A stretch of 64,000 nt of DNA from Chelativorans xinjiangensis (lineage in GTDB: Bacteria > Pseudomonadota > Alphaproteobacteria > Rhizobiales > Rhizobiaceae): contig NZ_WQNH01000001.1 in NCBI RefSeq assembly GCF_009812055.1, positions 124,001 through 188,000 on the forward strand, in the 5' to 3' direction. The position numbers were made by a program, and so were the translations under genes. Shown here one piece after another: positions 1 to 64,000 of the stretch (positions are counted from its first letter, which is position 1; every line of letters begins with the position of its first letter). The notes below the pieces were generated by a model that was not told the origin of the DNA, did no database searches, and saw only the letters and a list, made by a program, of their open reading frames with translations.

Positions 1-1564
1 GCAGTGCGATCATGGTGAAGAGGCGGTCGAGCAGCTTTTCCGTGCGCTCCCTGAGCGCGCCGTCCGCCCAGTGCTGCAGCGCCAGAAGCCCGATGAAGTC
101 GATCGGGTAATAGGCCGCCGAGTTCCACTCGGCGAGGCCATGCGCCTCGACCGAGCAGAACCATTTGCCCAGCCGCTCCGCCGCCAGCGCCGCCTGCTCG
201 CGGCCGGTGCGTCCGGAGGCGGTGAAGGTGTCGTCGGGAAAGAGGCGGCCGGCGAGATATTGCGAGACGTGAAAGCACAGGACGTGGTTTTCGCTCCAGA
301 ACCACATGACGTCGTTGCCCGGCTCGTCGACCCAGTAGCGGTAGTCGAGCACGGAGCGGCGGATGCGCGCGGCCGCCGCCGCCGGCAGGGCCTCTTTATA
401 GGTGCCGTAGAGCCATAGCAGCGGCACCATTACGAAGTCGGAGCAGTCGCGCCGCTCGTCGATCATCGTCAGCGTGTCGGTGAGGATGGCCTCGAGCGTA
501 TCGTCGGCGTTGCCGCCCGCCGCCAGCATGGCGAGCGCCCGGCCGATCCTGAGATCGCCGTGGGCGGCAGCGAAAGCCAGCGCCTCGCGCTTGCGGCCTT
601 GCAGATCGGCGGCACGCGCTGGCGGCACCGTCTCGCGCAGGAGCGCGAAGCCGACATGCCGTTCCACCCGCGCCTCGCCGATCTCGAAGGTGAGGTCGAG
701 CGGATGGTAGCCGTCCGCAAGCCCTTCCAGCCCGGCGAGCGCCACGTGGGTACCGCCCGCGTCCAGCACCGCCTCGGCGGTGAAGAGCGGCGGCTTGTGG
801 CGCATATGGACGCTCTGCTGGACCTTGGCCGTCACCGTCACATCGCTTGCTGCCGGCGTGTCGAAGGCAAGGACGAGCGGACCGCCGGTGAAGAACTCGC
901 GCTCGGGGCGGACATCGGCCGCAAGCCGCATCAGCGTCGCCAGGTCAGCGGCATTTGCCCCGCCGGGCACGCCGGCCTGAAGCGTCTCGTCGCAGAGCGA
1001 GGTCAGCTCGACGTACCAGTTGGTGTCGCGCTCGGCGAGGTCCTCCGACAGCATGACGACCTCGCTGCCGCCGGAGTTGAGCGGCAGGGCGATCTCTGTC
1101 GCTTGCTCCTCGTTTCGGGTGAAGGGTTCGAACCTGACCGCGAGCGCGCCGTCCACCCAGATGTGAACGCCGCCGCAGGTGGCGAGCCGGAAGCGGCAGT
1201 CGCCGCCCTCGGGCGGCACGAGGGCGGTGCGGCACCAGCGCCCGAGCCGCGTCGGGCGGTGCCAGAAACCGGAGAACTCCAGCCGCCGGTTGAAACCGGG
1301 CAGGTTGACGGTATCGACGGGCCAATCCGTCTCAAGCTCCACCTTGCGGGTTTTGACCTCCGCCCACCAGGCGACCCGGCAAGGCAGATCGCCCACGTCC
1401 ACGAAACCGTTGATGAAGCGGTAATTGGCGCGGTCTTCGGCGGGCGCCGGCTTGCCGGGATAATAGGCGGTGTCGGGCGGCGACAACGCCCAGGCGGTCA
1501 CCGTCTCGCCGGGCCCGACCGGGAAGAACGCCATGCCCTCGTTGCCCTTCGCAAGCGCGCTCAT
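1..1564 (-). CDS. Large unrecognised protein, C-terminus beyond window edge
   Basis: An open frame runs without a stop from ATG at 1564 to the left edge (521 codons visible), so the gene is cut by the window. The start overlaps the stop of the HAD gene upstream (ATGA), which implies translational coupling at the end of the transporter operon. I do not recognise a named family. The first ~250 residues look beta-rich and include a segment reading GVHIWVDGALAVRFEPF, typical of jelly-roll carbohydrate-binding or galactose-binding-like folds. From about residue 330 onward it is helical and aromatic-rich (for example NDVMWFWSENHVLCFH), resembling alpha/alpha-toroid glycan-processing enzymes. No signal peptide is visible, so it is probably cytosolic. 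With an alpha-mannosidase and a sugar-type regulator in the same locus, a role in glycan breakdown is plausible but unproven. Confidence 0.8.
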   Translation of the reverse strand, partial: MSALAKGNEGMAFFPVGPGETVTAWALSPPDTAYYPGKPAPAEDRANYRFINGFVDVGDLPCRVAWWAEVKTRKVELETDWPVDTVNLPGFNRRLEFSGFWHRPTRLGRWCRTALVPPEGGDCRFRLATCGGVHIWVDGALAVRFEPFTRNEEQATEIALPLNSGGSEVVMLSEDLAERDTNWYVELTSLCDETLQAGVPGGANAADLATLMRLAADVRPEREFFTGGPLVLAFDTPAASDVTVTAKVQQSVHMRHKPPLFTAEAVLDAGGTHVALAGLEGLADGYHPLDLTFEIGEARVERHVGFALLRETVPPARAADLQGRKREALAFAAAHGDLRIGRALAMLAAGGNADDTLEAILTDTLTMIDERRDCSDFVMVPLLWLYGTYKEALPAAAAARIRRSVLDYRYWVDEPGNDVMWFWSENHVLCFHVSQYLAGRLFPDDTFTASGRTGREQAALAAERLGKWFCSVEAHGLAEWNSAAYYPIDFIGLLALQHWADGALRERTEKLLDRLFTMIAL

Positions 1565-3276
1565 GCTTCGGCTCCGGCAGTCTCACGGTGTTCCCTCACG
1601 TTCTGTTGCTGCATCGCCGCCTCGATCTCGTGAAGCAGCGGGAGAACGTCCGACGGTGTAAAGACCGAATAGTCGGGCCGTTCGCTGTCGTCGGCGGGCT
1701 CGTGCGTGCGCCGGCGCGACCAGCCGAAGAAGATGCTGGGAATGCCGAAGGCGTTGGCGCCCTTGATGTCGCGGGAGAGATTGTTGCCGATCATCACGGT
1801 CGAGCGGGCCTCGGACCCCCGCAAACCGAGCCGCTCCAAGGCGGCCGCGAACATCTTCGGCGAAGGTTTCAGCGCGCCGACTTCCCCGGAAATGATGCGC
1901 GCCTGGAAGAGGTCCCAGAGGCCGGCCGGTTTCAGGATGTTCTCGAAGGTTTCGCGCGGGCCGTCGGCCACGAGCGCCAGGCGGTAGCCGGCCGCAGCGA
2001 TATGGCGCACCATGTCCGCCGCACCCGGGATCAGCTCGGCGCGCACCACCACCTCGCTGCCCGGCAGCTTCTCTTCCGTCGCCTCGTCGGCGATCGTGTC
2101 GCCGCAATCGAACAGAACGGCGCGGATGTGGGGAACCGTACTTGGCAGCTCCTCTATGAGCTTACGGACGCGCGCCGGAATCCAGGCCTCAAGAATTGGC
2201 CAGGGTACCAGGGCGATCCCTCGGCCACCGTCGGGGTTATCGGATATGCCGGTGCCGTTCCCCCGCGGCATCGCGGCCGGTGTTTCCTCTCCCTCGCTTT
2301 CGGGCAGGGCTATCGAATATAGGTCATCTTTTCCGGCTTTGCCGGAACCCCCACCCCTCACCCCTCCCCTCAAGGGGGAGGGGGGCGCCGACGCCTCAGA
2401 ATCCCCCTCCCCCTTGAGGGGAAGGGTGAGGGGTGGGGGTGCCATCAAGGACTCAGAACCCATATGCGATGGATAGTCGAATTCGAACGTCGGCTCGAAG
2501 GCATCCGCCTTCATCTTGAGCTTCGCCAGCCTGTGATCGAAGGCCGTGGGCGCGATCCTTCCGCTCTCCGCGAAGACATTGCCGAGGTGCACGCCCTCCC
2601 ATGCCGCCAGTTCGTTGCACAACACGGAGATGAGCCGGCCGGCCTTCTCCTCCATCTCGGCGGGGTCGGCCCAATGGGCGTGCTTGCCGGCCTCTACATA
2701 GAGCACGGGGCGGGGCCCAAGCATCCGGCAAAGCCTGCCGTCGGCTGCAAGCCGATTGCGTATTGATTTTGAGTCCTTGCTTGTACCCCCACCCCTCACC
2801 CCTCCCCTCAAGGGGGAGGGGGGCGCCGACGCCTCAGAATCCCCCTCCCCCTTGTGGGGAGGGGTGAGGGGTGGGGGTTCCGGCGAAGCCGGCAAGAGCG
2901 ACTCGTTTGCGATAGCCCCGCCTTCGGCCGTCATCGCAAGACGCCTTCCGTGCCGGGAGGCTTCTACCCTTTCGACTTTGCCGGTTCCATCGAGATAGAC
3001 CCACACATGTTCCAGATCGTACATATGCCCGATGTCCCAGTCGTACCAGACCGCGTACTCGATCACGGCACCGCCAAGCGGCCTCACCTGGAATTTCGAG
3101 GACGGCGACTGACCAGGCTCCCGGAAAACCGTGTAGCCCATCGCAAGCGGCGGATAGGGCTCGTGGGCATCCAGCATCAGAAGAGGCATATGGGCGCGCG
3201 CCAGAGCGTAATCGGCGCCGGCCGCACCCCGCCGTAGTTTTTCCAGCGTACCGCTCACCCTATCATTTTGGCTCAT
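1561..3276 (-). CDS. HAD-family hydrolase carrying two in-frame palindromic repeat insertions
   Basis: 571 aa. The C-terminal ~190 residues form a HAD hydrolase: motif I reads LFDCGDT, motif II falls around LALVADG, the lysine motif is [10 protein letters not shown], and motif IV is [13 protein letters not shown]. Motif I has Gly where classical DxDxT enzymes have the second Asp; the DxGDT form is common in the superfamily. The N-terminal ~120 residues and a middle block (~175-269) form an unrecognised domain. These parts are separated by two Pro/Gly-rich stretches (residues ~122-174 and ~270-322) that are exact translations of 156-bp palindromic repeats, so the family's usual length is probably near 465 aa. 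The start overlaps the stop of the upstream ATPase gene (ATGA). The substrate is unknown; sugar-phosphate dephosphorylation would suit the locus. Confidence 0.85.
2314..2469. repeat. 156-bp palindromic element, copy A, in frame inside HAD gene
   Basis: A GC-rich core (ACCCCCACCCC... and its inverted complement GGGGTGGGGGT) is flanked by arms ending near CGAATATAGG on the left and CCATATGCGA on the right. The length is 156 bp, or 52 codons. It lies inside a coding region and adds residues ~270-322 without a stop or frameshift. The arms are inverted relative to copies B and C. Confidence 0.85.
2757..2912. repeat. 156-bp palindromic element, copy B, in frame inside HAD gene
   Basis: Same family as the copy at 2314-2469. 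The left arm reads TTTTGAGTCCTTGC and the right arm CCGGCGAAGCCGGCAA. It contributes residues ~122-174, including [12 protein letters not shown] and [11 protein letters not shown]. Two copies in one open reading frame, each a multiple of three, keep the HAD domain downstream readable. Confidence 0.85.
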
Positions 3277-4310
3277 GCTTCCACCCCGGCCAGATCGAGC
3301 TCCTCGGCGCGGTGGCAGCGCACCTCACGGCCACCGAGGGGACGCAGATCCGGAACCTCTTTCTTGCAGAGATCGGTCGCATAGGGACAGCGCGGATGGA
3401 AGGCACAGCCGGCGGGCGGGTTGGCCAGATCGGCGATCTCGCCCTTCAGGACGATGCGCCGGCCGCTGGCACGGCGGCGCGGATCGGGCTGCGGCACCGC
3501 CGAGAGAAGCGCCTCGGTGTAGGGGTGCAGCGGCTTCTTGAAGATCTCCGCCGTATCGCCCAATTCGACCATGCGCCCCACATACATCACGCCGATACGG
3601 TCGGAGATGTGCTCCACCATGCCGAGATCGTGCGTGATGAAGAGGTAGGTGAGGCCGAACTTTTCCTGCAGGTCCTGCAGGAGGTTGATGTTCTGCGCGG
3701 CGACGGAGACATCGAGGGCGGAGACCGCTTCGTCGGCGGCGATGAAGCTCGGATTGAGCGCCAGCGCCCGGGCGATGCCGATGCGCTGGCGCTGCCCCCC
3801 GGAAAAGGCGTGCGGATAGCGGGTCGCGTATTCAGGCCTCAGACCCACCAGCCCCAGAAGCTCGCCCACGCGATCGCCGATCTCGCCCCTGGAGCCGACG
3901 CCGTGGATCACCAAAGGCTCGCCGACGATGTCGAGCAGCGTCATGCGTGGATCGAGCGAGGAATATGGGTCCTGGAAGATCATCTGCATCTCGCGCCGGA
4001 TGGGGCGCAGCTCGCGGTCGGAAAGGTCCGTCAGGTCGGTGACGCTGCCGTCGGCGCGGCGGAATTTGATGGAGCCGCCGGTGAGCATGTAGGCGCGCAG
4101 GATCAGCCGGGCGACCGTGGATTTGCCCGAGCCGCTCTCGCCCACCAGGCCGAACGTCTCGCCGCGCCTGATGTCGAAGCTGATGTCGTCGACGGCCTTG
4201 ACCTCGCCGACCTTCCTTTGCAGCCAGCCGCGTGTGACGGGGAAGTATTTCTTCAGGCTTGAGACCGAGATCAGCGCGTCCTCGGGCATGGCGTTCGTTG
4301 TCCCGGTCAC
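3273..4310 (-). CDS. ABC transporter ATP-binding protein, oligopeptide/dipeptide type (DppF-like)
   Basis: 345 aa from GTG at 4310, chosen because GGAGG lies just upstream and the start overlaps the previous stop (GTGA). Walker A is GESGSGKST, the signature is FSGGQRQR, Walker B/D-loop is [11 protein letters not shown], and the switch is FITHDLG. The C-terminus has the Cys-containing oligopeptide-transporter tail ([15 protein letters not shown]) followed by a basic end. It is the second of two ATPases that would pair as a heterodimer with the DppB/DppC-type permeases of this operon. Substrate specificity lies in the binding protein at 8024-9928; despite the family name, such systems in rhizobia often import oligosaccharides. 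Confidence 0.93.
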
Positions 4311-5344
4311 AGCACTTCCTCCGGCAATTTTCCGGCGAGGTGGCAGCGCGCCGACTGGTCGCCCGGAAAAAGGCTCACCTCCGGGACGAGCGTGTCGCAG
4401 CGGCCGGGGACCGCATAGGCACAGCGCGGATGAAAGGCGCAGCCGGCCGGCGCGTTGAAGGGATCGGGCACCATGCCCGGTATGGTTTTCAAGCGCCGCA
4501 CCGGCGCCTGCCCGAGCCGCGGGATCGATTGCAGCAATGCCCGCGTGTAGGGATGCTTCGGCTTGTAGAAGATGTCGTCGACGCTGCCGGTTTCGGCGAT
4601 GCGGCCCAGATACATCACCGCGACCCGGTCGGCGATATCCGCCACCACGCCGAAATTGTGCGTGATGAAGACGATGGCCATTCCCATCTCCGCCTGGAGC
4701 GATTTGAGAAGCTCCAAGATCTGGGCCTCCGTCGTCACGTCCAGCGCTGTCGTCGGCTCGTCGGCGATGAGAAGCGCCGGGTCGCAGGAGAGCGCCAGGG
4801 CGATCATCGCCCGCTGGCGCATGCCGCCGGAGAGCTGGTGCGGATAGCGCTCGATCATCTCCGTCGGCTTCGGCAACTGCACCTTCTCCAGAAGCTCGAT
4901 GGCGCGGGCGCGCGCCGCCTCCTTGCCGACGCGCCGGTGCAGCATGACCGTGCGCATGATCTGCGTGCCGATCGAGTGGACGGGCGAAAGCGCCGTCATC
5001 GGCTCCTGGAAGATCATGCCGATATGCCCGCCGCGCAATTCGCGCACCTGGCGGCCGTCGCGCGGCAGGCTGGAGATCTCGACCTCCTTGCCCGGCTCGG
5101 GACGGAAGCGGATGCGCCCGCCCGCTTCTATGGCGTTCTTGGACAGAAGGCGCATGATGGCGCGGGCGGTGACCGACTTGCCGGAGCCCGACTCGCCGAC
5201 GATGCCCAGAACCTTGCCACGGTCGACGTGGTAGGAGACGCCGTTGACGGCCCGGACGAGCCCCTCGCGCATGGAGAAGTGCACATGCACGTCGTCCAGT
5301 TCCAGCAAGCGCTCGGGCGGCATGGGGGTGGTGTTGACGCTCAC
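4307..5344 (-). CDS. ABC transporter ATP-binding protein, oligopeptide/dipeptide type (DppD-like)
   Basis: 345 aa. GTG at 5344 is preferred: GGAGG sits 6 nt upstream, and the alternative ATG at 5368 would draw its first codons from the end of the palindromic element at 5363-5518. Walker A is GESGSGKSV, the signature is LSGGMRQR, Walker B is [11 protein letters not shown], and the switch is FITHNFG. The C-terminal oligopeptide-transporter Cys motif is [16 protein letters not shown]. It forms the ATPase pair with the gene at 3273-4310. A repeat of about 156 bp separates it from the permease genes upstream but no terminator-like T-run is seen, so the operon probably continues. Confidence 0.93.
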
Positions 5345-5362
5345 TGTTTGCCTCCGCGCCAA

Positions 5363-5518
5363 TCGCATATGGATTCTGAGTCTTTGATCGGACCCCCACC
5401 CCTTACCCCTCCCCCCAAGGGGGAGGGGGATTCTGAGAGGTCGGCGCCCCCCTCCCCCTTGAGGGGAGGGGTGAGGGGTGGGGGTTCCGGCGAAGCCAGC
5501 AAAAATAGTTCATAGGCA
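5363..5518. repeat. 156-bp palindromic element, copy C, between permease and ATPase genes
   Basis: Starts TCGCATATGG and ends near CATAGGC, with the same C-rich/G-rich palindromic core as copies A, B and D. The asymmetric centre (GATTCTGAGAGGTCGGCGC) is inverted relative to the other three copies. It fills most of the 198-bp gap between the permease stop (5543) and the ATPase start (5344). Confidence 0.85.
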
Positions 5519-5542
5519 AAAGCGCTTTCCATACGATTCCCC

Positions 5543-6679
5543 TCACCGGCCATAGGGATCGGCGGCATCGCGCAGGCCGTCGCCCATGAAGTTGAAGGCG
5601 AGCACCACCAGGACCACCGCGGCACCCGGCGCGAGCAGCCAGGGGGCGAGCGAGATGGTGCGCAGGTTCTGCGCCTCCTGCAAAAGCACGCCCCAGCTCA
5701 CCACCGGCGGCCTCAACCCCAGGCCGAGGAAAGAGAGAGCCGTTTCGCCGAGGATCATCTCAGGCACGGCGAGCGTCATGGCGGCGATGATGTAGCTCGT
5801 CATGGCGGGCAGCATATGCTTGGTGATAACGCGGTACTCGGAGGCGCCGGCGAGCCTTGCCGCCAGAACGTAGTCCTCCGTCTTCAGCGAAAAGAAGCGG
5901 CCGCGCACGACGCGGGCCAGGTGCGTCCAGCCGATCAGCGACAGGATGATGGTGATCAGCACGTAGACGAAGAGCGGGTCCCAGGCGATGGGGAGTGCCG
6001 CCGCGAGGCCCATCCACAACGGGATCGTGGGGATCGAGCGGATGAACTCCATCAGGCGCTGGATCCCTGCGTCGAGCCAGCCGCCGTAGTAGCCGGACAC
6101 GGCACCGAGCGCGAGGCCGAGCACGAAGGAAAAGGCGACGCCGACAAGGCCCGCCGAAAGCGTGACCCGCGCCCCGTAGAGGAGACGGGTGAAGAGGTCG
6201 CGGCCGAGCGAATCCGTACCGAGAAGGTTGATCCTCTGCCGCCGGTGATCGACCCCGAACAGATGCAGGTCCGTCGGCACGAGGCCCAGGAACCTGTAGG
6301 GCTCGCCGCGGACGAAGAGGCGGACCGGCAGGATCTCCTCGCGATCCGCCTCGTAGGTGACGCGTGCCGTCTCCGGATCGCGCGTGCGCTTGAGCGCGTA
6401 GACGAACGGCCCCTTGAACGCGCCCTCATGGAAGAGATGGACCGCGCGCGGCGGCGAGAACGTGTTGAGCCGATCGATGGAAGACGGCGTATAGGGCGAG
6501 ACGAAATCGGCGAAGATCGCCGCCACGCACAAAAGCACCAGGAAGACCAGCGAGGCGACGGCCAGCCGGTGCTGCCGGAACCGCCACCAGATCAGCGTCC
6601 AGGGTTTTGCGGTATAAAGCTGCTCCTCGCGGCCGGGTGCCGCTTCGGTTACGGGAGCTTCCAGTGTCTCGATTGCCAT
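5543..6679 (-). CDS. ABC transporter permease, DppC/OppC type
   Basis: 378 aa from ATG at 6679, 11 nt after the preceding permease stop. An N-terminal membrane segment (LAVASLVFLVLLCVAAIFAD) is followed by a ~100-residue periplasmic insertion that is longer than in standard DppC. Next come the conserved NLLGTDSLGRDLFTRLLYG start of the permease domain and several membrane helices. The EAA loop is at AARLAGASEYRVITKHMLP, where ATPases dock. The extended periplasmic loop fits the large binding protein of this operon. It acts in the inner membrane with the DppB-type permease next to it. Confidence 0.93.
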   Translation of the reverse strand: MAIETLEAPVTEAAPGREEQLYTAKPWTLIWWRFRQHRLAVASLVFLVLLCVAAIFADFVSPYTPSSIDRLNTFSPPRAVHLFHEGAFKGPFVYALKRTRDPETARVTYEADREEILPVRLFVRGEPYRFLGLVPTDLHLFGVDHRRQRINLLGTDSLGRDLFTRLLYGARVTLSAGLVGVAFSFVLGLALGAVSGYYGGWLDAGIQRLMEFIRSIPTIPLWMGLAAALPIAWDPLFVYVLITIILSLIGWTHLARVVRGRFFSLKTEDYVLAARLAGASEYRVITKHMLPAMTSYIIAAMTLAVPEMILGETALSFLGLGLRPPVVSWGVLLQEAQNLRTISLAPWLLAPGAAVVLVVLAFNFMGDGLRDAADPYGR

Positions 6680-6690
6680 CGGTCGACCCC

Positions 6691-7677
6691 TCACGCGTAG
6701 CGGATGCGCGGATCGGACCACGCGAGCAGAACATCGGAGACCAGCGTGCCGACGACCGTGAACACGCTGAGTATGAGGATGAAGCTGCCGGCGAGATACA
6801 TGTCCTGCATCTTGAGCGCCTGGAGAAGCAGCGGGCCGGTGGTCGGCAGGTTGAGCACCACGGCCGTGATCACGTCGCCTGAAAAGAGCGCCGGCAGCGC
6901 CCAGCCGACGGTGGAGATGAACGGGTTGAGCGCCACGCGCACCGGATAGCCCCAGACCACCTGGCGCTCGGAGAGGCCCTGCGCGTAGGCGGTCTCCACA
7001 TAGGGCTTTCCCATCTCGTCGAGCATGTTGGCGCGCATGACGCGGATGAGGCCGGCGGCACCGCCCGTCGCCAGCACGACGACGGGTATCCACAGATGCG
7101 ACAAAAGATTGAGCACCTTGTCGAACGTCCAGGGCGCGGATTCATAGCGCGGCGACAAAAGGCCGCCGACATCCATGTTGAGCCAGGTGAAACCGAGCCA
7201 CATCAGGATGAGCGCCAGCAGGAAGTCGGGGATGCCTTTGCCGAGGAAGCCGAAGATGGTGAAGAGATAGTCGAACAGCGAATATTGCCGGGTCGCCGCG
7301 TAGACGCCGACGGGGATGGCGATGATCCAGGTGAAGACCATCGACAGCGTCGAGATGGCGAGCGTCAGCCCCAGCCGCTCCCAGATGAGCGAGGAGACGG
7401 GGGCGTTCCATTCGAGCGAATGGCCGAAATCGCCGCGCAAGAGGATGTTCGAGATCCAGCGCCAGTACTGCACCAGTATCGGGTCGTTGAGACCGTATTG
7501 CTGGCGCATGGCCGCTTCCTGCGCCTCGGTCAGATATTCCCCGCCGTGGCGGAGCTGTGCGGCGTAGGCCGTTATATAGTCGCCGGGCGGCAACTGGATG
7601 ATCACGAAGGAAATGAAGGACACGAAGACGAGCGTCGGGATCGCCCAAAGCGCGCGTTTGGTGAGGTATCCGAGCAT
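6691..7677 (-). CDS. ABC transporter permease, DppB/OppB type
   Basis: 328 aa. It begins MLGYLTKRALWAIPTLVFVS with a first membrane helix, as in all DppB proteins. Residues PGDYITAYAAQLR follow in the periplasmic loop, then about five further helices. The EAA loop is PYVETAYAQGLSERQVVWG. It precedes the DppC-type gene by 11 nt. The binding-protein gene lies 347 bp upstream; that gap contains a palindromic repeat (7804-7952), so permease expression may be lower than that of the binding protein. Confidence 0.93.
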   Translation of the reverse strand: MLGYLTKRALWAIPTLVFVSFISFVIIQLPPGDYITAYAAQLRHGGEYLTEAQEAAMRQQYGLNDPILVQYWRWISNILLRGDFGHSLEWNAPVSSLIWERLGLTLAISTLSMVFTWIIAIPVGVYAATRQYSLFDYLFTIFGFLGKGIPDFLLALILMWLGFTWLNMDVGGLLSPRYESAPWTFDKVLNLLSHLWIPVVVLATGGAAGLIRVMRANMLDEMGKPYVETAYAQGLSERQVVWGYPVRVALNPFISTVGWALPALFSGDVITAVVLNLPTTGPLLLQALKMQDMYLAGSFILILSVFTVVGTLVSDVLLAWSDPRIRYA

Positions 7678-7803
7678 GTCCTCCGCTCCCTTCGAAATCG
7701 TTCTTTGTCAACCGGCCGCTAGGCCGAGCCCGCCGGAGTGCGCCGGCCGTCCAGCTCGGATGGCTGCGGAAGGATGCATTTTGGTTGCAACAGCATGTAA
7801 TGC

Positions 7804-7952
7804 CGTCATCCCGGAAGCCGGAGCGTGAGCTACGGCTGTCCGGGACCCATTCTCGCCTCACGGATGCTCCGGCGAAGCGGGCCGGAACGTGGACGACTCA
7901 CGGAATGGATCCCGGCCCTCTCTTCGCCTCGCTCCGTTCGACCGGGATGACG
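7804..7952. repeat. Palindromic intergenic repeat, CGTCATCCCGG family, copy 1
   Basis: Begins CGTCATCCCGG and ends CCGGGATGACG, with inner half-sites GGACCCATTC and GGAATGGATCCC. It occupies most of the 346-bp non-coding stretch 7678-8023 between the binding-protein and permease genes; nothing else is recognisable there. Two further copies lie at 11362-11470 and 25730-25905. Repeats with these ends are common in Rhizobiales intergenic DNA (general knowledge). Confidence 0.8.
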
Positions 7953-8023
7953 CGCTTCCCGGCATCCGAACGCAATCATCGAAGCCTTCGGGGAAAGGCA
8001 AGGCCTTCCCCCGGGGGCTCCAC

Positions 8024-9928
8024 CTACTGCTTGATCCACATCTGCTGCGGTTGGCTGAGGCCGACGCCGCGGGTAACGTCGTCTTCCACCTTGCCGTCCA
8101 CGAAGTTGATGAAGTTGTTGGAGACGATCGCGGGCACGGCCTCCTCGCCGACGAGGCCGATCACCCAGCCTTCCGTGACGAAGGTCTCGATCATCTCGTT
8201 GACGGCCGCATCCGCTTCTTCGAGCGAACCCGCGGTGGACGCCTTGTCCCAGGCCGCCCAGACCTGCCGGATGGGATGGTCGGCCGGCGGCTCGATGCCG
8301 GATGCGCCCTCGGTCGAGTACCACACGTAGTACTGATTGGCGTAGCTGTCGTTGCCCATCATGATACGCGGGTCGGCCGGCACGACGGACAGGCGGTCGA
8401 AGGTGTAAAGATGAACCTGGAAATCGTTGTTATCCCGGTTCGAATCCCACTGCGTGCGGTCGATCATGCGCGGCAGGAGCTCGATGCCCACATCGCGAAG
8501 ATTGTCGGCTGCGAGTTCCAGGACCGTCGACTTGTCGGGATGTGCGCTCTCGACCACAATGGCAAGACGCTGGCCGTCCGGCCGCAGGCGGAAGCCCCCG
8601 CTGTCGCGCTCGGTGAGGCCCAAGCCGTCGAGCAGCTCGTTGGCGGCATCCGGGTCGTATTCGGCCCAGTGCTTTTCCAGATCCTCCCGGTAATAGGGCG
8701 AGCCGGAGATGGGTGCGGCCTGACGCCCCTCGGCCAGGCCCGAGAATGCCAGCTCGTTGATCAGCTCGCGGTCGATGGCGAGGTTCAGGGCATGGCGGAA
8801 ATCCTTCTCCTCGAAGAGCTTCCGCAGCACCTCATCCTTCATGTTGTAGTTGGGCACAAGCGACCAGGTGGTGGCGGAGGTACTGTTGCCGACCCGGAAG
8901 TTCCCCTTTTCCTCGTTCTCCTTGTAGAAGGTGAAGTCGGCTGTGCTGGCATAGCGCATCTGCATGTCGATCTGCCCCTGAACGACCATGAGATTGAAGC
9001 TCTCCTGCTCCTGGAACAGCTTGTGCTCGATGCGGTCGATATAGGGGAGCTGGTTCCCCTCCTGGTCGACGGCATAGTAGTAGGGATTGCGCACCATGGT
9101 GACGACGTCGCCGGGGGCCGGCCTTTCGATCTTCCAGGCGGTGATGACGGGCAGGTCCGGGTTCGACCACCAGGCCGTTATCACGCCCTTGGAGCCCCAC
9201 AAATCCGTCCATTTCTCGGCGCCGTACTTCTTCGCCGCCGCCTCAAGCTCCTCCTTTGAGGCGTATTTGTCGTTGAACTGGGCAAGGTAGTGCTTGGGGA
9301 ACAGGAAGCTCGGCCGGTCGAGGCTCGGCTCGCCGGTCGAATCCTTCGCCAGGATCTGCAGGAAATAGACATAGGGCTCGGCGAATTTCACCTTGAAGGT
9401 CCGCTCGTCGACGATCTCGACCTCCATCGGCTTGCCGCCGGGTGAGAAGGTGGGGTCGATCACCGGCACGATCTCGGGGTTGAGGAAGATGTCCTCGTAC
9501 CAGAAGCGCACGTCCTCCGTGGTCACCGGCTCGCCGTCCGACCACTTCAGGCCCGCAAGCAGCGTAAAGGTGTATTCGGTCGAATCCTCGTTGACCTCGT
9601 AGGATTCGATATAGGCCGGCACCAGCCGGAGCACGCCGTCATCGCCCTGCTCCCATTTGAGCACGCGCTCTTCCATCAGCTTGGTGGGCCCCCAACGGTC
9701 GCCCGGGCCCTTGTAGGCGCGCTGCCAGGTGCCGCCGTATTGGCCCACCTCCACCGCCTCCAGAACGGTGGGATTCTCCGGCAGCCGTTCGTCGACCGGC
9801 GGCAGTTCGCCCGCCGCCACCTTCTCGGCGAGCATGGGGGCCTCCTGAAACGCGTGGGCGGACGCCAGGAAGGAGGCCGAAGAGATCAGGCCGATCGCGA
9901 GCGCGGCAAGTGTGCGTTTGGCACTCAT
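8024..9928 (-). CDS. ABC transporter substrate-binding protein, family 5 (large form)
   Basis: 634 aa from ATG at 9928 (GAGG 8 nt upstream). A Sec signal peptide covers residues 1-27 or so (MSAKRTLAALAIGLISSASF... AHA). The mature protein belongs to solute-binding protein family 5: it has YTFTLLAGLKWSDGEPVTTEDV near the first lobe and RHALNLAIDRELINELAF in the second. At ~600 mature residues it is 80-100 residues longer than DppA, like rhizobial proteins that bind oligosaccharides. It is the first gene of the operon and is divergent in purpose, though not in strand, from the LacI gene upstream. Together with GH38 and LacI, a mannose-containing oligosaccharide is a reasonable but unproven ligand. 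Confidence 0.9.
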   Translation of the reverse strand: MSAKRTLAALAIGLISSASFLASAHAFQEAPMLAEKVAAGELPPVDERLPENPTVLEAVEVGQYGGTWQRAYKGPGDRWGPTKLMEERVLKWEQGDDGVLRLVPAYIESYEVNEDSTEYTFTLLAGLKWSDGEPVTTEDVRFWYEDIFLNPEIVPVIDPTFSPGGKPMEVEIVDERTFKVKFAEPYVYFLQILAKDSTGEPSLDRPSFLFPKHYLAQFNDKYASKEELEAAAKKYGAEKWTDLWGSKGVITAWWSNPDLPVITAWKIERPAPGDVVTMVRNPYYYAVDQEGNQLPYIDRIEHKLFQEQESFNLMVVQGQIDMQMRYASTADFTFYKENEEKGNFRVGNSTSATTWSLVPNYNMKDEVLRKLFEEKDFRHALNLAIDRELINELAFSGLAEGRQAAPISGSPYYREDLEKHWAEYDPDAANELLDGLGLTERDSGGFRLRPDGQRLAIVVESAHPDKSTVLELAADNLRDVGIELLPRMIDRTQWDSNRDNNDFQVHLYTFDRLSVVPADPRIMMGNDSYANQYYVWYSTEGASGIEPPADHPIRQVWAAWDKASTAGSLEEADAAVNEMIETFVTEGWVIGLVGEEAVPAIVSNNFINFVDGKVEDDVTRGVGLSQPQQMWIKQ

Positions 9929-10261
9929 GTGCATTGCCTCACTGGTTTTGAGAAGAAGAACGCGCGTATGCGCGGGCGCGCGGCGATCCGCCGGCGCTGG
10001 CTCTGCCCGATGTTCGGGCGTCAAACACAACGAAAAAATTTTCATGTCCTCCCTTTTGCTGCTTTCCTCTCCCGCAGCCGAAGCAGCCTTACTTTCTTAT
10101 CACCGCCTCATGCATGCGCCACTTGTTAGAATATACAATTGCGACAATTTCGCTACGAATCAACAGAAAATATTTGCACGAGCCTCCACCCCGGCAGGCA
10201 GCCATCCCAGTGAAAAGGCCGAAAAAGAGAACGCAAATTTTTCAATTGATTAGCGCAACCC
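9929..10261. other. 333-bp non-coding stretch upstream of the binding-protein gene
   Basis: AT-rich relative to its surroundings. It must hold the promoter of the binding-protein operon (minus strand). Small dyads are visible, such as GAAAA-AA-TTTTC near 10031 and AATTG-CGA-CAATT near 10137; either could be part of a LacI-type operator, but neither is strong. No RNA gene or further open frame with a convincing start was seen. Confidence 0.4.
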
Positions 10262-11314
10262 TCACCCATCAAGCGTGGCGACGCTCTTGCGGATGACAAG
10301 TTTGCAGCCGAGCTCGAGCCGATGCGCGGCGCGCTCGGTGGTGTTGGCGAGCACCCGCTGTTCGAGAAGGTGCAGCGCCTCCGGGCCCATCTGGTTGAGC
10401 GGCACATAGACGGTGGTCAGCGGCGGCGTCACCAGTTCGCCGAGCGCCACGCCGTCGAAACCCATGACGGAAACATCCTCGGGGATGCGGATACCCGCCG
10501 CGGTGAGCGCCCGCATGGCGCCGAGGGCAAGATTGTCGGCGGCGCAGAAGATCGCCGTCACGCCGTCGAGCCCTCCGCTTTCGGCAAGCCAGTGCGCGAT
10601 CGCCTTTTCGCCGAGCTTCGGCTCGTACCCGCCGGTATAAAGCACGCGCGCGTCGGCCAGGGGCAGTTCGTTGGCCTTGAACGCGTCGATGAACCCGTCG
10701 CGGCGGCGCCGGATGGTCGTGCGCCCCTCCCAGGTGAGATGCAGGATGGTGCGGTGCCCCTGCGAGATCAGCCAGTTGGTCGCAAGTTGCGCGGCAAAAC
10801 GGTTGCCGGGCGTGACGCTGTCGATCTTCATCTCCAGGTCTTCGCCGTTGATCAGCACCGCCGGTATGCCGGCATTGCCGATCCCATGCAAAACCTCGCG
10901 CCGGTCGTCGTTGAGAAGCAGAACGCCGTCGGCCGACTCCGCCTGGGCGGTCTCGACGATCTTGCGGGCCGTCAGCGAGCCGTTGCCGGTGAGCGGCACA
11001 AGCCGGACGCCCCGGCGCTCGCACTCGCGCGTCAGCCCGTTGAGCACGGTCCAGGAAAAGAGATTGATCTCGTTCTCCGGCATCGCGTCGTCCGGCACGG
11101 CGAGCACCACCGTATCGAGCGCGGTGATCGTCGCCTTGGCCTGCCGCTCCGCCAGATAGCCGAGCCGGCGCGCCGCATCGACCACACGCGCCCGCACCTC
11201 GGCCGAGATGGGCGCCGTGCCGTTGAGCACGTGCGAGACCGTCGAGATGGCCACTCCCGCCTCGCGGGAGATGTCCTTTATGCCGACCTTCTTGCGTGGG
11301 GGCATGGGTTTCAT
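10262..11314 (-). CDS. LacI-family transcriptional regulator
   Basis: 350 aa. The N-terminal LacI helix-turn-helix and hinge read VGIKDISREAGVAISTVSHVLNG, followed by RVVDAARRLGY. The periplasmic-binding-like effector domain follows (IFCAADNLALGAMRALTAAG, DVSVMGFDGVALGELVTPPLTTV). The start at 11314 (MKPMPPRKK) is uncertain; an ATG three codons downstream is equally possible. It lies just upstream of the transporter operon and downstream of the PHP hydrolase on the same strand, so it probably represses the sugar operon until an imported sugar binds. No operator could be identified with confidence. Confidence 0.92.
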   Translation of the reverse strand: MKPMPPRKKVGIKDISREAGVAISTVSHVLNGTAPISAEVRARVVDAARRLGYLAERQAKATITALDTVVLAVPDDAMPENEINLFSWTVLNGLTRECERRGVRLVPLTGNGSLTARKIVETAQAESADGVLLLNDDRREVLHGIGNAGIPAVLINGEDLEMKIDSVTPGNRFAAQLATNWLISQGHRTILHLTWEGRTTIRRRRDGFIDAFKANELPLADARVLYTGGYEPKLGEKAIAHWLAESGGLDGVTAIFCAADNLALGAMRALTAAGIRIPEDVSVMGFDGVALGELVTPPLTTVYVPLNQMGPEALHLLEQRVLANTTERAAHRLELGCKLVIRKSVATLDG

Positions 11315-11361
11315 CCGGAGCGGGCGAAAGGATCGTGTGCAGGCTGATCCACAACGGCCGG

Positions 11362-11470
11362 CGTCATCCCGGAAAGCCGAAGGCTTGTCCGGGACCCATT
11401 CCGTGACCAGTCCACGTTCCGGAATGGGTCCCGGACAGCCTCCGCTATCGCTCCGGCTTCCGGGATGACG
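11362..11470. repeat. Palindromic intergenic repeat, CGTCATCCCGG family, copy 2
   Basis: Starts CGTCATCCCGGAAAGCCG and ends CTTCCGGGATGACG. Inner half-sites GTCCGGGACCCATTCCG and GGAATGGGTCCCGGACAG form a strong stem. It lies in the 194-bp gap between the LacI and PHP-hydrolase genes and could act as a transcript-stabilising hairpin. Confidence 0.8.
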
Positions 11471-11508
11471 GCGGTGGTGGCGGCTGGATGCACTAGACGC
11501 ATCTCGCG

Positions 11509-12747
11509 CTACTCCGCGTAGAACGGGTTGGTGAAAAGTCGCGGCTCTTCGCCGTGCCAGACCTCGAAGCGCGCAAACCGCCCATCCATCCGCCCTTCCT
11601 TTACGATTTCGGCCTGCCCCGGCTCCGCCCGAAGGGCTTCGAGCGTCCCCCGTTCGGTGACGAGCCGCACCTCGTCGCCCGCCGCAAGTCCCGAAAACCG
11701 CACCGCGTACGGCGCACCGGAAGGCAAGCGCTCGCCGAACATGGCGGCACCGTCGAGCGGCTCGGCCATCGTCGTTTCCGGCCCGAAGCACACCACGTTG
11801 CGCCCGGCCCTTACGGCGTCGAGCACGTCGGCCACCGCTTCGCCATGGGCGAGGAGCCTGTTCGACGGGCGGCCGTGCCGGCGCCGGTTCTTCAGGTGAA
11901 AGTCGCTGCCGCCGGTCGCCGGGACGATCCTTCCGGCGGCCAAAAGCTCCTGCCAGAAGTGAAGGGCATCGGCGTTCAGGGGCGACCAATGGCCGTTCCA
12001 GATCTCGATGGCGTCGAAATCGAGGTCGAGCCCGCACTGCCACTTGCCGCCCTCCGAACCCTGGAAGGGATGGTTGATGACGATGGTCGCTCCGTTCGCC
12101 CGCGCCTCGGCCATGCGCTCGGCCACGTCTTCCGGCCGGCGGCAGCGCCAATCTTGCACGGGGTCGGCGACGCCCAGGAAATTCGTGTGGCCCCAGTAGC
12201 TGGTCAACTCCATGCCGGGGATCACCAGCATGCCCGGATCGTCCGGCCGCACGCGGTTCTGCGCGGTGGTGTTGTGGTCGGTAAGGGCCACGAAGTCGAG
12301 GCGGGCGGTGCGCGCCCGGTGGATCGCGTCGCCCACCGGCACGCCGCCGTCGGAATGCTCGGTGTGGGAATGGATATCGCCGGTGAGCCAGCGGGCGCGG
12401 CGCGGGATCAGCCTTATCGTCACGTCGACCCGGCAATCCGGCCCAACCTTGACGATACCCAACACCACGTCCCAGCGCCCGGCGAGCGGGCCCGGATGGT
12501 AGCCGGGTGTGGCCCTGTCGGCGGCGATCGTGATGTGGCCGTACTCCGATCCGGTCCAGCCGCGCATGCGCCCTTCATGCGCCATGCCGAGATCGATCAC
12601 GCTACCGCCGCTGCCGGCCGGGAAGAGGTAGGAAACCTCGATCCGCTCGACCTCCGGCCCGACGTGGAAGGGAATTTCGACAAAGGATTTATCGCCGCCG
12701 GGAAAGTCGGTGACGATGTGGGTGAAATGGTGCTGCTGGCTTCCCAC
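11509..12747 (-). CDS. PHP-domain metal-dependent hydrolase (CehA/McbA-like)
   Basis: 412 aa from GTG at 12747, with GAGAGG upstream. Residues ~1-115 form a beta-rich N-terminal domain. The PHP domain follows with metal ligands visible as GDIHSHTEHSDG (~residues 122-133), DFVALTDHN, VINHP and TGGSDFH. A C-terminal beta domain closes the protein. PHP proteins of the CehA type are di- or trinuclear metal phosphoesterases or carbamate hydrolases. Here the gene sits between an alpha-mannosidase and the transporter operon, so a phosphodiester or substituted-glycan substrate is possible. No signal peptide is seen. Confidence 0.85.
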   Translation of the reverse strand: MGSQQHHFTHIVTDFPGGDKSFVEIPFHVGPEVERIEVSYLFPAGSGGSVIDLGMAHEGRMRGWTGSEYGHITIAADRATPGYHPGPLAGRWDVVLGIVKVGPDCRVDVTIRLIPRRARWLTGDIHSHTEHSDGGVPVGDAIHRARTARLDFVALTDHNTTAQNRVRPDDPGMLVIPGMELTSYWGHTNFLGVADPVQDWRCRRPEDVAERMAEARANGATIVINHPFQGSEGGKWQCGLDLDFDAIEIWNGHWSPLNADALHFWQELLAAGRIVPATGGSDFHLKNRRRHGRPSNRLLAHGEAVADVLDAVRAGRNVVCFGPETTMAEPLDGAAMFGERLPSGAPYAVRFSGLAAGDEVRLVTERGTLEALRAEPGQAEIVKEGRMDGRFARFEVWHGEEPRLFTNPFYAE

Positions 12748-12779
12748 GGCTATCCTCTCCCCAGTCGAGCCAGGGTCAA

Positions 12780-12935
12780 CGCATATGAGTTATTTTTGCC
12801 GGCTTCGCCGGGACCCCCACCCCTCACCCCTCCCCTCAAGGGGGAGGGGGGCGCCGACGCCTCAGAATCCCCCTCCCCCTTGAGGGCAGGGGTGAGGGGT
12901 GGGGGTCCGAGCAAGAAATCACAATCCATATGCGA
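12780..12935. repeat. 156-bp palindromic element, copy D, overlapping the 3' end of the mannosidase gene
   Basis: Begins CGCATATGAG and ends CCATATGCGA, giving near-perfect terminal inverted repeats, with the same core as the copies at 2314, 2757 and 5363. Its right end supplies the last codons and TGA stop of the alpha-mannosidase gene (AIAYGL then stop), so the element lies across a gene end. Confidence 0.85.
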
Positions 12936-15900
12936 TTGCCCTCCCCAGCCGGATGGTGCGGATCTGAAACGGTGCGAAGTCGAGCCTTACCTTGCCGTCG
13001 GTCACGGGAAGCGCTTCGGGGGAGCGCTCCAGAAGATCGACCTCGACCGCCTCGGCAAAACCATCCGGAAGGATGAGCGCGGCTTCCGCTCTGCGCCCAT
13101 GCGTCTCCCACAGGCGGAGGACGATCCCCTCGCTTTCCTCCGCCTTCTTCACGCTCTCGACGGTGACGCCTTCCCCCTCCACCTCGAGGAGCGAGGTGGA
13201 GGCGCCCGCCGCGCCTTCACCGCCTTCCAGCAGCCGGAGCGGCATGTTGAAGGCCTCGGCTGCCGCCGGCACGCCCTCGCCCGCAAAGGTGCCGTGATGG
13301 ACGAGAATGCCGTAGCGGAAACGGTGCTCGCCCTGGTCCGCTTCCGCCCAGGGCCAAGTCGGGGAGCGCAGGAGGGTGAGCCTGAGCGTCGTGCCTTTCG
13401 CGTCGTAGCCGTATTTGCAGTCGTTCAGGAGGGCGGCGCCGAAATCGGGCTCCGAGACATCCAGCCAGCGGTGCATGGCGCATTCGAACCGCGCCGTATC
13501 CCACGACGTGTTGCGATGGGTCGGCCGCCGCACATGGCCGAACTGGATCTCGGCATTGACCGCGTCCGCGCGGATGTCGAGAGGAAATGCCGCTTTCACC
13601 AGCGTATGCTGCTCGTGCCAGTCGACGAAGGTGTCGAAATCGAGCCGGGCCGACCCGGCTTCCAGCGCCACCACCTGGACGATGCGCGAGCGCTCGTAGC
13701 GCCATTCGAAGCGGATGGCGGCGCGATAGGGGCCGGTCTCGACCACCTTTGCCGAGACGAGATCGTCGATCTCCCACGCCTGGTCCTCGAAATCAGGATC
13801 GATCTCCCAGGCGTCGAAGGCAACCGGCATGTCGCGGAAGGCCTGCAGCCGGTTTGCGCACACGCCAGGCTTCAGGACCTCGCGCCCGTTGCGCTTGTCG
13901 CGGATCGAGACGATGCGCCCCTTCTCGTCGAAGGCTACCGTGAGAACCGCGTTCTCGATATGGCGCTCCGATACCGATAGGTCGCCCGACCCTTCGGCCG
14001 GCGCGCCGTCCTCCACCCGCACGATGCGCGTTGCCAGCGCCGGCACGGCGGCGATGGGCGCGACCTGCTCCAGCGCGCCGTCCGCCCGGTGCACGCTTTG
14101 CGTTGGCAGTCTTTTGCCGCCGTCGACGACCGTCTTCGCCCCGGCGCCCGGCAGCGCGGCGAGCCCGCCGCGCGGCCGGCCGAGGGCGTTGAACAGGAGA
14201 TGTTCCCCCTTCCCCGCCAGCACACCCGCGAGTTCCGCCGTCAGCGCCGCCGCCTCCTCGAAGAAGGCCGCATAATCGCGGTCGCTGTCCTCGTAGACGC
14301 CGCCGATGGAGGAGCCGGGCAGGATGTCGTGGAACTGGTTGAGAAGCACGATGCGCCAGAGCCGGTGCAGGCGTTCGGACGGATAGGGATGGGCGCGCGA
14401 GAGATTGGCGAGCACCGCCAGCGCCTCGATCTCCCTCAGCGCGATCTCGGCCAGGCGGTTGTTGCGCTTGTTCTTGGCGACCGAGGTCAGCGTGCCGCGG
14501 TGGTATTCGAGGTAGAGTTCGCCGACCCAGGTGGGGAAGCGCTCGGGCTCGGCCGCCATCCTCTCCAGAAGCCGCTCGAAGAAGGGGCGCATCGCCTCGT
14601 GCCGCACCTTCGGGCAGCCGGGAATGCCGCGCTCCATGCGCCTGACGTTTTCCAGCATCTCGCGCGTCGGCCCGCCGCCGCCGTCGCCGTGGCCATAGAC
14701 GAGGAAGATTTCCTCGTTCGCCGCCTGCTGCCCGTAGCGCCGCCACGCCCCCATCACATGGCTTGGCTTCAGGTCCGGATTGTAGGTCGTGCCGATGCTC
14801 TTGGCGTCGTAGGGCTGGGTGGTGAGGAAATAGGCCGCGACGCTCGTGCCGTCGATGCCCTGCCAGTGGAAGGTGTCGTAGGGCATGCGGTTGGTGTCGT
14901 TCCACGACAGCTTGTGCGTGACGAACACGTCGAGCCCGGAAAGGCGCATGAGCTGCGGCAGGGCCGCCGTATAGCCGAAGGTGTCGGGCAGCCAGACGAT
15001 GCGCGGGCGCACCCCGAACTTTTCTTCGTGATAGCGCACCCCGTGCAGGATGTGCCGCACGAAGGATTCGCCGCCGGTGATGTTGGCATCCGGCTCCAGC
15101 CACAAGGCGCCTTCGATCTCGAACCGGCCTTCACAAACGCGCTCGGCAAGGCGTGCGAAGAGCTCGGGATAATCCTCCTCCAGCCAGTCGAGGAGGACGC
15201 CCTGATTATACATGAAGCGGTAGTCGGGATACTCCTCCATCAGGCGGAGTGCCGTCGCCATGGAGCGCGCCATCTTGCGCCGCGTGGCGGCCAGCCGCCA
15301 GAGCCAGGCGACGTCGATATGGGTGTGGCCGGTGGCGACGACGGTGGGCTTCTTCTCGAAATCCGCCGCCTCGTAGATGCGCGCGGCGATGGCCTCGGCC
15401 GCCACAAGGCTCGCCGTGAAGCGTGCGGCATCGCCCGGCCGGAAGTCGATCGCTGCGAGCGCGGCGTCGACGCCATTGAGGATGAGATGCCGCCGGGCGT
15501 CGTCCTCCGCCAGATGCCGCGCCACGTCCACAGGCACGCGCAGATCGTAGTAGACCTTCTGCGCAACGGCATCGTGCACGAGGAGCGCGACTGACAGGCC
15601 GAGCAGGCGCCGATCCTCGATCGTCTCCGCCTCGATGACGATCTCGAAGCGCTCGCCGGCGACGGCGTTTTCGGTCAGAAGCACCTCGCGGTGGTTGCCG
15701 TCCACCCCTTGGGCGATGCGGTCGCCGATCCAGACGAGGCATTGCGGGTCGGAGCGCCCCATCGGGCGCCCGAACTCGGCCTCGACACCCAGGAAGACCC
15801 TGCGCCCCGCCGCAGTCGCGGGAATCTCCACTGTACCGGCAAACTGGAAGCGCCTCTCCGGGCCGCCCCAGACGAGATCGTCCCGCATCTCCAGCCAGCC

Positions 15901-16032
15901 GTTTCCTGGCGCGGCGGCGTTCCCGCCATCGGACACTTGTCGGAACCGCAACGGCACGTCGGCATCGAGCGGTTGAAAAATCCGCTCGCGGAGCGCTCCA
16001 AGGAGATGATCTATCTTGGTGATACGGTGCAT
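12919..16032 (-). CDS. Alpha-mannosidase, glycoside hydrolase family 38
   Basis: 1037 aa, the usual length for bacterial GH38. An N-terminal beta domain of ~225 residues is followed by the catalytic domain with zinc ligands in GHTHIDVAWLW (H238, D240). The nucleophile is probably Asp350 in VWLPDTFGYTAALPQLM. Large beta domains fill the C-terminal half. GH38 enzymes are retaining, zinc-dependent exo-alpha-mannosidases. No signal peptide is present, so it probably trims mannosides imported by the ABC system to free mannose in the cytosol. The last six codons and the stop come from the palindromic element at 12780-12935, meaning the original C-terminus has been replaced. Confidence 0.93.
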   Translation of the reverse strand: MHRITKIDHLLGALRERIFQPLDADVPLRFRQVSDGGNAAAPGNGWLEMRDDLVWGGPERRFQFAGTVEIPATAAGRRVFLGVEAEFGRPMGRSDPQCLVWIGDRIAQGVDGNHREVLLTENAVAGERFEIVIEAETIEDRRLLGLSVALLVHDAVAQKVYYDLRVPVDVARHLAEDDARRHLILNGVDAALAAIDFRPGDAARFTASLVAAEAIAARIYEAADFEKKPTVVATGHTHIDVAWLWRLAATRRKMARSMATALRLMEEYPDYRFMYNQGVLLDWLEEDYPELFARLAERVCEGRFEIEGALWLEPDANITGGESFVRHILHGVRYHEEKFGVRPRIVWLPDTFGYTAALPQLMRLSGLDVFVTHKLSWNDTNRMPYDTFHWQGIDGTSVAAYFLTTQPYDAKSIGTTYNPDLKPSHVMGAWRRYGQQAANEEIFLVYGHGDGGGGPTREMLENVRRMERGIPGCPKVRHEAMRPFFERLLERMAAEPERFPTWVGELYLEYHRGTLTSVAKNKRNNRLAEIALREIEALAVLANLSRAHPYPSERLHRLWRIVLLNQFHDILPGSSIGGVYEDSDRDYAAFFEEAAALTAELAGVLAGKGEHLLFNALGRPRGGLAALPGAGAKTVVDGGKRLPTQSVHRADGALEQVAPIAAVPALATRIVRVEDGAPAEGSGDLSVSERHIENAVLTVAFDEKGRIVSIRDKRNGREVLKPGVCANRLQAFRDMPVAFDAWEIDPDFEDQAWEIDDLVSAKVVETGPYRAAIRFEWRYERSRIVQVVALEAGSARLDFDTFVDWHEQHTLVKAAFPLDIRADAVNAEIQFGHVRRPTHRNTSWDTARFECAMHRWLDVSEPDFGAALLNDCKYGYDAKGTTLRLTLLRSPTWPWAEADQGEHRFRYGILVHHGTFAGEGVPAAAEAFNMPLRLLEGGEGAAGASTSLLEVEGEGVTVESVKKAEESEGIVLRLWETHGRRAEAALILPDGFAEAVEVDLLERSPEALPVTDGKVRLDFAPFQIRTIRLGRAIAYGL

Positions 16033-16033
16033 T

Positions 16034-16087
16034 GGCTGTCGCTGGGTAGGGGGCTGTCACTGGGTAGGGGGCTGTCACTGGCTGGGG
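16034..16087. repeat. Three tandem 18-bp repeats
   Basis: GGCTGTCRCTGGGTAGGG occurs twice perfectly apart from one base and a third time with two changes, immediately upstream of the mannosidase start. The rest of the non-coding stretch 16033-16453 (421 bp) shows nothing beyond the promoter and the operator-like site described separately. Confidence 0.75.
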
Positions 16088-16371
16088 CTCGCGGCAGGTC
16101 CCAATCGCCCTCACGGGCGGCGAAACGGGCCGAGAGGAAGTGAAAGTTTTTCATGATTTGCCACATCTGAGCCGAAAAACTATCGCGCCATCGTCTTCTT
16201 CACAAGCCTTCATTCCGGCCTCTCCACCGCCCCTGCCTTCGCTCCGGGCCATGCGCCCCGACCGCCACTTGCGCGATTCATCCTGAAAATAATTTCGTAC
16301 GGGCGAAGGTAGCGCTCGCAGGGCCGGCACGCGCCTTTCCCTGTCGCCTTCAAGGTCGAAAAGCCCGGCGC

Positions 16372-16401
16372 TTGACGTGGCTTTCATCATCGCACTATCA
16401 T
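16372..16401 (+). promoter_or_regulatory. Candidate sigma-70 promoter for the ABC/deacetylase operon
   Basis: TTGACG at 16372-16377 and TATCAT at 16396-16401 are separated by 18 bp and lie ~50 bp upstream of the binding-protein start codon. The downstream site at 16420-16437 would sit in the initially transcribed region. Confidence 0.5.
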
Positions 16402-16419
16402 CCCCTTAGAGGGAATAAA

Positions 16420-16437
16420 CATCATAATAATGGAATA
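16420..16437 (-). promoter_or_regulatory. Operator-like site shared with the IclR gene promoter
   Basis: Read on the minus strand this is TATTCCATTATTATGATG, matching 16 of 18 bases of TATTCCATGATTATGGAG at 24341-24358 upstream of the IclR gene. It lies between the candidate -10 element and the ribosome binding site AGAGGAG of the binding-protein gene, a position suited to repression by IclR (inference). Confidence 0.45.
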
Positions 16438-16453
16438 AGAGGAGAAACAGATC

Positions 16454-17980
16454 ATGACGAAGCTACGGTCGTTCTTCACCGCATCGGCGCTCGCCGCGTC
16501 CTTCGGTGCCCTGTCCCTGCCTGCCCAGGCGGAAGGGGTGATCGACGTCGCCATCATCGGCGAGCCGGACACGCTCGACCCGATGATGTCGACCAAGGAT
16601 GTGGTCAGCACGGTGACGCAGCACTTCTACGAGACGCTGTTCACCTTCAACGGCAACTGGGAGGTCGTGCCGCTTCTGGCAGATGCGATGCCGACCATCG
16701 CCGAGGAGGGCAAGCACTACACCATCCCCATCCGCCAGGGCGTGACCTTCCACGACGGCTCGACGATGGATGCCAATGACGTCGTCGATTCGCTGAAGCG
16801 CTGGACCGAGGTGGCCACCCGCGGCAAGGGCGTCGCCGACAAGATCGCCTCGATCGAGGCCACCGACGACTACACGGTCGAGATCCGGATGAACGAGGCC
16901 TATTCGCCGCTTCTGTCGCTGCTCGCCTTTTCCAACTCGGCCGCGGCCATCTATCCGCAGGAGAACATCTCCGAGACCATCGGGGAGGTGATCGGCACAG
17001 GTCCTTACAAGCTCGTCGAGCACCGCCCCGACCAGTTCCTCCAGGTGGAAAGGTTCGAGGACTACGCCTCGCGTGACGAACCCTCGAATGCCGCGGGCGG
17101 CGCGCGCAAGCAGGTCCTCGACGAGATCCGCTTCGTGCCCGTCCCCGACCCCAACACGCGCCTCGAGGGGCTGATGTCCGGCCAGTACCACTTTGCCGAA
17201 GGCCTGGAGACGGAAGCCTTTTCGCGGCTCGAGGGAAGCGAGACGGCCGAGCCGGTGCTCCTGCGCCCCTTCGGCTGGCCGGTCTTCGCCTTCAACCACA
17301 AAGCCGGGCTGATGACCGACCTGAACGTCCGCCGCGCCGTGCAGGCGGCGCTGTCGCCGGACGATATGCTCTATGCCGCCTTCGGCGACGAGAACTTCTT
17401 CGTCGTCGACGGGCCGCTCTATCCGGAAGGCTATGTCTGGCGCAACGAGGCAGGCATCGAGAACTACGCCCAGGCCGATGCCGAACGCGCGGCGGAATAT
17501 CTGGAAGAGGCCGGCTATGACGGAACGCCGCTCAGGATCCTGACCTCGCACCAGTACGAGTTCCACTTCAAGATGGCCGAGGTGGCGAAGGTCAACCTCG
17601 AGGCGGCCGGCTTCACCGTCGATATGCAGGTGGTCGACTGGGCAACGCTCGGCGAGCGCCGCAACGTGCCGGACCTGTGGGACATCTACATCACCCACTC
17701 GCCCTTCCTGCCGGAGCCGGCGTTGACCAGCCTCTACAACACCGCCTCCAACACCGGGTGGGCGGACGAGGAGAAGGAGAAGGTGCTCAACGCCTTCACC
17801 TCCGAGACCGATCCGGAGAAGCGCGCCGAACTCTTCACGGAGCTGCAGCGCCTGGTCTACGAGCAGGCGGCCTTCTACAAGGTCGGCGGCTTCAACGCCC
17901 TGATGGGCAAGAGCCGGAAGCTTGAAGGCATGGACGAAACGCCCTGGCCGTTCTTCTGGAACGCCTCGCTGGCCGAGTAG
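16454..17980 (+). CDS. ABC transporter substrate-binding protein, family 5
   Basis: 508 aa with a Sec signal peptide (MTKLRSFFTASALAASFGAL...AQA, cleavage near residue 26). The mature part has the family-5 pattern: EPDTLDPMMSTKDV at the N-terminus, IRQGVTFHDGSTMDANDVVDSL and VRRAVQAALSPDDMLYAAFG. This is the periplasmic receptor of the operon 16454-23492. A good ribosome binding site (AGAGGAG) precedes it. A hairpin directly follows the stop, which would favour higher levels of this protein than of the permeases. The operon also encodes a deacetylase and a RidA protein, and a SelA-like enzyme lies beyond, so the ligand may be an amino-acid derivative (inference). Confidence 0.92.
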   Translation: MTKLRSFFTASALAASFGALSLPAQAEGVIDVAIIGEPDTLDPMMSTKDVVSTVTQHFYETLFTFNGNWEVVPLLADAMPTIAEEGKHYTIPIRQGVTFHDGSTMDANDVVDSLKRWTEVATRGKGVADKIASIEATDDYTVEIRMNEAYSPLLSLLAFSNSAAAIYPQENISETIGEVIGTGPYKLVEHRPDQFLQVERFEDYASRDEPSNAAGGARKQVLDEIRFVPVPDPNTRLEGLMSGQYHFAEGLETEAFSRLEGSETAEPVLLRPFGWPVFAFNHKAGLMTDLNVRRAVQAALSPDDMLYAAFGDENFFVVDGPLYPEGYVWRNEAGIENYAQADAERAAEYLEEAGYDGTPLRILTSHQYEFHFKMAEVAKVNLEAAGFTVDMQVVDWATLGERRNVPDLWDIYITHSPFLPEPALTSLYNTASNTGWADEEKEKVLNAFTSETDPEKRAELFTELQRLVYEQAAFYKVGGFNALMGKSRKLEGMDETPWPFFWNASLAE

Positions 17981-17988
17981 ACCGAACC

Positions 17989-18011
17989 GGCGGGCGCCAT
18001 CCGCGCCCGCC
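17989..18011 (+). promoter_or_regulatory. Hairpin between binding-protein and permease genes
   Basis: GGCGGGCGC, a 5-nt loop, then GCGCCCGCC: a perfect 9-bp GC stem 8 nt after the stop codon, with no T-run. It is probably a transcript stabiliser or partial attenuator that raises binding-protein stoichiometry rather than a full terminator. Confidence 0.6.
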
Positions 18012-18045
18012 ACTTAACGCCCGGCTTTAAGCTCCCAGGCCTATC

Positions 18046-18987
18046 ATGCTGACTTATATCGCTAAACGCTTCGTTGGTATGGCCGTCGTCATGTTTATCG
18101 TGCTGACGGTGGTCTTCGTCATCGTCCGGCTGGCGCCGGGCGATCCGGCAGCCCTTATGCTGGGGCCGGAGGCGACGCCCGAGGACGCGATGGCGCTGCG
18201 CGAGAGGCTCGGCCTCAACCGGCCGATCTTCGTCCAGTATGCCAGCTTCCTGGGGCAGATCGCCTCGGGCGACCTCGGCTCGTCCCTCTTCTTCAACCGC
18301 CCGGTTCTCGACGTCCTGGCGGGGCGCGCCGAGCCGACCGTTTTCTTGAGTCTCTTCTCGCTGATCATCGCAATCGTGATCGCCCTGCCGATCGGCCTCG
18401 TCTCCGCCTACACCCGCGGCTCCCTGTTCGACCAGGCGTCCGTGTCGACGGCGATGCTGGCGGCCTCCGTGCCCAGCTTCTGGACCGGGCTCCTGTTCCA
18501 GCAATATCTCGCCACCAAGACGGGCTGGTTTCCGGTCGCCGGCTATGGCGGACCGGACGCCGACTTCTTCGACCGCATGCGCCACCTCATCCTGCCGTCG
18601 ATCGTGCTCGGCATCGTCAATTCGGCACTCATCCTGCGCTTCTCGCGCGCCGCCATGCTCGATGTGCTCTCGGACGACTTCGTGCGCACCGCCCGTGCCA
18701 AGGGCATGAGCGAGTGGCGGGTCGTGCTGCGTCATGCATTGAAGAACGCGCTGATCCCGATCGTCACCGTCGTCGGCCTCACCTTCGCGCTGCTGATTTC
18801 GGGTGCTGTGGTGACGGAGCGGGTCTTCAACCTTCCCGGCATCGGCTCGCTGGTCGTCGGCGCGGTGCTGCGCCGCGACTATCCGGTCATCCAGGGAACG
18901 CTGATCGTCGTCGCCGGGCTCTACGTCCTCATCAACTTCCTGGTCGATATGCTCTACCTCGCCATCGACCCTCGCGTGAAATACTGA
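18046..18987 (+). CDS. ABC transporter permease, DppB type
   Basis: 313 aa. The typical start MLTYIAKRFVGMAVVMFIVL gives the first membrane helix, followed by RLAPGDPAALMLG in the periplasmic loop. Six helices are apparent. The EAA loop is DDFVRTARAKGMSEWRVVLRHALKN. The C-terminus, LVDMLYLAIDPRVKY, is diagnostic of the family. It forms the membrane channel with the DppC-type permease 10 nt downstream. Confidence 0.94.
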   Translation: MLTYIAKRFVGMAVVMFIVLTVVFVIVRLAPGDPAALMLGPEATPEDAMALRERLGLNRPIFVQYASFLGQIASGDLGSSLFFNRPVLDVLAGRAEPTVFLSLFSLIIAIVIALPIGLVSAYTRGSLFDQASVSTAMLAASVPSFWTGLLFQQYLATKTGWFPVAGYGGPDADFFDRMRHLILPSIVLGIVNSALILRFSRAAMLDVLSDDFVRTARAKGMSEWRVVLRHALKNALIPIVTVVGLTFALLISGAVVTERVFNLPGIGSLVVGAVLRRDYPVIQGTLIVVAGLYVLINFLVDMLYLAIDPRVKY

Positions 18988-18997
18988 GGGGCCGGCC

Positions 18998-19858
18998 ATG
19001 GCAGACACCACGTCCATGCCCATGGAAGCGAGCCTCGCGAAGGTGCTGGTGCAGCGCCGGGCCGTCATTCTCGGCCTCGTCATCCTGGCCGTCTTCGGGG
19101 CGGCAGCCATCCTCGCCCCCGTGATCACACCCTTCGAGCCGGCCGCCATGTCGGTGCGCAACCGCCTGACGGCGCCGAACGCCACCTGGTGGCTCGGCAC
19201 GGACGAATTCGGCCGCGATATCTTCACCCGCCTCATCTACGCGGGCAGGGTCTCGCTGCTGGTCGGCGGCGGCGTCGCCATTATATCCTCTCTCATCGGC
19301 ATCGCATTGGGTCTGGCGGGCGGCTTCTTCCGCCGCCTCGACGGCCCGGTGTCGCGGGTGATCGACGCCATGATGGCCTTCCCCGACATCCTTTTGGCGA
19401 TCTCGCTGGTCGCCGCCCTCGGCGGCTCGCTTATCAACGTGGTCCTGGCGCTGTCGATCGTCTACGCGCCGCGCATTGCCCGCGTCGTGCGCGCCTCCAC
19501 CCTCGTCATCCGCGAGCTCGCCTATGTGGAGGCGGCCCGCGCGCTGGGTGTGGCCACCTGGCGCATCCTCGTCCATCACCTTTTGCGCAACATGGTCTCG
19601 CCCATCATCGTCCAGGCGACCTTCATCTTCGCTTATGCGATGCTCGCCGAGGCGGGGCTTTCCTTCCTTGGCGTCGGCATCGACCCGGAGACCCCCACCT
19701 GGGGCACCATGATCAACACCGGTCGCCAGTATATCGACACGGCCGGCTGGATGATCCTCTTCCCCGGCATCTCGATCACGCTGTGCGTGCTGGCGCTGCA
19801 GCTCGTCGGCGACGGTCTGCGCGACGCGCTCGACCCGCGCATCTCCAAGGAGCTTTGA
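18998..19858 (+). CDS. ABC transporter permease, DppC type
   Basis: 286 aa. After a short cytosolic N-terminus comes a membrane helix (VILGLVILAVFGAAAILAP), then WWLGTDEFGRDIFTRLIYAG, the standard DppC entry into the permease domain. The EAA loop is VEAARALGVATWRILVHHLLRN, and the C-terminus LQLVGDGLRDALDPRISKEL is typical. It is separated from the deacetylase start by two bases (stop 19858, ATG 19861), showing tight operon structure. Confidence 0.94.
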   Translation: MADTTSMPMEASLAKVLVQRRAVILGLVILAVFGAAAILAPVITPFEPAAMSVRNRLTAPNATWWLGTDEFGRDIFTRLIYAGRVSLLVGGGVAIISSLIGIALGLAGGFFRRLDGPVSRVIDAMMAFPDILLAISLVAALGGSLINVVLALSIVYAPRIARVVRASTLVIRELAYVEAARALGVATWRILVHHLLRNMVSPIIVQATFIFAYAMLAEAGLSFLGVGIDPETPTWGTMINTGRQYIDTAGWMILFPGISITLCVLALQLVGDGLRDALDPRISKEL

Positions 19859-19860
19859 GA

Positions 19861-20983
19861 ATGGCGCTTCTCCTCAGGAATTTCCGCCTCGTCGGCTTCG
19901 GGGATGCAAGCGCCAGCGAGATCGCCGTCGGCGCCGACGGCTCTATCGCCGCGAAGGCCGATGCGGGTGCCAGGATCATCGACTGCGGCGGTGCCTGGCT
20001 CTCGCCCGGCTGGGCGGACCTTCACGTGCATGTTTGGCACGGCGGCACGGACATCTCCATCCGCGCCGACGAGGCGGGCCTGAAACGCGGCGTCACCGCC
20101 ATGGCCGATGCGGGCTCGGCCGGCGAGGCGACGTTCCATGGCCTGCGCGAATATGTCATCGAGCGGCAGCGGGAGACGATCAAGGCCTTCGTCAACATCG
20201 GCTCCATCGGCCTCGTCGCCTGCAACCGCGTGCCGGAACTGATCGACGAGCGCTTCATCGACGTCGATCGCACGCTTGCCGTCATCGAGAAGAACCGCGA
20301 CGTGGTGTGCGGGGTCAAGGTGCGCTCCAGCGGCGTCATCGTCGGCGCCTGGGGCATCACGCCTTTGCAGATCGGCAAGCGCGTGGCCGAAATCGCCGGG
20401 CTGCCGCTGATGGTGCATATCGGCGAGCCGCCGCCGGTGCTCGACCAGGTTCTCGACCTGTTGTCGCCGGGCGACGTGGTCACCCACTGCTTCAACGGCA
20501 AGCGCGGCGGCTCGATCACCGACACGGAGGCCTTGTTCGCCCACGCGAAGAGGCTGGCGGAGGCCGGCGTGCGCATGGACATCGGCCATGGCGCGGCCTC
20601 CTACAGCTTCACTGTTGCAAAGGAGAGCATCCGCCAGAGCCTCAAGCCGTTCTCCATCTCCACAGACCTGCACGGTCACGATCTCGATGGCCCGGTCTTC
20701 GACCTGGCGACCACCGCCTCCAAGCTTCTCGCCGCAGGCTTGAGCTTCGAGGAGTGCGTCGACGGTATCGCCGCCAACCCGCGCGCCTTCCTCGGCCTTG
20801 ATGCCGCACCGCTGGCGCCGGGCAGCCGTGCCGACTTCACGGTCTTCGACCTTGCCGACAGCGACGAAGAAGCGCGCGACAGCCAGGGCAACGTGTTGCG
20901 GCTTGAGAAGACGTTCGAGCCGAGGTTAGCCATCCTTGGCGCCGTCGCAACACCCGCGGCGAGGGCCGGACGGGAGGGCAGCG

Positions 20984-20991
<8 letters not shown>
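19861..20991 (+). CDS. Amidohydrolase/deacetylase-family metallohydrolase (Atu3266/EF_0837-like)
   Basis: 376 aa. Metal ligands of the amidohydrolase superfamily are visible: [10 protein letters not shown] (first strand HxH, ~residues 58-60), GVKVRSSG (a candidate carboxylated-lysine site), [19 protein letters not shown] and a late Asp in STDLHGHD. An N-terminal beta-sandwich ([25 protein letters not shown]) and the C-terminal [11 protein letters not shown] are usual for the superfamily. The Atu3266/EF_0837 group includes an enzyme reported to deacetylate N-acetyl-(R)-mandelate-type compounds, and its genes often neighbour SelA-like PLP enzymes. That is also the case here (24378-25607). It probably removes an acyl group from the imported compound. 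The start is 2 nt after the permease stop. Confidence 0.85.
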
Positions 20992-22032
<1,041 letters not shown>

Positions 22033-22033
<1 letters not shown>

Positions 22034-23004
22034 TGGGCGCGATGGAAAGTCAGGATACCCTCCTCGCCGTCGAAGGTCTGTCTAAAACGTTTCAAACAGG
22101 CGCCGGCGACGTGCATGCGCTGAAAGATGTGAGCTTTTCCATCCCGCGCGGCAGCGTTGTGGGGCTCGTGGGGGAGTCCGGATCGGGCAAGACGACGCTC
22201 GGCCGCTGCCTCCTGCGCCTGGTGGAGCCCTCCGGTGGTGCCGTCCGCTTCGACGGTACGGACCTTTTGGCGCTCGGGAGCGCTGAGATGAAGCGCATGC
22301 GAAAGCGCATGCAGATCATCTTCCAGGACCCCTTCTCCTCGCTCAATCCCAGGATGCGCGTGCGTGACATCATCGGCGAGGCACTGGTCACCCACGGCAT
22401 CGGCAAAAGCCGCACCGAGCGCCGCGACCTTACCGCAGGACTGCTCGAGGAGGTGGGGCTGAAGGCAGACCATCTGAGCCGCTTCCCGCATGAGTTCTCC
22501 GGCGGCCAGCGCCAGCGCATCGGCATCGCAAGGGCGCTCGCGGTCGAGCCGGAATTCATCGTCGCCGACGAGGCGGTCTCCGCGCTCGACGTTTCGGTGC
22601 AGGCGCAGATCCTCAACCTGATGCAGGATCTGAGGGAACGGCGCAGCCTCACCATCCTCTTCATCGCCCATGATCTGTCCGTCGTCGAATATCTGTGCGA
22701 GGAGATCGTCGTGCTCTATCTGGGGCGCGTGGTGGAGAGCGGCACGGCAAGGAAGCTCTATGCCGAACCCGCGCATCCTTATACACGGGCGCTGCTTTCG
22801 GCCGCGCCCGTGGCCGACCCGGATGCCGTGCGCAACAGACAGGTGCTCAAGGGCGAGATCCCGAGCCCGCTGTCCCCGCCGTCAGGCTGCGTCTTCCGTA
22901 CCCGCTGCAGTTTCGCCGACGAGGCCTGTGCCATGCAGGTGCCTGGCCCCGTCGTCCTTTCCGAACACCAGACCTCCCATTGTTTGAAAGCAGGTAGCAT
23001 TTGA
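22033..23004 (+). CDS. ABC transporter ATP-binding protein, DppF type
   Basis: 323 aa from ATG at 22033, which overlaps the preceding TGA by one base; GGAG lies 8 nt upstream. Walker A is GESGSGKTT, the signature FSGGQRQR, Walker [12 protein letters not shown] and the switch FIAHDLS. The C-terminal Cys motif is GCVFRTRCSFADEAC. It pairs with the preceding ATPase. The stop overlaps the RidA start (TGATG), so the catabolic gene is translationally coupled to the transporter. Confidence 0.93.
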
Positions 23005-23492
23005 TGAGACAGGTAGATCGCGCGCTCGACACGCCCGAGAGCCGGCTCGCCTTGCGCGGGCTGGCGCTGCCCGACCGGGCGCCCCGGCCGATCGGCAATT
23101 TCCGCAACGTCATGCGGATCGGCTCGCTGCTCTACGTCTCGGGCCAGGGGCCGGTGGAAGCCGGCGGCGGCTTGAAGACCGGCAAGGTCGGCGGCGACGT
23201 GACGGCCGAGGAAGCGCGCCTCCACGCCGAACTCGTCGGGCTCAACCTTCTCGCCGTCCTGAAGGATTATCTGGGCGACCTCGCCGAGGTGCGGCAGGTC
23301 ATCAAGATCTTCGGCATGGTCAATGCCGTGCCGGACTTTGCCGACCACCCTCACGTCGTCAACGGCTGCTCGGACCTTCTGTGCTCGATCCTCGGCGAGC
23401 GCGGCATTCACGCGCGGTCGGCGATCGGCGTCGGCTCGCTGCCCAACAACATCACGGTCGAGATAGAGGCCATCGTGGAGGCCGGCGCGTGA
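23004..23492 (+). CDS. RidA/YjgF/UK114-family protein
   Basis: 162 aa, close to the length of the longer RidA-like subfamily. It contains RIGSLLYVSGQGPV, LNLLAVLKDYLGDLAEVRQVIKIFGMVNA and a C-terminal LPNNITVEIEAIVEA, all typical of the chorismate-mutase-like trimer fold. RidA proteins hydrolyse enamine/imine intermediates released by PLP-dependent beta-eliminating enzymes. The proximity of a SelA-like PLP enzyme makes that role fitting. The Arg that contacts the imine carboxylate in classical RidA is not obvious (IHARSAIGVGSLPNN has Arg four residues earlier), so this may be a non-archetypal RidA. Confidence 0.88.
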   Translation: MRQVDRALDTPESRLALRGLALPDRAPRPIGNFRNVMRIGSLLYVSGQGPVEAGGGLKTGKVGGDVTAEEARLHAELVGLNLLAVLKDYLGDLAEVRQVIKIFGMVNAVPDFADHPHVVNGCSDLLCSILGERGIHARSAIGVGSLPNNITVEIEAIVEAGA

Positions 23493-23503
23493 AGAGCTGC
23501 GCT

Positions 23504-24313
23504 TCAGCCGGCCGTGTGCCCGAGGGCGCTTTCGACCGCAGCGGCGGCGGCCTTGACCTGGTCGGCGTAGAAATCGAGCTTCCGCCGCGCCTTTTCCTCC
23601 GCCAGCACGATGGAGATGGTCGCGGCGCAGGTGCCGGCCGCATCGCGGATCGGCGAGGCGATGCAGGCGACGGAGAACTCCGAAGCGCCAAGCTGCACGG
23701 CCAGCCGGTTCTGGAAATCCTCACCCGCCTGCTCGGCCAGCCGCACCGCACCAAGCTCCGCCCGGCCTGTCGGCGAGGGCTGGGAATAGCGCTCGAAGGC
23801 CGCACGGCGTTCCTTCAGCGGCAGGTGCCCCAGAAGCAGCCGGCCAGAGGCCGTCCAGTTGACCGGGACCCTGGTGCCGACATCGGAGGAGATGCGGAAA
23901 TGGCTGTCGCCGTCGGCCATGGCGGTGACCACCATCATGCCCTCGTCGCGGCTGCAGATCTGCACCGTCTCGCCGATGGCGGCGCACAGCCGCACCATCT
24001 CGCGTTTGGCCTCGACCAGAAGATCGACCTTGGCCTGATAGGCAAGGCCGTAGCGAAGAAGCCGCGGCCCGAGCCAGATCAGCCCGCCTTCCACTTTGGT
24101 CAGCATGCGGCGCGCGGTGAGCTCATCGACGATGGAATAGACCGTCGACATCGGCGCGCGGACAGACTTGGCGATGTCGTAGGCGCTCGCCGGCACGCCC
24201 TTCTCGGTCAGCGCGTCGAGAATCTGGATGGAACGCTCGATGCCGCTGACGCGCGAACGCGGCGCCTTCGCGGCCTTTTCCCGAACGTTTCTGTCCTCTA
24301 CGGCCTTGTCCAC
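23504..24313 (-). CDS. IclR-family transcriptional regulator
   Basis: 269 aa from GTG at 24313, preceded by AGGA at 9 nt; an upstream in-frame GTG at 24367 would add 18 residues through the operator-like region and is less likely. The winged helix spans ~residues 25-85 (IERSIQILDALTEKGVPASAYDIAKSV then STVYSIVDEL). The effector domain ends with ASPIRDAAGTCAATISIV. It lies between the transporter operon and the divergent SelA-like gene. A near-palindrome at 24339-24363 and a matching site in the transporter promoter point to control of both units. Confidence 0.93.
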   Translation of the reverse strand: MDKAVEDRNVREKAAKAPRSRVSGIERSIQILDALTEKGVPASAYDIAKSVRAPMSTVYSIVDELTARRMLTKVEGGLIWLGPRLLRYGLAYQAKVDLLVEAKREMVRLCAAIGETVQICSRDEGMMVVTAMADGDSHFRISSDVGTRVPVNWTASGRLLLGHLPLKERRAAFERYSQPSPTGRAELGAVRLAEQAGEDFQNRLAVQLGASEFSVACIASPIRDAAGTCAATISIVLAEEKARRKLDFYADQVKAAAAAVESALGHTAG

Positions 24314-24338
24314 TCTAACGTGTCCTGAATTAATGGAG

Positions 24339-24363
24339 CCTATTCCATGATTATGGAGATAGG
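24339..24363. promoter_or_regulatory. Candidate IclR operator between divergent iclR and SelA-like genes
   Basis: CCTATTCCAT, 4-nt spacer GATT, then ATGGAGATAGG: an inverted repeat with one extra base in the right arm. The segment TATTCCATGATTATGGAG recurs with two changes at 16420-16437 (minus strand) in the transporter promoter. Both divergent genes start within 60 bp of it. Confidence 0.5.
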
Positions 24364-24377
24364 CCACAAATCACAAG

Positions 24378-25607
24378 ATGGAAACCATGTCCATGTCTTC
24401 CGATAACCAGGCCGACTGGTCCTTCTACGAGAAATCCGGGCTGACGCCGGTCATCAACGTCTCCGGCACGATGACCTCGCTCGGCGCCTCTATCGCCGTG
24501 TCACGGGCGGTGGAGGCGGTTGCCGGGATTCTGCCGCGCTTCGTTTTTATGCACGAGCTGCAGCGCATGGCGAGCGACACCATAGCCGAGGCCACCGGTG
24601 CGGAAGCCGGCTTCATAACGGCCTCAGCCTCGGCCGGCATCTCGCTCTCGGTCGCCGCGACGATCACCGGCATGGATGCCGGGCGGGCGGAGCTCCTGCC
24701 GCGGCGACCGGGCGAAAAGTGCGAGGCGGTCGTCCAGCTCGGCCATCTGTGCAACTACGGCGCCCCCGTCGGCCAGGCGGCCGAGCTTGCCGGCGCACGG
24801 CTGGTGCCCTTCGGCCAGTCGACCCATGTGCTCGACCATCAACTGCAGGCTGTCTTGGGCGAGGCTACCGCCTGCGGCCTCTACGTGGTCTCGCATCATG
24901 TCGTCGGGTACGGCCAGATGCCCCTTCCCCGTTTCGCCGAGCTGTGCCACGCCGCCGGTGTCCCCGTGATCGTCGACGCGGCGTCCGAGTACGATCTCCG
25001 CCGGTTCCTGCGCGAGGGCGCGGACCTCGTCATCTATTCGGCGCACAAGTTCCTCGGCGGGCCGACGGCCGGCATCGTCGCCGGCCGGCGCGACCTCGTC
25101 CGCGCCGCCTATCTGCAGAACCTCGGCATCGGCCGCGGCATGAAGGTCGGCAAGGAAAGCATCTTCGGCACGATTGCCGCGCTGAAGGCCTGGGCGGCGC
25201 GCGACCATGACGGGATCCGCCGCCGGGAGGCGGCGGCGCTTGCCCTGTGGCAGAAGGCACTCGCCGGACTTGCCGGCGTCAGAGCCGAGATCGTGCCCGA
25301 CCCGACGGGCAATCCCCTCGACCGGCTCAGGATCTCCGTCGACAGCAGCGCCGCGGGGGCGAGCGCCATGGCCATCGGCGTGGCACTGGCGGGGGAAAGA
25401 CCGGCCGTCATCGTCCGCGACCACGAGGCGGAGCTGGGCTACATCCAGCTCGACCCCTGCAACCTGGATGCCGGCCATGCCGAGATCGTCGCCGACCGCC
25501 TGCGGGCGGTCTTCGAAAGCGCCGCGCAAGGCGCCGTCGAAGAGCCGGACCCCGATCAACTGCGCAACCGCTCGGCGAGCGGATATCTTGCCTGGCTGGA
25601 GGAGTGA
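24378..25607 (+). CDS. SelA-like PLP-dependent enzyme (aminotransferase class V fold)
   Basis: 409 aa. The PLP lysine is evident in LVIYSAHKFLGGPTAG (~Lys 223), with the PLP-ring Asp in VPVIVDAASEYD. The fold matches the SelA/D-glucosaminate-6-phosphate ammonia-lyase group (DgaE-like). These are not selenocysteine synthases, and no Sec machinery or Sec codon is seen in this window. Relatives carry out alpha,beta-elimination of ammonia from amino sugars or D-amino acids. The combination with a deacetylase and RidA supports deacylation, then elimination, then imine hydrolysis (inference). The TGA stop is the first triplet of the inverted-repeat element at 25605-25953. Several Met codons occur at the start (METMSMSS), so the exact start is uncertain by up to six residues. 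Confidence 0.85.
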   Translation: METMSMSSDNQADWSFYEKSGLTPVINVSGTMTSLGASIAVSRAVEAVAGILPRFVFMHELQRMASDTIAEATGAEAGFITASASAGISLSVAATITGMDAGRAELLPRRPGEKCEAVVQLGHLCNYGAPVGQAAELAGARLVPFGQSTHVLDHQLQAVLGEATACGLYVVSHHVVGYGQMPLPRFAELCHAAGVPVIVDAASEYDLRRFLREGADLVIYSAHKFLGGPTAGIVAGRRDLVRAAYLQNLGIGRGMKVGKESIFGTIAALKAWAARDHDGIRRREAAALALWQKALAGLAGVRAEIVPDPTGNPLDRLRISVDSSAAGASAMAIGVALAGERPAVIVRDHEAELGYIQLDPCNLDAGHAEIVADRLRAVFESAAQGAVEEPDPDQLRNRSASGYLAWLEE

Positions 25608-25953
25608 TACCACCAGTGCTTAACTTTGACCGTTGGTGACGTGTCGGCGTTCAGGCCCGCTTCGCAGGAGCTTCAGCGAGGCTGAGCATGGATCCTCGGG
25701 TCAAGCCCCATACGCGCTAACATAAGTGCCGTCATCCCGGCCGAGCCCCCGGGTCTCGCCTTCGGCGAGCCCGAGGACAGGCTCCGCGAGAGCCGGGATC
25801 CATTCCGTGACATCACCGTTCCGGCCCGCTTCGCCGGAGCTTCAGCGAGGCGAGAATGGGTCCCGGACAGCCTCCGCCCTTGCGGGCTCCGGCTTCCGGG
25901 ATGACGGTGGAGGGGAAGCCGCCGACGATCAAAGTTAAGCGCCAGTGGTATCA
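25605..25953. mobile_element. 349-bp element with 28-bp terminal inverted repeats (MITE-like)
   Basis: The left end (25605-25632) begins TGATACCACCAGTGCTTAAC and the right end (25926-25953) is its complement at 24 of 28 positions, both sharing TGATACCAC and GCTTAACTTTGA. It has no coding potential. It encloses a CGTCATCCCGG-family repeat (25730-25905) and fills the 381-bp gap between the SelA-like gene and the toxin gene. No clear target duplication is seen. Confidence 0.65.
25730..25905. repeat. Palindromic intergenic repeat, CGTCATCCCGG family, copy 3 (nested)
   Basis: Starts CGTCATCCCGGCCGAGC and ends CTTCCGGGATGACG. It contains GGGATCCATTCCGTGAC and AATGGGTCCCGGACAGCC half-sites like those at 7804-7952 and 11362-11470. 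It is nested in the 349-bp inverted-repeat element. Confidence 0.75.
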
Positions 25954-25988
25954 GTGCCCACGGGAGGCTTCGCCGTCCATCGCGCCAG

Positions 25989-26702
25989 TCAAAGAATCCG
26001 GAACACCTGCCCGCTGCCGGCGTCGCGGTAGAGGTCGACGCGGCTGCCGTTCCAGTGGTAGTCGAGGTGCCGGCCCTGCACGGGGGTTGACGCACAGTCG
26101 GGATAGAAAAGGCCGGCGCATTCGCCGCCGGCGTGACGCACGCTCGGATAGGCGATGCCGTTTGAGCCTTCCGCGTGGAGCGTGGCGGCCAGCGCCTGGG
26201 CGGCGGCATAGTCTTCGGGATCGAGCGTCGGCGCCCATTGCCCGGCCTCGCCGCGCAGGTCGTGCAGCCTCGCATCCACGTCGAGCACGATTTCGCGGAA
26301 CTGCGAGGTCCAGCCGGGCGGCTCGCCGGTCGCGGCCATGAAGCGGCCGTGGTGGTGGATGGTCTCGAACAGCGCGGTCTCGAAGCGGCGGCCCGCATAG
26401 AGCACGCCGAAGCGGCCGGCGCTGAAGCGGCTCGGCCGGTCGGGGCTGACATGAACGAAGGGCGCCATCAGGTAGGACGCGCCGGGACCGGCCACGCGGC
26501 GGGCCGGCGGCACGAGGTCGAGATTGCCGATCGATTCCATCAGGCGCGGATTGGTCTTCTGCTCGGCCGAGAGAATGAGCGGCCAGTCGGCCGGGTCGGC
26601 GATATCCTCGAAAAGGTCTATGGGTGGAAAGACGCTGCGGACGATCCGCACCGCCCCTTTCCAGAAAACATGAGAGACGGGCGGGAGTGCAGCTGCGCTC
26701 AC
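25989..26702 (-). CDS. RES-domain toxin of a type II toxin-antitoxin pair
   Basis: 237 aa from GTG at 26702, which overlaps the antitoxin stop (GTGA). The RES core is visible as RFSAGRFGVLYAGRRFETALFETIHHHGRF (residue span ~88-120) with the conserved Arg and Glu. Later comes YPSVRHAGGECAGLFYPDC, another family landmark. RES toxins degrade or phosphorolyse NAD+ and cause stasis; the Xre partner neutralises them. Overlapping genes and partner identity support the call strongly. The gene ends 36 bp from the inverted-repeat element, within an accessory segment. Confidence 0.9.
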   Translation of the reverse strand: MSAAALPPVSHVFWKGAVRIVRSVFPPIDLFEDIADPADWPLILSAEQKTNPRLMESIGNLDLVPPARRVAGPGASYLMAPFVHVSPDRPSRFSAGRFGVLYAGRRFETALFETIHHHGRFMAATGEPPGWTSQFREIVLDVDARLHDLRGEAGQWAPTLDPEDYAAAQALAATLHAEGSNGIAYPSVRHAGGECAGLFYPDCASTPVQGRHLDYHWNGSRVDLYRDAGSGQVFRIL

Positions 26703-27112
26703 CAGCCGCCCCGTTCGGCGTCGAGATAGCGGCGCACGCGCATCAGGTCGGTCAGTTCGCCGCCCAGCATGATGTCGAGCGCGGAGCGGCCGCCGAAGGC
26801 GGCGTTCGGCTTGGCCACCCATTGATAGTCGCGCTGCGGTTCGCGGAAGATGATGCGCAGCGCCTTGTGGATGCCCATCAGGTTCGACAGCCGCGCCCTG
26901 CCGTCACGATCGATGCGGCCGATCTCGCCGGCCTTCCAGCGCCGGTAGGTGCGCACCGACAGATCGAGCAGCAGGCTCGCCTGCTCGTCGCTCAGCCCCC
27001 ACCGGGCGAACAGGTTGACCGCGGCCCGGAACATCGCCGCTGCTTCCGCATCGGTGATCGGTGCGGGGACGAACTCCGGTGCGGCGGTATCGATCGGTTG
27101 CAAAACGGCCAT
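26699..27112 (-). CDS. Xre/MbcA/ParS-family antitoxin
   Basis: 137 aa from ATG at 27112, with GGAG 6-7 nt upstream; upstream ATGs at positions encoding MALNRLYMPLKES are less well placed. An HTH of Xre type covers ~residues 35-65 (LSDEQASLLLDLSVRTYRRWKAG). The C-terminal DUF2384 region carries the toxin-binding motif (NAAFGGRSALDIMLGG... DLMRVRRYLDAERGGW). It precedes and overlaps the RES toxin, the usual order. The promoter contains a palindrome over its -35 box, consistent with autorepression. Confidence 0.9.
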   Translation of the reverse strand: MAVLQPIDTAAPEFVPAPITDAEAAAMFRAAVNLFARWGLSDEQASLLLDLSVRTYRRWKAGEIGRIDRDGRARLSNLMGIHKALRIIFREPQRDYQWVAKPNAAFGGRSALDIMLGGELTDLMRVRRYLDAERGGW

Positions 27113-27132
27113 CACGCTCTCCTTCAGGGGCA

Positions 27133-27161
27133 TATATAGGCGGTTTAATGCCATTTGGCAA
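27133..27161 (-). promoter_or_regulatory. Toxin-antitoxin promoter with operator over the -35 box
   Basis: On the minus strand TTGCCA (27161-27156) and TATATA (27138-27133) are separated by 17 bp. The -35 box is embedded in TGCCA-TT-TGGCA (27149-27160), a perfect 5-bp inverted repeat. A further TGGCA half-site lies nearby at ~27185. Binding of the antitoxin or complex here would block transcription. Confidence 0.6.
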
Positions 27162-27203
27162 AATTTATCGATATCTGCGCCGAATGGCAACAGGCTGCGG
27201 CTA

Positions 27204-27791
27204 TCAGCCTGTGGAACGCAGCCCCGAGAGGGTGACCACGACGAGCCGGTGCACCGCGGCATTGGACGGCAGGCCGCCTGCCGCCGTGAGGGCCTGGAGG
27301 CAGTAGGCCGCGAGTTCTGCGGGCGGGACGTCGGTCCTCAATTCGCCGGCCGCCGCACCCTCTTTCACCAGCTCTGCGATCATATCGCGCACCTGCCGCC
27401 GCGCCTGCGCCACCTTTTCGTCCCGATGCAGGAAGGCGACGAGCTCGCTGTCGTGGTGCCCCTGCCGTTGGTGCGTTTCGTGGACGATGAAGGCAAATGC
27501 CTCCAGCACGGCGGTAAGCCGCTCGCCGGCGCTGCCGGGCCGGTCCCGCGCCTCGGCGAGACGCTCGAGATGCCCCAGGACCCGGCGTGCATGCCAGGCG
27601 CGCAGGATCGTCTCCACGTCGGGAAAGTACTTGTAGAGCGTCGCCCGCCCGATTCCCGCCTTTTCGGCGATTTCGGACATCGTCACGGCCCGCAGACCGC
27701 GCTCGGCCACCAGCGTGGCGGCGGTGTCCGTGATCGCCTCATGCACCGCGCGCCGGTGCGACTCGATCGTATCGTTCCAAAGCTTCGGCAT
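27204..27791 (-). CDS. TetR-family transcriptional regulator
   Basis: 195 aa from ATG at 27791. HTH residues lie at ~20-62, with RAVTMSEIAEKAGIGRATLYKYF as the family signature. The C-terminal ligand domain is all-helical (LEAFAFIVHETHQRQGHHDSEL and more). It is divergent from the two small membrane protein genes at 27930 and 28094, the usual position for a repressor of that pair. An upstream in-frame start 12 codons earlier lacks a good ribosome binding site. Confidence 0.92.
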   Translation of the reverse strand: MPKLWNDTIESHRRAVHEAITDTAATLVAERGLRAVTMSEIAEKAGIGRATLYKYFPDVETILRAWHARRVLGHLERLAEARDRPGSAGERLTAVLEAFAFIVHETHQRQGHHDSELVAFLHRDEKVAQARRQVRDMIAELVKEGAAAGELRTDVPPAELAAYCLQALTAAGGLPSNAAVHRLVVVTLSGLRSTG

Positions 27792-27848
27792 TCTTTCACC
27801 ATAGGCGAGAAGACAGGAGCACGACATATTCGATTGAATATATACATA

Positions 27849-27881
27849 GTGTATTGAAAAAGGACATGGCGTATTGTAAAA
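27849..27881 (+). promoter_or_regulatory. Direct repeats overlapping a candidate promoter in the tetR-divergent region
   Basis: GTGTATTGAAAA (27849-27860) and GCGTATTGTAAAA (27869-27881) are spaced 20 bp apart, two helical turns. They overlap a possible TTGAAA (27854-27859), 17 bp, TAAAAA (27877-27882) promoter reading toward the membrane genes. TetR dimers could bind here; this is a suggestion only. Confidence 0.3.
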
Positions 27882-27929
27882 ACCCTATAGTCGCTTGCAC
27901 ATCCACACCCAAACGGAGGTTCGCACCCC

Positions 27930-28094
27930 GTGGCCGACCCAAACACGAACCGCGGCATTCCTCTCTGGGTGAAGGTGCAGGGCATCTTCGTTATTCTTCT
28001 CGTCCTGATCGTCATCGGCATGTTCACCGGCACTCTGAACTTCGGGCTGTTGCCGGGAGGTGGAGGTCACGGAATACCTGGGGGTGGCCACTGA
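27930..28094 (+). CDS. Small single-span membrane protein (54 aa)
   Basis: GTG start at 27930 with GGAGGT 9 nt upstream, TGA at 28092-28094. The product has a short polar N-terminus (ADPNTNRGIPLW), one membrane helix (VQGIFVILLVLIVIGMFTG) and a Gly/His-rich tail (GGGGHGIPGGGH) that could bind metal. It overlaps the next gene by ATGA, so the two are coupled. I do not recognise a named family. Small proteins of this shape sit beside integral membrane proteins as assembly or regulatory subunits, which is inference. Confidence 0.75.
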   Translation: MADPNTNRGIPLWVKVQGIFVILLVLIVIGMFTGTLNFGLLPGGGGHGIPGGGH

Positions 28095-28621
28095 TGACCA
28101 TCGCGCCCCGTCTCCGCAAAACGCTGATAACCGCCCACGTGGCCTTCTCGCTCGGATGGATCGGGGCGCTGACGGGCTTCCTAGTGCTCGCCGTCACCGG
28201 CCTGACCAGCCAAGATGCTCAGACGGTGCGTGCCGCCTATATCGCCAACGGGCTGATCACCTGGTATGCTATTGTCCCGCTGGCTTTCGCGTCGTTGCTG
28301 ACAGGGATTCTCCAGGCGTTCCTCACGCCGTGGGGCCTACTGCGCAACTACTGGGTCATCTTCAAACTTGTCATCGTCGTCACCGCCACCGTCATGCTGA
28401 TGGGCAAGACAAGCGGGATCGGCTATGTGGCCGACCTTGCGGCGGAGAGAGCGCTGTCCGGTGAGGATCTCCTCGGTCTGAGATACTCGATCACCGGGCA
28501 CGCCCTGGGCGGGCTCGCGGTGCTGCTCTGGGCTGCCGCACTCGGTGTGTTCAAACCCCGAGGACTGACCGGGTTGGGCCGTCGCAAGCAGGCCGAAGAG
28601 CCCGCGCCTTCGCGGCCCTGA
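28094..28621 (+). CDS. Four-helix integral membrane protein of unknown function
   Basis: 175 aa from ATG at 28094. Four hydrophobic segments are evident (near VAFSLGWIGALTGFLVLAV, ITWYAIVPLAFASLLTGIL, NYWVIFKLVIVVTATVMLM and ALGGLAVLLWAAALGVF). A His lies at HVAFSLGWIG in helix 1 and another in helix 4 (ITGHALGG). Spaced helix histidines can ligate heme, as in small cytochrome b-like or DUF2269-like proteins, but this is not certain. It is co-translated with the 54-aa protein and probably controlled by the divergent TetR protein. Confidence 0.8.
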   Translation: MTIAPRLRKTLITAHVAFSLGWIGALTGFLVLAVTGLTSQDAQTVRAAYIANGLITWYAIVPLAFASLLTGILQAFLTPWGLLRNYWVIFKLVIVVTATVMLMGKTSGIGYVADLAAERALSGEDLLGLRYSITGHALGGLAVLLWAAALGVFKPRGLTGLGRRKQAEEPAPSRP

Positions 28622-28686
28622 GAGTCGGCGACGCCGCTTCTCCCAACGACCTTCCACGTCGATGCCGGAGGGCTTAATATGCCCGC

Positions 28687-29181
28687 ATGCAGGACGACAT
28701 CATGGCGAATGACACCGGCGGAAAGAGAGCGGACTCCGGCTCGCGCGTTATCAAGGCGCCTCCGCAAACCATCTATCGGGCCTTCCTGGACCCCGAAGCC
28801 GTGGTGTCGTGGCGGCCGCCGGAAGGCATGAAAGCCCGGATCCACGCCTTCGACCCGCGCAAGGGCGGGACATTCCGAATGTCGTTCACCTATCCGGACA
28901 CCGGCCATCGGACGCGCGGCAAGACATCCGAGCACGCCGACGTGTTTCGAGAGCGATTTCTCGAATTGATCCCCAACGAGCGTACCGTGGAACTGGTCGA
29001 ATTCGAAACCGACGATCCCGCCTTCGCCGGCGCGATGACGGTGACGACGACCATGGCCCCCACTTTCGACGGCACCAAGGTCACGATCCTATGCGAGAAC
29101 GTGCCCAGCGGGATACGGGCGGACGATCACGAGGCGGGCATCAGGTCGACGCTCCAAAACCTCGCCGCCTTCACGGAGTGA
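28687..29181 (+). CDS. SRPBCC/AHSA1-domain protein
   Basis: 164 aa. It has the START-like pattern of the AHSA1 (activator of Hsp90 ATPase homologue) family: RVIKAPPQTIYRAFLDPEAVVSWRPP at residues ~18-45, GGTFRMSFTY, then FLELIPNERTVELVEFET and the final helix HEAGIRSTLQNLAAF. Such proteins bind small hydrophobic ligands in a helix-grip cavity. The ATG at 28702 is an alternative start. It stands alone between the TetR-controlled pair and a repeat, so no pathway can be assigned. Confidence 0.88.
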   Translation: MQDDIMANDTGGKRADSGSRVIKAPPQTIYRAFLDPEAVVSWRPPEGMKARIHAFDPRKGGTFRMSFTYPDTGHRTRGKTSEHADVFRERFLELIPNERTVELVEFETDDPAFAGAMTVTTTMAPTFDGTKVTILCENVPSGIRADDHEAGIRSTLQNLAAFTE

Positions 29182-29212
29182 GGCCCGGAGCATCCGGCAT
29201 CACACGGGCTGG

Positions 29213-29279
29213 TCTAAGTTGTTGTTTTGTCGCAATTCCGGACGGAAAACCGGTTTCCACTTTTCCTGGAATTGCTCTA
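29213..29279. repeat. Mosaic intergenic repeat, GTCGCAATTCCGGACGG family, copy 1
   Basis: Begins TCTAAGTTGTTGTTTTGTCG, continues with CAATTCCGGACGGAAAACCG and ends CCTGGAATTGCTCTA. AATTCCGG and CCTGGAATT can pair. Similar RIME-like elements are abundant in rhizobial genomes (general knowledge). The last three bases are the stop codon (minus strand TAG) of the small gene at 29277-29504. Confidence 0.8.
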
Positions 29280-29504
29280 GCGCCCGAAGTCCAGCCCTAT
29301 CGCCTCTACCACCATTTCGATCTCATTTTGACTGAGTGTGATCGAAAACCGCTGTGTCGCATTCTTGGTGTAGATGTCGTCGCCGATGAATGTCACGGTC
29401 ACGGCGCCGGCCTCATTGATCTCGATATCGCTCATACGGAGATCGCGGTTGAATAGAGCCTTCGGCAGGCCGGGGCGCTTCCCTGGTTGCACGGTCATCT
29501 TCAT
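29277..29504 (-). CDS. Small protein of unknown function (75 aa)
   Basis: ATG at 29504 is preceded by AAGGCGGA. The product reads MKMTVQPGKRPGLPKALFNR and continues with DIEINEAGAVTVTFIGDDIY and NEIEMVVEAIGLDFGR. This alternating beta-strand pattern with acidic C-terminal residues is compatible with a small folded protein, but I recognise no family. The stop codon is the terminal triplet of the adjacent repeat at 29213-29279. It could be a genuine orphan or a remnant. Confidence 0.45.
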   Translation of the reverse strand: MKMTVQPGKRPGLPKALFNRDLRMSDIEINEAGAVTVTFIGDDIYTKNATQRFSITLSQNEIEMVVEAIGLDFGR

Positions 29505-29671
29505 CGTTCCGCCTTTCGATGTGAACCAGTCACCGAAAGACCTGTGCAAGTGTGATGCCACCCATACTGGCCGATGCCTGTTCCAGAATGGCACCTCTGC
29601 CATAGAGAGTACCAGATCGAGACGATATTGCCTCGACCTAATCTCTGTCCCACTTGGCGATCCTATCCTTT

Positions 29672-29726
29672 GATTTGTCGCAATTCCTGACGGAAAATGG
29701 GGTTCAGTTTTCAGGAATTGCTCTTG
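29672..29726. repeat. Mosaic intergenic repeat, diverged copy 2
   Basis: GATTTGTCGCAATTCCTGACGG, then GGAATTGCTCTT at the other end. It is clearly related to the copies at 29213-29279 and 36111-36177 but shorter and more diverged. It lies just downstream of the IclR gene stop at 29731. Confidence 0.65.
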
Positions 29727-29730
29727 GAGG

Positions 29731-30507
29731 TCATCGCTGCTTCGGCAGGTGGATGGAGTTTGCCACCTCGATCAGATGCGGCGCGATCTCGCCCCGCACC
29801 CTCGCGATGTCCCACCGGAGCGCGGAAGTCGAGCATTGCACGGCGGCCACAGGCCGGCCGTCGCCGGAAAGGATCGGCGCGGCAATGCCGATCTCGTTCA
29901 TGATGTTCTCGCTTTCCGTCAGTCCGTATCCGTCTCTGGCGGCCTGCTCGATGGCCGCGGCGACCTTCGACCGGTCGAGCGTCGTGCGCGGCGTCGCCTG
30001 GACGATCGGCCATGTCTCGACCGCCCGCTTGCGGGCATCGGCGCTGAAGCAGGCGATCATCGCGCGGCCGCTGGAGGTGGTCAACGCCGGCAGCCGGCGT
30101 CCGACGACCATTGCGCCGAAGCTGGTAAGCTGCGTGGGGATACGGATCACATAGACGATTTCGCTGCCGTCGAGCCGCGCCGCGTTCACCCGCTCGCCGA
30201 GCTTGCGGCCGAGTTCGATCATCTTCGGCATGGCGAGTTGCACAAGCGGGTCCGACCACAGATAGGCGTTGGCCAGCTCCAGGTATTTCAGGGACGGGCT
30301 GTAGCGCCTGGTTTCCGGGTCCTTGTTCAGGTAGCCGATCTTGTGCAGCGTGTTGGTCAGCCTTTGCGCGGCGCTCTTGTCGAGGCCGGCCGCCTCGGCG
30401 AGCTCGGTCAGGCCCAACTCGGTGCGCCGCTCGTCGAAAACGCCCAGAATGCGCATTCCCTTCTCGAGCGAGCCGACGAACAGCGTATCCTGTTTTCCTT
30501 TAGACAT
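29731..30507 (-). CDS. IclR-family transcriptional regulator
   Basis: 258 aa. The winged helix is at ~residues 10-75 (SLEKGMRILGVFDERRTELGLTELAEAAGLDKSAAQRLTNTLHKIGYL, named here by span rather than a motif). The effector domain follows, with GRAMIACFSAD and IGIAAPILSGDGRPVAAVQCS, where IclR ligands bind. It is divergent from the transporter operon 30688-39160 and probably controls it through the palindrome at 30605-30624. Confidence 0.93.
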   Translation of the reverse strand: MSKGKQDTLFVGSLEKGMRILGVFDERRTELGLTELAEAAGLDKSAAQRLTNTLHKIGYLNKDPETRRYSPSLKYLELANAYLWSDPLVQLAMPKMIELGRKLGERVNAARLDGSEIVYVIRIPTQLTSFGAMVVGRRLPALTTSSGRAMIACFSADARKRAVETWPIVQATPRTTLDRSKVAAAIEQAARDGYGLTESENIMNEIGIAAPILSGDGRPVAAVQCSTSALRWDIARVRGEIAPHLIEVANSIHLPKQR

Positions 30508-30604
30508 CTAAATCCCCGCTCCTCTCCCCCAGAGCCTGCCGCTTCAGCCAGTCGCAGGCGGGGCGTTTCTTGACAAGCATAAATCACCCCAATACCATCA
30601 ACCA

Positions 30605-30633
30605 TAATACGGTTTTCCGTATTAATATATAAT
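30605..30633. promoter_or_regulatory. Palindromic operator and -10 box between iclR and the transporter operon
   Basis: TAATACGG, 4-nt spacer TTTT, CCGTATTA: a perfect 8-bp inverted repeat at 30605-30624. TATAAT follows at 30628-30633 reading toward the transporter genes; the region 17 bp upstream of it falls inside the palindrome, so binding would cover the -35 position. Confidence 0.55.
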
Positions 30634-30687
30634 AAGAGTTGGGGATCAAACAGAGGGGCCGGCTGCATGCGCGCCGGTTTGGAACAC

Positions 30688-32202
30688 ATGAAACCATTTC
30701 TTCTTCTGAGCTCAGCCGCCCTGGCCGCATCGATGGCGAGCGGCAGCGCGATAGCCGACAAGGCCAGCGACACCTTGAGTGTTCCCTTTACGAAGGAGCT
30801 GGAATCGGTCGACAGCTATTTCAATTCCGCCCGCGAGGGCGTCATCCTGCAGCGCTCCATTTGGGACGGGCTTCTCTTCAGCGACCCGGAGACCGGGGAG
30901 TACAAGGGGAACCTCGCCACATCCTGGGAATGGGTGGACGACACCACGCTGGAACTGAAGCTGCGCGAAGGCGTCAAGTTCCACAATGGCGAGGAATTCG
31001 ATGCCGACGACGTCGTCTACACGGTCAATTTCGTTGCCGACCCGGCGAATGGCGTTGTTACCCAGCGCAACGTCAACTGGATGAAGGAAGCGCTGAAGGT
31101 CGACAAGTACACGGTGCAGATCGTCACCAACGGCCCCTTCCCGGCCGCGCTCGAATATCTGGCCGGTCCCGTTTCCATCTACCCGAACGAGTATTATGCC
31201 GAGGTCGGTCCCGCCGGCATGGGCCTCAAGCCCGTCGGCACGGGCCCCTACAGGGTCGAAAGCGTCGAGCCGGGCAAGCATTTCGTGCTCAAGAAATACG
31301 AGGGTTATCACGACAGCCCCAAGGGCGAGGCCGTGATCGGCACCGTCGACATCCGCACCATACCGGATGTGAACACGCAGCTCGCCGAGCTGTTCAGCGG
31401 CGGCCTCGATTTCGTCTGGGGCGTCCCGTCGGACCAGGCGGAGAAGCTGGAGGCCATGGGGCGCTTCAACGTCGTCAACGAAAGCACCATGCGCATCGGC
31501 TATCTGGAGATGGACGCGGCCGGCCGCAGCGGCGCCGACAACCCGATGACGAAGCGCGCCGTGCGGCAGGCGATCAACCATGCGATCGACCGCCAGGCCA
31601 TCGTCGACAACCTTCTGAAGGGCAAATCCAAGATCGTGAACTCAGCCTGCTTCCCCAGCCAGTTCGGCTGCGCGCAGGACGTTGCGACCTACGATTACGA
31701 TCCCGAAAAGGCGAAGGCGCTGCTGGCGGAAGCGGGCTACTCCGACGGCCTGTCGGTCGACCTCTACGCCTATCGCGAGCGCGAATATGCCGAGGCGATG
31801 CTCGCTTATCTTGCCGAAGTGGGCATTAAGGCAAACCTCAAATACCTCCAGTATTCCGCGCTGCGCGACCTGCGCACCAACGGCCAGACCAGCCTCTCCT
31901 TCCAGACCTGGGGCTCGTATTCGATCAACGACGTCTCGGCCATCACCAGCCAGTTCTTCAAGTTCGGCGGCGAGGATTTCGCCCGCGACGAGGAGGTGCG
32001 GGACTGGCTCGAGACGGCCGACACTTCGGTCGATCCCGAGGTGCGCAAGGAATTCTACGCGAAAGCGCTGAAGAAAATCGCCGACGAGGCCTACTGGGTC
32101 CCGCTCTTCTCCTACAACGTGAACTACGTCTCCACGGAAGAGGTGGACTTCACCCCCTCCGCCGATGAGGTCGTCCGCTTCTTCCAGGTAAGCTGGCGGT
32201 AG
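30688..32202 (+). CDS. ABC transporter substrate-binding protein, family 5
   Basis: 504 aa from ATG at 30688 (MKPFLLLSSAALAASMASGS, a clean Sec signal peptide); an in-frame ATG at 30667 would add seven residues and has a somewhat better ribosome binding site. The mature protein has family-5 features: KLREGVKFHNGEEFDADDVVYTVNFVAD, GTGPYRVESVEPGK, and RAVRQAINHAIDRQAIVDNLLKG. It is the receptor for a peptide-type importer whose operon also encodes a gamma-glutamyltransferase-like enzyme and an M20 peptidase. A strong hairpin follows its stop. Confidence 0.93.
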   Translation: MKPFLLLSSAALAASMASGSAIADKASDTLSVPFTKELESVDSYFNSAREGVILQRSIWDGLLFSDPETGEYKGNLATSWEWVDDTTLELKLREGVKFHNGEEFDADDVVYTVNFVADPANGVVTQRNVNWMKEALKVDKYTVQIVTNGPFPAALEYLAGPVSIYPNEYYAEVGPAGMGLKPVGTGPYRVESVEPGKHFVLKKYEGYHDSPKGEAVIGTVDIRTIPDVNTQLAELFSGGLDFVWGVPSDQAEKLEAMGRFNVVNESTMRIGYLEMDAAGRSGADNPMTKRAVRQAINHAIDRQAIVDNLLKGKSKIVNSACFPSQFGCAQDVATYDYDPEKAKALLAEAGYSDGLSVDLYAYREREYAEAMLAYLAEVGIKANLKYLQYSALRDLRTNGQTSLSFQTWGSYSINDVSAITSQFFKFGGEDFARDEEVRDWLETADTSVDPEVRKEFYAKALKKIADEAYWVPLFSYNVNYVSTEEVDFTPSADEVVRFFQVSWR

Positions 32203-32209
32203 GATCGAG

Positions 32210-32239
32210 GGCGGGCCGGGCAACAACGTCCGGCCCGCC
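32210..32239 (+). promoter_or_regulatory. Hairpin between binding-protein and permease genes
   Basis: GGCGGGCCGG, a 10-nt loop, then CCGGCCCGCC: a perfect 10-bp GC stem 7 nt after the stop. It lacks a T-run. It sits in exactly the position of the hairpin at 17989-18011 in the other plus-strand ABC operon. Confidence 0.65.
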
Positions 32240-32260
32240 GTTCCTTTCCGGGGAGCGACG

Positions 32261-33178
32261 ATGCTGACTTTCGCGTTGAAAAGGCTGGGGCTGGCCGTGC
32301 TCGTGGCGCTGACCGTTTCGGCCGTCAGCTTCAGCCTTCTTTATCTGTCCGGCGACCCGGCGTCCGCGATGGCGGGGGAATCGGCGACATCGGCCGACAT
32401 CGAGGCGCTCCGCAGGCTCTACGGCTTCGATCGGCCCTTCCTGGTGCAATATGCGGATTGGCTGTTCAGCGCCCTTCAAGGCGATTTCGGCCAGAGCTAC
32501 TATTTCAAGCTGCCGGTCTCGCAGCTCATCGCCGACAGGCTCTCCATCACAATGCTGCTCGGCGTCTGCGGCATATCCTTCGCGCTTGTGACGGCGATCC
32601 CGCTCGGTGTCGCCGCGGCCGTGCGCCCCAACTCCTTCATCGACCGGACGGCGCTCTTCATCTCGGTCATGGGGCAGGCGCTGCCGAGCTTCTGGTTCGG
32701 CCTGGTGCTGATCGTCATCTTTTCCATCCAGCTCAACTGGCTGCCGCCTTCCGGCTCCGGCAGCTGGAAGAACTTCATCATGCCCACGGTTGTGCTCGGC
32801 TACTATGCGATGCCGGCGATCATGCGGCTTACGCGTGCCGGCATGCTGGAGGTGCTCAACGCCGATTATATCCGCACGGCGCGGGCCAAGGGCGCCGGAG
32901 AGTGGCGCGTGATGTTCAAGCACGCGCTGCGCAACGCGGTGGTTCCGGTGGTGAGCCTTGCCGCCGTCCAGATGGGCTTCATGCTGGGCGGGTCCATCGT
33001 GGTGGAATCGATCTTCGCCCTGCACGGCGCCGGCTACCTGGCATGGGAATCCATCGGCAGAAACGACCTGCCCACCGTGCAGGCCCTTATCCTCGTCTTC
33101 GCCGGCTTCTACATCGTCTTCACCTTCCTGTCGGACCTTGCCAACGCCTGGCTCGACCCGCGCATAAGGGTTGGCTGA
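32261..33178 (+). CDS. ABC transporter permease, DppB type
   Basis: 305 aa, beginning MLTFALKRLGLAVLVALTVS (first helix), with SGDPASAMAG in the periplasmic loop and RRLYGFDRPFLVQYADWLFSA thereafter. The EAA loop is DYIRTARAKGAGEWRVMFKHALRN. The C-terminal FLSDLANAWLDPRIRVG matches the family. The stop precedes the DppC-type start by a single base. Confidence 0.94.
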   Translation: MLTFALKRLGLAVLVALTVSAVSFSLLYLSGDPASAMAGESATSADIEALRRLYGFDRPFLVQYADWLFSALQGDFGQSYYFKLPVSQLIADRLSITMLLGVCGISFALVTAIPLGVAAAVRPNSFIDRTALFISVMGQALPSFWFGLVLIVIFSIQLNWLPPSGSGSWKNFIMPTVVLGYYAMPAIMRLTRAGMLEVLNADYIRTARAKGAGEWRVMFKHALRNAVVPVVSLAAVQMGFMLGGSIVVESIFALHGAGYLAWESIGRNDLPTVQALILVFAGFYIVFTFLSDLANAWLDPRIRVG

Positions 33179-33179
33179 G

Positions 33180-34079
33180 ATGGCCCGCGACATCGATACA
33201 TTGGCGGAGGAGATCCAGGGGCCGAGCCCCGCCGCCATCCTGCGCCGGCGCGTCTTCGGCCATTACGGCCTGCTCTTCGGCGCGACGGCCCTCCTCGTCA
33301 TTGTCGCGCTCGCCGTCCTGGCGCCGCTTCTCGCCGGCCACGATCCCTATGCCCAGAGCCTGGTGGCGCGGATGAAGCCGCCTTTCTGGATGGAAGGCAG
33401 CGACCCCAACCATCTCTTGGGAACCGACCACCTGGGGCGCGACTACCTCGCCCGCCTGCTCTATGGCGCGCGCATCTCGCTCGCCATCGGCCTGATCGCG
33501 GCTCTCATTTCCGGCCTCATCGGCACCACGATGGGCGTGGCGGCGGGGTATTTCGGCGGCCGGGTCGATCTCGTCGTCACCTTCCTCGTCAATGTCCGGC
33601 TTGCGATGCCCGTCGTGCTCGTGGCGCTCGCCGTCGTTGCCGTGCTGGGCGGCTCGCTGCAGGTGGTGATCGTCGTTCTGGGCTTCCTCCTGTGGGATCG
33701 CTTCGCCGTCGTCATGCGCTCCTCGACGCTGCAGGTCCGCGGCCTTGAATACGTGAATGCGGCGAAGGCCATCGGCTGCTCGACGCGGCGCATCATCCTG
33801 TCCGAGATCATGCCCAACATCCTCAACAACCTGATCGTGGTCATGACGCTGGAGATGGCGCATGCGATCCTGCTCGAGGCCGCCCTCTCCTTCCTGGGCC
33901 TCGGCGTCCAGCCGCCCACGCCCTCCTGGGGCCTGATGATCTCGGAAGGCAAGCAGATGATGCTCTTCGAACCGTGGGTGATCGCCATTCCGGGCGTCGC
34001 CCTCTTCATCCTCGTCCTTGCCATCAATCTCCTGGGCGATGGGCTGCGCGACATCACCGCGCCGGAAAACAGAAGTTAG
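33180..34079 (+). CDS. ABC transporter permease, DppC type
   Basis: 299 aa from ATG at 33180, one base after the upstream stop; an upstream in-frame TTG is not needed. The N-terminal helix is YGLLFGATALLVIVALAVLA, then NHLLGTDHLGRDYLARLLYG. The EAA loop is VNAAKAIGCSTRRIILSEIMPN. The C-terminus AINLLGDGLRDITAPENRS fits. It forms the channel with the DppB-type partner. Confidence 0.94.
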   Translation: MARDIDTLAEEIQGPSPAAILRRRVFGHYGLLFGATALLVIVALAVLAPLLAGHDPYAQSLVARMKPPFWMEGSDPNHLLGTDHLGRDYLARLLYGARISLAIGLIAALISGLIGTTMGVAAGYFGGRVDLVVTFLVNVRLAMPVVLVALAVVAVLGGSLQVVIVVLGFLLWDRFAVVMRSSTLQVRGLEYVNAAKAIGCSTRRIILSEIMPNILNNLIVVMTLEMAHAILLEAALSFLGLGVQPPTPSWGLMISEGKQMMLFEPWVIAIPGVALFILVLAINLLGDGLRDITAPENRS

Positions 34080-34088
34080 GAGGGCGGG

Positions 34089-35089
<1,001 letters not shown>

Positions 35090-35093
<4 letters not shown>

Positions 35094-36076
35094 GCGCCGC
35101 TGGCTCTTCCCCGCCGGTGCTGGAGCTTGCCGGCGTCACCAAGACCTACCGCGTCAAGCAAGGCCTGTTTTCCAAGCCGAAGCCCCTTCAGGCAGTGGGC
35201 GGCGTCGATCTGCGCATTCGCAAGAAGGATGTGCTCGGCCTCGTCGGGGAATCGGGATGCGGCAAGTCCACGCTGGCGAAAATTCTCCTCGGCCTCGAAG
35301 CGCCGACATCCGGCCGGGTGATGGTGGACGGCATCGAGGCCGCCGGCCAGGATCGCACGCTTCTCGCCCGGCGCATCCAGCCCATCTTCCAGGACCCCTA
35401 CTCCTCGCTCAACCCGCGCAAGAGCATCGAGGACATCATCGCCCTGCCGCTCGTGGTCCACAAGGTCGGCGACAGCGCCGGCCGCGCGCAGGCGGTCTCC
35501 AAGATGCTCGATCTGGTCGGCCTGCCGCAACGCGTGCGCCGGGGCTATCCGAACCAGCTTTCCGGCGGCCAGCGGCAGCGTGTCGCCATCGCCCGCGCGC
35601 TGGTGATGAAGCCGGAGATCGTCATCTGCGACGAGCCGACCTCCGCGCTCGACGTCTCGGTCCAATCGCAGATCCTCAATCTTCTTGGCGATCTGCGTGA
35701 GGAATTGTCGCTTACCTATCTCTTCATCAGCCACAACCTGGCGGTGGTCGAGCATCTGGCGACGCGGGTAGCGGTGATGTATCTGGGCAGGATCGTCGAG
35801 GAGGCGCCGGCGGCGGACCTTTTCGCCGAGCCGCGCCACCCCTATACCAAGGCGCTATTGGCATCGGTGCTGACGCCCGACCCGTCGATGTCCGTCCCCG
35901 ACACGCATCTCGGCGCCTCCTATCCGAACCCCATAGCGCCGCCGGGCGGCTGTCATTTCCACCCGCGCTGCGCGGCGGTCCGCGACATTTGCAAGACGGT
36001 GCCGCCGCCGCATGTTTCGAGTGCAGAGGGCCATGTCGACTGCCATCTTTACGCGGAACGGACACAGGCGGCCTAG
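35090..36076 (+). CDS. ABC transporter ATP-binding protein, DppF type
   Basis: 328 aa from ATG at 35090, overlapping the previous stop. Walker A is GESGCGKST, the signature LSGGQRQR, Walker [12 protein letters not shown] and the switch FISHNLA. The C-terminal Cys motif is [15 protein letters not shown]. Its TAG stop is the first triplet of the inverted repeat at 36074-36114, so the end of the gene and the repeat coincide. Confidence 0.93.
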
Positions 36077-36177
36077 ACCGGTTCATCGTTTCACGGAATC
36101 GATGAACTGGTCTAACTCATTGTTTTGTCGCAATTCCGGACGGAAAACCGGTTTCCACTTTTCCTGGAATTGCTCTA
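36074..36177. repeat. Mosaic intergenic repeat with strong hairpin, copy 3
   Basis: The left module (36074-36114) is TAGACCGGTTCATCG, an 11-nt loop, and its complement with one mismatch. The right module (36111-36177) is the GTCGCAATTCCGGACGG repeat also seen at 29213-29279, ending CCTGGAATTGCTCTA. Together they form a 104-bp mosaic between the ATPase and the gamma-glutamyltransferase-like gene. The hairpin may reduce read-through. Confidence 0.75.
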
Positions 36178-36204
36178 ACCGGCAGGAACACTCAGGGCAG
36201 GAAG

Positions 36205-37779
36205 ATGAGCAATTTCTCGCGTTCGCAATCCGTACGCAAACACGTTGCCGCGACCAGGGCCGGCGTCGTGGCAGCCCAACACCGGCGCGCCGCCGAGACG
36301 GGCGCCGCCATACTCGAAGCGGGCGGCGACGCTGTCGACGCGGCGGTCGCGACCTCCTTCGCCATCGGCGTGGTCGAGCCGTGGATGAGCGGCCCCGCCG
36401 GCGGCGGCGCCATGGTCATCTGGCGTGAAGACGAGCAGAAGGCTTACACGATCCAGTTCGGCATGCGCTCGCCGAAGGGTCTCGACCCGGCGGAATACCC
36501 CCTCGCGGGCTACGGAAAGTCCTCCGATCTCTTTCCCTGGCCGGCGGTCGAGGACGACCGCAACGTCCAGGGCGCGACCGCCATCGCCGTGCCCGGCACC
36601 GTTGCCGGCATGGAACTCGCGCACCGGCAATACGGCACGATCGAATGGCGGGCGCTTCTTGGGCCGGCTGTCGGTCTTGCGAAAGAGGGGATGCTGATCG
36701 ACTGGTATGCCTCCCTCCTGATCGCCTCCACGGCGCGAGAGCTGGCGAAGGACGCGGACGCGGCGGCCATCTTCCTCGACGAGGGGCAATGGCCGATCAT
36801 CGCCGGCTGGACGGCCCTTTCGGAGCGGCGGCTGGATCAGTCCCGCATGGCCGATACCCTGGCACGCCTTGCGGAAGCCGGCGCCCGCGACTTCTATGAA
36901 GGCGACATCGCAACGAGCCTTGCCGCCGACATTCGCGCCAAGGGCGGGTGTCTTGCCCGCGAGGATCTTGCCGCCTATCGCGCCCGCCTGACGCCGACCA
37001 TCGACGTTCGCTATCGCGGCGGGATTGTCCACGCGCCCGAGGGCCTGACGGCGGGGGCGAACCTTGCCGAGTGCCTCGCCATGATGGAGGAGGCGTTCAC
37101 ACCGGGCGCCTCCCCCGACGGGAAAAGCTTCGCCACGATAGGCCGCGCGCTCGGCATGACCTACCGCCGCAGGCTCGCCGAGATGGGCGACCTCGACGCC
37201 CCGCACGCGCCGTCCTGCACCACGCATTTCAGCGTCGTCGACCGCAACGGCAATATGTGCGCGGTGACGCAGACGCTGCTTTCCATCTTCGGCTCGCGCG
37301 TCGTCTCGCCCTCGACCGGGCTTCTGATGAACAACGGCATCATGTGGTTCGACCCGGAGCCCGGCAAGCCGAACTCGCTGGCGCCCGACAAGGGCTGCCT
37401 GATGAATGTCTGCCCGACCATCGGCGAGAAGGACGGCCGCCGCTTCGCCATCGGCGCCTCCGGCGGGCGCAAGATCCTGCCGGCCGTGCTCAACCTCACG
37501 TCCTTCATGATGGACTTCGGTATGTCGCTGGAAGACGCCTTCCATCATCCGCGCATCGACAACAGCGGCGGCGGCACGATCGTCGCCGACGAAGCGCTTT
37601 CGCGGGAGATCGTCCGGGCGCTCGAAGAGGTTCATCCGACCGTCACCGCCAAGCGCACGGTTTTCCCCTACGCCTTCGCCTGTCCGGCGGGCGTGGTGCG
37701 GGAGAACGGAATGAACATGGGCTGCACCGAGATCATGTCGCCATGGGGCGACGCCGTGGCCGAGAAAGAGGACGCCTGA
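36205..37779 (+). CDS. Gamma-glutamyltransferase-family protein (Ntn hydrolase)
   Basis: 524 aa, typical of the GGT/YwrD-like group. The N-terminal half has [40 protein letters not shown] (span ~20-60). The autoprocessing nucleophile is Thr339 in [10 protein letters not shown], followed by [13 protein letters not shown]. The small-subunit region ends with GNMNMG-like GMNMGCTE. No signal peptide is evident, unlike secreted GGT, suggesting a cytosolic enzyme. It would cleave gamma-glutamyl (or other N-acyl) bonds in the imported compound, passing products to the M20 peptidase whose start is one base after this stop. Confidence 0.88.
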
Positions 37780-37780
37780 C

Positions 37781-39160
37781 ATGACCACACGGGAAAGCGC
37801 GATCGCGCGCATCGACGACTATCTGGCCTCGGGCGGCTTCGTCGAGGAACTGGGGCGCATGGTCGCCTACGAGACCGAAAGCCAGGCGCCGGAGCAGCGG
37901 CCGGAGCTGCTGCGCTACCTCACGGAGGAGATAGCCCCCAAAATCGAAGCGCTGGGCTTCACCCATCGCATCATGGACAATCCGGTCTCAGCGGGTGTGC
38001 CGTTCCTCTTCGCCGAACGCATCGAGGATCCCTCCTTCGAGACGGTCCTCGTCTACGGCCATGGCGACGTCATCCGCGCCCAGACGGCGCAGTGGCGGGA
38101 GGGGCTTCATCCGTTCAAGCTCGTCGTCGAGGGAGACCGCGTCTATGGGCGCGGCACCGCCGACAACAAGGGCCAGCACTGCATCAACATCGCCGCGCTT
38201 CGCGCCGTTCTCGCGGAGCGCGGCCAGCTCGGCTTCAACTGCAAGATCGTCATCGAGATGGGCGAGGAGTGCGGCTCGCCGGGCCTTGCCGAACTGTTCC
38301 GGCGGAACAAGGCCCTTTTTTCCGCCGACGTGCTCATCGCCTCGGACGGGCCACGCCTCCATCCTGAGCGGCCGACGCTCTTCATGGGCTCACGCGGCGG
38401 CGTCAATTTCGACCTGCGCGTGAACTTGCGCGAGGGGGCGCATCACTCGGGCAATTGGGGCGGTCTCCTCAAGGATCCGGCGATCGTGCTCGCGCATGCG
38501 ATCGCGACGATCGTCGACCGGCGCGGGCAGATCAAGGTGCCGGAATGGCGGCCGGACAGCCTGACGCCGGCGGTCCGCGAGGCCCTCGCGGACTGCCCCG
38601 TCGGCGGCTATGAAGGCCCGACGATCGACCTGGACTGGGGCGAAGAGGCCCTCACGCCCTCTGAGCGGGTGTTCGGCTGGAACAGCTTTGCCGTCCTTGC
38701 CCAGACGAGCGGCGTGCCGGAAGCGCCCGTCAACGCCATATCGGCAAAAGCCAACGCCCATTGCCAGCTTCGCTACGTCGTGGGCACGGACCCGGACGAC
38801 ATCCTGCCGGCGCTGCGCCGCCATCTCGACAGGCACGGCTTTTCAGAGGTCGAGGTCATCCCCGCCGACCGCGGCTTCTTCCGCGCCACGCGCCTCGATC
38901 CGGACCACCCGTGGGTGGCACGGGTGAAGGAGTCCATAGCGGCAACCACCGGCAAGAAGCCGGCGGTGCTGCCCAACCTCGCCGGCTCACTACCCAACGA
39001 CACCTTCGCGGAGATCCTGGGCCTTCCCACCGTCTGGGTTCCCCACTCCTATCCAGGCTGTTCCCAGCACGCGCCGAACGAGCATGCCCTTCTTTCGATG
39101 ACGAAGGAGGCGCTGGAGCTCATGACGGGGTTGTTCTGGGACATCGGGGAGCGTGGTTGA
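37781..39160 (+). CDS. M20-family metallopeptidase
   Basis: 459 aa. Zinc ligands and catalytic residues of family M20 are visible: VLVYGHGDV (His94, catalytic Asp96), [10 protein letters not shown] (bridging Asp128), [10 protein letters not shown] (catalytic Glu162 and ligand Glu163), LIASDGP, and a late His in [15 protein letters not shown]. An inserted dimerisation domain carries [15 protein letters not shown]. It resembles dipeptidase/ArgE-like deacylases that remove the last bond of di- and tripeptides or N-acyl amino acids. It is the last gene of the importer operon and convergent with the formate dehydrogenase alpha gene, whose stop is at 39183. Confidence 0.92.
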
Positions 39161-39182
39161 GCTATGCGAGCGCGCCCCGATA

Positions 39183-41954
39183 TTACAGCGGCGCCACGCG
39201 AGCGGCACAGTATTTGAATTCCGGAATCTTGCCGTAGGGGTCTAGCATCGGGTTGGTCAGCTCGTTGGCCGGGCTTTCGTTGAAGCAGAAAGGCATGAAT
39301 ACCATGCCGTCGGCTACTTCCCGGTCGGCGCGCAGGATCGCCTCGACCGTTCCCCGCCGGGTTTGCACCTCGATAACGTCGCCCTGCGTCAGGCCTTGTC
39401 TGGCGATTTCGCGCGGGTTCATCGCGGCTATGCCGTAGGGCTCCAGGGCGTCCAGCACGCCGGCGCGACGCGTCATCGCACCGGTGTGCCAATGCTCGAG
39501 CAGGCGGCCCGTCGTAAGCACGAGCGGATACTGCTCGTCGGGCACCTCGGCCGGCGGCAGCAGGTCGGCTGGCGTGATCCGGCCGCGGCCGTCGGAGGTC
39601 GGGAATCCTTCCGTGAAGATGATCTCGTTGCCGGGCTTGTCCTCGGCGTCCGCCGGATAAATGACCGATCCCTCCCGCTCCACGCGCTCCCAGGAAATAT
39701 GCTTCAGCGAAGGCATCACGCTCGCCATTTCGGTGTAGACATCCGACACATGGCCATAGCTCCAGTCGAGGCCGATGCGCCGGGCGATCTCGACGATCAG
39801 TTCCCAGTCCTGCCTGGCCTCGCCGGGCGGATCGAGCACGGGACGGCCGATCTGCACCTGGCGGTTGGTGTTGGTATAGGTGCCGATCTTCTCGGCGTGG
39901 GCGGAGGCGGGCAGCACCACATCGGCGTGCCACGCGGTCTCGGTCAGGAAGATGTCCTGCACCACGAGATGCTCGAGCATGGCCAGCGCCTCGCGCGCAT
40001 GGGTCTGGTCGGGGTCCGACATGGCCGGGTTCTCGCCCATGATGTACATGCCCTTGATCTCGCCCTCGTGGATGGCATCGACGATCTCCACCACGGTGAG
40101 GCCGCGCTTGGGGTCCAGCGTCTGGCCCCAGAAATTCTCGTACTGGCCGCGGATGTCGATATTCTCGACCGACTTGTAGTCGGGGAAGTACATCGGGATG
40201 AGGCCGGCGTCGGAGGCGCCCTGGACGTTGTTCTGGCCACGCAGGGGGTGGAGCCCGGTGCCGGGCCTGCCGACATGGCCGGTGATCAGCGCAAGCGCGA
40301 TCAGGCAGCGTGAATTGTCGGTCCCGTGCGTGTGCTGGGAGATGCCCATGCCCCAGAAGATGATCGAGCGCTCGGATTTCGCATAGGTGCGCGCGACATC
40401 GCGCAGCGTGGCGGCATCGATGCCGCAGACCTCCGCCATCGCCTCGGGCGAGAAATCCTTCACCTTCTCTTTCAAGGCCTCGAAGCCCGAGACATTGGCC
40501 TGGATATACTGCTCGTCGTAGAGCTTTTCCTCGATGATCGTATGGATCAGAGCGTTCAGAAGGGCAACGTCGGTGCCCGGCTTGAACTGCAGCGCATGGC
40601 TGGCATGGCGCATCAGGTCCTGGCGGCGCGGATCTATGACGATCAGCTTCTTGCCCTGCTTGGCGGCCTGCTTGAAATAGGTTGCCGCCACCGGATGGTT
40701 GACGGTCGGGCGCGCGCCGATGACGATGATGCAGTCGGCCTTGAGCGCATCGTTGAACGGCGCCGAGACGGCACCGGAGCCGACGCCTTCCATGAGTGCG
40801 GCCACCGAGGATGCGTGGCAAAGCCGGGTGCAGTGGTCGACATTGTTGGTGCCGAAGCCCTGGCGCACCAGCTTCTGGAACAGGTAGGCCTCCTCATTCG
40901 AGCCCTTGGCCGAGCCGAAACCGGCCAGCGCCTTGCCGCCATGGGTCTTCAGGAGCGCGGTCAAACCGCCGGCGGCGCGCGCCAGCGCCTCTTCCCAGGT
41001 CGCCTCGCGGAAGACGGTCAGCGGATCGACGCCGCGCAGGTCGATGTCGCCAGCCTTCGGCGCATCGTCGCGGCGGATGAGCGGCTTGGTGAGGCGCTCG
41101 GGCGACATGACGTAGTCGAAGCCGAAGCGGCCCTTGACGCACAGCCTGTTCTCGTTGGCATAGCCGTTGCGGCCGTCGACCTGGACAATTCTGTTGTCCT
41201 TCACCGCCACTTTTGTCTGGCAGCCGACGCCGCAGAACGGGCAGAGCGTGTCCACTACCTTGTCGAAAGTCTGGACGGCGCGGGTCTTGCCCGCCTTGTC
41301 CATCAGCGACTTCTCATAAAGGGCGCCCGTCGGGCAGGCCTGCACGCATTCGCCGCAGGTCACGCAGGTCGAGAGGCCCATGGGGTCATGGATGTCGAAG
41401 ACCGGCACGGAATGGTTGCCGCGCTCGGCCATGCCGATCACGTCGTTGACCTGCACTTCGCGGCAGGCGCGCACGCAGGCGCCGCAGGCGATGCAGGCAT
41501 CGAGATTGACGGCGATCGCAGGGTTGGTGACGTCGAACTCCGGGGCGACATCGTCGGATGCGAATTTGGAGCCGAAGCGATCGCTTCCGGAAATGCCCAT
41601 GGAGGAGGCCCATTGCCAGAAGGCGGACTGGTTGTCCGGTCCCGCTGCGGCGGGTCGCATGTTGCTGGCCAGAAGCTCGAACACCATGGCGCGCGATTTC
41701 TCGGCGCGTTCGGTGTCCGTGTGCACGACCATGCCTTCGGCCGGCTTGCGGATGCAGGAGGCGGCGAGCACGCGTTCGCCCTCGATGTCGACCATGCAGG
41801 CGCGGCAGTTGCCGTCCGGGCGATAACCGGGCATGTCGACGTGGCACAGATGCGGAATGCGCGTGCCTTCGCGCTTGGCCACGTCCCAGATGGTCTCGCC
41901 TTCGGCGGCGGTGACCGGCTTTCCGTCGAGCGTGAAGGTGATCTGGCTGGTCAT
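39183..41954 (-). CDS. NAD-dependent formate dehydrogenase alpha subunit (Mo/W-bisMGD)
   Basis: 923 aa, the FdsA/FDH1A type. The N-terminal NuoG-like part has a [2Fe-2S] site (Cys37, 50, 53, 67), then two [4Fe-4S] sites (Cys154/157/160/164 and 197/200/203/207). The catalytic domain follows, with its own cluster (Cys238/241/245/272), the metal ligand Cys379-His380 in RLCHASSVAALM, and the molybdopterin-dinucleotide-binding C-terminal domain. Cys, not selenocysteine, coordinates the metal. It oxidises formate to CO2 and passes electrons through the clusters to the NAD-reducing beta subunit encoded one base upstream. M. extorquens FDH1, of this architecture, contains tungsten; the adjacent tup genes support W here as well. 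Confidence 0.95.
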   Translation of the reverse strand: MTSQITFTLDGKPVTAAEGETIWDVAKREGTRIPHLCHVDMPGYRPDGNCRACMVDIEGERVLAASCIRKPAEGMVVHTDTERAEKSRAMVFELLASNMRPAAAGPDNQSAFWQWASSMGISGSDRFGSKFASDDVAPEFDVTNPAIAVNLDACIACGACVRACREVQVNDVIGMAERGNHSVPVFDIHDPMGLSTCVTCGECVQACPTGALYEKSLMDKAGKTRAVQTFDKVVDTLCPFCGVGCQTKVAVKDNRIVQVDGRNGYANENRLCVKGRFGFDYVMSPERLTKPLIRRDDAPKAGDIDLRGVDPLTVFREATWEEALARAAGGLTALLKTHGGKALAGFGSAKGSNEEAYLFQKLVRQGFGTNNVDHCTRLCHASSVAALMEGVGSGAVSAPFNDALKADCIIVIGARPTVNHPVAATYFKQAAKQGKKLIVIDPRRQDLMRHASHALQFKPGTDVALLNALIHTIIEEKLYDEQYIQANVSGFEALKEKVKDFSPEAMAEVCGIDAATLRDVARTYAKSERSIIFWGMGISQHTHGTDNSRCLIALALITGHVGRPGTGLHPLRGQNNVQGASDAGLIPMYFPDYKSVENIDIRGQYENFWGQTLDPKRGLTVVEIVDAIHEGEIKGMYIMGENPAMSDPDQTHAREALAMLEHLVVQDIFLTETAWHADVVLPASAHAEKIGTYTNTNRQVQIGRPVLDPPGEARQDWELIVEIARRIGLDWSYGHVSDVYTEMASVMPSLKHISWERVEREGSVIYPADAEDKPGNEIIFTEGFPTSDGRGRITPADLLPPAEVPDEQYPLVLTTGRLLEHWHTGAMTRRAGVLDALEPYGIAAMNPREIARQGLTQGDVIEVQTRRGTVEAILRADREVADGMVFMPFCFNESPANELTNPMLDPYGKIPEFKYCAARVAPL

Positions 41955-41955
41955 C

Positions 41956-43701
41956 TCAAAGGTCGTCCCGGAAATGAGTCAGAAGGTGGTTGACCGGATT
42001 GGGCGCAGCCTGGCCCAAGCCGCAGATGGAGGCGTCGCGCATCACCATTTCGAGGTCGCGGATGGCGGTCTCGTCGGGTGTGTCCTGCTTCTTGAGCAAG
42101 GTGACCATCTTCTCGGTCCCCTCGCGGCAGGGCGTGCACTGGCCGCAGCTTTCGTGCTTGAAGAACTTCAGGAGGTTGAGCGTCACGTCCTTGATGTTGT
42201 CCGCCTGCGAGAAGACGACGACCGCATGCGAGCCGACGAAAGCACCCTGCTTGGCGAGTTCGCCGCCGAAATCGAGCGGAATGTCGCCCATCGATGCCGG
42301 GAGCACGCCGCCGGACGCGCCGCCCGGCAGATAGGCCTTGAACTCGTGGCCCTCGGCCATGCCGCCGCAATAGTCATCGATCAGCTCGCGGACGGTGATG
42401 CCGGCGGGCGCCAGCTTCACCCCCGGCTCGCGCACGCGCCCGGAGACCGACCATGAGCGGACGCCCGGATGATCGGGCCTGCCCTGTTCTGCGAACCACT
42501 CCGCGCCATGCTCGACGATGTCGCGGATCCACCACAGCGTCTCAACATTGTGGTTGAGCGTCGGGCGCCCGAACAGGCCGACCTCGGCGATATAGGGCGG
42601 GCGATGGCGCGGCAGGCCGCGCTTGCCCTCGATGCTTTCCAGCATCGCGCTTTCCTCGCCGCAGATATAGGCGCCGGCGCCGCGGCGCAGCTCGATGAAA
42701 CCCGGCACGATGAGGCCGGCTTCCTCCAGGGCGGCGATCTCGGTGCGCAGGATGTGGAGGACCGCGGGATATTCGTCCCGCATGTAGAAATAGATGCGCT
42801 CCGCCTCGACCGCGTGCGCGGCGATCAACGCGCCCTCCAAGGTGCGGTGCGGATCGCTTTCCAGATAGATGCGGTCCTTGAACGTGCCCGGCTCGCCCTC
42901 GTCGCCGTTGATCGACATCAGTCGCGGACCGGGGAAGGAGCGCACGATGCTCCATTTCCTGCCGGCCGGGAAACCGGCGCCGCCCAGTCCGCGAAGGCCG
43001 GCACTCTGCATTGTCTCGATGATGTCGTCCGTGCTGGCTTCCCCGGCCCTCACCTTGCCCAGAAGCTGATAGCCGCCGGCAGCGCGATAGGCGTCGAGGC
43101 CGATATAGGCGGGAATCACGACCTTCGTGTCGCCCGAACGCGCCAGATCGATCAGCGTCTGGCTATCGGCATGATCGACTTCACGATCGCCGATGCGTGC
43201 GGCCGGCGCGCCGGCGCACCGCCCCATGCAGGGCGCGCGCACCACGCGCACCGCCTGCGGATCGACGGCGGCGGAAAGCTCATCGAGCAGGCCCTCGGCC
43301 CCTGCCAGCATGCAGCTTATGGAATCGCAGACGCGGATCGTCAGCGGCGCCGGCTGCGCCTCGCCTTCCTTGACGATATCGAAGTGATCGTAGAACGAGG
43401 CCACCTCGTACACCTCGGCCTGCGACAGACGCATTTCCTCGGCCAGCGCCCGCAGATGCGGAGCGGTCAGGCATCCGTATCGATCCTGGATCAGATGCAG
43501 GAACTCGATCAGCAGGTCGCGGCGGCGGGCGCGGCTTCCAAGAAGTGCCTGGATGTCGCGCAACGCCGCCTCATCGAGCGCGCGTCCCTTGGGTCCACGG
43601 TCGCGGCCGCGCCGATCTCTAGCGACCCCTGCCCGTCCGTTGCGGGACGCATTGCTCCCCGTCAAATCGGCAGGCACATCGGTACTCCCACTATCGTGCA
43701 A
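41956..43701 (-). CDS. NAD-dependent formate dehydrogenase beta subunit (fused NuoE/NuoF-like)
   Basis: 581 aa. TTG at 43701 is the start, supported by GGAGGAAGG 7 nt upstream. Residues ~45-190 are NuoE-like with a [2Fe-2S] site (VCDSISCMLAG and APCMGRCAG). Residues ~200-575 are NuoF-like: GLRGLGGAGFPAGRKW and NGDEGEPGTFKDR bind FMN and NAD, AYICGEESAMLESIEGKRG follows, and CGQCTPCREGTEKM plus a later Cys hold the [4Fe-4S] cluster. FdsG and FdsB are separate in Rhodobacter; their fusion marks the two-subunit FDH1 class. A basic, low-complexity N-terminal ~30 residues (NGRAGVARDRRGRDRG) precedes the fold. It reduces NAD+ in the cytosol. Confidence 0.94.
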   Translation of the reverse strand: MHDSGSTDVPADLTGSNASRNGRAGVARDRRGRDRGPKGRALDEAALRDIQALLGSRARRRDLLIEFLHLIQDRYGCLTAPHLRALAEEMRLSQAEVYEVASFYDHFDIVKEGEAQPAPLTIRVCDSISCMLAGAEGLLDELSAAVDPQAVRVVRAPCMGRCAGAPAARIGDREVDHADSQTLIDLARSGDTKVVIPAYIGLDAYRAAGGYQLLGKVRAGEASTDDIIETMQSAGLRGLGGAGFPAGRKWSIVRSFPGPRLMSINGDEGEPGTFKDRIYLESDPHRTLEGALIAAHAVEAERIYFYMRDEYPAVLHILRTEIAALEEAGLIVPGFIELRRGAGAYICGEESAMLESIEGKRGLPRHRPPYIAEVGLFGRPTLNHNVETLWWIRDIVEHGAEWFAEQGRPDHPGVRSWSVSGRVREPGVKLAPAGITVRELIDDYCGGMAEGHEFKAYLPGGASGGVLPASMGDIPLDFGGELAKQGAFVGSHAVVVFSQADNIKDVTLNLLKFFKHESCGQCTPCREGTEKMVTLLKKQDTPDETAIRDLEMVMRDASICGLGQAAPNPVNHLLTHFRDDL

Positions 43702-43806
43702 ACACCTTCCTCCCTCATCACTGCGAACCGGTCCGGTTTCCTCGCGCGTACGAACCGCATACTGCCTGAAATAGTTAGCAGAACCGGAAGTCTTTGCGGA
43801 ACAGTC

Positions 43807-44040
43807 CTATGGGTCCGCTCGCCTCTCGATCAGGAAGGTTATCCTGTCTCCGTCGCGCGCGATGTTCTCAATGCGATCACCTGTTTCGCTAATGAGATTA
43901 GGGATATCGATGGCGGCAAGCGGATCCGTGCATTGGACCTCGAGCCGATCTCCCGGCTCGATCCTGCCCAGCGCCCTGCGCGTTTTTAACGCAGGTAAGG
44001 GACACTTCAATCCCGTCAAGTCCAGTTGGATCGTGGTCAT
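43807..44040 (-). CDS. TusA-family sulfur carrier protein
   Basis: 77 aa from ATG at 44040, the usual length; an in-frame TTG 12 codons upstream is less likely. The active-site motif is LDLTGLKCPLPALKTRRAL with the sulfur-carrying Cys at ~residue 13. TusA proteins pass persulfide sulfur from cysteine desulfurases to thiolation or Mo-cofactor pathways. Its place between moeA and the formate dehydrogenase genes, with fdhD divergent, suggests a dedicated sulfur relay to the bis-MGD cofactor. Confidence 0.9.
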   Translation of the reverse strand: MTTIQLDLTGLKCPLPALKTRRALGRIEPGDRLEVQCTDPLAAIDIPNLISETGDRIENIARDGDRITFLIERRADP

Positions 44041-44101
44041 ACGCGTCAGGATGACGAGGCGCGCGCACTTCGTCAATCGAGGCTACCGGCCCAGAAATCG
44101 A

Positions 44102-45358
44102 CTAGATAAGGCTCGAATAGCCAAGGAAATTGACGGTTTGGCCCGGCTCGACCCCGATGCTTTCCTCGCCAAGTTCGACAAGCCCATCCGTTTCCACCAG
44201 CGACGATAGAAGACCTGCACCCTCGCGCGGAAACTTCACCGCTTCGTATGAACCGTCCTCGGCCTTGCGCAGGCTGGCCCGGACGTATTCGCGCCGGCCC
44301 TTCTTCTTCCGGTAGGAGAAGGCCGCGCGCACGAGCGTTGAAGGCTGCGGCGGCAGATGCGCTCCGGCAAGCGCGAGAATGGCGGGACGCGCGATGTGGG
44401 CGAAGGTGACGAAGCTCGCCACCGGATTTCCCGGCAATCCGATAAACGCCGTTCCACCGATCACGCCCATCGCAACCGGACGGCCGGGCTTGATGGCGAC
44501 GCGCCAGAAAACCAGCGAGCCGACGCTCTCCACGCTTTTCCTGACGTAGTCGGCCTCCCCGGTGGAGACCCCGCCGGAGGTCAGGATCAGGTCATGCGCC
44601 GCAGCGGCAGTCCGCAGGCTGCCGGAGATCGCATCGGGGTCATCGCCGAGGATGCCGAGATCCGTGGTCTGGCAGCCAAGGCGCTCAAGCATGGCAATCA
44701 GCATGAAACGATTGGAATCGAAAAGCTGCGCCGGGCTGCGCGGCCGGCCCGGCGCAACGATCTCATTTCCCGTCGAGAATACCGCAACATGTATTCGCCG
44801 GCGGACATTGACCTCGGTCAGGCCCAATGCCGCGGCGAGCGCGACATCCTGCGGGCGCATGCGGTGACCAGCCCTCAAAACAGTCTTGCCGACAGCGATA
44901 TCCTCGCCTGCCGGGCGCACATTCGCTCCCCTTCTCAGGCCGGGTGGAAGAATCACCCTGCCGGCATCGTCCAGGCGGACATCTTCCTGCATGAAGACGG
45001 TATCGGTCCCCTCGGCCATTGGCGCACCGGTGAAGATGCGCACGGCACGGCCCTTTTGGATCGGCAGCCCCGGCGACATACCGGCTTCTACCCGGCCCAC
45101 GACGGGATAGGCCTGTTCTTCGGTTTCCGGCAGATCGGCACCGGACAGCGCATAGCCATCCACCGCCGAATTGGTGAACGGGGGCAATGGGAGCGGGGCT
45201 ACGACATCTGCAGCAAGGACGCGCCCATCGGCGGAACCGAGCGGGACGGTCTCGGTCCCGTCCACGGCGGCCAGACGCGAGGTGATGAGGGCGACAGTTT
45301 CGTCGATGGACCTCAACGGGCCGCCGAATGCAAAACAGTCGTCAGAAAGTTGCGCCAT
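44102..45358 (-). CDS. moeA: Molybdopterin molybdotransferase MoeA
   Basis: 418 aa, normal MoeA length. Family motifs are present: LPPFTNSAVDGYAL, GRAVRIFTGAPMAEGTDTVFMQED, VFSTGNEI, TSGGVSTGEADYV and AFIGLPGNPVASF. MoeA inserts molybdate (or tungstate) into adenylylated molybdopterin. It heads the minus-strand group moeA, tusA, beta, alpha and is divergent from fdhD, so the cofactor and apoenzyme genes are linked. Two further MoeA-type genes occur at 47006 and 48975. Confidence 0.95.
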   Translation of the reverse strand: MAQLSDDCFAFGGPLRSIDETVALITSRLAAVDGTETVPLGSADGRVLAADVVAPLPLPPFTNSAVDGYALSGADLPETEEQAYPVVGRVEAGMSPGLPIQKGRAVRIFTGAPMAEGTDTVFMQEDVRLDDAGRVILPPGLRRGANVRPAGEDIAVGKTVLRAGHRMRPQDVALAAALGLTEVNVRRRIHVAVFSTGNEIVAPGRPRSPAQLFDSNRFMLIAMLERLGCQTTDLGILGDDPDAISGSLRTAAAAHDLILTSGGVSTGEADYVRKSVESVGSLVFWRVAIKPGRPVAMGVIGGTAFIGLPGNPVASFVTFAHIARPAILALAGAHLPPQPSTLVRAAFSYRKKKGRREYVRASLRKAEDGSYEAVKFPREGAGLLSSLVETDGLVELGEESIGVEPGQTVNFLGYSSLI

Positions 45359-45498
45359 CCTGATCTACCGTTTCACCCGATCGACGCGTGTTCGCGCCCT
45401 ACTATAATAGGACGAAATGCAGACGCGCGAGCGTTTTCATGCAAATTTGGGATCATGTCCCGGTCGCTGCGGCGACGAACAGGATTTGCGAGAGCATC

Positions 45499-46386
45499 AT
45501 GCATGACATCAAGAGCCGCGTCAGCGTAATCATGCCTGACCCGGAGAACCCGCGGCTGACGGAACGTGTCAGCGGCATCGACCACACGGGAAACCCGGTG
45601 GACGTGAGTGTTCCGGTCGAGCGCGCGCTGACCCTCTATCTGAATTCGCAGGAGATCGTCACCATGATGACGATCAACGACTATCCCGAGTATCTGGCGG
45701 TCGGCTATCTGCTCAACCAGAACATGCTCAAGCCCGACGATGCCGTGACCGGGATCGACTATGACGACGACCTTCAGGTTGTCGTCGTGCGCACCGAGAA
45801 AGGGACGAACTTCGAGCAGAAACTGAAAAAGAAGACGCTGACTTCGGGCTGCGCGCAAGGCACCGCCTTCGGCGATCTCATGGAGGCGCTCGAGACCATC
45901 GCTTTGCCTGCAGCGGAATTGCGCACGTCCTGGCTTTACCAGTTGACCCGCACCGTCAACACCACGCCCTCGCTCTATCTGGCGGCGGGGGCCATCCATG
46001 GCTGCGTGCTTTGCAAGGAAGGAACGCCGATCTGCTACATGGAGGATGTCGGCCGCCACAACGCCGTCGACAAGATCGCCGGCTGGATGTACCAGCACGG
46101 CGTCGAGGCAGGCGACAAGATCCTCTATACGACCGGCCGGCTGACCTCCGAAATGACGATCAAGACGGTGCGGATGGGCATCCCGATCCTCGTCTCTCGC
46201 TCCGGTTTCACCTCCTGGGGCGTGGACCTGGCAAGGCAGGCCGGCCTGACGCTGGTCGGCCGGGCGCGCGGCAAGAGGTTCGCGGTCCTGTCGGGCGAGG
46301 AGCGGATCGTCTTCGACGAGGACTTGGCCGCCGTCGAGGAGGAACCGGCGCGTATTCAACGCAAGGGCAGCAGAAATGACGATTGA
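45499..46386 (+). CDS. fdhD: Formate dehydrogenase sulfurtransferase FdhD
   Basis: 295 aa from ATG at 45499 (GAGAG 6 nt upstream). An earlier in-frame start would lengthen the N-terminus by 37 poorly conserved residues. Characteristic parts are [13 protein letters not shown], the active Cys in [11 protein letters not shown] (~Cys118), [26 protein letters not shown] and [16 protein letters not shown]. FdhD binds bis-MGD and transfers sulfur from the cysteine desulfurase IscS, an essential activation step for formate dehydrogenases. The loop has one Cys (CAQG) rather than the CxxC of E. coli. It overlaps mobA by 11 bp. Confidence 0.95.
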
Positions 46387-47002
46387 GCGCCCGGCCACGA
46401 TAGGCGTTATCCTCGCGGGCGGGCTGGCGCGGCGCATGGGCGGCGGCGACAAGCCGATGCGCACAATCGGCGGGCGCGCTATCCTCGATCACGTCGTTAG
46501 CCGGCTTGCGCCGCAATGCGACGGGCTTCTGCTGAACGCCAATGGCGACCCGACCCGCTTTGCGCGCTTCGGCCTGCCGGTGATCGCAGATACGGTGGAG
46601 GATTATCCGGGCCCGCTCGCCGGCGTGCTTGCCGCGCTCGACTGGGCAGCCGGGAACCGGCCGGAAGCGCAGTGGGTCGTCAGCGTTGCCGGCGACTGTC
46701 CATTCCTGCCGAGCGACCTTGTCGAGCGCTTCCACACGGCGCGGAGGGCGGAGGAAGCGCTGCTTTGCGTCGCGGCATCGGCGGGCCGCTCGCACCCGGT
46801 GATCGGCCTTTGGAGCGTCGGTCTGCGGGACGATTTGCGCCAGGCGCTCGTGGGGGGAATGCGCAAGATCGACCGCTGGACCGCCAACTACCGGCTGGCA
46901 ACCGTTTCCTGGCCGGACGATCCGGTGGATCCGTTCTTTAACGCCAATACGCTGGACGACCTTGCCGAGGCCGAACGCCTCGCCCGGCTTCTCGAAGCGT
47001 GA
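46376..47002 (+). CDS. mobA: Molybdenum cofactor guanylyltransferase MobA
   Basis: 208 aa. The nucleotide-binding loop is [45 protein letters not shown] and [15 protein letters not shown] are the other family motifs. MobA joins GMP to molybdopterin to make the dinucleotide form used by formate dehydrogenases. It overlaps the end of fdhD, so expression is coupled. Its stop lies 4 bp from the stop of the convergent MoeA-fusion gene. Confidence 0.95.
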
Positions 47003-47005
47003 CGT

Positions 47006-48964
47006 TTAGGCCCGACGGAACCCCGCCTGCTCCAATGCCTTCCGGCACTCGTCCGACTGCAGTACAGCCAGAAAGGCCTTCACGGCGGGACGGTCCTTTC
47101 TTGCCGCGACCAGCGCGAAATCATAGTGCTCTTCCGCCAGTGGAATGAACCCGAGCCCCGCTGCCCGGGCGACTGGAGCGATGGTGACGCCCCAGTCCGC
47201 ACGCTCCTGCGCCACCGCCGCGGCGACCGCATTGTGCGATCGCGGCTGGTTCCAGTAGCCGTCCGGCCGCGCCGAACCGAGGAGGGAGTCGATCAGGATG
47301 CGCGTTCCCGCGCCCTGGTTGCGATTGACCATGAGGCAGGTCGGGTCGGCAAGGGCGGAGCGCAGGGCATCCTGCGCATCGAGCCCCTCGAACCGTGAAT
47401 CGCCGGGGCGATAGACGATGCCCTGCATCCGACGCCAGCCCGGCACCAACTCGAGCCCATGCTCGAGAAATGGCTCATTATAGCGCCCGGTCTTCTCGTC
47501 GAGGAGATGGATCGGCGCGAAATCGCATTCGCCCCGGCGCGCGGCGGCGAGCCCGCCCAGGCTGCCGACCGCTAGAACGCGTACGGAATATCCGTCTCGC
47601 GTAAGCGGCGCCACGATGCGGTCGAGGCCGGTGCAGTGGCTGCCGATGATGACGAGATCCGGCACCCGCACCTGCGGCGTGAAAAGCGTCACCTCGGCCT
47701 CGCTGCCCGATGGCATGTGATCGGCCAGGGCTTCGATGCGGATGAAGCCGTCGGCCTGGGCGAAGGAGGTTATGGCGCCCGAGCCCTTGCCTGTCGGATA
47801 GGCCACGAGACCCTCCTGCCCCTTGACCAGCGACACCATGACAAACTCGGTGCGGCCAAGTTCGGAGGCGATGCGGAGCGGAACACGCGCGGTCACCTGC
47901 GTGTCGGTTCGTGGCGGAAGGCCGGCCATGCGGCGCAGGACCGGAACGATCATGTCGTGAAAGGTGAACATGGCCGAGGTCGGGAATCCGGGCAGGACGA
48001 CGACCGGCTTGCCGTTGCAGACCGCAAGGCACAGCGGCTTGCCCGGCTTCAGCGCGACCCCGTGCGCGATGATCCCCGGTTCGCCAAGCCGGGCGACGAT
48101 GCGGTGGCTGACATCGCCCGCGCCCTTCGACGTGCCGCCGGACAGGATCAGCATGTCGTGGTCCGCCAGCGCCTGCCGCATAGCAGCTTCCAGCCGTGTC
48201 TCGTCATCGGGCAGGCTGCCGAGGAATTCCGCCTGACCGCCATTTTCGGCAATGGCGGCTGCGACGATGGCGCCGTTGGTGTCGTAGATGCCGGCGGAAG
48301 GCAGCGGATCCCCTGGCTGAACGAGCTCATCGCCGGTCGACAGGACGGCAACACGCGGTTTCCGCGCCACGGAGACCGAGGCGATGCCGCAGGCCGCGAG
48401 CATGCCGATCTCTCGGGAGCCGATGACCGTTCCCGCGCGAAGAACGATCTCGCCCCGCGCAATGTCTGAACCGGCGTATGAGACGAGCTGGCCGGGCGAG
48501 GCGCTGCGCCGGATCTCGATGACGCCGCCCTCCCTGGGATGGGTGTGCTCGACCATGACGATGGCGTCCGCGCCGCGCGGCACCGGCCCGCCTGTCGAGA
48601 TGGAGGTCGCGGTTCCGGCGCGCACGGTCAGTTCCGGCGTGACGCCGCAGGCGATGGTTTCCCCGTTGAGCGTGAGTTGAACCGGCTGCCCTTCCGATGC
48701 CGCGGCAATGTCCGCGGAGCGCACGGCGAAACCATCGACATTCGCACGGTCGAACGGCGGCACGTCGATCGGCGCGACGACGTTTTTGGCAAGCGCCAGC
48801 CCCAGCGCATCGGCCAGGGGCCGATCTTCCGCCACGATGGCGCGCGGAAACATAGCCGCCTCGAACCGGGCCAGCGCTTCCTCCCGCGACAGGATCGTGA
48901 GGAACTGGTGCTGGCCGGCGCCCTGGCGTTCCGAGGCGTTGGGATGGGAAGTTTTGTCGGTCAT
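47006..48964 (-). CDS. MoeA fused to a C-terminal periplasmic-binding-like domain
   Basis: 652 aa from ATG at 48964. Residues ~1-425 are MoeA (PFDRANVDGFAVR, AVLSTGDELVQPGD, LSGGTSKGAGDVSHRI, VVLPGFPTSAMFTFHD). Residues ~430-650 are a COG1910-type substrate-binding domain without a signal peptide: LVIIGSHCTGLDRIVAPL, GGLAAARRGECDFAPIHLLD, VNRNQGAGTRILIDSLLG and ADWGVTIAPVARAAGLGF. Fusions of this kind are well known in archaea and some bacteria. The binding domain may hold the cofactor precursor or the metal oxyanion. It follows the MoeA-like gene by 10 bp in the tup operon. Confidence 0.9.
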   Translation of the reverse strand: MTDKTSHPNASERQGAGQHQFLTILSREEALARFEAAMFPRAIVAEDRPLADALGLALAKNVVAPIDVPPFDRANVDGFAVRSADIAAASEGQPVQLTLNGETIACGVTPELTVRAGTATSISTGGPVPRGADAIVMVEHTHPREGGVIEIRRSASPGQLVSYAGSDIARGEIVLRAGTVIGSREIGMLAACGIASVSVARKPRVAVLSTGDELVQPGDPLPSAGIYDTNGAIVAAAIAENGGQAEFLGSLPDDETRLEAAMRQALADHDMLILSGGTSKGAGDVSHRIVARLGEPGIIAHGVALKPGKPLCLAVCNGKPVVVLPGFPTSAMFTFHDMIVPVLRRMAGLPPRTDTQVTARVPLRIASELGRTEFVMVSLVKGQEGLVAYPTGKGSGAITSFAQADGFIRIEALADHMPSGSEAEVTLFTPQVRVPDLVIIGSHCTGLDRIVAPLTRDGYSVRVLAVGSLGGLAAARRGECDFAPIHLLDEKTGRYNEPFLEHGLELVPGWRRMQGIVYRPGDSRFEGLDAQDALRSALADPTCLMVNRNQGAGTRILIDSLLGSARPDGYWNQPRSHNAVAAAVAQERADWGVTIAPVARAAGLGFIPLAEEHYDFALVAARKDRPAVKAFLAVLQSDECRKALEQAGFRRA

Positions 48965-48974
48965 CGAGATGGCT

Positions 48975-50105
48975 TCACATGAACTCGCGGAGTGGAAACG
49001 CCTCGACGGGCGTTCCCGCAGCATGCCCTTCACTGTCGCCCGGAATGATGAGCCATACGCCGGCCAACCGCATCTGATCCAGTGAAAAGCCGCCTGTGGC
49101 AATCGGCATCCAGCCTGCCTTTTCCTGCTTCACCAGAACCACTTCGGCAATGCCGACCGCCGACGAAATCTTGCGCACCAGCGGCAGTACCATGCCGCCT
49201 CGCTCCGACCGGCCGGCGAGGCGGTCGAGCACTGGCTGAACGAGCGCGAGGAATGCCGCGAAGGCCTGATCGGGGGCGCCGGGCAGAGCGACGATCCGCA
49301 CATCGCCGATCCGGCCGACCGCTGCCGTTTGGCCGGGCTGGAGGGCGATGTCATGGGCAATCAGCGCCCCGCGTGCGGCAAGCGCTTCAGCGGTCGCATC
49401 TGTGCGGCCCGCACCCGTGCCGCCAACAAGGAGGACGAGGTCGCACGGTCCTCCATCCAGCGTGGCGGCAATCGATTTGGCGTCCCGGCTGACGGTCTCG
49501 ACCTCGGTCAGCCCCGCACCCGCGGTCCTCGCGCTTTCATGGACGAACAGGGCCGTCAGCCTGTCGCCATTCGCGGCGGCAACGTCGATCACGCGCACAC
49601 GCGGAACCCGCACTGCAACCTTGTCGAGCCCCGCGCTGCGCAAGACCATAAGATCCAGCGACGATATTCGGCGGCCCGGCTGCGTAGCGGGATATCCCGC
49701 AGTCATGTCTGCACCGGCGCGGCGGATGCCCTTTCCGGGAATGGCCTCGGCGAAGGCTTGCGCCATCGGCCCGCTGCAATCCACCAGATCAGCCTCCAGA
49801 ACGCAGTCGCATCCTTCGGGCATCACATCGCCCGCTTCGACCCAGACAGGCGAAGCCCTGAGCGGGACCGGCGAATAGGCGGACGCTCCCGCCAGATCGA
49901 GCGCGCGAAAGGCCCAGCCGTCCATGACGGCGATGCTGCGTGGCGGCAGCGCCTCGCGCAGCGGCTCCATCTCCGCTGCGATGCAGCCGACGGCCTCGGA
50001 GAGCGGCAAATGGATCGGAGCGACGGGCGCCAGCCCATCCAGCAGTGCGGTGAGAGCCGATTCGAGGCTGGTCAGCACGCCTTTGGCAGGCTGTATTCTG
50101 TTCAT
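48975..50105 (-). CDS. MoeA-like molybdopterin-binding protein
   Basis: 376 aa, shorter and more diverged than true MoeA. Recognisable pieces are PPRSIAVMDGWAFRALDL, LLVGGTGAGRTDATAEAL (where MoeA has SGGxSxG) and IVALPGAPDQAFAAFLAL. The consensus catalytic residues differ (GGTGAGRTD), so it may bind molybdopterin or metal without MoeA activity. It sits between tupA and the MoeA fusion on the same strand. The role is unknown; I suggest a W-specific insertion or proofreading step, as inference only. Confidence 0.85.
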   Translation of the reverse strand: MNRIQPAKGVLTSLESALTALLDGLAPVAPIHLPLSEAVGCIAAEMEPLREALPPRSIAVMDGWAFRALDLAGASAYSPVPLRASPVWVEAGDVMPEGCDCVLEADLVDCSGPMAQAFAEAIPGKGIRRAGADMTAGYPATQPGRRISSLDLMVLRSAGLDKVAVRVPRVRVIDVAAANGDRLTALFVHESARTAGAGLTEVETVSRDAKSIAATLDGGPCDLVLLVGGTGAGRTDATAEALAARGALIAHDIALQPGQTAAVGRIGDVRIVALPGAPDQAFAAFLALVQPVLDRLAGRSERGGMVLPLVRKISSAVGIAEVVLVKQEKAGWMPIATGGFSLDQMRLAGVWLIIPGDSEGHAAGTPVEAFPLREFM

Positions 50106-50159
50106 GCCCGCATGATGGGCCAGATGCGCTCACCATTGCAACAGCCCTCGCGCGGGCAG

Positions 50160-50993
50160 TCAGGAGCGTTCCTGTACGGCATTGGGGAAGAACAGCTGCT
50201 CTCCGTCGATTTCATATTCGCCGATGGCCTCCTGCCCCTCCCGTGAGATCAGCCAATCAATGAAGCGCTGGCCGAGTTCGGCTTTCACGCTCGGATGCTT
50301 CTGCGGATTGACGAGCATGACGCCGTACTGGTTGAACAGCCGCCTGTCGCCCTCGACCAGGATTTCCAGATCGCCGCGGTTCCTGAACGACAGCCACGTG
50401 CCCCGATCCGACACGACATAGGCATCCATGGCCCGCGCGGTGTTGAGCGCGGCGCCCATTCCTTGCCCGATCTCGCGATACCACTCGCCCTTCCGGGCCG
50501 TGATATCGACACCGGCTTCTTTCCAGAGCCCGAGTTCAGCTGAATGCGTTCCGGATTTGTCGCCGCGCGACACGAACGCCGTCTGCCTTTCGCGGATTGC
50601 TTCGAGCGCAGCGGCTATGTCCGACGTTCCCGCAATGCCGGCCGGATCGCCCTTTGGGCCGACCAGCACGAAATCATTGTACATCACATCGAAGCGCTTC
50701 ACCCCGTAGCCGTCCCTTATGAACGCTTCTTCCTGCGCCTTGGCGTGCACGAAGACGACATCGGCATCGCCGCGCCGCCCGGTCTCGAGTGCCTGGCCGG
50801 TGCCTTGCGCGACCACCTTCACATCGATGCCGGTCTTCCGCTCGAACAGCGGCAGGATGTGCCCGAACAGGCCGGAATCCTGCGTCGACGTCGTCGACGC
50901 CACGACGATCGACTTGTCCTGCGCCGTGGCGGGAAGGTGGCCGGAAGCCAGGAAAACCATCGCGGCAAGGGCGGCAAGCAGGCGGCGGATCAT
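50160..50993 (-). CDS. tupA: Tungstate ABC transporter substrate-binding protein TupA
   Basis: 277 aa from ATG at 50993 with GGAGG 9 nt upstream. A Sec signal peptide (MIRRLLAALAAMVFLASGHL...TAQ) leads to the TupA hallmark TTSTQDSGLFG near the mature N-terminus. Further landmarks are GTGQALETGRRGDADVVFVHAK, VSRGDKSGTH and SDRGTWLSF. TTSTxxSG and SRGDxSGT hold the oxyanion in TupA proteins, which bind tungstate far more tightly than molybdate. It is encoded after the permease and ATPase, unlike the common tupABC order. Confidence 0.93.
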   Translation of the reverse strand: MIRRLLAALAAMVFLASGHLPATAQDKSIVVASTTSTQDSGLFGHILPLFERKTGIDVKVVAQGTGQALETGRRGDADVVFVHAKAQEEAFIRDGYGVKRFDVMYNDFVLVGPKGDPAGIAGTSDIAAALEAIRERQTAFVSRGDKSGTHSAELGLWKEAGVDITARKGEWYREIGQGMGAALNTARAMDAYVVSDRGTWLSFRNRGDLEILVEGDRRLFNQYGVMLVNPQKHPSVKAELGQRFIDWLISREGQEAIGEYEIDGEQLFFPNAVQERS

Positions 50994-51013
50994 CGTGGGT
51001 CCCTCCCGGTCGG

Positions 51014-51739
51014 TCAAAGAACAAGATCGCCGCGGATGAAGGCGGCGGCCTCGGGCGTCGTTGGATGCTCGAAGAAATCACCGGCGCTCGCCTGTTCGCA
51101 AACGCATCCGCGGACCATGAAAACGACATCGCCGGCCAGCCGGCGCACCTGGCCCAGATCGTGCGAAGCCATGACGACCTTGGTGCCCGATTGGGCGGCC
51201 GCGAGGACGATCGCTTCGAAATGGCGGGTCGCCGCCGGGTCCAGGCTGGCGGTGGGCTCGTCTAGCAGCAGGATTTCAGGCTCGCGCGCAAGCGCCCGGG
51301 CAATCGCGACGCGCTGCTGCTCGCCGCCGGACAAGCGCCGCGCAGGCCGATCCGCGAGTTCCAGCAGGCCCACCCGGTCGAGCAATTCTTCCGTGCGTGC
51401 AGCGCGGCGATTACGTGGATAGCCCGCCTGCGCAAGCCCATAGGCGATGTTCGCGGCAACCGAGCGGCGCAGCATCATCGGCTCCTGAAACAGGATGGCG
51501 CGGCGGGTCTGGCGGGATTGGGTGCGCCCTCCCCAACTCACGGTTCCCTCGGAAGGCGCGTCGAGGCCCATGCAAAGGCGCAGAAGCGACGTCTTGCCCG
51601 AGCCGTTCGGCCCGACGACGAGTGTCGGCGCGCCGGGGCGGATCGTCAGGCTCACGCGGTTGAGCATTGTGGTTCCGCCGGCGCGCAGGGAAACGCGGTC
51701 GAAGACGAGGGGCAGGTCGCTCAATAAAGCACGCATCAT
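51014..51739 (-). CDS. tupC: Tungstate ABC transporter ATP-binding protein TupC
   Basis: 241 aa from ATG at 51739, sharing a base with the permease stop (TGATG). Walker A is GPNGSGKTS, the Q-loop LFQEP, the signature LSGGEQQR, Walker B ILLLDEPTASLD and the switch MASHDLG. It lacks the extra C-terminal regulatory domain of ModC. It energises TupB. Confidence 0.92.
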   Translation of the reverse strand: MMRALLSDLPLVFDRVSLRAGGTTMLNRVSLTIRPGAPTLVVGPNGSGKTSLLRLCMGLDAPSEGTVSWGGRTQSRQTRRAILFQEPMMLRRSVAANIAYGLAQAGYPRNRRAARTEELLDRVGLLELADRPARRLSGGEQQRVAIARALAREPEILLLDEPTASLDPAATRHFEAIVLAAAQSGTKVVMASHDLGQVRRLAGDVVFMVRGCVCEQASAGDFFEHPTTPEAAAFIRGDLVL

Positions 51740-52431
51740 CAACCCGCCCGTTGCTCGGACCACACGCGCACGCCCCAGGCGGCGGCGTTGATGACCAGGA
51801 TGAGGCTGATGAGGACGAGGCCGAGGCCCATGGCGAGCGGAAGGTTCCCCTTCGACGTTTCGAGGGCGATCGCCGTGGTCATGGTGCGCGTGAAACCCTC
51901 GATATTGCCGCCGACGATCATCACCGTGCCGACTTCCGCCGCCGCCCGCCCGAAGCCCGCAAGCATCGCGGTGATCAGGCTGAAGCGGCCATCCCACAGA
52001 AGCGTCGCCACCCGGCCCGACGGCCCCACCCCCATGGCGGTAAGCTCGTCGCGATACTCGCTCCACAGATCCTCGATCGTTTGTCGCGTCAGCGCGGCAA
52101 CGATCGGCAGCACGAGAAGCGACTGCGCGATGATCATCGCGATCGGCGTGAACAGGAGACCCAATTCGCCGAGCGGTCCCGACCGCGACAGGAGCAAATA
52201 GACTGTGAGGCCGACCACAACCGGCGGCAAGCCCATGAATCCGTTGAGCGTGACGACGAGCGCGGTGCGGCCCGGAAAGCGGGTCAAAGCCAGAACGGCG
52301 CCGAGCGGCAGGCCGATGAGGCCGGCAATAGCCACGGCGGAAAGGCTGACCACAAGCGACAGGCGGACGATCGCGAACAGCGTCGCGTCACCGCTCGCGA
52401 TAAGCTCCCATGCGCTCAAGCTTTCCGGCAT
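51739..52431 (-). CDS. tupB: Tungstate ABC transporter permease TupB
   Basis: 230 aa with about five membrane helices (IVRLSLVVSLSAVAIAGLIG first). LNGFMGLPPVVVGLTVYLLLSRSGPLG and FGRAAAEVGTVMIVGGNIEG are hallmarks of TupB/WtpB-like tungstate permeases. The EAA-type loop lies near ELTAMGVGPSGRVATLL. GGGAGGC precedes the ATG at 52431. It is the first gene of the minus-strand operon and divergent from the HTH-binding-domain regulator with a 79-bp intergenic region. Confidence 0.93.
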   Translation of the reverse strand: MPESLSAWELIASGDATLFAIVRLSLVVSLSAVAIAGLIGLPLGAVLALTRFPGRTALVVTLNGFMGLPPVVVGLTVYLLLSRSGPLGELGLLFTPIAMIIAQSLLVLPIVAALTRQTIEDLWSEYRDELTAMGVGPSGRVATLLWDGRFSLITAMLAGFGRAAAEVGTVMIVGGNIEGFTRTMTTAIALETSKGNLPLAMGLGLVLISLILVINAAAWGVRVWSEQRAG

Positions 52432-52498
52432 GCTTGCCTCCCGGCCTCCTTTTGCTGCAATTCCTCCGGAACTGTCAAATTATTGAATTGAAGCGGGA

Positions 52499-52518
52499 AT
52501 ATGCATAAGAATGCATAT
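52499..52518. promoter_or_regulatory. Palindromic operator overlapping the regulator start codon
   Basis: ATATGCAT, 4-nt spacer AAGA, ATGCATAT: a perfect 8-bp inverted repeat between divergent tupB and the HTH regulator. It covers the regulator's ATG at 52511, so a bound protein could block both its expression and the tup promoter. Confidence 0.6.
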
Positions 52519-53398
52519 GGATTTTCTCACGACGAGCGAAGCTGCCGAATATCTGCGCCTCGGCGAACGCAAGCTTTATGAGTTGGTCGCCGACAACGCC
52601 ATCCCGTGCAGCAAGGTGACGGGCAAATGGCTGTTCCCGCGCCACGAGCTCGACCGCTGGGTGCTATCCGGGCTGGCGCGGCCTGAAGGCATGGTGCCGG
52701 CGGAGCCGCCGCCGATTGTCGGGGGCAGCCAGGACGATCTGCTCGAATGGGCCTTGCGCCAGTCGGGCTCCGGTCTCGCCTCGCTGACGGAAGGCACCGA
52801 AAGCGGGGTCGCGCGGCTGATGCGCGGCGAGGTCGCCGCCGCGGCCATCCATTTCCACGGCGAGGCACTGGCTGAGGACGCGAATATCGCGGCGGTGCGT
52901 GCCATGCCGCGGCTGCACGATGCGGTGCTGGTCGGCTTCGTACGACGCGAACAAGGGCTGCTGGTCGCGCCCGGCAATCCTCGGCAGCTCCGCACCCTGG
53001 CCGATGTTCTGGCCAGCGGGGCGAAAATGGCGGTGAGGCAGCCAGGAGCCGGCGCCCACATGCTGCTGAACGTTCTCCTGGCCCGCGCCGACGCGAGCGA
53101 GCGCGATCTACATCGGCTCGATCCGCCCTGCCTGACGGGTCCGGATCTTGCTGCCGCGATCAGCACCGGCCGGGCCGATTGCGGGATTGCGACGCGCGCG
53201 GCCGCACGTGCCGCCGGCCTCGAGTTCGTGCCGTTGATGTGGGAGAATTTCGATCTTCTGATGCGCCAGCGGACCTATTTCCAGCCATCGGTGCAGGCGT
53301 TGATCGGCTTCCTTGCCCAGGGAGGCGTCAACGGACGCGCCGCCGAACTCACGGGATACGAGGCGACCCCGGCGGGGAAAATCCGCTTCTACACCTAG
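52511..53398 (+). CDS. Excisionase-type HTH regulator with COG1910 binding domain (probable W/Mo sensor)
   Basis: 295 aa. Residues ~4-52 are a MerR/excisionase-like HTH (FLTTSEAAEYLRLGERKLYEL... PRHELDRWVLSG). Residues ~72-290 are a periplasmic-binding-like domain without a signal peptide, related to the C-terminal domain of the MoeA fusion: LMRGEVAAAAIHFHGEAL, VRQPGAGAHMLLNVLLA, GRADCGIATRAAARAAGLEF. Proteins of this architecture near molybdate or tungstate transporters are thought to repress them when the oxyanion or cofactor binds. The start could be 52511 or the ATG at 52517. Confidence 0.88.
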   Translation: MHMDFLTTSEAAEYLRLGERKLYELVADNAIPCSKVTGKWLFPRHELDRWVLSGLARPEGMVPAEPPPIVGGSQDDLLEWALRQSGSGLASLTEGTESGVARLMRGEVAAAAIHFHGEALAEDANIAAVRAMPRLHDAVLVGFVRREQGLLVAPGNPRQLRTLADVLASGAKMAVRQPGAGAHMLLNVLLARADASERDLHRLDPPCLTGPDLAAAISTGRADCGIATRAAARAAGLEFVPLMWENFDLLMRQRTYFQPSVQALIGFLAQGGVNGRAAELTGYEATPAGKIRFYT

Positions 53399-53417
53399 CT
53401 ATGGCATTGACTGGCGA

Positions 53418-53624
53418 TCAGCCGAGGTCGATTTCGCCTTCCACGACGTGATTCAGCGGTGCACCCTCCGCCGTGATCACGGCCTTCACGGTCAGGCGTC
53501 CTTTGCCCTTCAAGCCTCCTTCCTCCACTGCCTTCTCGATCGCATGCTGGGATGTCACGCCAACCTGCTTCAGGAACTTGCGCATGGATACGTTGAAGGG
53601 ATCGATTTCCATGTTCCGGGTCAT
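53418..53624 (-). CDS. Small DUF6494-like protein
   Basis: 68 aa: a DPFNVSMRKFLKQVGVTSQH stretch, then EKAVEEGGLKGKGRLTVKAVIT and VVEGEIDLG. The FNxSxRKFLKxVGVxSQ pattern matches what I recall as the DUF6494 family, found beside formate dehydrogenase genes. It has no membrane segment and no cysteine. It is convergent with the HTH regulator and divergent from the WD40-cytochrome gene, sharing the regulatory region with two strong palindromes. Confidence 0.75.
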   Translation of the reverse strand: MTRNMEIDPFNVSMRKFLKQVGVTSQHAIEKAVEEGGLKGKGRLTVKAVITAEGAPLNHVVEGEIDLG

Positions 53625-53706
53625 ACGATTGCCTCCAAAATTCAGGACGTTTGGATTTGAGGTTCAGGCCAGCTTGCGGCCCGCTCCATCCGGCTAGTGG
53701 CCTGAC

Positions 53707-53733
53707 CCAAACAGATGGTACCCATCTGTTTGG
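53707..53733. promoter_or_regulatory. Palindrome 1 in the DUF6494 / WD40-cytochrome divergent region
   Basis: CCAAACAGATGG, 3-nt spacer TAC, then its exact 12-bp complement. It shares CAGATGG / CCATCTG arms with the palindrome at 53775-53803. The length and perfection suggest an operator, though it could also form a hairpin in RNA. Confidence 0.6.
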
Positions 53734-53774
53734 AAAAGTCAGCCCACAAGCTATTGGTCTGGTGGGGCGATTTG

Positions 53775-53803
53775 TCCTGACAGATGGGTACCATCTGTCA
53801 GGA
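53775..53803. promoter_or_regulatory. Palindrome 2 in the DUF6494 / WD40-cytochrome divergent region
   Basis: TCCTGACAGATGG, 3-nt spacer GTA, then its exact 13-bp complement. The centre lies 69 bp from that of palindrome 1 and 38 bp upstream of the WD40-cytochrome start. Confidence 0.6.
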
Positions 53804-53826
53804 TCGCACCCCTAGCGGAACACGGA

Positions 53827-55131
53827 ATGATTCGTTACGCAATGCATATGACACGCGCTCCGCCTTTCCTGGCAGCCGCGCTCCTCCTGTTCAGCACGAC
53901 CGCGGGCGGCATGGAGCTTCGGGGGCATGGCGGGCCGGTGCGGGCGATCGCCGTGGCACCGGAAGGGAAGACGGCGATTACGGGTAGCTTCGACACCAGA
54001 GCGATCGTCTGGTCGCTCGAAACCGGGGAAGCGCGCCGGGTGCTGCTCTTCCATGGCGACGAGGTGAATGCCGTTGCGGTCCTCCCCGACGGCAGCTTCG
54101 CCACTGCCGGTGCGGATGCCCGCATTGCCATCTGGAAGCCGGGCCGGCAGGCGCCGGTCCGGGTACTCGAGGGGCATAGCGGGCCTGTCACCGCACTCGC
54201 CGTATCGCCCGACGGAGCGACCCTCGCCTCCGCCTCCTGGGATACCACCGTCCGGCTCTGGCCGCTCTCGGGCGGTGAAGCGCGCGTGCTCGAAGGCCAT
54301 GACGGCAATGTCAACGCCGTCGCCTTCCTCGCCGACGGCACTCCCGTCAGCGCCGGATACGACGCCAAGCTGATCTTCTGGCCGCGCGATGCGGGAACGG
54401 CGCCACGCCGCATTGCCTTGCCCACGCCACTCAACGCGCTGGTGACCCTGACCGGCGGCCGCAGCGGCGTCGGCGGGGCCGATGGGAAGGTGCGCGTGCT
54501 CGATCGCGATGGCACGACCCGATCCGAAGTTCAGGTGGCGCAGACACCGGTGGTCGCGCTGGCTGCTTCGCCCGACGGAAAATATCTCGCCGCCACCGGC
54601 ATCAGAGGCGCTGTCGTCATTCTCGATGCGGCGAGCCTCGCGACTGTCCACGAACTGAAAAGCCCCGGCATGCCGGTCTGGTCGCTTGCCTTCACGCCGG
54701 ACGGCAAGACGCTACTGGCCGGCGGCTCAGACCGTGTCGTGCGCCAGTGGGACGTCGAGACCGGAGAGCATATCGGCGCGGTCGCGGCCGGCGAGACCGA
54801 TCCGCTGGCCGAGTTCGCGGGCGACCCTGGTGCGGAGGCTTTCCGCGCTTGCGTCGCCTGCCATACGCTGGACCCGGAGGACGGCAACCGTGCCGGGCCG
54901 ACCCTTCACGGCATTTTCGGCCGCAAGATCGCGTCAGTCCCGGGCTATCGCTATTCGCCGGCGCTTCGCGAGATGGATATCGTCTGGACGCCGGAGACGG
55001 TGTCGGAGCTTTTCGAGGTGGGGCCGAACACATACACGCCTGGCACCAAGATGCCGGAGCAGACCATCAGCAACACCGAAACCCGCGCTGCCCTCATTCG
55101 GTTTCTTCAAAGGGAGACCAAGACCGAGTGA
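53827..55131 (+). CDS. Exported WD40-repeat protein with C-terminal cytochrome c domain
   Basis: 434 aa. A signal peptide (TRAPPFLAAALLLFSTTAGG) is followed by about seven WD40 blades (~residues 30-320; GHGGPVRAIAVAPEGKTAI, GHSGPVTALAVSPDGATLA, GHDGNVNAVAFLADGTPV). The C-terminal ~100 residues are a class I c-type cytochrome with CVACH (Cys342, Cys345, His346) and a distal Met409 in GTKMP. It would be periplasmic and attach one heme. The neighbourhood suggests electron transfer from, or scaffolding of, the periplasmic formate dehydrogenase. The first Met codons (MIRYAMHM) leave the start uncertain by up to seven residues. Confidence 0.9.
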   Translation: MIRYAMHMTRAPPFLAAALLLFSTTAGGMELRGHGGPVRAIAVAPEGKTAITGSFDTRAIVWSLETGEARRVLLFHGDEVNAVAVLPDGSFATAGADARIAIWKPGRQAPVRVLEGHSGPVTALAVSPDGATLASASWDTTVRLWPLSGGEARVLEGHDGNVNAVAFLADGTPVSAGYDAKLIFWPRDAGTAPRRIALPTPLNALVTLTGGRSGVGGADGKVRVLDRDGTTRSEVQVAQTPVVALAASPDGKYLAATGIRGAVVILDAASLATVHELKSPGMPVWSLAFTPDGKTLLAGGSDRVVRQWDVETGEHIGAVAAGETDPLAEFAGDPGAEAFRACVACHTLDPEDGNRAGPTLHGIFGRKIASVPGYRYSPALREMDIVWTPETVSELFEVGPNTYTPGTKMPEQTISNTETRAALIRFLQRETKTE

Positions 55132-55135
55132 CGGC

Positions 55136-57175
55136 TCAGGACGGCTTGTCGCCCGACGCCTTGCGTTCTCGAAGATAGTCTTCCGTTGTGCGCGGCGCCG
55201 GCCTGCCGGGACTGGCATAGGGATCGAACCCTTCGTTCGTCACGGCCTCGACACGGCAATTGTCGCACATCCGCACCACATCGATCCGCTGCGCGTTCTC
55301 GCCCGTGAACATCCAGTGCTTGCCTTCGAGCCTGGCGACGATGCGCTCGACCGTGCTCTTGGTGCCGAACGGCTTGCCGCAGCGGATGCAATGGTAAGGC
55401 TCTTCCTCCTTCACCAGCCGGCGCGGCGCCCTCCAGGCCTGGAAATCGAGCTGCGGCGCCAGCGTGATCACATGCTCGGGGCAAGTCGCCGCGCACAGGC
55501 CGCACTGTACGCAGGCGCTTTCAGCGAAATACAAAGCCGGCTTGTCCTCGCTATCGGAGAGCGCACCCGTGGGACAGGCCGATACGCACGAAAGGCATAG
55601 GGTGCAGCCGTCGACGTCGACGTCCAGGCTGCCAAAGGGAGCGCCGGCGGGGAGCGCCACGCGGTCGACCGGCGTTGGTGCCGCGCGATGCAACTCGACC
55701 ATCGTCGATTCCAGCACGTGCCGTTTCTTGCCGACCGGCAGGAACGTCGAGGGCTGCGTCGGTGCGACGCCGGGGGCCACCTGATCGAGCGCGGACGCAA
55801 GGACGTCGGGATCGTCGGCTTCGATCAAACCGCAGGCCTGCGCGCCGTAGCCGAGGGAGTGGGTCAAGAGGTTGGCGATGGTGATGTTTGCCGCGATGCC
55901 CGCCGTATCGTGCTTGGGCTTGGCGGGGCCGAGCGCCCCGACCGCGGCCGCCCCCCAGGCTAAGGGCGCGGTCCATGCTTCGACGCCCAGCTGCGTGATC
56001 TCATTCACCGCCACCGGCAGAACGTTGGCTGGGAGCCCCGGCCCGAAGCGGGCGAGCGCATCGATCAGCGGCTCACCGTGGGCGGTATCGTGGAACAGCA
56101 CGATCGGGCCATGACCTCCCGCATGCCGATAGGTGAGGAGAAGCGTCCGCACCCGCCGCAGCAGCGCGTCGGCGGCCGGCAGGGCGTAGGACGCCGCGCC
56201 TGTCGGGCACACGGCCGCGCAGTTGCCGCAACCGGCGCAGACTTCCGCGTCGATGGCGACATGATCGCCAGCCGGCGCGATGGCGCCTGTCGGGCACAGG
56301 TCGAGGCAGCGCGTGCAGCCGGTAATTTTCGATCGCGAATGGGCGCATAGAGAGGCGGAGAAATCGATGAAGCGCGGCTTGTCGAACTCGCCGACCAGAT
56401 CGGCGGCCTTCCAGATTGCCTCGGCGATGGACACCCGGTCGCCGGGATCGACCCGGATATAGCCGTCGCGCAGCTCATGCGCCGGGAAAAGCGGCGTGCC
56501 GCCGGAAAGATCGAGTACGATATCGGCGTGCGAAACAGCGCCGTCCCGCGAGGCCCCGAACCGCAGCCTGTCGCGCGAAGAGGGCGCCGGCGCGGCGAAA
56601 TCGTCCACCGTCAGCTCGAAGGCTCCCAGATGGCCGCTCGCATTGCGGATCGTCCCCTTCGCCACGGGGAAATCCCACACGCGGTGCGGCATGACCTCGC
56701 CCGGGCGGGAGAGGAGGACGGTCACGTCCAGCTTGTCCGCAAGCTGCCGCCCTGCCTCGATCGCCGTCTCGTCGCGGCCATAGATCAGGATCACGCCGCG
56801 GCTGAACAGCGTCACGACCTCCGGTGGATCGGCAGGCTCGGCGGCCATGGCCATGAGCGCGGCGGCTTTCGGACCGGCAGCCGCGCCCGCCTCGGCCCAG
56901 CCCGCCGTCTCGCGGATGTTGGCGAACGCCAATTCGCCGCTGAACCCTTGTTCTTCCGCGACTTCTCTAAAGAGCGGCGCCTGCTGGGTACAGCCGATCG
57001 TCACCGCGTCGGTGCCGCTCAGGAAGGCTCGCACCCGGTCAAGCTCGGCGCCGCAGAACTGGTTTCCCGTTTCGACCTCAGCGCCCTGGCATCCGCGAGC
57101 GACGCTGTCGCCATAGTCCGGCATGCTCCTTTCGCAGGAGCAGACCAGAACCTTTCGCCGTTTTTCCAAGGCCAT
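55136..57175 (-). CDS. Multi-cluster 4Fe-4S ferredoxin-type protein of formate dehydrogenase region
   Basis: 679 aa. The N-terminus has CSCERSMPDYGDS with several Cys and a second set in FCGAELDRVRAFL, like HdrA/MvhD-region iron-sulfur proteins. Four [4Fe-4S] motifs follow: GCTRCLDLCPTGAI and CAGCGNCAAVCPTGA (~residues 290-330), CTLCLSCVSACPTGA and CVQCGLCAATCPEHV (~525-570). A rubredoxin-like CxxC pair (CIRCGKPF, CDNCRVEA) ends the protein. No Tat or Sec signal is seen, so it is cytosolic. Homologues occur beside rhizobial formate dehydrogenases, but the function is not established; electron transfer or cluster delivery is likely. Confidence 0.85.
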   Translation of the reverse strand: MALEKRRKVLVCSCERSMPDYGDSVARGCQGAEVETGNQFCGAELDRVRAFLSGTDAVTIGCTQQAPLFREVAEEQGFSGELAFANIRETAGWAEAGAAAGPKAAALMAMAAEPADPPEVVTLFSRGVILIYGRDETAIEAGRQLADKLDVTVLLSRPGEVMPHRVWDFPVAKGTIRNASGHLGAFELTVDDFAAPAPSSRDRLRFGASRDGAVSHADIVLDLSGGTPLFPAHELRDGYIRVDPGDRVSIAEAIWKAADLVGEFDKPRFIDFSASLCAHSRSKITGCTRCLDLCPTGAIAPAGDHVAIDAEVCAGCGNCAAVCPTGAASYALPAADALLRRVRTLLLTYRHAGGHGPIVLFHDTAHGEPLIDALARFGPGLPANVLPVAVNEITQLGVEAWTAPLAWGAAAVGALGPAKPKHDTAGIAANITIANLLTHSLGYGAQACGLIEADDPDVLASALDQVAPGVAPTQPSTFLPVGKKRHVLESTMVELHRAAPTPVDRVALPAGAPFGSLDVDVDGCTLCLSCVSACPTGALSDSEDKPALYFAESACVQCGLCAATCPEHVITLAPQLDFQAWRAPRRLVKEEEPYHCIRCGKPFGTKSTVERIVARLEGKHWMFTGENAQRIDVVRMCDNCRVEAVTNEGFDPYASPGRPAPRTTEDYLRERKASGDKPS

Positions 57176-57230
57176 CTCAACTCCCGTGGCGCATCGCCGC
57201 CGATCGGTAGCCGCGCCACTTTAGAAGTAT

Positions 57231-57236
57231 TATAAT
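57231..57236 (+). promoter_or_regulatory. Consensus -10 box in the ferredoxin / ligase-like divergent region
   Basis: TATAAT at 57231-57236 within ATTATAATG, readable as a -10 element on either strand. No good -35 box at 17 bp is visible on the plus strand, so an activator or an alternative sigma factor may be involved. Confidence 0.35.
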
Positions 57237-57268
57237 GATTGGCTGCGGTCATCAACATACGGCTCGAA

Positions 57269-58018
57269 ATGCGCTTGCGCCTATCAGTAACCGACCGGGC
57301 CATCGATCTGCCCCCGCCCTACACCCTTGTCCCGCTGCGTGAGGCCGGCGACGCATTCGCGCATGCCTGCGCCATCGCTGGCGATCATGGGGCCGGCACG
57401 CTCGTATGGGTCCGCCGCTACGATCTGGTCGAATTCGCCGTGATACTCGAGCCTGAGGAGCCGTTGGCCGAAGCCAGGCGCGCCCTCTATGCAGGCTCGA
57501 ACGCGCTTGCCGATGCCCTCATCGCCCGCGCGCCGCCGGAATGCACGGTCACCTTCGACTGGCCCGACGCGATCCGCATCGACGGGGCGCTCGTTGGGGG
57601 CAGCCGTCTCGGCTGGCCTGATGAGGTGCGCGAGAACGAAATTCCGCCATGGCTCGTCTTTTCCGGCATGATCCGCGCCCTCGTCATGCGCGCCGGCGAG
57701 CCAGGTGCGCGGCCGTTCAACGGTGCGCTGGAGGAGGTGGGCTTCGAGGCGATCGATGCCGGCGAAATCATCGAGGGCTTTGCCCGCCATCTGATGCACG
57801 GCTTCCACGAATGGAGCGAGGCCGGCTTCGCTCCGGTCGCCAAGCACTGGCTCGACCGCCTGCCCCGGAAGAGCGACCAACGCTTTCGGCTGGCCGACAA
57901 TGGAGATCTCCTGCTTTTCCGGGCAGTCGATTTGCAGCCCGTCGAACGGCGGAGCCTTAGAAAGGCGCTTGTGACGCCTTCCTGGCTCGATCCTGCCACG
58001 GGGGCACCATGGCTATAA
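57269..58018 (+). CDS. Biotin/lipoate ligase-like protein lacking the catalytic lysine
   Basis: 249 aa from ATG at 57269; the upstream TTG at 57239 would add ten residues. Residues ~1-165 resemble the biotin/lipoate protein ligase fold: GAGTLVWVRRYDLVEFAVILEPEEPL, then FDWPDAIRIDGALVGGSRLG. The latter aligns with BirA WPNDLYLQDRKLAGI, where Lys183 is essential. Here the position is Leu (DGALVGG), so normal adenylate-dependent ligation looks unlikely. The C-terminal part (FRLADNGDLLLFRA) is unfamiliar. It is the first gene of the block leading to the periplasmic formate dehydrogenase and overlaps the next gene by 10 bp. Confidence 0.8.
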   Translation: MRLRLSVTDRAIDLPPPYTLVPLREAGDAFAHACAIAGDHGAGTLVWVRRYDLVEFAVILEPEEPLAEARRALYAGSNALADALIARAPPECTVTFDWPDAIRIDGALVGGSRLGWPDEVRENEIPPWLVFSGMIRALVMRAGEPGARPFNGALEEVGFEAIDAGEIIEGFARHLMHGFHEWSEAGFAPVAKHWLDRLPRKSDQRFRLADNGDLLLFRAVDLQPVERRSLRKALVTPSWLDPATGAPWL

Positions 58019-58551
58019 GATTGCCGCGCACGATCCGGCTCGATCCTTCGGATACCTTCGTCTACCGGCGCGCGGCGGAGCCGGGAGAATGGGCGGTGAC
58101 CGGCACCTTCCTCTTCTTCGGCGTCGATACGACCGGGCTGACCGGCAAGGAGCGGCAGGCCTTCCGGGCCGGATTCCTCGGCATCGACAGCTTCGGCTGG
58201 TCCACCCTCGCCGTCGTGACGGAAGCGAGCGCCGAGGAGCGCGCATCGGCTATCGAGCGGCTGTCTGAGCAGCTTGTTACCCATTGCGGGGCGCCCGACA
58301 TGGAACAGGCGCGCGCGGCCGCCGAGGAAGAGATCACCTTCGCGCAGTCGCTCTGCGACCATCCGCCGAACACGCTGCTCGGCATCCACCGCACCAGCGA
58401 GGGTGCCGGCGTCCGGGAAACGTTCCGAACCTTGCACCGGAACGCCAGCCGGCTCGATCCCCTCGACGCATTTCGCTTTATCGAGGTCGAGGAGGAGGAG
58501 ATGCCGGGCGACGAGGTCGACCTCCATGCAATCGCAAGGGAGCGGAAATGA
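58009..58551 (+). CDS. DUF6505-like protein
   Basis: 180 aa, soluble, with no cysteine motif (single Cys in VTHCGAPD and SLCDHPPN). Recognisable stretches are IRLDPSDTFVYRRAAEPGEWAV, FRAGFLGIDSFGWSTLAVV and CDHPPNTLLGIHR. I recall this family as DUF6505, a constant neighbour of DUF6352 and formate dehydrogenase genes in Rhizobiales. The function is unknown. The start overlaps the preceding gene and its stop overlaps the next (ATGA). Confidence 0.8.
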   Translation: MAIRLPRTIRLDPSDTFVYRRAAEPGEWAVTGTFLFFGVDTTGLTGKERQAFRAGFLGIDSFGWSTLAVVTEASAEERASAIERLSEQLVTHCGAPDMEQARAAAEEEITFAQSLCDHPPNTLLGIHRTSEGAGVRETFRTLHRNASRLDPLDAFRFIEVEEEEMPGDEVDLHAIARERK

Positions 58552-59561
58552 AGGATTTCTGGGTTGCCTCCGGACATCACCTCCTCGACCGGGACGAGGC
58601 GGGGCGGCTGCTCGTCACCGATGCATTCCTGAAGGCATATCTCGCGCGGCCGGAGCTTCTGCCGCCCGAAACGGCTTGCGAGGCGGAGCTACGGCTGCAC
58701 CACGAGCTGTTGATGCATCATCCGCGCCGGCCGGTGACAAGGGAGGAGATCGCCGCGATGGAAGACGCGGATGCGCGCGAGAACTGGACGTTCATGATCG
58801 ACTTCCGCGACCTGCTTCTTTCCGCACCCACGCTTGAAGCCGCCTACCTGACACTGGCACGCGGCTCGGCAGTGAAAACGCCGCCGCTGTTCATGAACCA
58901 GCTTGCCCAGGTGGTGCTGCGCAACGCGCTCGATGGCGAGAAGGACCCGTATGTGCTGCGTGCCGCCGAGCTGTTCTTCCGCCCCCAGCGCGTGACGTTC
59001 CATGACGGAACCGTGCTCCTTGCCGACGCCGAATCCGTCGAATTGCACGAGGAGAACCGCCACGCCTCGCCGCTGCTCAACATGCTCGGCGGCCCCGCCG
59101 TCACGGAGCTCGACATCCTGGACGATGCAAACGCTGCGACCTATTTTGAGCGCAGCGACGCTTTCGACATGGTGCTCAATCTCGGCGGCAGCGGCGCGGC
59201 GCGCCGCGGCCTTGCGACCGCGATGATCGCCTGGATACGCCATCTCCTGGCTCTCGAGGTGGAAATCGAGCCGGTCGATCGGATCGAGGACGAGAACTGG
59301 GCGTGGTTCGTCGGCCTCGATGCCGAAGCCACGCGGATCGGCAATGCGCTGTGGAACGGGCGCGAGTTGGAAGGCGAGGCGGCGGAGCGCATCGTCGCCT
59401 TGTTCCGGCTCGGCTTCTCTGACATCCGCGAGGCGCCGCCGGAGGTGGGCACCGGTCCCATCTGGCTCATCCTGGCGATGACGCCGGACCGGACGATCCG
59501 CATGAAGCCGCAGAACCTTATTGCCGGACTGCCGTACCGGGTTTCGGCCCCGGCGAATTGA
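58548..59561 (+). CDS. DUF6352-like protein
   Basis: 337 aa. It starts MKDFWVASGHHLLDRDEAGR and contains LLVTDAFLKAYLARPEL, which I recall as the hallmark of DUF6352. It is helical in the first third and mixed thereafter. It has no signal peptide, few cysteines and no nucleotide-binding loop. The fixed gene order with DUF6505, DUF3305, DUF3306 and TorD suggests a maturation or quality-control factor for the exported formate dehydrogenase (inference). The ATG at 58548 is coupled to the preceding stop. Confidence 0.82.
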   Translation: MKDFWVASGHHLLDRDEAGRLLVTDAFLKAYLARPELLPPETACEAELRLHHELLMHHPRRPVTREEIAAMEDADARENWTFMIDFRDLLLSAPTLEAAYLTLARGSAVKTPPLFMNQLAQVVLRNALDGEKDPYVLRAAELFFRPQRVTFHDGTVLLADAESVELHEENRHASPLLNMLGGPAVTELDILDDANAATYFERSDAFDMVLNLGGSGAARRGLATAMIAWIRHLLALEVEIEPVDRIEDENWAWFVGLDAEATRIGNALWNGRELEGEAAERIVALFRLGFSDIREAPPEVGTGPIWLILAMTPDRTIRMKPQNLIAGLPYRVSAPAN

Positions 59562-59573
59562 GGACGCAAGGCC

Positions 59574-60086
59574 ATGATAAGAGAAGCGATGAAAGTCGGG
59601 GCGATCGTCGAGCGGAGGGCTCTGAAGAGCCCGTGGGTCGATCACGCCTGGGTACCTGTTGCCGCGCTGGCCGGCGTGCCCGCCGCCGCGCCCTGGACGG
59701 TGTTGCACGAGACGCCGGAGGTCACGCGCTATTATGCCGGGGCGTTTGAACTCGAATTCTTCGCATCCGAGACCGGAATGTATCGCGACAACCTGCGTTC
59801 GGGGCAACCGAGCCTCTGGGTCTCGCTCCGCTCTTCCCGCACCCCGCCGGGCATCGCGCTCCACCTCGTGACCGCCGACCCGGCCGAAGCCGAGGCGCTG
59901 ACGGAGCCAGGCACCGATGTCATCGAGGCCGTCCCGATGCCGCCCGAAATCCAGAACCGGCTTGCCGCCTTCGTCGAGACGCATCACGTCGAGCGCCCCT
60001 TCGTCAAGCGCAAGCGCGACCGGGCAGACACCGAGGCCATGGCGAGGAGGGTGCCTGGTCCTCCATTGATGGACAGCAAAAAATGA
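59574..60086 (+). CDS. DUF3305-family protein
   Basis: 170 aa. VGAIVERRALKSPWVDHAWVPVAAL and FELEFFASETGMYRDNLRSGQPSLWVSLR are typical of DUF3305, a family of small proteins restricted to formate dehydrogenase operons. A basic C-terminus (FVKRKRDRADTEAMARR) follows. The ATG at 59589 (MKVGAIVE) is an alternative start. It overlaps DUF3306 by ATGA. Confidence 0.88.
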   Translation: MIREAMKVGAIVERRALKSPWVDHAWVPVAALAGVPAAAPWTVLHETPEVTRYYAGAFELEFFASETGMYRDNLRSGQPSLWVSLRSSRTPPGIALHLVTADPAEAEALTEPGTDVIEAVPMPPEIQNRLAAFVETHHVERPFVKRKRDRADTEAMARRVPGPPLMDSKK

Positions 60087-60772
60087 GCGCCGGGAACGAC
60101 AATCCCTTTGCCCGTTGGTCGCGCCGAAAGCTGGCGGCGAGGGAAGCCGAAGCTCCGCTCCCTGAGGAAGCGAGACCTGAGGCGAAGGCCCAGGAGGATG
60201 CAGAGCGTGGCGATCTGCAGTCCACACCGGCGGAACCGGATGGCGCTGAGCCACCGGAGCCCCTTCCCCGCCTCGAGGACCTTACCGCCGAGAGCGAGGT
60301 TACAGCCTTCCTGCGCAAGGGCGTGCCGGGGGCGCTGAGGAACATCGCGCTCAGAAAGATGTGGACGCTCGATCCGGCGATCCGCGACTATGTCGGTCCC
60401 GCCGAGTACGCCTGGGATTTCAACAAACCGGGCTCTATGGCGGGTTTCGGTCCGCTGGAGGCGGGCAAGTCGGTGGCCAATTTCCTGTCGAAAGCGGGCA
60501 GTTCCGACCCGCAGGACACAGTGGCGGAACCGCAATCGGAGCCGCCTGGGGCAACGACTGCCTCGTCCGACGAGGACGTGGCCGCCTTGCCGGAGACGGA
60601 GGCGTCCGTGCCGGCGGCTGAGCCGGCCCAGCCCGCGAACCCGCTGGGAACCTCGCAATCCAACCTTTCGCAAAGCCACGTGGACGAGGCTGCGACTGCC
60701 GATAAGCCGGCGCCTGCAGAATCGCCCCGCACATCGGCGGTGTCGCGCCATGGAGGCGCGTTGCCGCGATGA
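60083..60772 (+). CDS. DUF3306-family protein
   Basis: 229 aa. It begins with FARWSRRKLAAREAE and has the conserved block LTAESEVTAFLRKG, ALRNIALRKMWTLDPAIRDYVGPAEYAWDFN (~residues 95-125). The C-terminal ~90 residues are Pro/Ala/Glu-rich and probably disordered. The family accompanies DUF3305 in formate dehydrogenase operons; the biochemical role is unknown. Confidence 0.88.
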   Translation: MSAGNDNPFARWSRRKLAAREAEAPLPEEARPEAKAQEDAERGDLQSTPAEPDGAEPPEPLPRLEDLTAESEVTAFLRKGVPGALRNIALRKMWTLDPAIRDYVGPAEYAWDFNKPGSMAGFGPLEAGKSVANFLSKAGSSDPQDTVAEPQSEPPGATTASSDEDVAALPETEASVPAAEPAQPANPLGTSQSNLSQSHVDEAATADKPAPAESPRTSAVSRHGGALPR

Positions 60773-60798
60773 GGCGTGTCGGTTCGAAGTAATTATAT

Positions 60799-60815
60799 TT
60801 GACTAATAAAGTCAA
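60799..60815. promoter_or_regulatory. Inverted repeat upstream of the TorD gene (FNR/Crp-like in shape)
   Basis: TTGACT, 5-nt spacer AATAA, AGTCAA: a perfect 6-bp inverted repeat in an AT-rich 244-bp gap (60773-61016). The shape resembles an FNR-type site (TTGAT-N4-ATCAA) but the bases differ, so the binding factor is unknown. The remainder of the gap shows no gene. Confidence 0.35.
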
Positions 60816-61016
60816 GTTTTATGATTTCTGCTGCACATCCCCTTATTGTTCGTTGCCGGCTTCATGTTTACCGGAAAGTTCGGCCGCCATCTCTATCGAA
60901 AAACTTTATGTTCTGCTTGCAGGTCGCGGATTTGACCCTTGCAATCGCACCGATGGAGGTTTTTACTACCAGTTGGACGGTGACTCCATTCAGGAGCGTA
61001 CCGCCAAGGTCGTGAC

Positions 61017-61811
61017 ATGGACATGGTCTCAGGTCTGGAGGAAGCGATCAGGAAGGCGGGCGGCGTCGGCGCATTTGCGCAAGCGCTCGGATTGGCGCAG
61101 CCTTCCGTATCGGCCTGGCGCTCGATCCCCGCCGAGCACGTGCTCGACGTCGAGGCGCTGACCGGCGTCTCGCGAACGCTCCTGCGCCCCGACCTTTACC
61201 CCGAAACGGGCGGAAGTGCCGCGGAAATCGACGACGTCGATATGGCGCGCGCTCAAGAATATGCCCTGCTCGGCTCTCTTCTCCTGCGCGCCCCGGATGC
61301 GGATATCCTGGCACGGCTCGCGGGGCTTCAAGGCACGGACACGCCTCTCGGCGCGGCTCATACCGCGCTCAGCCAGGCGGCGAGCGCCGCCTCCCCCGAG
61401 GTGCTCAGGCGTGAGTATTTCGATCTCTTCGAAGGGGTCGGACGCGGCGAGCTGCTCCCCTATGCGTCGTACTACCTGACGGGATTCCTCAACGAACGGC
61501 CGCTTGCGCGCTTGCGGGGGGATCTCGAGCGTCTTGGTCTGGAGCGCGCAGGGGGCCATTGCGACCCCGAGGACCATCTCGGCACGCTTTGCGAGATCAT
61601 GAGCGGCCTTGCCGGCGGTCGCTTCACGGCCTCTCCCGACGAGGAGCGCGACTTCTTCGGACGGCATATCGCGCCGTGGGCAGGGCACTTCTTTGCCGAT
61701 CTCGAGAAGGCGCAGTCGGCGCGATTCTACCGCGCCGTCGGCGCGCTGGGACGGGTTTTCGTCGACATAGAAGCCGAAGGCTTCGCCATGGAGACACGCC
61801 GGAGTGCGTAA
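61017..61811 (+). CDS. TorD-family chaperone with N-terminal Cro/YdaS-type HTH
   Basis: 264 aa. Residues ~5-55 look like a Cro/YdaS helix-turn-helix (LEEAIRKAGGVGAFAQALGLAQPSVSAWRSIPAEHV as span). From residue ~75 the TorD/DmsD chaperone fold begins (RAQEYALLGSLLLRAPDADILARL, REYFDLFEGVGRGELLPYASYYLTGFLNERPLARLR). TorD proteins bind the Tat signal of molybdoenzymes and hold the apoenzyme until the cofactor is inserted. It precedes the Tat-target protein and the exported formate dehydrogenase. The HTH could let the chaperone sense maturation status and affect transcription, which is inference. Confidence 0.88.
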   Translation: MDMVSGLEEAIRKAGGVGAFAQALGLAQPSVSAWRSIPAEHVLDVEALTGVSRTLLRPDLYPETGGSAAEIDDVDMARAQEYALLGSLLLRAPDADILARLAGLQGTDTPLGAAHTALSQAASAASPEVLRREYFDLFEGVGRGELLPYASYYLTGFLNERPLARLRGDLERLGLERAGGHCDPEDHLGTLCEIMSGLAGGRFTASPDEERDFFGRHIAPWAGHFFADLEKAQSARFYRAVGALGRVFVDIEAEGFAMETRRSA

Positions 61812-61863
61812 CGGACACGGAAAAACGGGCGTCACACTGGACGGTCCATCAGGGAGGTCAGAG

Positions 61864-62082
61864 ATGCACGACAAGCAACAGACGGCGATCAACCGCCGCA
61901 ATTTCCTGCGCGCTGCCGGCGGCGCGTCCACCGTCGCCGTCGCCACGGCCGCCGCAACGCTCAACCCGGACGAGGCCCAAGCCTACGATCCCGGCGAGGA
62001 GGAGATGGGCCCGCGCTACCAGGAGACCGATCACGTCAAGGCCTTCTACCGTGTGAACGGCTACGAGACGCTGGAGAAGTGA
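61864..62082 (+). CDS. Small formate-dehydrogenase-region Tat-target protein
   Basis: 72 aa from ATG at 61864 (GGAGGTCAGAG upstream). A twin-arginine motif NRRNFLRAAGG is followed by a hydrophobic stretch and a short acidic mature part ending HVKAFYRVNGYETLEK. It matches what is known as the 'formate dehydrogenase region TAT target' family (TIGR02811). It lies 7 bp before the alpha-subunit gene; a role in translocation or subunit assembly is suspected but unproven. Confidence 0.88.
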   Translation: MHDKQQTAINRRNFLRAAGGASTVAVATAAATLNPDEAQAYDPGEEEMGPRYQETDHVKAFYRVNGYETLEK

Positions 62083-62089
62083 GGGTGCC

Positions 62090-64000
62090 ATGCTGACGAA
62101 ACGGAAGAATGGCCAAGCGGGCCACACGAGGCTTCAGTCGCTCATCGGTGCGGCCGGCGCGGCTCCCATCGACCGGCGAACCTTCCTTCGGCGCTCCGGT
62201 CTTACCGTCGGCGGAATGGCCGCAATCGGCTCATTCCAGCTCGGCACCGTCAGGAAGGCCGAGGCGATCAGCCCGCCACAGCCTGGCGTTCCCATCGAGC
62301 TCAGGAAGAGCATCTGCACCCATTGCGCTGTCGGGTGCACCGTTACGGCGGAAGTCCAGAACGGCGTCTGGACCGGTCAGGAGCCGTCATGGGACAGCCC
62401 CATCAACCGCGGCTCCCATTGCGCCAAGGGCGCAAGCGTGCGCGAACTCGTACACAGCGACCGCCGGCTCAAATATCCGATCAAGCTGGTCGACGGCCAG
62501 TGGACCCGCGTCTCCTGGGACGAAGCGATCGGCGAGATCGGCGACAAGATGATGGAGATTCGCGAGGCCTCGGGGCCGGATTCCGTCTACTGGATGGGCT
62601 CTGCCAAGTTCTCCAACGAAGGCACCTACCTGTTCCGCAAGCTCGCCGCCTTCTGGGGAACCAACAACCAGGACCACCAGGCGCGCATCTGCCATTCGAC
62701 GACCGTCGCCGGCGTGGCCAATACCTGGGGCTATGGCGCGATGACGAACTCCTTCAACGACATCCGCAACTCCAAGACGCTTATCATCATGGGCGGCAAT
62801 CCGGCGGAGGCGCATCCCATCTCCCTGCAGCACCTCCTGGAGGGCAAGGAGCTCAACCACGCCAACTTCGTCGTTATCGATCCGCGCTTCACCCGCACCG
62901 CCGCGCATGCCACGGAATATATGCGCCTCAGGTCCGGCACCGATATCGCGGTGCTGTGGGGCATGCTCTGGCACATCTTCCAGAACGGCTGGGAGGACAA
63001 GGAGTTCATCGCCCAGCGCGTCTACGGCATGGACGAGATCCGCAAGGTGGTGGAGCAATATCCGCCGGAGGAAGTCGAACGGATCTCCGGTGTGCCCGGC
63101 GAGCAATTGAAGCGCGTTGCCGAGCTGTTCGCCACGCAGAAGCCGGCCACGCTGATCTGGTGCATGGGCCAGACGCAGCACACGGTGGGCACCGCCAATG
63201 TGCGCGCAAGCTGCATCCTGTGCCTGGCCACCGGCAATGTCGGCAAGCCCGGCACCGGCGCCAACATCTTCCGCGGCCACGACAATGTGCAGGGCGCAAC
63301 CGATATCGGGCTCGATGTGGTCACCCTGCCCTTCTATTACGGCCTGACGGAAAAAGCGTGGAACCATTGGGCGCGCGTCTGGGAGGTCGACTACGAGGAC
63401 CTGCTGTCCCGGTTCGAGTCCAAGGAGATGATGGAAGCGTCGGGCATCCCGCTGACGCGGTGGTTCGACGCGACATTGCTGCCGAAGGACGAGATCGGGC
63501 AGAGGGACAATCTGCGGGCCATGTTCGTGCAGGGCCACGCAAGCAACAGTATCACGCGTATTCCCGAGTCGATAAAGGGACTGGCAAAGCTCGACCTTCT
63601 GGTCGTGGCCGACCCGCATCCGACCACCTGGGCCTCGCTCGCCGTTCAGGCGGGACGCACGGAGAACACCTATCTCCTGCCGGTGTGCACGCAGTTCGAG
63701 ACTTCGGGCTCGCGTGTCGCCTCCAACCGCTCGATCCAATGGGGCGAGCAGATCGTCGCGCCCTCCTTCGAGCAGAAGGACGACTATCAGGTTATCTATC
63801 GCCTGGCGCAGAAGCTCGGGCATGCCGAGCAGATGTTCAAGAACATCGCCGTCGAGGGCGACCGGCCGGTGCCCGAGGACGTGCTGCGCGAAATGAATCG
63901 CGGCGGCTGGTCGACCGGTTATTGCGGTCAGTCGCCCGAGCGTCTCAAGGCGCATATGAAGAACCAGCACAAGTTCGACCTGGTGACGTTGCGCGCGCCG
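62090..64000 (+). CDS. Formate dehydrogenase alpha subunit, Tat-exported (3' end beyond window)
   Basis: 637 codons visible, open at the right edge; full length would be near 950-1000 aa. ATG at 62090 has GAGGG 5 nt upstream. Tat signal: IDRRTFLRRSGLTV at ~residues 27-40. The catalytic domain starts with a [4Fe-4S] site (Cys76, Cys79, Cys83, Cys111) and the metal ligand Cys201-His202 in QARICHSTTVAGVANTWG; the position is Cys, not Sec. Further landmarks are MGGNPAEAHP, GNVGKPGTGANIFRGHDNVQGATD and GQTQHTVGTANVRA. It resembles FdhA/FdoG-type exported formate dehydrogenases. Beta and gamma subunit genes are expected just downstream. It would oxidise periplasmic formate and feed the quinone pool. 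Confidence 0.95.
   Translation, partial: MLTKRKNGQAGHTRLQSLIGAAGAAPIDRRTFLRRSGLTVGGMAAIGSFQLGTVRKAEAISPPQPGVPIELRKSICTHCAVGCTVTAEVQNGVWTGQEPSWDSPINRGSHCAKGASVRELVHSDRRLKYPIKLVDGQWTRVSWDEAIGEIGDKMMEIREASGPDSVYWMGSAKFSNEGTYLFRKLAAFWGTNNQDHQARICHSTTVAGVANTWGYGAMTNSFNDIRNSKTLIIMGGNPAEAHPISLQHLLEGKELNHANFVVIDPRFTRTAAHATEYMRLRSGTDIAVLWGMLWHIFQNGWEDKEFIAQRVYGMDEIRKVVEQYPPEEVERISGVPGEQLKRVAELFATQKPATLIWCMGQTQHTVGTANVRASCILCLATGNVGKPGTGANIFRGHDNVQGATDIGLDVVTLPFYYGLTEKAWNHWARVWEVDYEDLLSRFESKEMMEASGIPLTRWFDATLLPKDEIGQRDNLRAMFVQGHASNSITRIPESIKGLAKLDLLVVADPHPTTWASLAVQAGRTENTYLLPVCTQFETSGSRVASNRSIQWGEQIVAPSFEQKDDYQVIYRLAQKLGHAEQMFKNIAVEGDRPVPEDVLREMNRGGWSTGYCGQSPERLKAHMKNQHKFDLVTLRAP

Follow-up and report, generated by a model that had tools for sequence, protein, structure and literature searches.

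Rickettsia palindromic elements (RPEs) are short palindromic repeats that carry an open frame and lie in frame within conserved protein genes (PMC10969869, PMC2229807). In the portion of PMC2229807 considered here, RPEs are 105–146 bp long, their target duplication is marked with a question mark and no mobilizing enzyme is named. The corresponding portion of PMC10969869 describes in-frame fusions by intragenic MITEs as not unusual and their frequency in Rickettsia as unusually high. The 107-bp form of Correia/NEMIS and intragenic ERIC are also MITE-like, possess open frames and are fused in frame to genes; in the same portion of PMC2229807, they have TA termini and are found in Neisseria and enterobacteria. 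Insertion sequences (IS) of the ISAs1 family share a terminal repeat with the element described below and are a candidate source of its transposase. Among rhizobial repeats, the Rhizobium-specific intergenic mosaic elements (RIMEs) are palindromic mosaics, as their name partly states. The consulted part of PMC2573895 calls them intergenic, and our comparison with them is by description only.

The present element was found in a window of 64,000 nucleotides, part of contig C1 of the 5.69-Mb draft genome of Chelativorans xinjiangensis. It is likened to the RPEs by description and differs from them in being 173 or 176 bp long, in having a 10-bp target duplication and in having a candidate parent IS. 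Its ends are ISAs1-like, in contrast to the TA termini of Correia/NEMIS and ERIC. Compared with an ISAs1-family IS of the same genome (L109; 1281 or 1370 bp), it is 173 bp long and contains no transposase gene. A literature search that covered few subscription journals returned no paper on intragenic palindromic repeats in Mesorhizobium, and the papers on Chelativorans palindromes were off-topic according to their abstracts.

Two insertions in a HAD hydrolase gene

The features of the window are as follows; G001 and G006 are genomes of the same genus.

1561..3276, minus strand: HAD-family hydrolase gene with both elements inside; 571-aa ORF, N-terminal region without a Pfam match
1744..2052, minus strand: HAD hydrolase Pfam match PF00702; residues 409–511, E 5.2e-17, in frame after both inserts
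2095..2112, minus strand: FDCGDT, residues 389–394, which we take to be the HAD motif I region
2748..2920, no strand assigned: element 1; 173 bp end to end, 17-bp ends with 6 and 3 mismatches
2738..2747, no strand assigned: left flank of element 1, CCGTCGGCTG, one copy of its target duplication; the G001 empty site reads CCGTCGGCCG
2921..2930, no strand assigned: right flank of element 1, CCTTCGGCCG, the other copy of its target duplication; from flank comparison and the G001 empty site
2305..2477, no strand assigned: element 2; 173 bp, ends with 2 and 6 mismatches, orientation opposite to element 1
2295..2304, no strand assigned: expected position of a target duplication of element 2, CGCTTTCGGG; no clear match to the other flank
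2478..2487, no strand assigned: CGAATTCGAA, where the other copy of a target duplication of element 2 is expected; decayed or lost
5355..5527, no strand assigned: further element copy between two oligopeptide ABC-transporter genes; also in G001
12771..12943, no strand assigned: further element copy at the 3′ end of ORF 12919–15936 (minus strand); also in G001

The initial annotation had reported two palindromic repeat copies in frame within one ORF, and this arrangement was found at 1561–3276 on the minus strand. Each element measured 173 bp end to end rather than the 156 bp first given, and the inserted residues were corrected from 122–174 and 270–322 to about 117–178 and 267–327. The HAD motifs had been said to remain in frame after the elements; the domain does follow downstream in the same frame, but the inserts are not inside it, as both precede the FDCGDT motif. 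Element 1, the first in the direction of translation, is read in the RAIAYES...PPPLTPP frame, and element 2 is read in a different open frame that also contains PPPLTPP.

Comparison with relatives bore out the expectation of insert-free homologues. The HAD orthologue is 1299 bp in both G001 and G006, versus 1716 bp in C. xinjiangensis, and both inserts are absent from the shorter genes. In aligned blocks, the G001 orthologue shares 93–98% DNA identity with that of C. xinjiangensis. A homologue from another family within the order (G041) aligns at residues 21–122, 186–278 and 354–557, and the larger part of each insert region falls between these blocks. Insert 1 comprises 183 bp, or 61 codons, of which 173 bp are the element and 10 bp the duplicated target. 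The sequence CCGTCGGCCG occurs once in the G001 empty site and twice around element 1, with one base changed per copy. At insert 2, the C. xinjiangensis gene exceeds the empty site by 234 bp, or 78 codons, of which ∼51 bp is neither element nor duplication; comparison of the flanks of element 2 gave no clear target duplication. Overall, these data demonstrate that both repeats in the HAD gene are true insertions.

We considered whether the HAD gene is an incipient pseudogene: a dispensable gene hit by both insertions, whose frame has remained open by chance and which yields no functional protein. The presence of two large hairpins in one coding region is in keeping with such decay: the predicted RNA folding energies of elements 1 and 2 are −116.8 and −123.5 kcal/mol, respectively (z = −9.7 and −10.5 relative to 200 dinucleotide shuffles each). 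The C. xinjiangensis branch is also slightly richer in replacements (29 silent and 27 replacement changes) than the G001 branch (22 and 14), but this excess is not significant (Fisher p 0.40). Moreover, the pairwise dN and dS between these genes are 0.052 and 0.221 over 432 codons, a ratio of about 0.24 that averages both branches, and neither insert interrupts the ORF despite 27 and 16 differences from the consensus per 173 sites. The same type of insertion is also found in the G001 gene for pyruvate dehydrogenase E2, which retains all of its domains. Together, these observations make an incipient pseudogene unlikely. A scan of positions 1500–6000 against Rfam yielded 47 matches at E ≤ 1, mostly to microRNA precursor families, and none at the gathering score.

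Ends, targets and possible origin of the element

The repeat gave 87 matches in the C. xinjiangensis genome, which were merged by hand into about 40 places including the two HAD copies; this figure is a lower bound, based on the scoring of 40 of 111 first-look candidates. The element ends are CAGGGCTATCGCATATG and the main forms are 173 or 176 bp long. At ≤2 mismatches, the end motif occurs 59 times in C. xinjiangensis (IS ends included), 30 times in G001 and 9 times in G006, compared with 1, 2 and 1 occurrences, respectively, of a reversed-pattern control. Pairing of the ends identified 55 copies in the fetched stretches, orthologues included (29, 20 and 6 in the three genomes, respectively); among the longest and most decayed copies, some may be mispaired.

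Target duplication was evaluated using the 42 of these copies with ≤4 mismatches per end. Flank identity peaked at exactly 10 bp, with a value of 0.63 versus 0.43 in mismatched pairs, and none of the other lengths from 6 to 13 bp stood out among the 42 copies. The flanks matched at nine or more of the ten positions in 11 copies, compared with 0.6 expected from mismatched pairs. The duplicated target is CCC(N4)GGG, all three outer pairs being complementary in 21% of flanks versus 2% of random sites. Five sites are filled in C. xinjiangensis only (the two in the HAD gene, two in L062 and one in L077) and three in G001 only; at two of the latter, another repeat is present in C. xinjiangensis. The element is MITE-like in being short and transposase-free, in its terminal inverted repeats and fixed 10-bp duplication, in the ends it shares with an IS and in its insertion polymorphism. 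Core-less elements of 71 bp that bear the same ends also exist. A plasmid search with the element returned no match, possibly due to the low-complexity filter.

A candidate parent was found in the C. xinjiangensis genome at L109. This IS has ends CAGGGCTATCGCATATGAGT and CAGGGGAATCGCATATCAGT and is 1281 bp long, or 1370 bp if a repeated end is counted. Its transposase belongs to the ISAs1 family according to NF033564 (280 bits, cut-off 70) and matches PF13808 and PF01609. The genome contains this one assembled copy and nine contig-end fragments, nine contigs stopping ∼25 codons into an IS that starts CAGGGCTATCGCATATGAGT. The element is identical to the left end of the IS over 20 bp and an imperfect copy is present at the right end. 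Because this 20-bp end is common to the ISAs1-family IS and the element, we infer that the latter was moved in trans by an ISAs1-type transposase.

The element may instead have had a different mover, the shared ends having arisen by capture of element ends by the IS or by convergence. Among the genomes searched, the ISAs1 transposase was detected in C. xinjiangensis only: none of the ten other members of the genus and none of six more distant genomes had it. Yet G001, in which no ISAs1 transposase was found, has its 30 end motifs and at least three insertions that are absent from C. xinjiangensis, indicating that the mobilizing enzyme there is missing, lost or different. The palindromic core also occurs without these ends in most of the examined loci of other genera. 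Against a different mover stand the 20-bp identity to the left end of the IS together with the imperfect copy at its right end, the existence of 71-bp elements that have these ends but no core, and the sharp 10-bp target duplication, which fits the 8–10 bp duplicated by ISAs1. We therefore regard a non-ISAs1 mover as improbable.

The occurrence of the core elsewhere is informative as to the origin of the element. The whole element matched 64 of 151 genomes of the family as defined by GTDB at E ≤ 0.001, with at most five candidates scored per genome. Outside the genus, most of the matches listed cover all or part of a 94-bp palindromic core (query positions 45–138). In the 29 loci inspected, this core is mostly flanked by unrelated sequence and lacks the element ends. 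An end-like motif (≤2 mismatches) lies beside the core at two of these loci, L145 in the same genus and L143 in another, and the reversed control gave none; because of the L143 motif, the genus is not a strict limit for the composite element. Since the core is mostly end-free elsewhere and core-less 71-bp elements exist, the element has the appearance of an ISAs1 MITE into which a palindrome common in the family was incorporated.

Other copies in and between genes

Using a crude codon-usage caller to assign ORFs, six of the 55 end-paired copies were located within a predicted ORF, one of them as a C-terminal tail, and 49 outside, including one that provides the stop codon of a gene. The same caller revealed no evident split genes at these 49 copies. 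Within the window, the copy at 12771..12943 provides the last residues and the stop codon of ORF 12919–15936 (minus strand). An opposite-strand ORF across this copy (827 codons from stop to stop) was rejected as a further case, being antisense to the gene that the element ends; from its sequence, we take that gene to be mannosidase-like. Two further genic copies in G001, in the genes for E2 and a nitrate-reductase-like protein, have unpaired ends and are additional to the 55.

In G001, the 440-aa E2 protein possesses lipoyl, E3-binding and catalytic domains, and the element occupies the linker between the first two. The C. xinjiangensis E2 copy ends at a contig edge, its reading frame being open as far as it extends. 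No clean empty site was found for E2 among the sequences compared, which excluded row L182: G006 has another repeat-like peptide in its linker, and the remaining E2 rows are less closely related copies. In the second gene, which encodes a nitrate-reductase-like protein to judge from its domains (990 and 1004 codons from stop to stop), the element lies between PF00384 and PF01568. It spans residues 579–633 of the G001 protein and is nested in a second palindrome family. Ten relatives from the genus align to this protein in two blocks that omit at least residues 574–623, and the G008 gene has the second palindrome alone at that place.

A neighbouring ORF of 901 codons in G001, which has no Pfam match, contains the element in frame; both C. 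xinjiangensis and G006 are without the insertion. Both 17-bp ends of this copy are perfect and its flanks are CCTTTCCGCC and CCTCTCCGCC. Together with the HAD, E2 and nitrate-reductase-like genes, this ORF substantiates the analogy with the Rickettsia elements drawn in the initial annotation. The 408-aa ORF at L072 was rejected as an internal insertion: six relatives align only to residues 285–321, which indicates a C-terminal tail of repeat material. It is counted among the six ORF-spanning copies and was excluded from the clean cases.

The divergence of orthologous elements was 0.000–0.062 per site at seven intergenic sites, and 0.055 (E2) and 0.081 (nitrate-reductase-like) at the genic ones; element ends were sliced by eye, and some end gaps in the genic pairs are due to this slicing. 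The genic copies thus diverge at least as fast as the intergenic copies, and the inserted peptide shows no constraint. The reading frame has been kept, and no conservation of the peptide is visible.

Open frames and probable survivorship of in-frame copies

The 173-bp consensus of 13 copies has two stop-free frames of the six, one per strand, consistent with the earlier statement that the element is open in several frames. The first is used by HAD insert 1 and E2, and the second by HAD insert 2, the nitrate-reductase-like gene and the G001 ORF. The length had also been described as a multiple of three; this applies to the insertion, which is 183 or 186 bp including the 10-bp duplication, and not to the element, which is 173 bp long, not 156.

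From these properties it had been suggested that the element tolerates or even favours coding targets. More specifically, the element might be selected for translatability, with its length, two open frames and peptide maintained for the use of coding targets. In 33 of the 55 end-paired copies, the length plus 10 is divisible by three (binomial p 5e-5 if the copies are independent), as such selection would predict. However, this excess reflects amplified subtypes: 10 of 27 distinct lengths keep the frame (p 0.41), which is about the chance rate, and length was accordingly discarded as a sign of coding selection. Both open frames share their wobble positions, and this phase had the most differences among the 13 copies of 173 bp (88/62/56; chi-square about 8.4, calculated by hand and nominally significant). 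Omission of the four G001 orthologues of C. xinjiangensis copies left nine copies with a non-significant bias (53/46/37; chi-square about 2.8), and the codon-phase signal was likewise set aside. Eight 176-bp copies (100/101/64) were excluded from this test as they mix two subtypes and orientations. In addition, two open frames are ordinary for a GC-rich palindrome, 57% of its mirrored shuffles and 40% of the plain ones having at least two, and the genic copies diverge no more slowly than the intergenic ones. Selection for translatability is therefore very improbable. With 49 of the 55 copies outside predicted ORFs and hairpin-like CCC(N4)GGG sites as the target, a preference for coding targets is not supported, and the in-frame copies are best read as survivors.

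Overall, we assign a probability of roughly 80% to the joint reading that the inserts are copies of an ISAs1-ended MITE containing the family palindrome, were moved in trans and survived in frame. According to this model, an ISAs1-type transposase acting in trans would insert the non-autonomous element into short GC-rich palindromic targets, leaving a 10-bp duplication. As 173 + 10 and 176 + 10 are both divisible by three, insertion into a gene would preserve the reading frame, and because two of the six combinations of phase and orientation are stop-free, about one-third of genic hits would yield a longer, uninterrupted protein. The remaining hits would truncate the gene and mostly be removed by selection. 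The two copies in the HAD gene, both in its N-terminal half, would be such survivors, their ∼61-residue Pro/Gly-rich segments presumably being translated and tolerated. The same type of insertion would account for the copies in the E2 linker, the nitrate-reductase-like gene and the ORF filled in the sister species G001 only.

A more tentative proposal, which we consider doubtful, is that the Chelativorans composite element acts as a linker donor, repeatedly supplying ∼61-residue Pro/Gly-rich segments to interdomain linkers or loops of core enzymes. The E2 and nitrate-reductase linkers contain different palindrome-derived peptides in different species. If the proposal were correct, the length and composition of linkers would evolve by transposition and these two linkers would be hot spots.

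The phenomenon of translatable palindromes, best known from Rickettsia, is also present in a rhizobium-related bacterium. To the described systems, the present case adds sister genomes with unoccupied sites, a target duplication measured at 10 bp and the transposase of a candidate parent IS. A bacterium of an order other than that of Rickettsia thus offers the same phenomenon of protein-coding palindromes. Since the same protein occurs naturally both with and without the added segments, the route by which such repeats enter genes and the cost of the peptide to the enzyme become testable at the bench.

Core-less elements and the candidate parent

Two copies of the element lacked the 94-bp palindromic core and had the same ends as the full-length element:

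L106:2412-2482, core-less element, 71 bp
L108:2508-2578, core-less element, 71 bp

These are probably the simplest MITE form. Contigs C29, C43, C56, C59, C80, C101, C104, C105 and C106 of the draft genome end at copies of the ISAs1 insertion sequence, the candidate parent. Because the assembly breaks at these copies, the counts of both the insertion sequence and the element are lower bounds. In the sole assembled ISAs1 copy (L109:1-2700), one stretch is repeated internally, the right end is also repeated, and the two flanks are inverted copies of each other.

Element copies at gene 3′ ends and in linkers

The ORF at 12919-15936(-), which we take from its sequence to be mannosidase-like, obtains its stop codon and last residues from an element copy at 12771-12943 of the window. 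The element-derived stop and residues are common to both species (own genome and the same-genus G001). The binding-protein-like ORF at L072:3190-4416 has a long C-terminal tail made of repeat material, which extends four bases into the beginning of the following ORF.

In the nitrate-reductase-like gene, the element is enclosed by a second palindrome family (CTCTGCCCTGCCGGGCATCTCCCCC...). In same-genus genomes, this family occupies the same linker without the element (G008), and the linker of pyruvate dehydrogenase E2 holds a repeat-like peptide resembling it (G006):

L076, about 4000-4300, second family around the element
L098, about 3950-4300, second family around the element
L201 and L181, the linkers in G008 and G006

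Age of the composite

A core copy in G072, which belongs to a different genus within the family, lies next to an end-like motif that has 2 mismatches (L143, near 1470-1500). The composite of ends and core may therefore predate the genus.
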